Positions 1 through 33,930 of a DNA stretch of 33,930 bases are shown here, in pieces. The notes beneath the pieces were generated by a model. The model saw only the letters and a program-made list of their open reading frames with translations, did not search any database and was not told where the DNA came from. The stretch's first letter is position 1; every line of letters begins with the position of its first letter. This DNA comes from Candidatus Cloacimonadota bacterium (GTDB taxonomy: Bacteria; Cloacimonadota; Cloacimonadia; Cloacimonadales; Cloacimonadaceae). The stretch covers positions 1 through 33,930 of the forward strand of contig JAKQWO010000005.1 of the NCBI GenBank assembly GCA_029561955.1, in the 5' to 3' direction. Made by a program: the position numbers and the translations under genes.

Positions 1-343
1 AGGTGATATCCATAAACACTTCCTTGGGCATCACCATGAGCTCCACATCTTCCAAAGCAACCGCTGTTGCGCTCCTGGGTGCATCATTGATCAGGCTCAT
101 CTCGCCAAAGAAATCACCAGGCCCCAAGATGGACAACCTGGCAAAGAGATTGTCATCATTCTCAATATCCTTGCTGATCTCCACCTTACCGCTATTGATG
201 TAAAAGAGGTTGTCGCCTTTAGCGTGTTCGCTGATGATGGCTTCACCTTTTTTAAAGCTGATGCGCGTGAGGTTTTTGGTAATGGTATCAATGTTTTCCG
301 GCGTTAAGCCATGAAAGATACCCAAATCTTCATTGTGCGTCAT
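1..343 (-). CDS. Cyclic nucleotide-binding domain protein, 3' end outside window
   Basis: The minus strand from the ATG at 343 encodes 114 residues before the window ends. The segment GDFFGEMSLINDAPRSATA is the classic phosphate-binding cassette of a cNMP-binding (CRP-type) beta roll, and GDNLFYINSGKVEI upstream is the usual strand before it. The fold therefore begins almost at the N-terminus. Whether a DNA-binding HTH, a kinase, a transporter or nothing follows cannot be seen. The start is supported by an AAGGGAT ribosome site and by a promoter at 385-413. The arginine that binds the cyclic nucleotide phosphate is present in the APRSA motif, so ligand binding is plausible. It is transcribed from its own promoter downstream of tldD. 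Confidence 0.85.
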   Translation of the reverse strand, partial: MTHNEDLGIFHGLTPENIDTITKNLTRISFKKGEAIISEHAKGDNLFYINSGKVEISKDIENDDNLFARLSILGPGDFFGEMSLINDAPRSATAVALEDVELMVMPKEVFMDIT

Positions 344-384
344 AAAAATATCCCTTGTGCTTTGAATTGTTACTCGTTGCGGAC

Positions 385-413
385 ATGGTAGATAAGGCTG
401 CTTTTGCTGTCAA
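385..413 (-). promoter_or_regulatory. Sigma70-type promoter for the cNMP-binding gene
   Basis: On the minus strand TTGACA (408-413) is followed after 17 bases by TACCAT (385-390). Transcription would start near 378, giving a leader of about 35 bases before the ATG at 343. The -35 is a perfect consensus and the -10 matches 4 of 6. Confidence 0.6.
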
Positions 414-448
414 TGCTTTTTTTGGGTTTCCTTGACTACTGATAGCCT

Positions 449-1888
449 CTAAATCTTCACTATCATATCCACATTTCTAAATCTTGCTGGAGCGACCCCG
501 TGCGAAAGCAGCATTGATTGGCCGGGCTCGCCTTTTCCACAGGAGAAGGTGCCGTGAAACTTCCATTCTTCTTCGCCACAGACGGCGTCGCAGGCATTCC
601 AAAATGGCTGTGTGATGCCGTAGTAGGTGGGTTCTTTCACGATTCCCACGATCCTGCCGTCTTTGATCTGATAGCCGATTTCGGTGGTAAATTGGAAGTT
701 GTTACGGTTGTCGTCTATACTCCAGGTTTTGGTAAAGTCGACTAAGTAACCCCTTTCGGTGGAGGCGATAAGCTCAGCCAGGCTTCCCTTTCCAGGTGCT
801 AAGCAGAAGTTTGTCATGCGCACCAGCGGGTAGTCGTCCGCAAAGCTGGCCTTCATATTTGAAGAGGGCGCCAGGCCCAGTTTGTGAGCGATATAGCGTG
901 AGCTTTGCAGGTCTTTGAGGATGCCTTGGCGGATGATGTCCACTCTCTTGCCGGGCACGCCTTCATCATCCAAGGGATGGAAACCCATACCACGTGGATC
1001 GGTGCTGTCCGAGTAGATATTCACCACCGGCGAGCCGTATTGGAATTTGCCCAACATCTCTGGTTTGATAAAGGTCTTGCCCGCATAGGAAATCTCCATG
1101 CCGAAGATACGGTCAGCCTCGGTGGCATGTCCCACGGATTCATGGAGCTGCAGGGCGAGATGCCCACCACCAATGATGATATCAGCCTTCTTCTCGCTTA
1201 CCGTAGGTGCCGTGAGCAGATCGGTGGCCTCTTTGATGATTCTTTCGGTATTATTTTCAAAGTCATAGTGGTAAAATCGCTCAAATCCGGCTCTACCACC
1301 GCTCATATCGCCAGGCCAGGTGCGGCTCTGGTTTTGCTGCCCATCGGAAGCCAACACTTGCATCAGGGGCATCGTGTTGTAATATACGGTGTGGCTGTAG
1401 CTCCCTTCGCTGTTGGCATAAAACTTTTCCTCACGCTTAAATACGGCTACCAACATGGAATACACTATCTTCCCTTGTGGTTTGATGGCGGTGGCAAGCT
1501 TGCCCAAATAGTCCAGCTTTTCCTCTTTGTCCATCTTAAAGGGGTCTATTTCCGGCGTGAAGATGTATTCGGCTTTCGTGGCAGGCAGTGCAGGAAAGCT
1601 CTCAACCTCGTTTTTGAATAAGGCGCCGCTTTCTGCATTGTCGATGGCTGTCTTGATCATGCGATCTATGGAAGCATCTGAGAGGTCGTCACTTCCAGCA
1701 AAACCCCAACAGCCCTTGATCATTATGCGCACACCCACGCTGATGGACTCTATATTGTTTGAAAAGCCTCTCAGGAAGCCATCGTCAAAGTAGAAGCTCT
1801 CGCTATCGTTTATGGTGATGCGTGCATCGGCAAACTGGATTTTGCCATTATCTAACTTTTGAATTATGCTTTTGATTTTATGTTCCAT
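449..1888 (-). CDS. tldD: TldD-type zinc metalloprotease subunit
   Basis: This 479-residue protein is the catalytic subunit of the TldD/TldE (PmbA) heterodimeric peptidase, which degrades unfolded peptides and in other bacteria matures peptides such as microcin B17 or degrades the CcdA antitoxin. The family HExxxH motif is present as HESVGH (residues 249-254). A cysteine in GTFSCGKG (about residue 449) sits where TldD uses Cys as a third zinc ligand. Length is normal for TldD. AGGAGCC lies just before the ATG. The upstream gene (1899-3224) is its TldE-like partner, 10 bases away, so the two are surely co-translated. It is the last gene of the fabI-led operon; no clear terminator follows before the next promoter at 413. 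Confidence 0.9.
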   Translation of the reverse strand: MEHKIKSIIQKLDNGKIQFADARITINDSESFYFDDGFLRGFSNNIESISVGVRIMIKGCWGFAGSDDLSDASIDRMIKTAIDNAESGALFKNEVESFPALPATKAEYIFTPEIDPFKMDKEEKLDYLGKLATAIKPQGKIVYSMLVAVFKREEKFYANSEGSYSHTVYYNTMPLMQVLASDGQQNQSRTWPGDMSGGRAGFERFYHYDFENNTERIIKEATDLLTAPTVSEKKADIIIGGGHLALQLHESVGHATEADRIFGMEISYAGKTFIKPEMLGKFQYGSPVVNIYSDSTDPRGMGFHPLDDEGVPGKRVDIIRQGILKDLQSSRYIAHKLGLAPSSNMKASFADDYPLVRMTNFCLAPGKGSLAELIASTERGYLVDFTKTWSIDDNRNNFQFTTEIGYQIKDGRIVGIVKEPTYYGITQPFWNACDAVCGEEEWKFHGTFSCGKGEPGQSMLLSHGVAPARFRNVDMIVKI

Positions 1889-1898
1889 TATCTGGCTC

Positions 1899-3224
1899 CT
1901 AAATAGTGTGAGTGGAAGAGCTTATCTGAAAGTTCCTGATCAGAGCGTGAGGTGCTTTTATGCTGGTGATATCAAAATTCTCATAGTTGTCTGAAAAAGC
2001 CGTGATGTGCGCTTTGTTCTCCAATGCTGTGACATTCCTCAGGATGCGTTCTATCTTCTCGGTAAAGCGCAGGGAATTGACCACATTCACGATCTCTCCG
2101 TCTTTGATCAGGAAGGTGCCGTCTCGGGTGAGTCCGGTGATGGATGTTTCTTTCATATTGATGAAGTTCATGTAGTGCAAGCTTGAGATGTAGAGCCCGT
2201 TTTGGACGCTCTTGATCATCTCTTCGAGGCTGCTCTCACCGGGTGAGATGCTGAGGCAGCTTCCTGTATTGCCATTCTTTGGCAGTCCCGTCTTGCGGTG
2301 ATAGTAATGATCACACATAAAAGCTTTAAATACACCATTTTCTATCAGTTTCAGGGGCTTGTAGATGTGTCCATCAGAGCCATAGTCCAGACGAATCATA
2401 TCTGGGTCAGTCGGATCATCCGTGATGGAGATATGAGGCGGGAATACCTGAACACCCACTTTGTCTTCAAAAAAGCTTTCGTGATGATCGTAGGCTCTTG
2501 CACTCATGCCCCAGGTGAGATACTGCACAAACTCAGCCACGCATCGGGGAGCCAAGATCACGTCATATTCTCCCGCTTCCACGTCTACCACCGGGTTTTT
2601 GCAGTGCTCGATCTTGCGCAGTAGCCCAGAGGTGAATCCCTGCTCATCAAACTTAGCGAGATCTTCGCCACCAAAGTTTTCCAGCACCGTCACCTCACTA
2701 TCTTTATGCACCGCCTTCACTTCCAAGAAGATGGGCGAGCTGACACTGCTTTTATCCAGGTGGTTGCTATTGATCACCCGGTACTGACTATGGCAGCAAA
2801 CAAAGGTTCCGTAGATCTCAAATCCATATGGCCTTACAGCGTCTGCTATGCGGTTTAGGATGGCGGTCTTGAGCTTAAGGGGAATTTGCTCGATCGTGTT
2901 TATCACCTCCCGTGGTTCTGCCAGGGTGAGGTCATCCTCCAAATCCACAAAATCAGGATCAGGCGGCAGTTTGTCCAATATATCCAATGCTTCTTTCAAA
3001 GCTGCATCTATCTTGGCTTGGGTGGGATCATTGATGGAAAAGCCGTAGTTTCTCTTGTCTTTATAGAGCTCAAGATACAGGGATTGATTGTTTTTGCTGA
3101 TGTTGTAGTTTGTCTGACTCCGGTAAAAGCGCAGGAAGTCAGTGCTCCAGGTCGAACTGTAAATTACCCACATCAGTTGCGGTTGCTGTTTCAACTGGTC
3201 TTTTATATACGCGATAAAGTCCAT
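1899..3224 (-). CDS. TldE/PmbA-like partner subunit
   Basis: This 441-residue protein belongs to the TldD/PmbA family but lacks the HExxxH motif, which is the usual state of the non-catalytic TldE/PmbA subunit. At the equivalent place it has VILAPRCVAEFVQYL, and the C-terminal half carries the family pattern around GESSLEEMIKSVQNGLYI and GLTRDGTFLIKDGEI. It is expected to form a heterodimer with TldD encoded immediately downstream. The start has an AGGAAG ribosome site. Seventeen bases separate it from the upstream dihydroorotase-like gene. I assign the partner role from family knowledge and adjacency. Confidence 0.85.
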   Translation of the reverse strand: MDFIAYIKDQLKQQPQLMWVIYSSTWSTDFLRFYRSQTNYNISKNNQSLYLELYKDKRNYGFSINDPTQAKIDAALKEALDILDKLPPDPDFVDLEDDLTLAEPREVINTIEQIPLKLKTAILNRIADAVRPYGFEIYGTFVCCHSQYRVINSNHLDKSSVSSPIFLEVKAVHKDSEVTVLENFGGEDLAKFDEQGFTSGLLRKIEHCKNPVVDVEAGEYDVILAPRCVAEFVQYLTWGMSARAYDHHESFFEDKVGVQVFPPHISITDDPTDPDMIRLDYGSDGHIYKPLKLIENGVFKAFMCDHYYHRKTGLPKNGNTGSCLSISPGESSLEEMIKSVQNGLYISSLHYMNFINMKETSITGLTRDGTFLIKDGEIVNVVNSLRFTEKIERILRNVTALENKAHITAFSDNYENFDITSIKAPHALIRNFQISSSTHTI

Positions 3225-3241
3225 GCTTTCTTCCTATATTT

Positions 3242-4513
3242 TTAAATCCAAGATCTTTTGTTGTGACGGCGTTTAGGGGTGTGCATACGCGGTAGGTAAC
3301 CACCACGGCGCTCCAGGATTTCGCCCATTTCCACCGCCATTTCGCCCTTGATCCACACCGAATCGATGTGCCCCTCCAGCTCCATTTCTTGATGGTCATT
3401 GAGTGGCATAATGGTGTTTACGGTGGGATCCAGGATCACAAAATCAGCATCTGAGCCAACGGCAATACAGCCTTTTTCGGGATAGATGCCCAAGCGTTTG
3501 GCTGGGTTTTCGCTCACCACCTTGATCACGGTCGCCAAGGGGATTTTTCGCTTTTTCCACAGCTCGCTCAGCATCCAAAGATAGCTGTAGGGCATGAGGT
3601 CAGGCGCCTCGCAGGCAAAGAGCGGCTCTTGCTTTTCATCGCAAATGCCCGCATTGTGCGAGACCGTATACAGCTTATTGGTGCGCACCAGATGCAGAAA
3701 CTCCTGTCTCTCCTCCTCAGTGCCAAAATCAAAAACCACGTTGCAATTCACCCTGGTTTCATAGAATTGCATCAGATTCAAGATATTCATGGAGAAGGAG
3801 ATATCAGATCTTTTAGAGATGGTGTTGACAAACTCAATCGTCTCCCAAGCATTCACTCTGGGGATGTGGATTGGGTTTTCCTGCATGCGCCGCAGTATCT
3901 TGCGGATGGCGTCTCTTTGAGCGGCATCTGAGGGTTTGGCATGGTTTTCCTGATCCCAGCCTTGGAAGGTGAAAGCGGTATCACTCTCATAGATATCCAT
4001 AAAGAGATCCATGATCTCATCGAAGCTCAGCTCTGTAATCGCAGGATTGGGCGAGGGCGAAAAGATGGCCAATCCCAAGGCACCACGTGTCCAAAGCTCC
4101 AAAGCGCTTTCCGCGTGATAGGGATAGTTTTCTATCTCCACATTGCCCCAAAAGGGCATAGCTACATAGGACGAGGCATCGATCTGACTCTTCAGGTGGT
4201 TTAGATTGCGCATGTCAAAGATAGGTTGCGGATTGCGATAGCTCAGCTCGGCCAGGCAAGTCCAACCGCCCAAAAGCGCCAAACGGCTTATATGTGTAAT
4301 CTGGGCTTGAGGTTCGTTGTCACTTACGATGTGACAGTGAGGGTCAATAGCTCCCGGCAGCAGGATGCGTCCGGAGAGATCAATCTCCTCACATGGCTCT
4401 TCGATCTCAATCTCAGAATTTGAGATCTTGATGATCTGTTCGTCAAAAAGCACATTTACTTTCTTCAGAGCCATCGAGGAGGTGGGTAGTAAGACGTGTT
4501 TAAACAGTTTCAT
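3242..4513 (-). CDS. Dihydroorotase-like amidohydrolase, probably catalytically degenerate
   Basis: This 423-residue protein has the amidohydrolase-superfamily layout of dihydroorotases and hydantoinases. It has an N-terminal beta sandwich, then GAIDPHCHI (metal-binding DxHxH form, H59 and H61), and a C-terminal end with SENPAKRLGIYP and GSDADFVILD, typical of DHOase. Several active-site residues look lost. The carboxylated lysine that bridges the metals is expected in GALGLxIF, but Ala149 is there. The HxST histidine region reads FSMNIL, and the catalytic Asp of the DHAPHT motif is Ser in VSHNAG (S285). It may therefore be a pseudoenzyme or have a changed chemistry. It lies 22 bases after fabI and 17 before the TldE-like gene. 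No pyrimidine genes are adjacent. The start at 4513 has only a weak AGAGATAG ribosome site. Confidence 0.75.
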   Translation of the reverse strand: MKLFKHVLLPTSSMALKKVNVLFDEQIIKISNSEIEIEEPCEEIDLSGRILLPGAIDPHCHIVSDNEPQAQITHISRLALLGGWTCLAELSYRNPQPIFDMRNLNHLKSQIDASSYVAMPFWGNVEIENYPYHAESALELWTRGALGLAIFSPSPNPAITELSFDEIMDLFMDIYESDTAFTFQGWDQENHAKPSDAAQRDAIRKILRRMQENPIHIPRVNAWETIEFVNTISKRSDISFSMNILNLMQFYETRVNCNVVFDFGTEEERQEFLHLVRTNKLYTVSHNAGICDEKQEPLFACEAPDLMPYSYLWMLSELWKKRKIPLATVIKVVSENPAKRLGIYPEKGCIAVGSDADFVILDPTVNTIMPLNDHQEMELEGHIDSVWIKGEMAVEMGEILERRGGYLPRMHTPKRRHNKRSWI

Positions 4514-4535
4514 TTATCTATCTCTTTGCCTATTG

Positions 4536-5300
4536 CTAATAGGCCATTATATTCATGCCAGCATCCACGAAGACCACTTCGCCGCTCACTCCGCTGGAAT
4601 AATCGGAAAGCAGATACAGTGCACTTTTGGCCACTTCTTCATGATTGATGTTACGGCGCAGCGGGGCTGATTTTTCTATCTGTTTTTGCATTTCGCTGAT
4701 GCCGGAAATAGATGCGGTAGACAGCGTCCTCAGAGGCCCGGCAGAGATGGCGTTCACGCGCACGCCCCGTTCGCCCAGGCTGTAGGCAAGATAGCGCACG
4801 CTCGCTTCCAAAGCTGCTTTCGCCACTCCCATCACGCCATAACTGGGCACCACCTTCTGCGCTCCGTAGTAGCTGAGGGTGAGCACGCTGCTGCCCGGTT
4901 TCAATAGGCTTTCCACTTCTTTGAGAACGGCGATGAGGGTGTAAACGCTGATGTCCAGCGCTATGCCAAAGCCTTGACGGCTGAGGTGGTGGAAGGGCTT
5001 ATTCATCTCCTCAACCGGCGCATAGGCCACGCTGTGGACGACGTAATCCAGGCAATCGTAATGTTCCCTGATCTTTGCGCCCAGTTTTTGTATGGCTGCA
5101 TCATCGGCAAGATCACATTCTACAATGAGTTTGGCACCCAGCTCTAAAGCGATTGGTTCTACTCTCTTGGCCAAAGTGGCGTTCGCATAGCTCAAAACAA
5201 GCTCAGCACCGGCCGAACTTAGAGCTTTGGCGATAGAGTAGGCAATCGAGCGCTGGTTAGCTACGCCCAAAACAAGTGCCGTTTTTCCTTTCATATTCAT
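4536..5300 (-). CDS. fabI: Enoyl-[acyl-carrier-protein] reductase (NADH), FabI type
   Basis: This 254-residue short-chain dehydrogenase catalyses the last reduction of each fatty-acid elongation cycle. FabI rather than FabG identity comes from the nucleotide motif GVANQRSIAYSIA (glycine-rich loop with SIA), the pair of tyrosines Y144 and Y154, and K161 in the Y-x6-K arrangement (YGVMGVAK), matching E. coli Tyr146/Tyr156/Lys163. Length is standard. Of two nearby ATGs the first (5300) is chosen because AAAGGAG stands 8 bases before it. It heads the operon with the DHOase-like, TldE-like and tldD genes. Confidence 0.92.
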   Translation of the reverse strand: MNMKGKTALVLGVANQRSIAYSIAKALSSAGAELVLSYANATLAKRVEPIALELGAKLIVECDLADDAAIQKLGAKIREHYDCLDYVVHSVAYAPVEEMNKPFHHLSRQGFGIALDISVYTLIAVLKEVESLLKPGSSVLTLSYYGAQKVVPSYGVMGVAKAALEASVRYLAYSLGERGVRVNAISAGPLRTLSTASISGISEMQKQIEKSAPLRRNINHEEVAKSALYLLSDYSSGVSGEVVFVDAGMNIMAY

Positions 5301-5636
5301 TTAATATACTCCTTTCTTGAGAGATAGGGCGTAAGGTGAGCCCAAAAGAACTGTCTTGAGCTTTGAAACGCAAAGCCTGTGAATGCTGTTCACTGAGGCG
5401 GTATTGCTGCGAAGCATCGCCACATACAAGGCTTTGAAGGACAAAGCCATCTCTTTGGAGCTCATTAACTTGTATCTCATTAGGCAATTTTTCCCAAACT
5501 CAGGGCATGATTTTCTATCTGGGGAAATCTGTCAAGCTTTAAATGACAAGAAGGGCGAATTTTATGATATGCAACTGTCTTCTGATGCGGCTAAAATCAG
5601 CGTAAATATGGCCTGAATAGCCAAATCAAACCCAGT
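5301..5636. other. Gene-free stretch between fabI and the FlgD-domain gene
   Basis: About 336 bases with no convincing gene. Short open frames on both strands (for example 5383-5616 plus) lack a ribosome site and do not resemble a known family. Small inverted repeats occur, such as GCTTT-N7-AAAGC near 5361 and GGCTTT-N7-AAAGCC near 5432. A clear promoter for fabI was not found here. Confidence 0.5.
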
Positions 5637-5666
5637 AAAAAAAAGGGAGCCCCCGTAGGGACTCCC
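5637..5666 (-). terminator. Rho-independent terminator after the FlgD-domain gene
   Basis: On the minus strand a GC-rich stem of GGGAG/CTCCC continued by CCC/GGG (5645-5666) is followed by an uninterrupted run of eight T (5637-5644). It ends the tRNA-ROK-FlgD-domain unit. Confidence 0.9.
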
Positions 5667-5702
5667 AGGTTCCATAAAACTTTTAAAAAGGCAATTTGAG
5701 CT

Positions 5703-6059
5703 TTACTTTAGAATCACCGTCTTCATGGTGGAGGTATAGCGATCATTGGTGCTAACCACTACTCGGTAAACACCTTTTGGGGTGTATTGACCGTTGTTGT
5801 CATAACGGTCCCAAGTCAATGTCAAACCTCTCAAAACATGGCCATAATAGAGATTCTTGATCACAGTCCCTTTGGTGTCCTCGATGCGAACGTTAAGTTC
5901 CATTGGTCGATCAATGGTGATGCCGATCCGGCAATGGTCATCCATTGGATTGGGTTCTATATCGAAGGACCTCAAAAAAGTTACTTTTATGGCGGACAGT
6001 CCGACAACGAGCACCAAAAGTGCCAGCATTGCCACGAGTTTTAAACGTACGTTTTTCAT
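5703..6059 (-). CDS. Small exported protein consisting of a FlgD-Ig/type IX sorting-like domain
   Basis: The ATG at 6059 is preferred over one 14 codons upstream because AAAGGAG lies 5 bases before it, and the protein then begins with a signal sequence (MKNVRLKLVAMLALLVLVV). The mature part of about 95 residues is a single FlgD-Ig-like domain: IEPNP near its start, WDRYDNNGQYTPKGVYRVVV in the middle, and a C-terminal TVILK ending like other such tails. In this kind of bacterium the domain is normally the C-terminal sorting tail of large surface proteins (compare the 925-residue protein at 12957-15734). Here it stands alone. It may be a small periplasmic or surface protein, or a remnant. It follows the ROK kinase by 57 bases. 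Confidence 0.7.
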   Translation of the reverse strand: MKNVRLKLVAMLALLVLVVGLSAIKVTFLRSFDIEPNPMDDHCRIGITIDRPMELNVRIEDTKGTVIKNLYYGHVLRGLTLTWDRYDNNGQYTPKGVYRVVVSTNDRYTSTMKTVILK

Positions 6060-6116
6060 AGTTTCTCCTTTAAAAAAGTTTATACATATCTTAGCTTGCA
6101 CATTGCGTTCCTAAAC

Positions 6117-7037
6117 TCAAACTATTTTGCGTTCTGCCAAGACTATTGCACCCAAGACGCCTGCTTTGTTCCCCAATGCGGCGCTTCTGAGCGATGTTTT
6201 GCTGCGATTGATGCCAGGCAAGTTTTCACTCAGGATGGCATCTATCCTTTGAGGACAGTATAAGCCCCCCTCGGCACCGCCACCGCCCAGTAGGATGACA
6301 TCGGGATCCAAAACTATGCAGAGATTGGCCAGGCTTTTGCCCAAAAGCCGCTCCCCCTCTTGGATGTAGCTTTGTAAACGCTGGTCAGCTTGAGCATGCA
6401 GCAATATGCCTTGCAAGTTCCAAGCCAAAGCATGATCATAGTTTAAATGCCTCTTGGCTCTTGATTTGATGCCCTCTATGGACGCATAAGCCTCCAGGCA
6501 GCCCTTGCGGCCACAGTTGCAGGGCTCGCCCTCTTCAACCACCGTGATGTGCCCCAGTTCCATAGCAAAGCCGTGGCTGCCGTGAAACACCTCTTTGCTC
6601 CTCACATAACCGCTGCCAATGCCGCTTCCAATCGTGATTCCAACCACATCCAGATCGTCCGCCAATAATGAAGCTTCACCCAAACACATCAGGTTTGCAT
6701 CGTTGTCATAACTGACAGGGATGTTTAGCCCAGGATCCACGAGTATAGCGGGTGAGAGGCCAGTCCAAAACTGTAAATTTGGGTTTACTCCCAGCAGTTT
6801 TCCAGTTTTTCGTTCGATTGTCCCCGGTGTGCCTATTCCTATGCCTTTGACGTTATTAACACCTATTTTACTGTCAACTACGTTGATGATCTGGGTGAAG
6901 AGATTTTGGAGTCCAGCTAACGTTTTGTCACTAATAGTCACACTTTCAAAGCATAGTAAACCCTGTTGACAGCTTCCGTAGCCCCATTTAACAGAGGACG
7001 CACCGATGTCAAAACCCAAGTAGAGATTGTTGTCCAT
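6117..7037 (-). CDS. ROK-family sugar kinase (glucokinase-like)
   Basis: This is a cytoplasmic ASKHA-fold kinase of the ROK family, probably phosphorylating glucose or another hexose with ATP. It has the phosphate motif GFDIGASSVKWG near the N-terminus, GTPGTIE, the ELGHIT motif, and the ROK zinc site CNCGRKGCLEAY. It has no N-terminal HTH, so it is a kinase rather than a repressor. Length is about 306 residues, normal for the family. Two in-frame ATGs are possible: 7046 has no ribosome site, while 7037 has GGAG three bases upstream; I chose 7037 but 7046 is open. It begins only 20 bases after tRNA-His and is probably on the same transcript. Substrate cannot be told from sequence. Confidence 0.88.
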   Translation of the reverse strand: MDNNLYLGFDIGASSVKWGYGSCQQGLLCFESVTISDKTLAGLQNLFTQIINVVDSKIGVNNVKGIGIGTPGTIERKTGKLLGVNPNLQFWTGLSPAILVDPGLNIPVSYDNDANLMCLGEASLLADDLDVVGITIGSGIGSGYVRSKEVFHGSHGFAMELGHITVVEEGEPCNCGRKGCLEAYASIEGIKSRAKRHLNYDHALAWNLQGILLHAQADQRLQSYIQEGERLLGKSLANLCIVLDPDVILLGGGGAEGGLYCPQRIDAILSENLPGINRSKTSLRSAALGNKAGVLGAIVLAERKIV

Positions 7038-7056
7038 AAGCTCCATGATAAAAAAA

Positions 7057-7132
7057 TGGGGTGGATGATGGGACTCGAACCCACAACAGCCGGAACCACA
7101 ATCCGGAGCTCTGCCATTGAACTACATCCACC
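7057..7132 (-). tRNA. tRNA-His (GTG)
   Basis: The minus strand folds as a cloverleaf with anticodon GTG in loop TTGTGGT. The extra 5' G (7132) opposite discriminator C is the tRNA-His identity element. The CCA end is encoded (7057-7059). A run of seven T follows directly. Confidence 0.95.
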
Positions 7133-7156
7133 ACGAAGTTTCGTTTTTATAAAAAG

Positions 7157-7233
7157 TGGCACGCCAGAAGGGATTCGAACCCCTGACCCGCAGCTTAGAA
7201 GGCTGCTGCTCTATCCTACTGAGCTACTGGCGC
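7157..7233 (-). tRNA. tRNA-Arg (TCT)
   Basis: Cloverleaf on the minus strand: acceptor GCGCCAG/CTGGCGT, anticodon loop CTTCTAA with anticodon TCT, T-loop TTCGAAT, encoded CCA. Confidence 0.95.
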
Positions 7234-7268
7234 GCATGGATAGCTCTGGCTATACCAAAGGAAAAAAC

Positions 7269-7345
7269 TGGTAGCGGCGCAGGGACTTGAACCCCGGACC
7301 TGCGGATTATGATTCCGACGCTCTAACCAACTGAGCTACACCGCC
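7269..7345 (-). tRNA. tRNA-Met (CAT), elongator type
   Basis: Cloverleaf with acceptor GGCGGTG/CGCCGCT, anticodon loop ATCATAA (CAT) and encoded CCA. It lacks the unpaired first base and the three G-C pairs of the initiator. A CAT anticodon could also be tRNA-Ile2 modified with lysidine; overall features favour elongator Met. Confidence 0.85.
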
Positions 7346-7367
7346 ACAGTTTATAAGCTATATCACA

Positions 7368-7396
7368 ACAAATCCGGCTATCATGGCCGGATTTGT
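7368..7396. repeat. Perfect hairpin between tRNA-Met and tRNA-fMet
   Basis: An 11-base arm ACAAATCCGGC is followed by a 7-base loop and its exact complement. There is no T-tract on either side, so it is not an ordinary terminator. It could be a processing signal in the tRNA precursor. Confidence 0.7.
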
Positions 7397-7411
7397 CATA
7401 AGTATTAAAGA

Positions 7412-7487
<76 letters not shown>

Positions 7488-7499
7488 TTGATGTTCTAC

Positions 7500-7528
7500 C
7501 ATGTTTTTGGACAGCCCCTTTTTGTCAA
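7500..7528 (-). promoter_or_regulatory. Probable promoter of the tRNA-ROK unit
   Basis: TTGACA lies at 7523-7528 on the minus strand, 36 bases before the first tRNA. The hexamer 17 bases downstream (AACATG) is a poor -10, so only the -35 is convincing. Confidence 0.4.
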
Positions 7529-7986
7529 GAACAATTTGCGGCTCAAGTTAGATTAGGTGGCTTAAAAGCAAACGAACAAGAAGTGGGTGAGGCTAAACTC
7601 CTACCATTTTAGTAGGAATTCATTTCCGGACTCCGGCACCTGAAAAAGTGGGGTCTTTTGAAATAGTTGACTTTCGGGCGGGAAAAGGGAACAGGAAAAA
7701 GCCGTTTTTGACTCCCCTCAAAGCCGCTGTTTATGCGGCGTCCCTGCCCCGCCCCTGCTCGGCTCCTCCTCCATTGAGCAGGAATGGTATAGGATTGCAA
7801 TAGGTTACACGTTTGGGCGGAGAAGGCGCACAGAAAGAGGTGAACCTTTTCAAAAAGTCAAATGTTTCGATATATTCTCGGTTTTTCGGGGAAATTAAGG
7901 GCTGAAATGCAAGTAAAAGCCCCCTTATCTACGGCCTCAATCTACACAATAAGACATACCTATCCCCGAAATCAGCGAAGCTGCAC

Positions 7987-8089
7987 CTGCCTCTTCCTTG
8001 CTTAGCCGCCCGGTGATTACTCGGAGCCACTCGGGAAAAACCCGAGTATCTCCACGGTATCACCCTGCGGGTAAGTAAGGAAGAGGCAG
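7987..8089. repeat. Long imperfect palindrome (repeat family A, copy 1)
   Basis: Two 49-base arms (7987-8035 and 8041-8089) flank an AAAAA loop. By my alignment 39 of 49 positions pair, and the last seven bases beside the loop are perfect (ACTCGGG/CCCGAGT). A second copy lies inverted at 20196-20280. No transposase is nearby; it may be a REP/BIME-like or MITE-like element. Confidence 0.8.
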
Positions 8090-8195
8090 CTTCGACGCAG
8101 TTGTGAGCTGCGAGTTGTGAGTTGTGAGCTGCTGCGCTGGATGGAAATATGCCTGCTTTTGCTGGGGTACGTATGGTTTTTGGGTTGTAATGTAG

Positions 8196-8215
8196 GGTCG
8201 GTCGCCGGACCGACC
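8196..8215. repeat. Short palindromic repeat (family B)
   Basis: Eight-base arms GGTCGGTC/GACCGACC around a four-base GC loop. The same 20-mer, in the other orientation, occurs at 27144-27163 and 27327-27346, with a near copy at 20155-20174. Confidence 0.85.
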
Positions 8216-8467
8216 ATCCTGAAGCAGCAGATGCTTTTCATCGACATTCGGGAGAGTACCGCAAGATCGGCGGTTCGGCGACCGCCCGTACAGGTCGCTC
8301 GCTGAAACGACCAAGCAGTTGTGTGTCACAAAGAAAAAGAGCTCATCCTTTAGTGAAAGAGTTTCTTACATTCTCCGGAGCAATCAGGATATGAGCCACG
8401 CATATCCCAAGCTCAGCAGATGAATCCAGCTTCAATAATCTACTCATCCTCAAAACAAATAATTCCC

Positions 8468-8495
8468 TTGCCTCGCTCCCGACTCCGCTTATTAT
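8468..8495 (+). promoter_or_regulatory. Possible promoter of the M3 peptidase gene
   Basis: TTGCCT (8468-8473) and TATTAT (8490-8495) are 16 bases apart, and transcription would begin about 30 bases before the ATG at 8531. Confidence 0.4.
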
Positions 8496-8530
8496 GTTTG
8501 TATCAAAGAATAAACACATAAGGAACTCGT

Positions 8531-10615
8531 ATGCAAGACACAAACCCTCTTTTGAAACGTGAAAACACCCATCGCCTCAAGGCCATCCCCTTCCCTCTTT
8601 TCAAGACGGAGCACTTTTTGCCCGCGATCAAAGAGTCTTTGGAGGAAGCAAAGGCGGAGATCGAAGCCATCAAAAACAATCCCGAGCCTCCCACTTTTGA
8701 AAACACCATTTTGGCTCTGGATCTGGCTGGAGAGCAGTTAAACTACGTTTCCCGCATCTATTTCAACCTTCATTCCGCTGAATCCGGGCCGGAGCTCAAG
8801 GCTTTGGCTCAGCAGATTTCACCCTTGCTGTCCCAGTTCAGCAGCAGTATTTCCACCGATCCCAAGATTTTTGAGCGCGTCCAAGCCGTATACAAGGCAG
8901 AGGTGGAAAGCAAACCCAAACCTGCTATACCCGAAGACCTAAAGGATAAAGAAGCCCTCAAAGCCGCGGAACGCTACAGACTGATCGAACGCAATTACAA
9001 GAACTTCATCCGTGGTGGTGCGCTGCTTTCTGACGAAGATAAAAAGCGCTACACCGAAATCTCGATGGAACTCTCCAAGCTCAGTCCTCAGTTTAGCGAT
9101 CACGTGCTGCAGGCTATCAACAAGTTTGAGCTGCACGTTACAGATCCCAAAGACGTTGAAGGAATGCCCGCTACAGCATTGGCTCAAGCCGCTCACATGG
9201 CCAAGCTCAAGGGCAAGGATGGCGGCTGGCTTTTCACGCTGCAACCTGCCAGCTTTGTGCCGCTACTCACCTATTGTCGCAATCGGGAGCTCCGTGAAAA
9301 AATCCATCGCGCCAATGGTTCCAAAGCTTTCAACGATGAATTTGACAACCAAGACATCATCAAGCAGACGCTGAAATTGCGCAAAGAAAAGGCCGCCCTG
9401 CTTGGTTTTGACACCCATGCGGATTATGTAATCGCGGAAAGAATGGCTGAGAGTAAGGAAAACGTGCAGGAGTTTTTGGAAAAGATCCACGAGGTAGCCA
9501 TGCCCGCTGCGCTCAAGGAAGTGAAGCAGGTGCAAGACTTTGCCCGCGAGCTTGATGGTCTGGACGAGCTGATGCCTTGGGATTTTGGCTATTATTCAAA
9601 CAAGCTCAAAGAAAAGCTCTATGACTACGATCCCGAAGAGTTACGCCCTTGGTTCAAGGTGGAAAACGTGCTTGAAGGGCTCTTTATCGTGGCAGAGCAC
9701 ATCTATGGCATCAAGGTGAAGCAGGTGGATGACGTTCCCACTTACCACCCCGACGTCACCACTTGGGAAGTGCATGACAGAGATGGCAGCTATCTGGGCA
9801 TCATGTATATGGATCTCTTTCCCAGAGATACCAAACGTGGCGGTGCCTGGATGACCTCCTTCCAGTCACAAGGCTTGCACAGCGATGGTTTCCGTCGCCC
9901 CATGGTCTCCATTGTTGCCTCGCTCACGCCCTCCACTCCGGAGCAACCCTCGCTGCTGCGTATTGATGAAGTGCGCACCATCTTCCACGAGTTTGGTCAT
10001 GCCCTGCACGGCCTATTGGCGGATGGCTACTTTAGTGGCCTTTCCGGCACGGGAGTGCTTTGGGATTTTGTCGAGCTGCCCAGCCAGATCATGGAAAACT
10101 GGCTCTATGAAAAGGAAGCTTTGGCTCTCTTTGCCCGTCATTTTGAGACCGGTGAGCCTCTACCAGATGAGCTGCTGGAAAAGATGATCGCCGCCAAGAA
10201 CTTCCAGGCAGGCGTAGCCAACGTGACTCAGGTTCGCTATGCAAATCTGGATCTCTCTTGGCACACTGCAGACCCAAACAGCGTCCAAGATGTTGGTGTG
10301 TTTGAAGATGAGGCGATCGAGCCCTCGCGCTTCTTGCCACGTGTGGAAGGAGCAAATATGAGCTGCTCCTTTGCTCATATCTTTGCAGGTGGCTATTCTG
10401 CAGGCTATTACAGCTACAAATGGGCGGAAGCATTGGAGGCAGACGCTTGGAGCATCTTCAAGGACAAGGGAATCTTTAATCCCGACACCGCCAATAGCTT
10501 TAGAGATAATATCTTAGCCAGAGGCAACGCCTTCCATCCCATGGATCTCTTCGTTGCCTTTGCTGGCCGTAAACCGGATCCAGATGCCTTGCTCAAGCGT
10601 GATGGCTTGATCTAA
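8531..10615 (+). CDS. M3-family zinc oligopeptidase (Dcp/oligopeptidase A type)
   Basis: This 694-residue cytoplasmic metallopeptidase trims short peptides, probably finishing protein breakdown after the large ATP-dependent proteases. The zinc site is HEFGH (H486, E487, H490) within TIFHEFGHALHG. The third ligand Glu lies about 25 residues later in FVELPSQ (E515), as in all M3 enzymes. The N-terminal half is the helical region typical of Dcp and PrlC, and there is no signal peptide. Length matches Dcp (about 680). AAGGA stands before the ATG. It is followed by its own terminator, so it is monocistronic. Dcp against OpdA cannot be decided by eye. Confidence 0.9.
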   Translation: MQDTNPLLKRENTHRLKAIPFPLFKTEHFLPAIKESLEEAKAEIEAIKNNPEPPTFENTILALDLAGEQLNYVSRIYFNLHSAESGPELKALAQQISPLLSQFSSSISTDPKIFERVQAVYKAEVESKPKPAIPEDLKDKEALKAAERYRLIERNYKNFIRGGALLSDEDKKRYTEISMELSKLSPQFSDHVLQAINKFELHVTDPKDVEGMPATALAQAAHMAKLKGKDGGWLFTLQPASFVPLLTYCRNRELREKIHRANGSKAFNDEFDNQDIIKQTLKLRKEKAALLGFDTHADYVIAERMAESKENVQEFLEKIHEVAMPAALKEVKQVQDFARELDGLDELMPWDFGYYSNKLKEKLYDYDPEELRPWFKVENVLEGLFIVAEHIYGIKVKQVDDVPTYHPDVTTWEVHDRDGSYLGIMYMDLFPRDTKRGGAWMTSFQSQGLHSDGFRRPMVSIVASLTPSTPEQPSLLRIDEVRTIFHEFGHALHGLLADGYFSGLSGTGVLWDFVELPSQIMENWLYEKEALALFARHFETGEPLPDELLEKMIAAKNFQAGVANVTQVRYANLDLSWHTADPNSVQDVGVFEDEAIEPSRFLPRVEGANMSCSFAHIFAGGYSAGYYSYKWAEALEADAWSIFKDKGIFNPDTANSFRDNILARGNAFHPMDLFVAFAGRKPDPDALLKRDGLI

Positions 10616-10631
10616 AACATTGTCTTTCACC

Positions 10632-10670
10632 GCAAGGGGTGTCTAACCATATTCACCCCTTGCTTCTTTT
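10632..10670 (+). terminator. Rho-independent terminator after the M3 peptidase gene
   Basis: A perfect 10-base stem GCAAGGGGTG/CACCCCTTGC (10632-10641 and 10654-10663) is followed by TTCTTTT. Confidence 0.88.
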
Positions 10671-10772
10671 AATAGATTGGCAAACACTCCGATTTTAAAA
10701 GACTTGGCAGTCCTGAGTTGCAAGTAATGCTTGACACAAAATCGCTGCCAAAACTCTTGGTCTAAGTACTAT

Positions 10773-10778
10773 TATAAT
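10773..10778 (+). promoter_or_regulatory. Possible -10 box of gcvH
   Basis: A perfect TATAAT lies 22 bases before the gcvH ATG. No good -35 is correctly spaced: the TTGACA at 10731-10736 is 36 bases away. No glycine riboswitch was recognised upstream. Confidence 0.3.
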
Positions 10779-10800
10779 ACAATCCAATTGGAGGATAACC

Positions 10801-11181
10801 ATGCACCTACCCGAAAATTTGTACTACACCGAAAGCCACGAATGGATTAGCGTCCAGGGCGATATCGCCACCATCGGCATCACTGATTTTGCCCAGAGTG
10901 AATTGGGCGAGATCGTCTTTGTCGAGCTCCCTGAAGTGGGCACCAAAGTCTCTGCAGATGAGCCTTGCGGTTCCATCGAAGCTGTGAAGGCGGCGGAAGA
11001 CCTCATCGCTCCTTTGAGCGGTATCGTGGAAGAAAAGAACTCCGATGTTGAGGAAAGATCAGCGTTGATCAACGAATCTGCCTTTGAGGAAGGCTGGCTC
11101 TTCAAAATCCGCATGTCCGCTCCTGAAGAAGTTGAAAATCTGATGAGTGCTTTGGACTATCGGAGAATGGTGGAAGGCTAA
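10801..11181 (+). CDS. gcvH: Glycine cleavage system H protein (lipoyl carrier)
   Basis: This 126-residue protein carries a lipoyl group that shuttles the aminomethyl intermediate between the P, T and L proteins of the glycine cleavage complex. The lipoylated lysine is K63 in SIEAVKAAEDL, and the N-terminal ESHEWI and GITDFAQSELG motifs are typical. Length is standard. A strong GGAGG lies before the ATG. No gcvP or gcvT is adjacent. H proteins can also act as lipoyl relay carriers, and a lipoate ligase gene lies at 28061-29041. It sits 14 bases before gmk and probably shares its transcript. Confidence 0.95.
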   Translation: MHLPENLYYTESHEWISVQGDIATIGITDFAQSELGEIVFVELPEVGTKVSADEPCGSIEAVKAAEDLIAPLSGIVEEKNSDVEERSALINESAFEEGWLFKIRMSAPEEVENLMSALDYRRMVEG

Positions 11182-11195
11182 AGAGCCTCTCATAA

Positions 11196-11819
11196 GTGAT
11201 CACCAAAGAACCCAACTTCCTGATCATCCTCTCCGCTCCATCCGGAGGAGGTAAAAGCACCATTTTGAATAGGATACGTGAGCTATATCCCAAGGTGGAA
11301 TACTCCATATCCTACACCACAAGGCCGCCCAGAGGCGAGGAGAAAAATGGTGTGCACTACCACTTTGTGAGCGAAGCGGAGTTTAATGAGCGTAAACAGC
11401 AGGGCGACTTTTTGGAGTATGCTCAGGTGTTTGGAAACTGGTATGGCACCTCGATCAGCTACATCCAAAGCCAGCTCAAAAGCGGCAAACACGTGATCAT
11501 GGATATAGATGTTCAAGGGGCTCATCAGGTAGGCAATACTGCGGTTCCCTGCATCCGCATCTTCATCTTGCCACCCTCTTTACAGATCTTGGAGGCAAGG
11601 CTTAGAGCCCGAGGCACGGATAGCCCGCAGGAGATCCAAAAACGCCTCACCGAAGCCAGAGAAGAGCTGCGAAGGTTGCCCGAATACCAATATCTGGTGA
11701 TCAACGATGAACTGGAAAAAGCGGTTCAAGACGTCTTGAACATCATCAAGGCGGAAGAAAACAGTATGTGTAGATACCAAGACCCTGCACTCACATTCTT
11801 AGGAGAAACAAATGATTGA
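11196..11819 (+). CDS. gmk: Guanylate kinase
   Basis: This 207-residue enzyme phosphorylates GMP to GDP with ATP. The P-loop is SAPSGGGKST (residues 13-22), followed by the GMP-binding region YTTRPPRGEEKNGVHYHF and DFLEYAQVFGNWYGTS, then VIMDIDVQGA. The start is a GTG at 11196, the first possible codon before the conserved strand; its ribosome site is weak. Its last 8 bases overlap the next gene, giving translational coupling. The gmk-rpoZ order is common in bacteria and supports the next call. Confidence 0.94.
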   Translation: MITKEPNFLIILSAPSGGGKSTILNRIRELYPKVEYSISYTTRPPRGEEKNGVHYHFVSEAEFNERKQQGDFLEYAQVFGNWYGTSISYIQSQLKSGKHVIMDIDVQGAHQVGNTAVPCIRIFILPPSLQILEARLRARGTDSPQEIQKRLTEAREELRRLPEYQYLVINDELEKAVQDVLNIIKAEENSMCRYQDPALTFLGETND

Positions 11820-12228
11820 TAAAAAGATTGAAGACTTCCTGCAAAAAGCGGACATGAACTATATGTTTTGTCTACTCTCCAAATTGGAAGCAGGACGTCT
11901 TTCCCAACTCCCAGCCTATGTGCGCGACAAGTTTGGCAAAAAAGTGTCTGTCGTCGCCATGGAACACGTAGCAGACAACGAAGTGCCAGATTATCTGAAC
12001 GATATCGAAGAAGCCGCCTTCGCCATGAGCCAAAGCCGGATAGCAAATGAAGAGGATGACGAATCTGAAAGCGATCTCAGAGAAGTAAGCGAAACCCTCA
12101 GTGTTTTGCCTCCAGATCCGGAGCCAGAGCCCAGAAATCCCTTTGGCGATGATGATGAAGATTTGGATATGGATGACTATGAAGACGAATATGAAGATGA
12201 AGACGAGGATGACGACGAAGAAGAATAA
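11812..12228 (+). CDS. rpoZ: Putative RNA polymerase omega subunit with long acidic C-terminal tail
   Basis: This 138-residue protein follows gmk, where rpoZ is usually found. Its first 65 residues fit the omega pattern: an N-terminal FLQKADMNYMFCLLSKLEAGRLSQLP resembling the conserved helix of RpoZ (DNRFxLVxxAxxRARQL), then KKVSVVAMEHVADNEV in place of the usual VxxAlxEIaxGkI. From about residue 80 the protein becomes a low-complexity acidic tail made almost only of Asp, Glu and a few Tyr, ending in a run of Glu. Such a tail is not part of normal omega, which ends at about 70-90 residues. The ribosome site AGGAG is inside the end of gmk. The next gene begins directly after its stop. Identity is inferred from position and pattern; the tail is seen directly. 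Confidence 0.65.
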   Translation: MIDKKIEDFLQKADMNYMFCLLSKLEAGRLSQLPAYVRDKFGKKVSVVAMEHVADNEVPDYLNDIEEAAFAMSQSRIANEEDDESESDLREVSETLSVLPPDPEPEPRNPFGDDDEDLDMDDYEDEYEDEDEDDDEEE

Positions 12229-12876
12229 ATGGTAAACAAAGCCATCCGGCAGCAACTGGAGCTGTTGTTGCAAAGCGGGATCAAAGAGATCTACCCTCCC
12301 GTTGATAAGAGGGGGCAGCAGTTGGCTGACTTGGCGCTGGAGTATCAAAACTGCCAAAAGTGTGAGCTGTCCCAAGGCCGAACCAAGTTGGTCTATGGAG
12401 AGGGGAATCCCGGTGCTTTTATCATGGTTATCGGTGAGGGGCCCGGAGCATCCGAAGACCTAAGCGGGCGCCCTTTTGTGGGTAAAGCCGGCGAGCTCCT
12501 CACCAAAATGTTGGCCGCCATCAACCTGAGTAGGGAAGAGGTCTATATCGCCAATATCGTCAAATGCCGTCCCCCATCAAATCGTAATCCCCTGCCTGAA
12601 GAGCGCCTCGCTTGCCTGCCCTATCTTTTGGAGCAGATAGCTATCATCCAACCCCGGATGCTTTTGTTTATGGGCCTGGTCGCTGCTCAAACCATGTTGT
12701 GCAGCAGTGAAAGCATGGGTGAATTGAGGCAGCGGGAACACCTCTTTCAAAATATCCCCGCCTTCGTGACCTACCATCCTGCAGCGCTACTGCGCAACCC
12801 AAATTGGAAGCATGGTGCCTGGGCGGATCTGCAACAGTTTGAGAAGAGATATTATCAGCTAAGAGATGGAAGCTGA
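12229..12876 (+). CDS. Family 4 uracil-DNA glycosylase (iron-sulfur type)
   Basis: This 215-residue DNA-repair enzyme removes uracil from DNA. It has the four iron-sulfur cysteines of family 4 enzymes (C42 and C45 in CQKC, C113 in VKCRPP, C129 in ACLPYL), the active-site motif GEGPGASED and the C-terminal HPAALLRNP. The N-terminal 35 residues before the first Cys are a short helical extension. The ATG directly abuts the stop of the preceding omega-like gene, with GAAGAA as a weak ribosome site inside the acidic tail codons. It is the last gene of the gcvH-gmk-rpoZ group. Confidence 0.93.
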   Translation: MVNKAIRQQLELLLQSGIKEIYPPVDKRGQQLADLALEYQNCQKCELSQGRTKLVYGEGNPGAFIMVIGEGPGASEDLSGRPFVGKAGELLTKMLAAINLSREEVYIANIVKCRPPSNRNPLPEERLACLPYLLEQIAIIQPRMLLFMGLVAAQTMLCSSESMGELRQREHLFQNIPAFVTYHPAALLRNPNWKHGAWADLQQFEKRYYQLRDGS

Positions 12877-12905
12877 CTGCTGACACTTTTTGCATGGGAA
12901 TTACA

Positions 12906-12939
12906 AAAGCCCGTGGGATCACCACGGGCTTTATTATTT
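12906..12939. terminator. Bidirectional terminator between convergent genes
   Basis: A perfect 11-base stem AAAGCCCGTGG/CCACGGGCTTT (12906-12916, 12922-12932) sits between the uracil-DNA glycosylase gene and the convergent 925-residue protein gene. A-rich and T-rich flanks on both sides let it work in both directions. Confidence 0.9.
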
Positions 12940-12956
12940 CAGAGACCGATAGTCTC

Positions 12957-15734
12957 TTATTTCATCAGTATCATCTTCTTGCTGCTGCTGTATTTACCGG
13001 CGGTCATCTTGTAGTAGTAGAGTCCGCTGGCTACAGGGCGGTTTCTGTTATCTGTACCAGTCCAGATCACTTTGTGATCTCCTGCAGCTTGGGTTTCGTT
13101 AATGAGTGTGCGCACCAGTTGTCCCTTGACGTTGTAGATCTCGATTTTCACATCCTGTGCATCTTTCAGGCTGTAGGAGATCGTAGTCTCGGGGTTGAAG
13201 GGGTTGGGATAGTTTCCACCCAGCTTGGTGCTTAGTGCGGGCGCAGTGTTATCGTCGTTATCCGTCAGGACTTCCACGATGGCACGCATCATCAGCTCTC
13301 CACTTGCCATCGGCATCCAGTCGGCATTGGCGCCAGCCTTGTTGTAGCTATTACCACTGGTGGAGGTATCCACGCCGATCAAGTTGGAATTGGGCACGTT
13401 CATGATCACCACGTAGAAATCACCATCTTCGATGACAATGTCGCTCGTGATGGGCACATAGTTCCAGCCTTGTACCACCGATGCGGCGGGCAACTGGAAT
13501 TGACCCAATTGCGATCCGGGCATGCCTCCAGGGCCATCATTGTCCACGATGCGGACCATGATCGCGGAAGTAGTAACGGTATGCACATAGATCTTGGCAT
13601 ATTTGACCCTTACCTTACCGTTTAAGGTGTGTCTTGCACCCATCAGGTGTGTGGAATCCATACTGTAGCCAACTTCGGCACTACCGTCATCATTGTACAG
13701 CTCGGAATAATCACTGGGCAGCACAAAGACGGTCACTGTATTTGAAGGTGTGGATTCATATTGGTCATACATGGCGGTCACATAGTAGCTATGCAAGCCA
13801 CCAGACACGTTAGGATCGGTATAGGTCATTTCGGTGCCATCTCTTTCGTCCATCAGGATGCTATCACGATAGATCTTGAAGGCTGAGGCATCGCGGTGTT
13901 GTTCACGATAATCAGCAAAGCCTACCACAGGGTCGCCAATCTTGTATTCACGGCCGGCGGCATCCTGCACGTAGACTTCGATGTTCCAGTTGTAGTCCAA
14001 GCTGGCGCCGAGGCTCAAGAGTGAAGACCAAGAGCCCCCCATTTTGATCATGTTGCCATAGCCATCAATTGCGGGTCCTGGGTCACAACCAGCGGGGTGT
14101 CCACCGGTGGTGTTGTTGCGGTATCCTGCCCAAACGGCCGTTCTCGGAGGGATGGTCCAGGGGGTGTTAAGCACGACCTCGTTCCACACGCTGTGGGTGT
14201 AGTTGGGCACTGCTTGTTCATAGACCATTTCGTTACCGGTTGTTCCGGTCCAGAGGCGGATAGAGTATTGGCAGGTAACACCTGGGGAGTTTGCGGGGTC
14301 CAATGCGGGGATAAATTTGATCTTGGTGACCTGCATGCCCACGTAGGGGTTGATGCCGTGTTCACCGCTGGGATCCCATTTAGCAGCCACGTCAAAGTCT
14401 GCAGCAGCGTTAGTTCCGATGCCGGAATAGAGAACGTCGGAGCAATAGCTGAGCCAGCCTTCTTCTCCACCACCAAAGTCGCCAAGTTGCCAGTTGAGTA
14501 TCACATCGTTTCCGTCCACATCAGCGGTGAGGTTTGAAGGAGCCTCGATATAGATGTCGTGATAGACCTTCACATCATCAATCATGTAGCCGGTTCCGTT
14601 TACGGTTTCGTTGCTCTTGAAATACCAGCGCAGGCGAATAGTATGGCCAGCGTAGTCTGAGATGTAGCCATCGAGTGTGTAGCTTTCCACCATTGACGCC
14701 CATACATCAGGTGCATCGGAATAGACGTAGTTGCTTACACCGTCAAGACCATAGGGGTTGCTCATGTAGAACCATGATTGCCCATCATCGGGAGAGACTT
14801 CCCAACCGTGAAAATCGACATTGGGGAATGTTCCACTATCGCTGAAATCACCTTGAATCATAAAGTCAACCCGGATATCTCCGCTGCTGGGAAGCTGGAT
14901 CGAGGGGCTAACTAAGTAGTTGTACATGTTGGGGTTGTAGGTGCCTTGGGCATTTTGACATTTCATCACGTGTGTAGGTGATGGAGCAGCGGGGTCTGTG
15001 GAAAGATGCCAGAGGTCTCCACCCAGAGGAACCAAGCTGGCAAACGTCATTTGACCATCATCCACGCCATTGTTTGTGTAGCCACCGAAGGAGATGTCGT
15101 CCACCATCCAGCCGAAGAGTGTGCGGTCGTTTGCGGTGCTATATGCCGGGTCGGATGCGAAGGCAAAGCGCACTTTCACGCTCTGACCCACATAGGCGCT
15201 GAGGTCGAAGGTCGCGGTAGTCCAGTTTGGAAGGGAACCACCCCAGGCGGGGATGCCAGGGCCTTCACCATGCTGTTCGCCAAAGGCATAGCTGGAAGTG
15301 CCACTATAGGAGGGTGTTCCGGAGACAACAGTCCAAGTAGCACCATTATTGGTAGAAACACGGATGTTCATGGAATCCCAGACGTTATAGTTGCCTGTTC
15401 CACCGGGGTCTTCCACTTTGTAACGCATTTTGAAAGTGAGAGTGGCATTGCTTGCAGACAAGGTGCGAGCTGGAGTATCCAACACGAGATATTGAGCGTT
15501 GTGATAACCGCCAATATTGCTTCCTTGCGCAAGATCAGTGTCCCCCATCCACCAGACGTTGCCTTGGGCTCCGCCGTAATCGTAGACGTGCCACATGTTG
15601 GGGCTTTCGGCACCATCATAGTGGCTCCAGCCACTGATGTCGCCTTCAAAATCTTCTTGCCATGCCACCACTTCGTAGGCGAACATAGCGCTAACAACGG
15701 TAAGGGCTAGTAAGATAAGCCAGCACTTTTTCAT
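12957..15734 (-). CDS. Large secreted multidomain protein with FlgD-like (type IX-style) sorting domain
   Basis: This 925-residue protein starts with a signal peptide (MKKCWLILLALTVVSAMFA). Residues 25-220 form a MAM/jelly-roll-like domain with EDFEGDISGW at its start and FGWMVDDISFGG at its end. A second such domain (about 230-395) ends in GTGYMIDDVKVYHD. A fibronectin type III-like domain follows (NLTADVDGNDVILNWQ) and its second half carries VSGGLHSYYVTA. The last 85 residues contain the typical tail NYPNPFNPETTISYSL, KIEIYNVKGQLVRTL and GLYYYKM, ending in lysine. No protease or hydrolase motif was seen, so the role may be adhesion or binding at the surface. A strong ribosome site and the promoter at 15780-15808 suggest high expression. 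Confidence 0.85.
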   Translation of the reverse strand: MKKCWLILLALTVVSAMFAYEVVAWQEDFEGDISGWSHYDGAESPNMWHVYDYGGAQGNVWWMGDTDLAQGSNIGGYHNAQYLVLDTPARTLSASNATLTFKMRYKVEDPGGTGNYNVWDSMNIRVSTNNGATWTVVSGTPSYSGTSSYAFGEQHGEGPGIPAWGGSLPNWTTATFDLSAYVGQSVKVRFAFASDPAYSTANDRTLFGWMVDDISFGGYTNNGVDDGQMTFASLVPLGGDLWHLSTDPAAPSPTHVMKCQNAQGTYNPNMYNYLVSPSIQLPSSGDIRVDFMIQGDFSDSGTFPNVDFHGWEVSPDDGQSWFYMSNPYGLDGVSNYVYSDAPDVWASMVESYTLDGYISDYAGHTIRLRWYFKSNETVNGTGYMIDDVKVYHDIYIEAPSNLTADVDGNDVILNWQLGDFGGGEEGWLSYCSDVLYSGIGTNAAADFDVAAKWDPSGEHGINPYVGMQVTKIKFIPALDPANSPGVTCQYSIRLWTGTTGNEMVYEQAVPNYTHSVWNEVVLNTPWTIPPRTAVWAGYRNNTTGGHPAGCDPGPAIDGYGNMIKMGGSWSSLLSLGASLDYNWNIEVYVQDAAGREYKIGDPVVGFADYREQHRDASAFKIYRDSILMDERDGTEMTYTDPNVSGGLHSYYVTAMYDQYESTPSNTVTVFVLPSDYSELYNDDGSAEVGYSMDSTHLMGARHTLNGKVRVKYAKIYVHTVTTSAIMVRIVDNDGPGGMPGSQLGQFQLPAASVVQGWNYVPITSDIVIEDGDFYVVIMNVPNSNLIGVDTSTSGNSYNKAGANADWMPMASGELMMRAIVEVLTDNDDNTAPALSTKLGGNYPNPFNPETTISYSLKDAQDVKIEIYNVKGQLVRTLINETQAAGDHKVIWTGTDNRNRPVASGLYYYKMTAGKYSSSKKMILMK

Positions 15735-15779
15735 TGATCCTCCTTATCGAATCAAGGTTAATAGTTAGTGTATGGACTC

Positions 15780-15808
15780 TGTATATTAGGACAGCGGATT
15801 TTTGTCAA
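15780..15808 (-). promoter_or_regulatory. Strong sigma70-type promoter of the 925-residue secreted protein
   Basis: On the minus strand TTGACA (15803-15808) and TATACA (15780-15785) are separated by exactly 17 bases. The start of transcription would be near 15773, about 40 bases before the ATG. Confidence 0.75.
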
Positions 15809-15879
15809 CAACAAAAAGCTCACCATCCGCAAATAGTCTTACTTGCAAGATGTGATCCAAAAGTGCAACTAATTGCAGC

Positions 15880-18045
15880 TTAGGTATATTGCAACCTGTA
15901 AAGATCGTAGTAAAGCCCTTCTTTATCCAGCAGTTCAAAGTGTGATCCTTCCTCCACCAATTCACCTTTATGCAACACCAGGATGCGGTCTACATGTTGA
16001 ATGGTGGAAAGCCTGTGCGCAATGATGATGGAAGAGCGGTTTTCCACTATCTTTTTCAGCGCATCCTGGATCAGCAGCTCGGTCTCGGTGTCGATATTTG
16101 AGGTGGCTTCATCGAGGATAAAGATAGCCGGATCGTAGGCCAAAACTCTGGCAAAGGCGATGAGCTGTCTCTGTCCGGTGGAAAGCGTAGCGCCGCGTTC
16201 CATCACCGGCTCCTGATACTTCTGGGGCATTTTGCAGATAAACTTATCCGCATTGACATATTTGGCCACCTGCACCACCTCTTCATCCGTGAGCTGATCG
16301 TTGTTGAGTGCGATGTTATCTCTGATATTGCCGCTGAAGATAAACACGTCCTGCTGCACGATGCCGATATTGGCGCGGATATCGTGTAAGGCATAGCTGC
16401 TCAGCGGTTTGCCGTCAATACGTATCTCTCCCTTTTGATAGGGGTACATGCCCAACATCAGGTTTACGATCGAGGTCTTACCACTGCCGGTATGCCCCAC
16501 CAAGGCTATCTTTTCGCCTGGTTTGATCTTGAAGCTGATGTCCTTGAGCACCCATTCACCGGGGTTGTAAGCCAGCCACACGTGATCAAACTCAATCTCA
16601 CCCTCAAACTTGACATCGGAGAGAAGGTTTTCCCGATAATCCTCATTTGCCTGATCCATCAGGTCAAATATGCGCTCTGCACCTGCCAAAGCGCTCTGCA
16701 GGACATTGAACTTTTCGCTGAAATCGTTGATAGGTCGAAACAGCTTTTGGATATATTCAGTGAACGCCATCAAGAGCCCGATGGTGATCACATCGCGCAA
16801 CACCTGTCCACCTCCATACCAGATGATTACAGCTACAGCCACCTGTGAAGATACATGAATTATCGGTCTGAAGAAGGCAAAGAGCTTGAGCTGTTTGACA
16901 GAGGTATTGAAGTATTTGGTATTGATATCGACAAAATCCTGCCGTTTATTGCTGTATTGATTGAAGAGCTGGATGATCTTCTGGCCGCTGATATGTTCGG
17001 CCAAAGTGGCATTGAGAGCCGCCAGATGCTTTCTTACCTCGCGGTAGATCACACGCGTGCGCCGTCTGAATTCAGCGATCACGGCGATCACGATGGGCAG
17101 CAGCGTAAAGCTCACCAAAGCAAGCTGCCAATCCAAAACTAGCATCAACACTATGATCGCCACGATCAGGATGCTATCCTGAATGATGGTGATCACGCCG
17201 GAAGCCAGCATCTCATCTATGGCTCTCACGTCGTTGGTAACCCTGGTAACCAGCCGTCCCACCGGGTTTTGATCAAAATACTTTACCGGCATCTTCTGCA
17301 GGTGGGCAAAGACATCGTGTCTCAGGTCGTTCATCGCCATCTGCGAGAAATAGGCTGTCACCACACTTTGGAGGTAGCCGCTGGCGAAGCGCAACACGAT
17401 GATGACCAGGAAGATCAGTGCCAGCCAGATCAGTTGATCCGCAGATTCCTTGCGCAATTGAAAGCGGTCTCTGCCTGGGATTTTATCCAAGTGCGCCTTA
17501 GGAACGGCGATCTCATCTTCACTGATCTTAAACCAGCCTTCCGTGCCTTTTTTACTGGCATGTGGCTGTTTCACCTGTGGCAGATAACGGTTTAAAAGCT
17601 CGATCTTGTCCGAGCCACTTTTGATGATATAGAAGCTGCCAGAGGTCAAGTAACCCTGCTTGGCAACCTCATCCAAATCTATCTTGTTGATCTTGTTTCT
17701 ATCTCTGGATTTGACGATCACAAAGTTTTTGTTTTCATAGCGATACTGCTGTTTGGCCGGCAGCTTGTATTTGGCCACAAAAGCCTGCGGCATCGCTTCA
17801 TCTTCAAAGATCAGCAGCGATCTGTTGGATACGATGAGATCATCGATTGCAGTGCGCTGGATCAAAGGTATGATCACCTCCGCACCTGCCACAAAAAGCA
17901 GCACGAAGAGCGAGAATAATACCCACTTGAGATATGGCTTCAGATAGAACAGCAATCTGGCATAGAGACGACGGTCGTAGATCTTGCCTTTGACGTCATC
18001 CGCAACGAAACCCCTGCCTCCGGGGCCACCACCACCCATGCGCAT
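15880..18045 (-). CDS. ABC exporter subunit with large extracytoplasmic insertion (catalytic half)
   Basis: This 721-residue membrane-ATPase fusion forms a heterodimeric exporter with the product of the gene upstream. Its ATPase has Walker A GHTGSGKTS (517-525), signature LSTGQRQ (621-627, second Gly replaced by Thr), Walker B FILDEATS with catalytic Glu646, and the switch histidine in AHRLS. Between the first and second membrane helices (about residues 72-205) there is an insertion of about 130 polar residues, which explains the extra length over the usual 580. It should lie outside the membrane. The N-terminus is glycine-rich. The ATG overlaps the stop of the upstream gene by one base (TAATG) after a GAGGAGG ribosome site. 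The substrate is unknown. Confidence 0.9.
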   Translation of the reverse strand: MRMGGGGPGGRGFVADDVKGKIYDRRLYARLLFYLKPYLKWVLFSLFVLLFVAGAEVIIPLIQRTAIDDLIVSNRSLLIFEDEAMPQAFVAKYKLPAKQQYRYENKNFVIVKSRDRNKINKIDLDEVAKQGYLTSGSFYIIKSGSDKIELLNRYLPQVKQPHASKKGTEGWFKISEDEIAVPKAHLDKIPGRDRFQLRKESADQLIWLALIFLVIIVLRFASGYLQSVVTAYFSQMAMNDLRHDVFAHLQKMPVKYFDQNPVGRLVTRVTNDVRAIDEMLASGVITIIQDSILIVAIIVLMLVLDWQLALVSFTLLPIVIAVIAEFRRRTRVIYREVRKHLAALNATLAEHISGQKIIQLFNQYSNKRQDFVDINTKYFNTSVKQLKLFAFFRPIIHVSSQVAVAVIIWYGGGQVLRDVITIGLLMAFTEYIQKLFRPINDFSEKFNVLQSALAGAERIFDLMDQANEDYRENLLSDVKFEGEIEFDHVWLAYNPGEWVLKDISFKIKPGEKIALVGHTGSGKTSIVNLMLGMYPYQKGEIRIDGKPLSSYALHDIRANIGIVQQDVFIFSGNIRDNIALNNDQLTDEEVVQVAKYVNADKFICKMPQKYQEPVMERGATLSTGQRQLIAFARVLAYDPAIFILDEATSNIDTETELLIQDALKKIVENRSSIIIAHRLSTIQHVDRILVLHKGELVEEGSHFELLDKEGLYYDLYRLQYT

Positions 18046-19796
18046 TATTCCTCCTCTCCTTCCAGTCTGGCGCGGATGCGCTGTTTTTCAAAGAGGTCAT
18101 AATAGAGACCTTTCTGTCCCATCAAGCCGACGTGGTTACCCATTTCCAGCAGGTCGCCCTGACCCAAGACCATGATCTTATCCGCATGCTGGATGGAAGA
18201 AATGCGGTGGGCGATGATGATCGTAGTCTTGCCTTTACGTGCTTTGATCAGGCTTTCCAGGATAAAGCGTTCTGTCTTGGTATCCACGGCGCTCAGGGCA
18301 TCGTCCAAGATCAACACCTTGGGGTCGGTAAGCAGAGCTCTGGCGATGGCTACGCGCTGCTTTTGTCCACCGGAAAGCGTGATGCCACGCTCGCCAACCA
18401 CCGTCTCAAATTTGTGTTCAAAATCCATGATTTCATCGTATACCTGAGCGATGCGTGCCGCTTCGTAGACGGCTTCCATAGGAGCGTTTGCATCTGCCAG
18501 GCGGATGTTGTCTGCCAGAGATTCTGAAAAGAGGAAGATGTCCTGCGGCACCAACACGATCTCGTGTCTCAGCACCTGCAGCGGTATTTGGTTTACCGGA
18601 TAGCCATCGATCAGGATGCTTCCCTCAGGTGGCTCATAGATGCGTGAGATCAGCTCTATCAGCGTGGTTTTGCCACATCCAGTAGGCCCCACAATCGCCA
18701 AAGTCTGGCCGCTGTCTATGCTGGCGGTGATGTCTTTGAGCACCAAGGGCAAGTTTACGCCATAGCGGAAGCTGAGGTTTTTAAACTCTATCGCACCCTG
18801 GAGTTCCGTGATGCTCTGGTCTGCATCCACATCGGTGATCTCCGGCTTGAGCACAAAGATCTCATTCAGCCGCTGCAGCGATGCCGTGCCTCTCTGATAC
18901 ATATCCACGATCCAACCGATGGCAATCATCGGCCAAACCAACATATTCAAATACTGGAAGAAAGCGATGAATTCACCGATGGTGATCTCGCCGCGAATCG
19001 TGGCTCTACCACCAAAATAGAGCGTGATGATCACCGAAATGCTAATCACAAAGTTCATGAAAGGATGGAAGACACCGGCGATCTTGGCCAGTGAAATGTT
19101 CTGCTTCACAAAGTGCATGGACACATCATCCACCTTGGCCAGCTCGGCTTCCTCCTGAGCAAAAGCTTTCACCACCCGGATGCCGGAAACGCTCTCCTGG
19201 ATGGCACCACTCATGGAGGCAAAACTGGCCTGCACCTTGCGGAAGGTGACGTGCATCTTCTTGCCAAAATAGCCAATGGTAAGCGAAAGTAGCGGCATGG
19301 GAAGCACTGCCAAAACCGTGAGCTTCCAATTGATGGTGCCCATAAAGCTGAAGGACGCAACCGTCATCAACACGATATCCATCGCCGCAATCAAACCCAT
19401 GCCAAACAGCATCCTCACTGCGTTGAGATCGTTTGTAGCATAGGCCATCAGGTCGCCAATCTTACTCTTATTGAAAAAGGTCTGGCTCAAACCCATCAGA
19501 TGATCATAAAAATCCTGGCGTAAATGACGCTCAATCGTGAAGGAATTGCCGATGATCAAAATGCGCCAAAAGTAACGCAAAGCCATGACCCCCAGAGCAC
19601 CTGCAAGGATTAACAGCGCCACCCAAAAGAGGCCTTTCTGATCTATGGTGCGCATCTGTAAATTGTCGATGGCATATTGCATCACCTTGGGCATGATCAA
19701 CTGGATCAAGTCCACCAGGATCAACATGATAATGCCCCCAACGATCTTGCCATAACTCTTCCGCAAATAGGGAAGAATCGAGTCAAAAGTTCGCAT
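18045..19796 (-). CDS. ABC exporter subunit (half with degenerate Walker B)
   Basis: This 583-residue partner has six membrane helices and one ATPase domain. Walker A is GPTGCGKTT (370-378) and the signature LSGGQKQ (474-480) is canonical, but Walker B is VLILDDALS with Asp499 in place of the catalytic Glu. With the altered signature of the other subunit this predicts one inactive composite site (this Walker A/B with the partner's LSTGQ) and one active site. That is the known asymmetry of heterodimeric exporters such as TM287/288. ACGGAG precedes the ATG. Multidrug or lipid export is likely, but the substrate is not visible. Confidence 0.92.
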   Translation of the reverse strand: MRTFDSILPYLRKSYGKIVGGIIMLILVDLIQLIMPKVMQYAIDNLQMRTIDQKGLFWVALLILAGALGVMALRYFWRILIIGNSFTIERHLRQDFYDHLMGLSQTFFNKSKIGDLMAYATNDLNAVRMLFGMGLIAAMDIVLMTVASFSFMGTINWKLTVLAVLPMPLLSLTIGYFGKKMHVTFRKVQASFASMSGAIQESVSGIRVVKAFAQEEAELAKVDDVSMHFVKQNISLAKIAGVFHPFMNFVISISVIITLYFGGRATIRGEITIGEFIAFFQYLNMLVWPMIAIGWIVDMYQRGTASLQRLNEIFVLKPEITDVDADQSITELQGAIEFKNLSFRYGVNLPLVLKDITASIDSGQTLAIVGPTGCGKTTLIELISRIYEPPEGSILIDGYPVNQIPLQVLRHEIVLVPQDIFLFSESLADNIRLADANAPMEAVYEAARIAQVYDEIMDFEHKFETVVGERGITLSGGQKQRVAIARALLTDPKVLILDDALSAVDTKTERFILESLIKARKGKTTIIIAHRISSIQHADKIMVLGQGDLLEMGNHVGLMGQKGLYYDLFEKQRIRARLEGEEE

Positions 19797-20154
19797 TGAA
19801 ACTCCGTTGTTATTTTATCAACACAACTCACTTTAAATCCAATCTCGACAATTCATAAGCTGGGTTGATACAACAAGAAAGGGTCTGGGGTGCTATCCAA
19901 ATGGCAAGAGCCTATTTGTCAATAGAAAAGAAGGTTTTCCCCACGAATTACACCAATTTTAGGCCAGCTAACGCCGGAGTTTTTACTCTAATCTTTCTTT
20001 GGCCTTACTTACGCAAAATACAGCTTCCTATCTATAGCTCGGGGTAATTCAGGGATTGTACGGTCGCTCGCTGAACCGGCTTGTACGGGCGCTCGCCGTA
20101 GCGCCGCTTCTTCTGGATACTCGTACGGTCGCTCGCCGCGCGAGTTTGTCATTT

Positions 20155-20174
20155 GGTCGGTCCGGCGACCGTCC
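20155..20174. repeat. Short palindromic repeat (family B, near copy)
   Basis: GGTCGGTC, CGGC loop, GACCGTCC: one base differs from the exact copies at 27144-27163 and 27327-27346. Confidence 0.75.
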
Positions 20175-20195
20175 CTTACAGCGAAGCTGCGTCGC

Positions 20196-20280
20196 CCTTA
20201 CTTACCCGCAGGGCGATGCCGTGGCGATACTCGGGTTTTTCCCGAGTGGCTCCGAGTAATCACCGGGCGGGTAAGCAAGG
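20196..20280. repeat. Long imperfect palindrome (repeat family A, copy 2, inverted)
   Basis: Forty-base arms (20196-20235 and 20241-20280) surround a TTTTT loop. The sequence is the reverse complement of the core of copy 1 at 7987-8089 with few differences, including the loop-proximal ACTCGGG arm and the outer GTAAGTAAGG end. Confidence 0.8.
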
Positions 20281-20698
20281 TAGAAGTAGCCGGCGACCGC
20301 CGGCTACATGTTAGTTACCCTCCGTATTCATCCGCGGACTTATTCAAATTGCCAGCGTTAGCTGGCCCATAATTCGTGCCAATTCGTGTTATTCGTGGAA
20401 AAATCAAAAGTCCCAGAGCTATACGGATCTCAGCAAAAAGCACGCCCATCCCTGAAACCAGCGCCAGCAGCTCTCCATCTCTCCTTCTCTCCCTCTTGCC
20501 AGCTTGCTGGCAGCATTCATGGAAGAAAAACAAAATCATCACCGGTGCGGATTTGGTGCCTCGGGTCAAAGCAGTAACGTGCCAACATATTAAAATATCG
20601 TCACGATTTGGAACAGTTATTGCATCTAAAACCAGACCAAAACGATGTCATGGTTTTACCAGCATCAGAAAAATAAAAAACTGTACTGGAGGTACAAA

Positions 20699-21499
20699 AT
20701 GAGTAAGCTTAGATTAGCTCTAATCTTCGTTGTCGCTGTTATGCTCGTCATGACAGCGGTGAGTTGTGGCAAAAAGTCCACCGAGCCTGAGGATGGTATT
20801 CCTAATTTCCAGAACATGGATCAATTTTGGAATTACGTTGAAGGCTTTGATTGGGCTATTGTCCTGGGGTATGAGATAGTGGAAAACGACATGATGGTGT
20901 GGATGGCACCCGTTGAGATGCCAGAGATATCTGAAGAAGATACTTTTAGTTTGGTGGTCAACAACCAGGCTATCCCGGTTGAGGTGTACGTTGATTATGA
21001 TGGAGATGCATACGTGGTGATAAACCATTATCACGACATTGTGCTGCCAAATAGCACCAATTTGGCTGTCAAATTCACTCATAATAACGTAGAAGTAATC
21101 AACACATCCATCAGGATGCCGTCTTTCCCAAGCTTACAGAATCTGCCAGAGGCTATTGATTGGACAAAACCATTAACATTGAAATGGTCGCTGAATCCAA
21201 ACCGAAACAGCAGTTTTCAAAACGTTTGGGCATATGTTGAGAGTGACTACGATGATGACTACGATTATGATGAATATGAGAAGATTGTCAATGGAGCAGC
21301 AAGGCAACATACAATTCCCGCAGGTACTTTTTCCATCAGTAATGTATTAAATTATGAAGTGGGTGTAGGGGAGGTGAATCTGAAGAAAGATGGTAATAGC
21401 CTCCTGATATCCACTTGTGGTGACATTGTCTCGAATGACTACGGATACTCTCGAACTAATGTACGGAAGGTCGAGAGATTACTTAAAACGAGAAAGTAA
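20699..21499 (+). CDS. Lipoprotein of unknown function
   Basis: The ATG at 20699 follows GGAGG at a 6-base distance and is preferred over an upstream in-frame ATG. The 266-residue product begins with a lipoprotein signal (MSKLRLALIF...TAVSC, lipid-modified Cys23) followed by GKKSTEPED, a short linker. The rest is a soluble domain rich in Asn, Asp and aromatic residues, with an acidic stretch DDYDDDYDYDEYE around residues 181-194. I do not recognise a family. It is presumably anchored in the outer or inner membrane. It stands alone between repeat-rich regions and ends before the terminator at 21635-21676. Confidence 0.75.
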   Translation: MSKLRLALIFVVAVMLVMTAVSCGKKSTEPEDGIPNFQNMDQFWNYVEGFDWAIVLGYEIVENDMMVWMAPVEMPEISEEDTFSLVVNNQAIPVEVYVDYDGDAYVVINHYHDIVLPNSTNLAVKFTHNNVEVINTSIRMPSFPSLQNLPEAIDWTKPLTLKWSLNPNRNSSFQNVWAYVESDYDDDYDYDEYEKIVNGAARQHTIPAGTFSISNVLNYEVGVGEVNLKKDGNSLLISTCGDIVSNDYGYSRTNVRKVERLLKTRK

Positions 21500-21634
21500 G
21501 AAGACGATTGAGAAAGCAATCTGGTTGCGGCGCTGCAGGGCTATAAGGTGGTTGATTAATTCACGCCTCTTCAGACCTGAACTTTGGGTAATCCGAAGCA
21601 GCCGGTAACGCTTATCAAAGAGATCAAGATTTTC

Positions 21635-21676
21635 AACCTGCTCAAGTGGTTATCATGCCGCTTGGGCAGGTTTTTT
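21635..21676 (+). terminator. Rho-independent terminator downstream of the lipoprotein gene
   Basis: AACCTGC-T-CAAG pairs with CTTG-G-GCAGGTT across a 14-base loop, followed by TTTT and a pyrimidine-rich tail. Confidence 0.75.
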
Positions 21677-21793
21677 CTATTCTGTGAGGTATGCTGAGGA
21701 AGCAGGCTTCGCCCGCTGGCGGCAGTTCGGCGACCGCCAGCTATATATTAGCCGCTTCGGTGTCCATCCGTGTTCATCCGTGTAATTCGTGGA

Positions 21794-21820
21794 AGAAAAA
21801 AAGAAAACCCCGAAGCGGGG
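21794..21820 (-). terminator. Rho-independent terminator of the purS-to-376-aa operon
   Basis: On the minus strand CCCCG-CTT-CGGGG (21808-21820) is followed by TTTTCTTTTTTT. It lies about 50 bases past the stop of the 376-residue protein gene. Confidence 0.9.
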
Positions 21821-21871
21821 AACTCCAGGGTTTTCTTAGAGAGAGTTAGGATCGATTATGCTGTTTGATAT

Positions 21872-23002
21872 TTATGATTCGATTACTTCCACGTTTGCTC
21901 TGGGCAGGCTGAACTTGGTGCCGTCTTCAAATTCTGCCTCCAGGATACGCACCATGGTTTCGGATTCCACCTTGGTGAGTTCTTCTGGCAGTTTGGTCAC
22001 TTTTGCGATGCGGCCAAAGTGAGGTTGACGGATGACACGGATCATGGTTCCGGGTTTCAAGACGGGAACGGCAGCTTCTGGGGCTACCAGTTCTTGGTCT
22101 TCAAACTGCAAGGGGATGATGATTTCGGGTCGGATCACGCCAGCGCGGATCTGGGTTCTGCCATGGATGGATGTTTTGTGTCCTTCAAAGTGTTTGAGCA
22201 AGTCATAGGTTTTTTGGGCCATATTGATCTTGCCAAAGCCTTCGGTACAAACGATGGTGAGGCCGATCTTCTCGTGTCCGGTGATGGCAACGCCGATATC
22301 GTAACCGAGCAGCCTTTTGATATCCTGGTCGTCGATACCGCCGGTGATGATGGCCGTTACGCCATGTTTTCGGGCGGCTTCGATCACTTCATAGCTCACG
22401 CAGGCACCTGTGACGATCACCTTACCTTTGCAGGAGTCATCAATATCTCTGACGCCGATCTCATCGCCGGGAGATTTGGCGATCACTTTGAGTTCGCCGA
22501 CGGTTTCGTCTCCCACGCCGAAGATGCCTTGGATGTAGGCGCTCTTGTTTTCGATGATCACGCCTTCTTCTGGGATCACGTCTGTCACCACGCCGTCCAT
22601 GAAGGCTTTCACCTGCACGGGGATACGGGGTTCACGTAGCAGCACCTGGCCGGTGACGGCAGAGATGTTTTCCACCTCGCCATCCACGGGTGAGTGAACT
22701 ACGCTCTTGAACAGTCCGGTGCCGAAGAGGCCTTTGTTTTCGGCCAAGACGGTATCTTTGGTGATCTGCTGTCCGGGCTGCACTTTGATGAAGTTTTGAA
22801 GTTGTGAGGGTGTGACACCCAGTTTATTAGCCAGGTTGAAGGGGACGACCTTTCCGGGTAGCAGGGTTTCGGCCACCACGTCTTCGGCTTTCACCTTGTC
22901 GCCTTTTTTCACTAACACTTCGCCCTTGAGGGGCAGTACACGCTCTTTTCTGAGGATTATGTTGTCTGTAACTGTGAGTCCAGCGGAATATGCTTGTGCC
23001 AT
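21872..23002 (-). CDS. Conserved-looking protein of unknown function next to MutL-like ATPase
   Basis: I do not recognise a named family for this 376-residue protein. Residues 20-160 look like a barrel-sandwich/biotinyl-type beta domain: KGEVLVKKGDKVKAEDVVAE, then FKSVVHSPVDGEVENIS, MDGVVTDVIPEEGVII. There is no MKM or other biotin or lipoyl lysine motif, so it is probably not modified. Residues 195-260 read like a Rossmann-type alternation (GKVIVTGACVSYEVIEAARK, AIITGGID). The last 55 residues form a small beta barrel (PGTMIRVIRQPHFGRIAKV). It has no signal peptide or membrane helix. It follows the mutL-like gene by 9 bases with an AGGAGG site, so the two products probably work together. Confidence 0.8.
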   Translation of the reverse strand: MAQAYSAGLTVTDNIILRKERVLPLKGEVLVKKGDKVKAEDVVAETLLPGKVVPFNLANKLGVTPSQLQNFIKVQPGQQITKDTVLAENKGLFGTGLFKSVVHSPVDGEVENISAVTGQVLLREPRIPVQVKAFMDGVVTDVIPEEGVIIENKSAYIQGIFGVGDETVGELKVIAKSPGDEIGVRDIDDSCKGKVIVTGACVSYEVIEAARKHGVTAIITGGIDDQDIKRLLGYDIGVAITGHEKIGLTIVCTEGFGKINMAQKTYDLLKHFEGHKTSIHGRTQIRAGVIRPEIIIPLQFEDQELVAPEAAVPVLKPGTMIRVIRQPHFGRIAKVTKLPEELTKVESETMVRILEAEFEDGTKFSLPRANVEVIES

Positions 23003-23011
23003 TGTTTCCTC

Positions 23012-24874
23012 CTAAGCCAATATTTCTTCGGGGTAGACTTCTAACTCACGCATCCACTTCTTGAGGTAGCTGATGCGTTGAGTCTTCTCGGTAGGCAGGC
23101 CAAAAGGACGGCGTCCACGGGTATCGAGGACGATTCCCACTGTGCCGCCGTGCAGCTCCACATCAAGTTCTTTGCTTCTGTTGCTGTCCAGGGTTAGGCC
23201 GCCGGAGGTCTTGAGGTGAGCCTTTGCCACTTCTCCCACTCCCAAGGGGATGAGGCGCAATTCGCCATAGGGGATGTGTTCATCAAATACTTTGCCATTG
23301 GGAAGGTTGATTTTGGCATGCAGTGCCTGTTTGCCCAGCTTGCTTCTACCAACGGGTGCTACGCAGGTGCCCAGGTAGAGCATACAGTCTTTGCGGAACA
23401 CCTCGGTAGCGGCTTTGGTGCTGATTTCAGAGAGCACGCCCAAGTGAGGCATCATGAAGATGCTATCCACAGCGATCTGAGTGATTCCTTCCGGCAAGAA
23501 GGCATCGATGAGCATCATGAAGGTTTGGTTTCTTCTGGGAGCATGGGAGAGCACGCCACCGCTTCCCACCAGTAGATCGAGGCTCATCATATCCACGATG
23601 GTCGCACCGGAGGTGGATTGGCTGAAAGCCTCGGAGATGTCACGCTGTTTCTGCATTCCCTTGAGGCTGGAGGCAAAGTCCTTGTGTTGGATAAAGGCCA
23701 GTCTCAGCGCTTCTTTGGCGATGGCTTGTTCCAGCACCAATTCCTTGAGCAGGAAGGGGATGGTGGTGGGGCGGATCATCTTGTTTTTGATCATGTTGCG
23801 CAGCTCACCTTCGTTGATGTCAAAAGGCACCCAGCGCATGATGTTGTCCAATCCGGCAGAGGCCAGGACGTTGGAGATGCTGTAGCTCATGCCGAGGTTG
23901 GCGCTTACGGTGCGGTTGAAGATGTGCTCTTCGGTAAAGACGGAAAAGACGTCCGTAGTGGCGCCGCCGATGTCCACGCCCAGCACTTCGATGTTTTCTT
24001 CCTGGGCGATGGTCTGCATGATATTTCCCACGGCTGCGGGAGTAGGCATGATGGGCACGTTTTCATGGTCTGGGCCACGTGTCCAATCCATCAGCTTGTT
24101 GTAGCCCGGCGCCTGCTTCATCACGTGTTCCATAAAGAGGTCGTGGATCTTGTCACGTGCGGGGCCGAGGTTTTCCGTCTCCAATTTGGGGCGGATATTG
24201 TCTGTCATGATCAAGTCAACTTTGTCTTTGAGAGTGTTCTGGATTTCGCCCTGAGCTTCCACGTTTCCGGCGTAGATCACGGGGAGTTTGTAACCTGCAC
24301 CGAGGCGGGGTTTGGGGTCGGCACCGCTGACCAATTCGGCCATTTCCACCACGTGCTTGACCGTGCCGCCATCTTCACCACCGGCCATGAGGATCATGTC
24401 CGGGCGTAGGTGACGGATACGCTCGATCTTCTCGTGGTTCATACGCTTATCGTTGCTGGCGATCAAGTCCATCACGATGGCACCTGCGCCCAGGGCTGCA
24501 CGCTCTGCACTCTCACCGGTCATGGATGCCACCACACCGGTTACCATCATCTGCAATCCGCCACCGGCTGAGGATGTGGATACATAGGCATCCACGCCAA
24601 TATCACCGTTGCGGGGGATTACAAATTCACCATTTTCCATAAATTTGATGTTGGGATTGTTATATTTGAGGCGGGCCAGCTCTTCAAGTTCGTTGGTGGC
24701 GTTGATCACGCCCTTGGTAACGTCGTTGAGAGGTGCTTCCACGGTGGTGGGAGCTTCGCCTCGGATGGTCTGACGATATTCGCCATCCACCCATTCGATT
24801 AAAATAGCCTTCGTGGTCGTGCTACCACAGTCTGTGGCGACGATGCGGGTCAGGCGTTTCTCATCGTATTGCAT
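23012..24874 (-). CDS. MutL/GlmL-like ASKHA ATPase (glutamate-mutase-associated family)
   Basis: This 620-residue protein has both phosphate motifs of an ASKHA ATPase, VATDCGSTTTKAI (D15, G17) and GVDIGGATTDVFSV (D301). Other family patterns include SSAGGGLQM, LMAGGEDGGT and VGSGGVLSHAP. It matches the MutL/GlmL family, known from the glutamate mutase operon (MutS-MutL-MutE) and thought to be a chaperone or reactivase of B12-dependent mutases. No mutase subunit with a DxHxxG cobalamin motif is in this window. It must act on an enzyme elsewhere or have another role. GGAGG precedes the ATG. Neighbours are two unknown proteins encoded tightly on either side. Confidence 0.85.
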   Translation of the reverse strand: MQYDEKRLTRIVATDCGSTTTKAILIEWVDGEYRQTIRGEAPTTVEAPLNDVTKGVINATNELEELARLKYNNPNIKFMENGEFVIPRNGDIGVDAYVSTSSAGGGLQMMVTGVVASMTGESAERAALGAGAIVMDLIASNDKRMNHEKIERIRHLRPDMILMAGGEDGGTVKHVVEMAELVSGADPKPRLGAGYKLPVIYAGNVEAQGEIQNTLKDKVDLIMTDNIRPKLETENLGPARDKIHDLFMEHVMKQAPGYNKLMDWTRGPDHENVPIMPTPAAVGNIMQTIAQEENIEVLGVDIGGATTDVFSVFTEEHIFNRTVSANLGMSYSISNVLASAGLDNIMRWVPFDINEGELRNMIKNKMIRPTTIPFLLKELVLEQAIAKEALRLAFIQHKDFASSLKGMQKQRDISEAFSQSTSGATIVDMMSLDLLVGSGGVLSHAPRRNQTFMMLIDAFLPEGITQIAVDSIFMMPHLGVLSEISTKAATEVFRKDCMLYLGTCVAPVGRSKLGKQALHAKINLPNGKVFDEHIPYGELRLIPLGVGEVAKAHLKTSGGLTLDSNRSKELDVELHGGTVGIVLDTRGRRPFGLPTEKTQRISYLKKWMRELEVYPEEILA

Positions 24875-24885
24875 TATTCCTCCGC

Positions 24886-25296
24886 TTATTCAGCTTTTTT
24901 ATCTTTAATTTTAAAGGTCTTTTTCCAAAACTCGCGGCGTTGGGCACGGCGACGCTTGCGCCTGAGTCTCGCTGCCTCACGCCTCTCGCGATTTATCTCT
25001 TCATCCAGCTCGTCCATGCGCTGCACCAAGCGTTTCAGGTTTGACTCGTTTTGGATCATGAGCGCAAAACGCTGGTATTTCTTGCTATCAAAGAGCACTT
25101 CGGCAAAGGGCAGGACGAAATAGAGCAACTGGCTGCCGATGGAGTGGAGCGGGCGCAGGGATTCCACCATCATGATGCCCGCAGAGGCAAGGTGACGCTC
25201 AGCGATGAAGCGGGCTACCTTTTCGATCATCTCAGCGGCTTCGGCATCGCTGATCTCTACGATGATCTCTTGATATTCGTGCTTTTTGAAGTTCAT
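24886..25296 (-). CDS. Small unknown protein with basic coiled-coil tail
   Basis: This 136-residue protein is of no family I recognise. The first 30 residues contain an acidic helix (VEISDAEAAEMIEKVARFIAE). The middle (about 40-70) is amphipathic and hydrophobic (ASAGIMMVESLRPLHS, SQLLYFVLPFAEVLF) and could lie in or on a membrane. From about 85 it becomes a charged coiled coil, and the end is very rich in Arg and Lys (RRKRRRAQRRE). Its ATG overlaps the comF stop (ATGA) and the mutL-like gene starts 11 bases later, so it is co-translated with both. A scaffold or adaptor for the MutL-like ATPase is possible but only inferred. Confidence 0.75.
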   Translation of the reverse strand: MNFKKHEYQEIIVEISDAEAAEMIEKVARFIAERHLASAGIMMVESLRPLHSIGSQLLYFVLPFAEVLFDSKKYQRFALMIQNESNLKRLVQRMDELDEEINRERREAARLRRKRRRAQRREFWKKTFKIKDKKAE

Positions 25297-26012
25297 GCAG
25301 CCCTCGCTGCGGTGAAGATATTCACTTCTTTAGCGCCATGCTCTTTGAGTAAGATGGCGATCTGATTGGCCGTGGTGCCGGTGGTAAACACATCGTCTAT
25401 CAATAGGATGCGCTTGCCACTTACGTCTTTGCCTTTCTTCAGAGCAAAGGCTCCATCCAGGTTGTGCTCACGTTCGGTTTTGCTGAGCAGGGTCTGGCTG
25501 GCGGTGTACCTGGTTCGCTTCAGCAGTTTATCGTAGCAGATGAGGCTCTTTTTGCTGAGGTAAAGCGCCAAAAGCTCGCTCTGGTTGTAGCCTCTGTCCT
25601 TCTTGCGAGTGTAGTAGAGGGGGACGGGTGTGATCAGATCGCAATTGTGCAGCTCAGTCTGCTCTTGATAGGCTCGATACATACCTTCGCCCAGCCAGGT
25701 GGCTAAGCTGCTGTAGTGTTGATACTTAAAATAGTGGATCACGTCCTTGATCGGCCCTTGAAAGAGCCAGGCGCTGTGGGCGAAATCGTAGAAAACCTCA
25801 CCGGTATCACAACTGGGGCATTTGCCATTCAGCATCAGGGTGTGGCAGCGAGGACAGGTGTTATCGCTCAAAGGGACAGCCTTTTCCTGACATTGGCGGC
25901 AGAGGATGTCCTGCGCCCTAACCAATCGCTCATTGCAGGAAAAGCAAATGGGGGTGAGGAAAAGGTCAATTCCCGCTTGCAAGAAAGCTCTCAAAGGCTT
26001 TGAGGATTTCAT
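25293..26012 (-). CDS. comF: ComF-family phosphoribosyltransferase-like protein
   Basis: This protein of about 239 residues has the N-terminal zinc-finger cysteines of ComF (CFSC, CRQC, CPRC, CPSC) and a C-terminal phosphoribosyltransferase loop RILLIDDVFTTGTT. ComF proteins are linked to DNA uptake, though many bacteria without competence have them. The longest frame begins at 26048, but the ATG at 26012 places the conserved zinc finger about 20 residues in, as usual. Both starts lie inside purQ and neither has a good ribosome site, so coupling to purQ translation is likely. It overlaps purQ by 47 bases with this start. Confidence 0.88.
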   Translation of the reverse strand: MKSSKPLRAFLQAGIDLFLTPICFSCNERLVRAQDILCRQCQEKAVPLSDNTCPRCHTLMLNGKCPSCDTGEVFYDFAHSAWLFQGPIKDVIHYFKYQHYSSLATWLGEGMYRAYQEQTELHNCDLITPVPLYYTRKKDRGYNQSELLALYLSKKSLICYDKLLKRTRYTASQTLLSKTEREHNLDGAFALKKGKDVSGKRILLIDDVFTTGTTANQIAILLKEHGAKEVNIFTAARAA

Positions 26013-26661
26013 AACCGTCTGATGATACGACTGCCTTGGTTGCAGCACGCTCGGGATGCGGCATCATGCCCAAAATGCGGCGGTTTACGCTGCAGATGCC
26101 GGCGATGTTGTTTACTGAACCGTTGGGATTGGCTTCAGGCGTGATCTGTCCTGCTTCATCAGCATAGCGGAAGATCACTTGATCATTGTTTTCCAGGATT
26201 TCAAGCTGCGCTCTGTCAAGATGAAATCTACCCTTTTTGTGGGCGATAGGGATGTCCAAAATCCGGCCTTTGGTCAGGCCATAAGTCCAGGGTGAATTGC
26301 CGGTCTCGACACGGATGTATTGGTGTCTGCAGACGAAGTCAAGCTGTTCATTGGCAAGCAGGCTGCCGGGTAAAAGCTGCGCTTCGGTGAGCACCTGAAA
26401 GCCATTGCAGATGCCCAAGATATAGCCTCCCTTCTTGGCAAAAGAGATCACCTCTTTCATCACAGGAGAAAAACGGGCGAGCGCTCCACTACGCAGATAA
26501 TCACCATAGGAAAATCCACCCGGAAGCACCACTAAATCAGGATTTTGAAGGTCTGTATCTTTGTGCCAAATTGTGCGACTATCATGGCCCAGATCGGCAA
26601 AAACGTCCACAGTGTCATGATCACAATTGGAACCGGGAAAGGTGATCACACTTACTCTCAA
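25966..26661 (-). CDS. purQ: FGAM synthetase glutaminase subunit
   Basis: This 231-residue class I glutamine amidotransferase supplies ammonia for formylglycinamidine ribonucleotide synthesis in purine biosynthesis. The catalytic cysteine is C85 in GICNGFQV, and the His-Glu pair is in MMPHPERA near residue 206. The N-terminus MRVSVITFPGSNCDHD is typical of PurQ. Its start overlaps the purS stop (ATGA), so the two are translationally coupled. The synthetase PurL, which is needed for the complex, is not in the window. Confidence 0.95.
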   Translation of the reverse strand: MRVSVITFPGSNCDHDTVDVFADLGHDSRTIWHKDTDLQNPDLVVLPGGFSYGDYLRSGALARFSPVMKEVISFAKKGGYILGICNGFQVLTEAQLLPGSLLANEQLDFVCRHQYIRVETGNSPWTYGLTKGRILDIPIAHKKGRFHLDRAQLEILENNDQVIFRYADEAGQITPEANPNGSVNNIAGICSVNRRILGMMPHPERAATKAVVSSDGYEILKAFESFLASGN

Positions 26662-26915
26662 GACTCTTCCACCTTTTCAATGTCAAAATGATAGAGTTCG
26701 GTGTTGGGATTGGCCAAAAGTGTATTACAAATCTCTTTTACTTTGGGCTCCAATAAATCGGGATCATCTTCTGCAAAAACGATCTCTATATATCTGCTGA
26801 TGCGGGTACTCTGCACCGTATCAAAACCCAACTGAGACAAGGTTCCACTCACCGCTTTCCCTTGAGGATCAAGCACACTTGGCTTGAGCTGCACGAAAAT
26901 CTTGGCTTTTAGCAT
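26658..26915 (-). CDS. purS: FGAM synthetase small subunit
   Basis: This 85-residue protein bridges PurQ and PurL in the three-part enzyme. It has the expected pattern: KIFVQLKPSVLDPQGKAVSGTL, then a Gly/Phe-containing segment and the end in a beta strand. AAGGGGAT precedes the ATG. It is the first gene of the operon. A -35-like TTGACT lies at 26971-26976 with TATAGA 13 bases downstream, too close for a good promoter. Confidence 0.93.
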   Translation of the reverse strand: MLKAKIFVQLKPSVLDPQGKAVSGTLSQLGFDTVQSTRISRYIEIVFAEDDPDLLEPKVKEICNTLLANPNTELYHFDIEKVEES

Positions 26916-27143
26916 TAGCTATCCCCTTTAATTTTAATGAAATTTCCTTTTCTATAGAAGGCTGTAATCAGTCAATACTTTTTTTGGGCACGATAGTCTG
27001 AAAGATGGTGTGTAGATTGCTAAGATATTGAGGAGAGAGGGGTTTCTAAGTTGAGAGTTGTGAGCTGGTACGCCTGTAGCCGGCGGTCGCCGAACCGCCG
27101 CCAGCGGGCGGAGCACGCTTCTTGTACGGGCTGTTTTGAGTCT

Positions 27144-27163
27144 GGTCGGTCCGGCGACCGACC
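27144..27163. repeat. Short palindromic repeat (family B, exact copy)
   Basis: Eight-base arms GGTCGGTC/GACCGACC around CGGC, followed by CCTAC as in the other copies. Confidence 0.85.
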
Positions 27164-27206
27164 CTACAGCGGGTGTGTGGTAACCGATTGTAACTGTAGT
27201 ACTTGT

Positions 27207-27233
27207 AATTGTGGAGACAGTGTCTCCACAATT
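27207..27233. repeat. Perfect 12-base inverted repeat
   Basis: AATTGTGGAGAC, a 3-base AGT loop, and its exact complement. It is unlike the GC-rich palindromes around it. No T-tract follows, so it is not a simple terminator. Confidence 0.8.
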
Positions 27234-27326
27234 GGAGAAGGGGGGGATTCAGATAGAGGTGTAGCTCTGTCGGCATGTGTTACAGCGGCGGTTCGGCGAC
27301 TGCCCGTACAGGCAAGTTTTGAGCTT

Positions 27327-27346
27327 GGTCGGTCCGGCGACCGACC
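27327..27346. repeat. Short palindromic repeat (family B, exact copy)
   Basis: Identical 20-mer to 27144-27163, also followed by CCTAC. Confidence 0.85.
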
Positions 27347-27529
27347 CTACTACGGGGGAGTGGCTAAGGACTGTGCAAGAGCTATGGTACTTGAAGCAAG
27401 CTGCGCTTGCTGGCGGCGGTTCAGCGACCGCCGGCTACAGGATTGGTCGCTGCCTTCAAAAGTGCGTTCAGTGAACGCACAATGTGCACATGCGTTAAGA
27501 ATAATTGTTTCTCCCAGCCGGCTTCTCTC

Positions 27530-27557
27530 TTGACAAAAAGAGCCGCTGTTGTAGACT
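27530..27557 (+). promoter_or_regulatory. Promoter of the YtfJ-like gene and lplA
   Basis: TTGACA (27530-27535), 16-base spacer, TAGACT (27552-27557). The transcript would start about 30 bases before the ATG at 27595. Confidence 0.6.
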
Positions 27558-27594
27558 TGCAGAACTATCAGAGTAAATACCAAGGAGGTATAAG

Positions 27595-28002
27595 ATGAAC
27601 ATTACAGAGATTACGAGCAAGATCAAGGCTCTGTTTTCGCAAGCGAGCGGAGTGAATGTGTCTTTTGGTGAAGCCAATACGATTGGCGAAGTTACAGTGA
27701 TCCCCGTGGCCAAGGTGATGCTTGGTGGCGGTGGTGGCGAAGGTAGCAGCAGCAGGCGCAAAAAAGGTAAAAAGCCTGTGGTTTCCACAAATATAGAAAC
27801 CAAGCCCACTGAAGAAGGCAAGAAGCCAGACGATTATGGTGTTGGATTTGGCGGTGGAGCTACCACTACGCCTCTGGGTATTTTTGCTATCCGTGACGGC
27901 AAAGTGGCGTTTCATCCCGTGGTTACGATCGAGAAAGTGTTTGGTTTTGGTCTGCTGTTCCTGATTGCCATCTTTGTTTTTGGCCCCAAGCCCAAGAAAT
28001 GA
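27595..28002 (+). CDS. YtfJ/GerW-like protein with C-terminal membrane helix
   Basis: This 135-residue protein matches the Spore_YtfJ (GerW) pattern: an N-terminal helix, VSFGEANTIGEVTVIPVAKV, a Gly-rich loop (GGGGGEGSS), then GVGFGGGATTTPLGIFAIRDGKVAFHPVV. In spore formers it is a spore protein, but relatives exist in many non-sporulating bacteria and their role is unknown. A Lys/Arg-rich and Thr/Pro linker (residues about 47-75) is inserted in the middle. The end (VFGFGLLFLIAIFVFGPK) is a likely membrane helix. AAGGAGG precedes the ATG and a promoter lies upstream. It is followed after 58 bases by lplA. Confidence 0.75.
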   Translation: MNITEITSKIKALFSQASGVNVSFGEANTIGEVTVIPVAKVMLGGGGGEGSSSRRKKGKKPVVSTNIETKPTEEGKKPDDYGVGFGGGATTTPLGIFAIRDGKVAFHPVVTIEKVFGFGLLFLIAIFVFGPKPKK

Positions 28003-28060
28003 GTTGACCAAAGTGCGAGAACTTGGAATCCCAAGATAAGGAGTTTTACCAAAACAAGAG

Positions 28061-29041
28061 ATGCTATTCATCATCAGCCAAAGCAATTATGCGCCCTTCA
28101 ACATAGCCACAGAGGAATACATCCTCCGCAACATCGCTGAGGATGTGTTCCTGATCTATATCAATGCGCCTTCGATCATCATCGGCAAGCATCAGAACAC
28201 GCTTTCGGAGATCAATAGTGAATATGTGCGCCAGAACAAGATCCCCGTAGTGAGGCGGTTGACGGGTGGAGGAGCGGTGTTTCATGATCTGGGCAACCTC
28301 AATTTCAGCTTCATCGTCACGGATGAGAAGGAAAAGGCGATCTCTTTTCAGAAGTATACGGCACCGATCTTGGATGTGCTCAACTCTTTGGGCGTGAAGG
28401 CCTATTTGGAGGGGCGTAACGATCTGCTGATCGATGGGATGAAGTTTTCCGGCAATGCCAAAGCGGTGCTGCTGGGGCGCGTGATCCAGCACGGGACGGT
28501 GATGTTTGACAGCAAGATTGAGGAGCTGACCAAGGCTTTGAAGGCCAATCCGCTCAAGTTTAAGGATAAAGCGGTGAAATCCGTGCGCTCTCGTGTTACC
28601 ACCGTGAATCAACACTTGGCTGAACCGGTAAAGATGGAGGAGTTTATCCGGCTGCTGCAGAAGAGGGTAAAGCAGCAGTATCCGGACTTGAAGGAATACA
28701 GCTTCAGTGAGGCAGAGACGCAGGGGATACAGCAGTTGTGCGATGAAAAGTATGACCAATGGAGCTGGAACTACTCAGAGTCGCCACCCTACTCCAACCA
28801 TAGAGGGATGCGCAGCAATGCAGGCACGATCGAGGTTTATTTTGAGGTGAAGAAGGGAAAGATCGAGGGGATACGCTTTTTTGGCGACTACTTTGGCCAG
28901 GAAGATTCAGCGGAATTGGAGGCTAAGTTGACAGGAGCGGATCACAATGAAGAGAGCTTGAGGAGGTTGCTCAGTGAGCTCAAGGTGGAGCGGTATTTTG
29001 GGGATGTGGACGCTGAAGATATACTGAAGATGATGTTTTAG
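28061..29041 (+). CDS. lplA: Lipoate-protein ligase
   Basis: This 326-residue enzyme activates lipoate with ATP and attaches it to lipoyl domains such as GcvH. It shows the family motifs RRLTGGGAVFHD (residues 65-76), the active-site lysine K129 in GMKFSGNAK, and a C-terminal accessory domain starting about residue 230, as in full-length LplA. The ATG at 28061 has only a weak AAGAG beside it; the better AAGGAG is 18 bases away. Probably co-transcribed with the YtfJ-like gene. Confidence 0.93.
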   Translation: MLFIISQSNYAPFNIATEEYILRNIAEDVFLIYINAPSIIIGKHQNTLSEINSEYVRQNKIPVVRRLTGGGAVFHDLGNLNFSFIVTDEKEKAISFQKYTAPILDVLNSLGVKAYLEGRNDLLIDGMKFSGNAKAVLLGRVIQHGTVMFDSKIEELTKALKANPLKFKDKAVKSVRSRVTTVNQHLAEPVKMEEFIRLLQKRVKQQYPDLKEYSFSEAETQGIQQLCDEKYDQWSWNYSESPPYSNHRGMRSNAGTIEVYFEVKKGKIEGIRFFGDYFGQEDSAELEAKLTGADHNEESLRRLLSELKVERYFGDVDAEDILKMMF

Positions 29042-29215
29042 GATTTTTCCACGAATTACACGAATTGACACGAATTAAGGTGCCAGCTACCGCTGGCTTG
29101 TCTTTCCACGAATACGCACGAATGGCAAGCGACCATGCTTTACTTTAGGGTGGCGACCGCCGGCTACAGGGCTGTTGTAAGGTAGGGCGGTTGCGACACC
29201 GCCCTACATCACCGC
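29042..29215. repeat. Repeat cluster between lplA and the ABC gene
   Basis: It contains a tandem ACACGAATT-type repeat (29049-29075) and a partial one near 29104-29124. GCCAGC-TACC-GCTGGC with TTGTCTTT (29082-29105) could serve as the lplA terminator. A perfect 10-base GC hairpin GTAGGGCGGT/ACCGCCCTAC lies at 29182-29207. Confidence 0.7.
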
Positions 29216-30949
29216 TCATTCATGGTTATTCTCTGCATTTAGCAAATCCCGATAATCCTCATTATTTGCCATCAGATTCTCGTGCTGATCCTGGATCACA
29301 GTTCCTTCGCTCACAAAGAGCACCTCATCGTAACGGGTGATCTCATCCAAATCGTGAGTGATAGTCAATGAAAGGCGATCTGCCACCACTTCCTGCATGA
29401 GATCATCTATCTTCACTCTTAGTTCCGCATCCAGCCCCGTCTTGCCCTCATCTACCAGGATCATCTGATACTGCTGTTTCAGCAGCAAGCGCAGCAGGCA
29501 GACCATGCGTTTTTCTCCACCGGAAAGCTGCTTGCCTTCTTTGGGGTTGGTCTTAATCCCGTCGGTAAAACGCTCAAAGAACGAGGCAAAACCTTGTTCA
29601 GCGATTAGCTTATCCAAGTCCTGCTGAAGATTGGTGTCGCCCAGGAGGATGTTGTCTTCAATGGTGCCGCGGAAGATGTAAGAATCCTGCAGCAAGACAA
29701 AGCAGTTCTTTTTCCACCATTCTTCGGCTATCTCAGTGGTTTTGGTGCCATTGATCAGGATGCTGCCTTCCTGGGAATGCATGATTCCATTCAGGAGGTC
29801 AAAGAGGGTGGATTTCCCTGATCCCGTCCGGCCTACCAGGACATATTTCCTATTATCTGAAAGAGTTAGGGAGGGGATGCTGAGCTCAAACTTTGATTCC
29901 GGATAGGCAAACTTCACCTTCTCAAACTCCACTTTCAGTGCCGGCAAGTCAGGTGGCTGTTTCTGCGGATTGTCCACTGTAGTTGCATACAATTCCGCCA
30001 CGCGATCCAGAGAAGGTATCCTGCGGTGGTAATCATCACTGATCGCCAGACAGAGTGAGTTTAGTTTGGATATTATAGACGAGGACACATAGAAGATGGC
30101 AAACAGGGTTCCCAAGGTCAGGTGTCCTTTGATTACTCCGTAAACACCCACCAAGAAGAGGATTACATAAACTCCTTTATCGAAAAAATCGTAAAAGGAA
30201 TATAGCAATGTGCCAGCTCTGCCTGCCTTCACACCTGATGTACACACATCTTGGTTTGATTTGCGGATGTTTTCCAAGAGGAAGTTTTCCAGACGTCTCG
30301 ACTTCACTTCTTTCAAGCGATACAAGGGCGAGTAGGAATCATCAAACCAGATTTCTCTTTTATCATCATGTGCTCTGTCATACTCTTCCATGTTTTTTAC
30401 GCTTTTTTTGATCAGCAGATAATACACCGGCAAGACCACAATCACACCCAAGATTCCCCAGCCAAAGAGGATATACATAACTACAAGGTCGATAACAAAC
30501 CGGATCAGCAGCGAAATCATATTGGTGGTGCCAAACACGATTGCACTCTGAAGGGCATCGCTATCTACACCCAACAGCTTGATCAAATCTGCTGAGCTTC
30601 TTTTTCCGGATATGTGGTAAGGGAGCTTGATGAGAGTCCTATATATTTCGGTGGCCAAGGAGAAAGATGCAGACCAATTGAATGTGATCAAAATGATCTG
30701 CTTCCAATAATCAACAAGGACTTCGAGAATGATTAAGACAACATAAAGGATCACTAGCCCGAGCAGCTCCCTGCCAGGCAGGTTGTCTATTCCATCGATT
30801 ACAGTTCTGTAGATAAATGGGATGGGTGTTGACAGCAAAGCCGCAAGTAGTGCAAGAAGTGTGATCTGTAGAAACTGCTTGCGAAAGCGATGCTTGATAA
30901 ACCAAATAATAAGAGCCCTATGGCTCAGCTTTTGTTTCTTTGCTGACAT
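29216..30949 (-). CDS. ABC exporter (membrane and ATPase fused), unusual ATPase motifs
   Basis: This 577-residue protein has the fold of a half-size ABC exporter with six membrane helices in residues 15-290. The ATPase has Walker A GRTGSGKST (373-381), signature LSGGEKR (475-481) and Walker B MILVDE followed by GKTGLD instead of the common ATSALD (Glu501 present), and switch His532 in THD. All catalytic residues are kept, so it is probably active as a homodimer. AGGAGG lies before the ATG. Its start is inside the end of a 59-codon frame (30925-31104), giving possible translational coupling. It is not closely like the pair at 15880-19796. The substrate may be the small peptide encoded upstream (inference). 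Confidence 0.88.
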   Translation of the reverse strand: MSAKKQKLSHRALIIWFIKHRFRKQFLQITLLALLAALLSTPIPFIYRTVIDGIDNLPGRELLGLVILYVVLIILEVLVDYWKQIILITFNWSASFSLATEIYRTLIKLPYHISGKRSSADLIKLLGVDSDALQSAIVFGTTNMISLLIRFVIDLVVMYILFGWGILGVIVVLPVYYLLIKKSVKNMEEYDRAHDDKREIWFDDSYSPLYRLKEVKSRRLENFLLENIRKSNQDVCTSGVKAGRAGTLLYSFYDFFDKGVYVILFLVGVYGVIKGHLTLGTLFAIFYVSSSIISKLNSLCLAISDDYHRRIPSLDRVAELYATTVDNPQKQPPDLPALKVEFEKVKFAYPESKFELSIPSLTLSDNRKYVLVGRTGSGKSTLFDLLNGIMHSQEGSILINGTKTTEIAEEWWKKNCFVLLQDSYIFRGTIEDNILLGDTNLQQDLDKLIAEQGFASFFERFTDGIKTNPKEGKQLSGGEKRMVCLLRLLLKQQYQMILVDEGKTGLDAELRVKIDDLMQEVVADRLSLTITHDLDEITRYDEVLFVSEGTVIQDQHENLMANNEDYRDLLNAENNHE

Positions 30950-31104
30950 GGTGATACCTCCTTATTCAAAATCTTGGTGAAACTTACGAAATCTGAAATG
31001 AAGCAATAATCCTCAGGCACAGCTCGCGCCGAAAGTGGGACTTCAAGGCTTTGTGGCCAGTTGGTGACGAGTAATAAGATCAATATTAACACGGTGAAAA
31101 GCAT
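30925..31104 (-). CDS. Candidate small membrane or secreted peptide (59 aa) coupled to the ABC exporter gene
   Basis: The minus-strand ATG at 31104 has AGGAG 6 bases upstream, better than many real genes here. The 59-residue product begins MLFTVLILILLLVTNWPQS, a strongly hydrophobic segment without basic residues in front. A polar C-terminal part with two cysteines (C34 and C53) follows: VPEDYC..., then KEVSPCQQRNKS. It reads through the ribosome site and start of the ABC gene and stops 25 bases inside it in another frame, a pattern that couples translation. It might be an exported peptide, a small subunit of the exporter, or a leader peptide. No homologue is recognised by eye, and chance cannot be excluded. 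Confidence 0.5.
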   Translation of the reverse strand: MLFTVLILILLLVTNWPQSLEVPLSARAVPEDYCFISDFVSFTKILNKEVSPCQQRNKS

Positions 31105-31286
31105 ACTATGCTCCTGTGGAGATGCTGTATTTTACAGGTAAAGGGGGCTGAACTGTTGGGGGTTCAGAGTTTCGATAGATTGTGCTACTTCAAAGGGCCA
31201 CACCGCCATTTGGAGAGCTTCACTTGAGGTCGCTCAAGAGTCACGACTTCAAGATGTGCGTTGGGCAGCGATCTATCTTTGGTTGC

Positions 31287-31400
31287 TCATCGTGCACACC
31301 ATCCCGTCTGACAGTGAAGGCAAAAAGAGCCCCTCTCTGAGCGAGGGCAGCTCAGAAAACTGTCATGTGTAGTACGGGCTATGTTGTTAATATTCATCAT
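31287..31400 (-). CDS. Very tentative 37-codon cysteine-containing frame (leader peptide?)
   Basis: Directly at the predicted start of transcription of the promoter at 31408-31435, ATGATG opens a 37-codon frame. It contains four cysteines (C18, C27, C30, C35) and runs through the hairpin at 31327-31353. There is no ribosome site, so it would have to be a leaderless message. It may be chance. If translated, ribosomes would cover the hairpin, which is how leader-peptide attenuation works. Confidence 0.2.
   Translation of the reverse strand: MMNINNIARTTHDSFLSCPRSERGSFCLHCQTGWCAR
31322..31353 (-). terminator. Terminator-like hairpin (attenuator?) between promoter and the 59-aa gene
   Basis: On the minus strand GAGC-TG-CCCTC pairs with GAGGGGCTC (31327-31353) and is followed by TTTTT (31322-31326). 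It lies about 50 bases downstream of the predicted start of transcription and 220 bases before the 59-aa gene, so it would end transcripts early unless overcome. Confidence 0.65.
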
Positions 31401-31407
31401 GGGGCGC

Positions 31408-31435
31408 AGGGTACAGAGGTGGCGGATGTTGTCAA
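31408..31435 (-). promoter_or_regulatory. Promoter for the peptide/ABC unit
   Basis: TTGACA (31430-31435) and TACCCT (31408-31413) are 16 bases apart on the minus strand. The -10 is weak (3 of 6), but the -35 is perfect and resembles the promoters at 385-413 and 15780-15808. Confidence 0.5.
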
Positions 31436-31447
31436 GCGATAAATCAC

Positions 31448-31476
31448 TTGCCAGAAAAAGAAGTTTTTCTTAGTGT
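31448..31476 (+). promoter_or_regulatory. Possible promoter of the IIA/CBS-permease operon
   Basis: TTGCCA (31448-31453) and TAGTGT (31471-31476) are 17 bases apart. The -10 is weak. The start would be about 25 bases before the ATG at 31507. Confidence 0.4.
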
Positions 31477-31506
31477 GTTTCAAAATAAAGATTACAGGAG
31501 CCTAAG

Positions 31507-32412
31507 ATGTTGTTATCCAGCTTTTTAAACCCGCGCACCATCCTGATTGAGCGGGATGCGCTTGAGCGGGAGCAAATATATAAAAACATGATAGATGCGA
31601 TTTGTAAGCTATATCATAAGGAAGCACATTCCTGCAGCGATCTGCTGTTGGAAAAGATCTTGGAGCGGGATCGGGAAGCCAGCGTGGGCTATCCTTCGGG
31701 TTTGGCCATTCCGCACGTGCGTCTGGATGATTTTCATGACACGGTGTTGTGTCTCTGCTTTTTGAAGCATCCCATAGATTATGAGGGCGTGGAAGTACGC
31801 TGGATTGCCATGATTCTCACGGATATAGCTTCCTCAAGGCTTTATCTCAATATCGTTGCGGCGTTGCTGAAGGTATCCAAGGATGCGGATTTTATCCAGC
31901 GGGTTTTTGCCTGTGAAAACGCACATGATATCTTTGTGGCTTTTACCAAAGAGAAGATACAGATCAGCAAGAGCCTGCATTTATCCGACATCATGACCAC
32001 CAATCCGATCACGGTTGCACCGGATGCCACCTTGGGTGAGCTCAATTCTTTGATCAATAAATATGGGCATGCCGTTTTTCCCGTGGTGGATAAAGCGGGG
32101 CGTTTTGTGGGCGAGGCGCACATCCTCAATATGCTCAAGATAGGGGTGCCGGATTATATGCTGAGCATGAACAATCTCAATTTTCTGCAATCGGTAGAGC
32201 CCCTGGAAAGGATTTTTGAGCAGGAACATGACCTTCTGGTGCAGGATTTTATGGATAAAGAACCGCCAACTTTGGAGCCCTCGGCCTCGATCATTGAGAC
32301 GGTAAGCATGATGATCCATCGTAATAAGCGAGTTTTCTGTGTGGTCGAGGGCGACAGTCTCAAGGGTGTAATCACAGCCAAAGATATAGTTAGAAAAGTG
32401 ATAAGGGCTTAA
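31507..32412 (+). CDS. PTS-IIA-like domain fused to a CBS domain pair
   Basis: This 301-residue cytoplasmic protein has an N-terminal domain of the fructose/nitrogen-type EIIA fold (residues 1-155), with the phospho-accepting His70 in GLAIPHVR. A CBS pair follows (about 158-300): LSDIMTTNPITVAPDATL with GHAVFPVVDKAGRFVGE, then VQDFMDKEPPTLEPSAS with KRVFCVVEGDSLKGVITAKDI. CBS pairs usually bind adenine nucleotides and adjust a transporter or enzyme. AGGAG precedes the ATG. The permease gene begins 2 bases after its stop, so this protein most likely regulates it (inference). No EIIB, EIIC, HPr or EI genes are nearby. Confidence 0.88.
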   Translation: MLLSSFLNPRTILIERDALEREQIYKNMIDAICKLYHKEAHSCSDLLLEKILERDREASVGYPSGLAIPHVRLDDFHDTVLCLCFLKHPIDYEGVEVRWIAMILTDIASSRLYLNIVAALLKVSKDADFIQRVFACENAHDIFVAFTKEKIQISKSLHLSDIMTTNPITVAPDATLGELNSLINKYGHAVFPVVDKAGRFVGEAHILNMLKIGVPDYMLSMNNLNFLQSVEPLERIFEQEHDLLVQDFMDKEPPTLEPSASIIETVSMMIHRNKRVFCVVEGDSLKGVITAKDIVRKVIRA

Positions 32413-32414
32413 AA

Positions 32415-33713
32415 ATGATGATTTTCATGTTAATCGCCTTGGCTATCTTTGTGGCTACCTATGTGTTGATCATCACAGAGTGGGTCAATAAGATGTTAGC
32501 CGCCATGATCGGAGGCTTTTTGATCATCCTCACGGGGATATTACATCAGCATGAAGCGCTTTTGGCGGTGGACTGGAATGTGATCTTCTTTTTGATCGGC
32601 ATGATGATGGTGATCTCGGTGCTCAAGAAAACTGGCGTCTTCATGTATCTGGCGATCAAGACAGCCAAGGTGGCTCGGGGTAAGCCCTTATGGATAATGA
32701 TCTTGATGTTTTTGGTCACGGCATTTCTTTCTGCTTTTTTGGGTAGCGTGACCACGGTGATGATCTTGGTGCCGGTGGTGATATTGATCTGCGCTGAACT
32801 CAAGATCTCGCCTGTTTCATTTATCATCACGATGGTAATCGCCTCCAACATGGGTGGTGCGGCTACGATGGTGGGCGACCCTCCCAACATCCTGATCGGC
32901 AGCGCCACGTCTTACACCTTTTTGGACTTCCTCTTCAATCTCACTCCGCCGATATTGATCGCTTCAGGTACTAGCGTGGTTTTGATGTATCTGATCTATC
33001 ACAAAAAGCTCAAAGTTACAAACGAGAATAGAGCACGCCTGCTCAGCTACAAAGAAGATACGCTGATCAAAGACAAAAAGCTGTTGATCCGCAGCTTGGT
33101 CGTGTTAGGCTTGATGTTGATTGCTTTGGCGATGCAGAGTATTTTGCACATCGAAATTGCCACCATATCCATGACGGCGGGACTGATACTGCTCTTGATG
33201 AGCGACCGCAAAGAAGTGGATCAGGTGCTGACGCATGATATTGATTGGGTGACGCTGTTTTTCTTTATCGGGCTGTTCATTTTGGTGGAAAGCCTGGTGA
33301 AAACGGGGCTGATTGATAAAATGGCCAATACCATCGTGGCATCCACACAAGGAAATACCAAAAAAGCATCAATGATGATACTCTGGATGTCTGGAATACT
33401 TTCTGCTTTTATTGACAACGTCCCTTTCGTGGCAGCGATGATCCCCATGGTGAAAACGATGGGAAATATGTTAGGTGCAGGAGTGGATATGCATCCGGTG
33501 TGGTGGGCTCTGTCTCTGGGAACCTGCCTGGGCGGTAATGGAACACTGATCGGAGCATCGAGTAACATCGTGGCGGTGGGAATCTCCAACCGCAACGGCT
33601 ATCCCATCAGCTTCAAGCAATTTACGGTTATAGGTGCGCTGTTCACCCTCAATACCCTGGTGGTTTCGGCGGTATATATCTTGGTGAGGTATTTCTGGAT
33701 CAGGGGTTTATAG
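32415..33713 (+). CDS. ArsB/NhaD-type ion transporter (12-TM permease)
   Basis: This 432-residue membrane protein belongs to the ion transporter superfamily that includes ArsB, NhaD and the P protein. The two hairpin motifs that line the ion path are clear: GGAATMVGDPPNILIG (about 147-162) and GGNGTLIGASSNIV (373-386), which are internal repeats in inverted topology. Many hydrophobic segments fill the chain. The substrate may be Na+/H+, a dicarboxylate or an oxyanion; sequence alone does not tell. No arsR or arsC is nearby, which argues against arsenite. The ATG lies 2 bases after the IIA/CBS stop with AAGGGC as ribosome site. Coupling to the IIA/CBS protein suggests nucleotide- or phosphorylation-dependent control. 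Confidence 0.88.
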   Translation: MMIFMLIALAIFVATYVLIITEWVNKMLAAMIGGFLIILTGILHQHEALLAVDWNVIFFLIGMMMVISVLKKTGVFMYLAIKTAKVARGKPLWIMILMFLVTAFLSAFLGSVTTVMILVPVVILICAELKISPVSFIITMVIASNMGGAATMVGDPPNILIGSATSYTFLDFLFNLTPPILIASGTSVVLMYLIYHKKLKVTNENRARLLSYKEDTLIKDKKLLIRSLVVLGLMLIALAMQSILHIEIATISMTAGLILLLMSDRKEVDQVLTHDIDWVTLFFFIGLFILVESLVKTGLIDKMANTIVASTQGNTKKASMMILWMSGILSAFIDNVPFVAAMIPMVKTMGNMLGAGVDMHPVWWALSLGTCLGGNGTLIGASSNIVAVGISNRNGYPISFKQFTVIGALFTLNTLVVSAVYILVRYFWIRGL

Positions 33714-33930
33714 CGTCCACCGGCTACCTGACCACCATCTGTTTGAATTACTGGAAAATCCACATTACCAGTGGGTCTCAATTTGCACCATAGAATACGT
33801 TCACCCTAACTGCCATCCCTTTATCCTTCTATTCGTGTCAATTCGTATGCCTTCATGGAAATAAAAAAGAAGGCTCAGGTTCGATAGGTGTGGATAGAAG
33901 CAACGACACCAGAGTTGCTGCCCCCAAGCT
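33714..33930. other. Downstream intergenic region
   Basis: No gene is supported. It holds an inverted ACACGAATT-type repeat (33826-33848) and a weak ACTGG/CCAGT inverted repeat near 33750-33772. No convincing terminator for the permease gene was found. Confidence 0.5.

Follow-up and report, generated by a model that had tools for sequence, protein, structure and literature searches.

Short leader frames that are translated ahead of a gene and coupled to its translation are well known; to our knowledge, the source of such frames is seldom visible. The locus analysed here raises the question of what a small open frame overlapping the start of an ABC exporter gene is, and where it came from. The window, that is, the whole stretch of DNA under analysis (33,930 nt), is one entire contig (JAKQWO010000005.1) of a Candidatus Cloacimonadota bacterium with a genome of 2.13 Mb (GCA_029561955.1). 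A sequence-only reading had proposed a 59-codon peptide gene translationally coupled to the exporter, with a product acting as cargo, accessory subunit or leader. The elements concerned are the following:

30925-31104, minus strand: leader frame, the reported peptide gene, 59 codons, seen in the sequence and in orthologues in two other species (genomes G003 and G002)
31111-31115, minus strand: ribosome site AGGAG of the leader frame, kept in all three species
30957-30962, minus strand: ribosome site AGGAGG of the exporter, within the leader frame (region of codons 48-50), invariant in the three species
29216-30949, minus strand: ABC exporter half-transporter of 577 aa, matching Pfam PF00664 and PF00005 (ABC_membrane and ABC_tran, its transmembrane and ATPase domains)

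The frame was present exactly as described, running from an ATG at 31104 to a TGA at 30927-30925 and encoding the 59-aa product MLFTVLILILLLVTNWPQSLEVPLSARAVPEDYCFISDFVSFTKILNKEVSPCQQRNKS. The AGGAG at 31115-31111 is separated from the ATG by 6 nt, and the claimed hydrophobic N-terminus and two cysteines (C34 and C53) are also there, although the second cysteine is the exporter start read out of frame. Indeed, codons 53-59 and the stop consist of exporter codons in another register, and C53 is the TGT obtained when that start is read one base late (A-TGT-CA). With the exporter ATG at 30949, the overlap is exactly 25 nt, and both this overlap and the location of the exporter ribosome site inside the frame, as claimed, are seen in the sequence. 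Open frames of 59 codons are not unusual in themselves, many similar ones appearing in the ORF list of the window; this one stands above chance because its start, ribosome site, reading frame and stop position are the same in both other species that carry a close exporter.

Those two species were the only ones with a close exporter among the 125 genomes of the phylum that were searched (G003, 83% identical; G002, 80%). The leader-frame orthologues (G003:C7:34145-34312 and G002:C1:27245-27409) occupy the same location and share both ribosome sites and the stop, and downstream of the exporter all three species have LplA. The next homologue, in a genome of the same order and another family (G095), is 43% identical; it is preceded by short tandem repeats and a divergent gene that, from a reading of its sequence, we take to be deoC-like, and such a frame is absent before it. 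The expectation that the frame would persist upstream of orthologous exporters was thus borne out at both close loci but not at the 43% homologue. Beyond the phylum, only distant relatives of the exporter were found. The similarity between G002 and the window starts at 31460, just upstream of a putative promoter described below, so that promoter, leader RNA, frame and exporter behave as one block; leader RNA, frame and exporter were found only together. In genomes lacking the exporter we did not find a clean empty site, since the neighbours on one side are conserved and the other flank differs. The conserved neighbours, at 31507-33713 on the plus strand, are a gene for a PTS-EIIA and CBS protein and, directly after it, a gene for a CitMHS-type transporter, a pair retained in 9 of the 9 genus and family genomes checked. 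On the opposite side, positions 29042-29215 hold a GC-rich intergenic sequence of inverted repeats (gtagggcggt...accgccctac and similar), also found on both sides of the exporter at locus L018; these look like a dispersed repeat of the genus, judging from their sequence. Farther away, the window contains a gene resembling that of the sporulation protein YtfJ (27595-28002, plus strand; PF09579), in a phylum in which we know of no spore formation, and four clustered tRNA genes (7060-7487, minus strand).

The relatives of the exporter in the PDB include BmrA, MsbA-like exporters and P-glycoprotein. The window holds two further exporter genes, adjacent to each other at 15880-19796 on the minus strand (721 and 583 aa, sharing one base at 18045), which probably encode a heterodimeric exporter; the first of them has an extended N-terminus. 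As regards the frame, its position before an exporter, its hydrophobic N-terminus and its conservation in three species are what would be expected of a functional secreted small peptide, whether carried by the exporter as cargo or serving it as an accessory subunit. Several observations speak against such a peptide. The exporter lacks a leader-peptidase (C39) domain, PF00664 and PF00005 being its only Pfam matches; inspection by eye of the three frame products revealed no double-glycine motif, with neither GG nor GA at a cleavage position; the homologous exporter of G095 does without the frame; and C53 is imposed by the exporter start codon.

The origin of the frame provides a further argument. 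Besides the orthologues, the orthologue search also hit, weakly, the N-terminal end of a protein (~707 aa) encoded in the same genomes, a DUF5916-type outer-membrane protein, which delimits one more element:

30982-31104, minus strand: codons 1-41 of the frame, derived from the start of a DUF5916-type outer-membrane gene, by DNA match, start-region ranking and profile

Aligned from the start codon without gaps, codons 1-41 were identical to the DUF5916-type gene starts of the genus at 68-82 of 123 bases. The match falls sharply past codon 41 (9-14 of 54 bases), and of the 30 bases just before the start codon 10-15 are identical. When 1,936 ORF start regions in the sequences examined were ranked, the DUF5916-type genes took the top three places for each of the three frames, the best lying ~8 standard deviations above the mean. 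A profile of the N-termini of the family likewise matched all three frame products, from residues 1-4 to residues 38-41 (E values of 1.7e-5 to 4e-4, Z = 100). The family is present in 23 of 41 relatives. Pfam gave no direct match on the genus's own DUF5916-like proteins, and the assignment of the parent family to DUF5916 rests on 5 of 19 members that matched PF19313 (best E value 5e-12). In the predicted model of the parent protein (mean pLDDT 83), a signal helix is followed by strands from residue 40 and then by a large barrel; Foldseek retrieved large outer-membrane barrels with TM-scores of about 0.2-0.4, values so low that they indicate the fold class only.

The N-terminus of the frame product aligns with the part of the parent proteins that forms the signal peptide, an assignment made by homology and not by a signal-peptide predictor. 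As the match ends at codon 41 and the first strand begins at residue 40, what the frame retains is a signal peptide with its linker, the folded part of the protein being wholly missing: it is homologous to DUF5916 (PF19313) outer-membrane proteins over this segment and differs from them in lacking their beta-sandwich domain and barrel. No other convincing piece of a DUF5916 gene was found in the window or in the two sister loci. On this evidence the frame, hereafter the stub, is very probably what is left of a DUF5916-type outer-membrane gene cut off after codon 41; it does not represent a small-protein family of its own. Since the source gene still exists in the same genomes, one can follow directly how a truncated gene start became an overlapping leader frame. 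A Sec signal peptide taken from another protein also implies that a stub-derived peptide would leave through Sec, which weakens the case for a secreted partner of the exporter; together with the exporter domains and the missing double-glycine motif, this origin led us to reject a cargo or bacteriocin reading, and a cargo role for the product is unlikely. As a separate observation, the DUF5916-type genes of G002 and G003 (L036 and L035) share 95% DNA identity from codon 42 onwards and only 76% over codons 1-41, while the exporters of the two genomes are about 85% identical; recombination appears to have exchanged the body of L036 and L035, and the breakpoint falls near where the signal-peptide region ends, not far from the limit of homology with the stub. 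A limited literature search found nothing on DUF5916 outer-membrane proteins, nor on small proteins with ABC transporters in Cloacimonadota.

A severed gene start might be no more than what a rearrangement left behind when it joined an outer-membrane gene to the exporter: perhaps translated but without a role, and evolving slowly because it overlaps RNA, ribosome sites and the exporter start. Substitutions among the three species bear on this in both directions. Over codons 1-51, changes at codon positions 1/2/3 numbered 7/11/11, 14/15/11 and 10/16/15 in the three species pairs, with no third-position excess in any of them, and the dN/dS of the stub was 0.5-0.7 against 0.11-0.13 for the exporter. 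As judged from these pairs, the stub does not evolve like a strongly constrained protein, and its pattern fits a sequence without a role; blind substitution would, moreover, keep all three frames open with a probability of 0.18. Against the idea of an idle remnant, divergence amounts to 19-27% over stub codons 2-51, as against 31-50% in the upstream spacer and 41-55% at the synonymous sites of the exporter. The stub is more conserved than the adjacent spacer in each pair (Fisher P = 0.05, 0.0015 and 0.009), and its synonymous sites evolve more slowly than those of the exporter in two of the three pairs. Also, it has suffered no frame-shifting indel, its one length change being a whole codon in G003 that leaves the frame intact; the adjoining upstream spacer of 56 nt, by contrast, gained 1-3 indels per species pair. 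Its start codon and ribosome site are kept in all three species, and residue changes as few as those seen have P = 0.05 under blind substitution. Thus, the coding bias at third positions that a peptide gene would lead one to expect is missing, although the frame itself is conserved. The even codon positions and the slow synonymous sites suggest that the constraint acts largely at the nucleotide level, as for a leader. A stub devoid of any role appears fairly unlikely to us on balance, and the weak residue-level constraint makes a functional secreted peptide, already opposed by its Sec origin, very improbable.

Conservation extends upstream of the stub, where three elements were delimited:

31408-31435, minus strand: putative promoter, TTGACA (31435-31430), 16 nt and TACCCT (31413-31408), from the three-species alignment
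31277-31405, minus strand: leader RNA domain 1, from conservation, compensatory changes, shuffle and slide controls, and covariance model R1
31172-31276, minus strand: leader RNA domain 2, closed by GATAGAT/ATCTATC, with closing helices kept in three species

The -10 hexamer reads TACCCT in this genome, TATTCT in G003 and TATTAT in G002; the promoter is tentative because the hexamer is weak here and the site is missing from the list produced by a consensus scan. Between this site and the stub lies a conserved RNA of ~235 nt (31405-31172). Domain 1, which differs at 17-20% of sites in all three species pairs, would fold into a closing stem CCCGU/ACGGG, an inner stem TGACAGT/ACTGTCA with two hairpins, and then a hairpin of the GGUGCU/GAGCAACC type. 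The closing helices of domain 2 are kept in all three species with one compensatory change, and its interior diverges in G002 (40-45%). Single-sequence folds gave z-scores of -1.6, -2.5 and -2.0. In the common structure 96% of cells are paired and four compensatory changes occur; slid versions show 0-1, and among 500 shuffles 11 did as well. The leader RNA is probably structured, the structure itself being a candidate because three sequences are few. Searches with model R1 found it in only 3 of 125 genomes, the exporter-bearing species; Rfam had no match at gathering threshold or at E ≤ 1, and BLAST detected no second copy in the same genome. It is a candidate cis-regulatory RNA. Terminator-like sites occur before the frame (31359-31331) and at its stop codon (30926-30913), seven being found over the region against 2.1 expected.

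Taken together, we lean towards the relic gene start having been retained, behind the leader RNA, as a leader cistron that is translated and coupled to the exporter, and we hold a leader role of the stub to be somewhat better than an even bet, drawing on only three genomes, all related. The stub has its own ribosome site and start, its stop overlaps the downstream start, and the frame is conserved at all three close exporter loci and absent from the 43% homologue. In a common ancestor of the three species, codons 1-41 of a DUF5916-type gene would have been placed directly before the exporter without the remainder of the gene. One transcript, probably starting just after 31408, would carry the folded leader RNA, the stub and the exporter; translation of the stub would open the exporter start region, ribosomes would re-initiate there, and the stub would in this way set the level of exporter translation, the peptide being a by-product. 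Most likely, then, the stub helps ribosomes to start the exporter gene rather than supplying an export peptide. Among the roles first proposed, leader fits best, while cargo and accessory subunit lack support. The locus also warns that a conserved small frame beside an exporter is not always a peptide gene.

The exporter ribosome site is partly paired in all three species (mean unpaired probability 0.22-0.33 in longer context), not beyond shuffles. A hairpin pairing the invariant TTGCTTC block, which codes for Cys34-Phe35, with GGAGGTA was no better than shuffled controls and was rejected. Coupling is made plausible by the overlap, the separate ribosome site of the stub and the conserved frame, but rests on layout since the predicted masking is no stronger than chance, a result that also suits a stub without function; the exporter's own strong ribosome site might count against a need for coupling. 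We also discarded fusion of stub and exporter through a -1 frameshift, since inspection by eye showed no slippery site conserved in the frame of the stub. Alternatively, the stub might act as a nascent-chain sensor like SecM or CutF, directed to the Sec translocon and pausing at its C-terminus to open the exporter start according to the secretion or envelope state. An N-terminus that resembles a signal peptide and comes from a secreted protein would suit this, as would the overlap with an envelope transporter gene directly downstream, the pairing potential of TTGCTTC and the structured RNA upstream. Nevertheless, we recognised no ribosome arrest motif in the stub by eye, its C-terminal residues are dictated by the exporter ribosome site and start codons, and the masking hairpin does not exceed chance, so that we give such a sensor a small probability. 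Scarcely less doubtful is the wider proposal that a severed outer-membrane gene start was recruited as a sensor in which Sec-targeted translation and an undescribed leader RNA together set exporter synthesis by the envelope or secretion state.

The coupled leader cistron that we favour can be set beside three known systems. In Bacillus subtilis, expression of the multidrug ABC exporter bmrCD depends on translation of the bmrB frame, which acts by attenuating transcription and whose coding sequence contains a terminator; an intergenic region is described before the exporter (PMC4191407). The likeness is one of layout, a short translated frame directly upstream of an ABC exporter and RNA stem-loops in the leader; unlike bmrB, the stub overlaps the exporter, derives from an outer-membrane gene start and has the structured RNA before the frame. 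In the SecM-secA and CutF-cutO pairs, a leader protein with a secretion signal lies just before an envelope-related gene and can control its ribosome site (PMC10502375). The stub differs in having no recognised arrest sequence, in a C-terminus made of the exporter start region read in another frame, and in being followed by an ABC exporter. Finally, mgtQ of Salmonella is a translated small frame upstream of mgtB that works through Asp/Glu codons and translation abortion (PMC8092293). Like mgtQ, the stub is short, has a strong ribosome site and would promote translation of a downstream transporter; mgtQ, however, has 8 codons and is intergenic, whereas the stub runs into the gene that it would serve.
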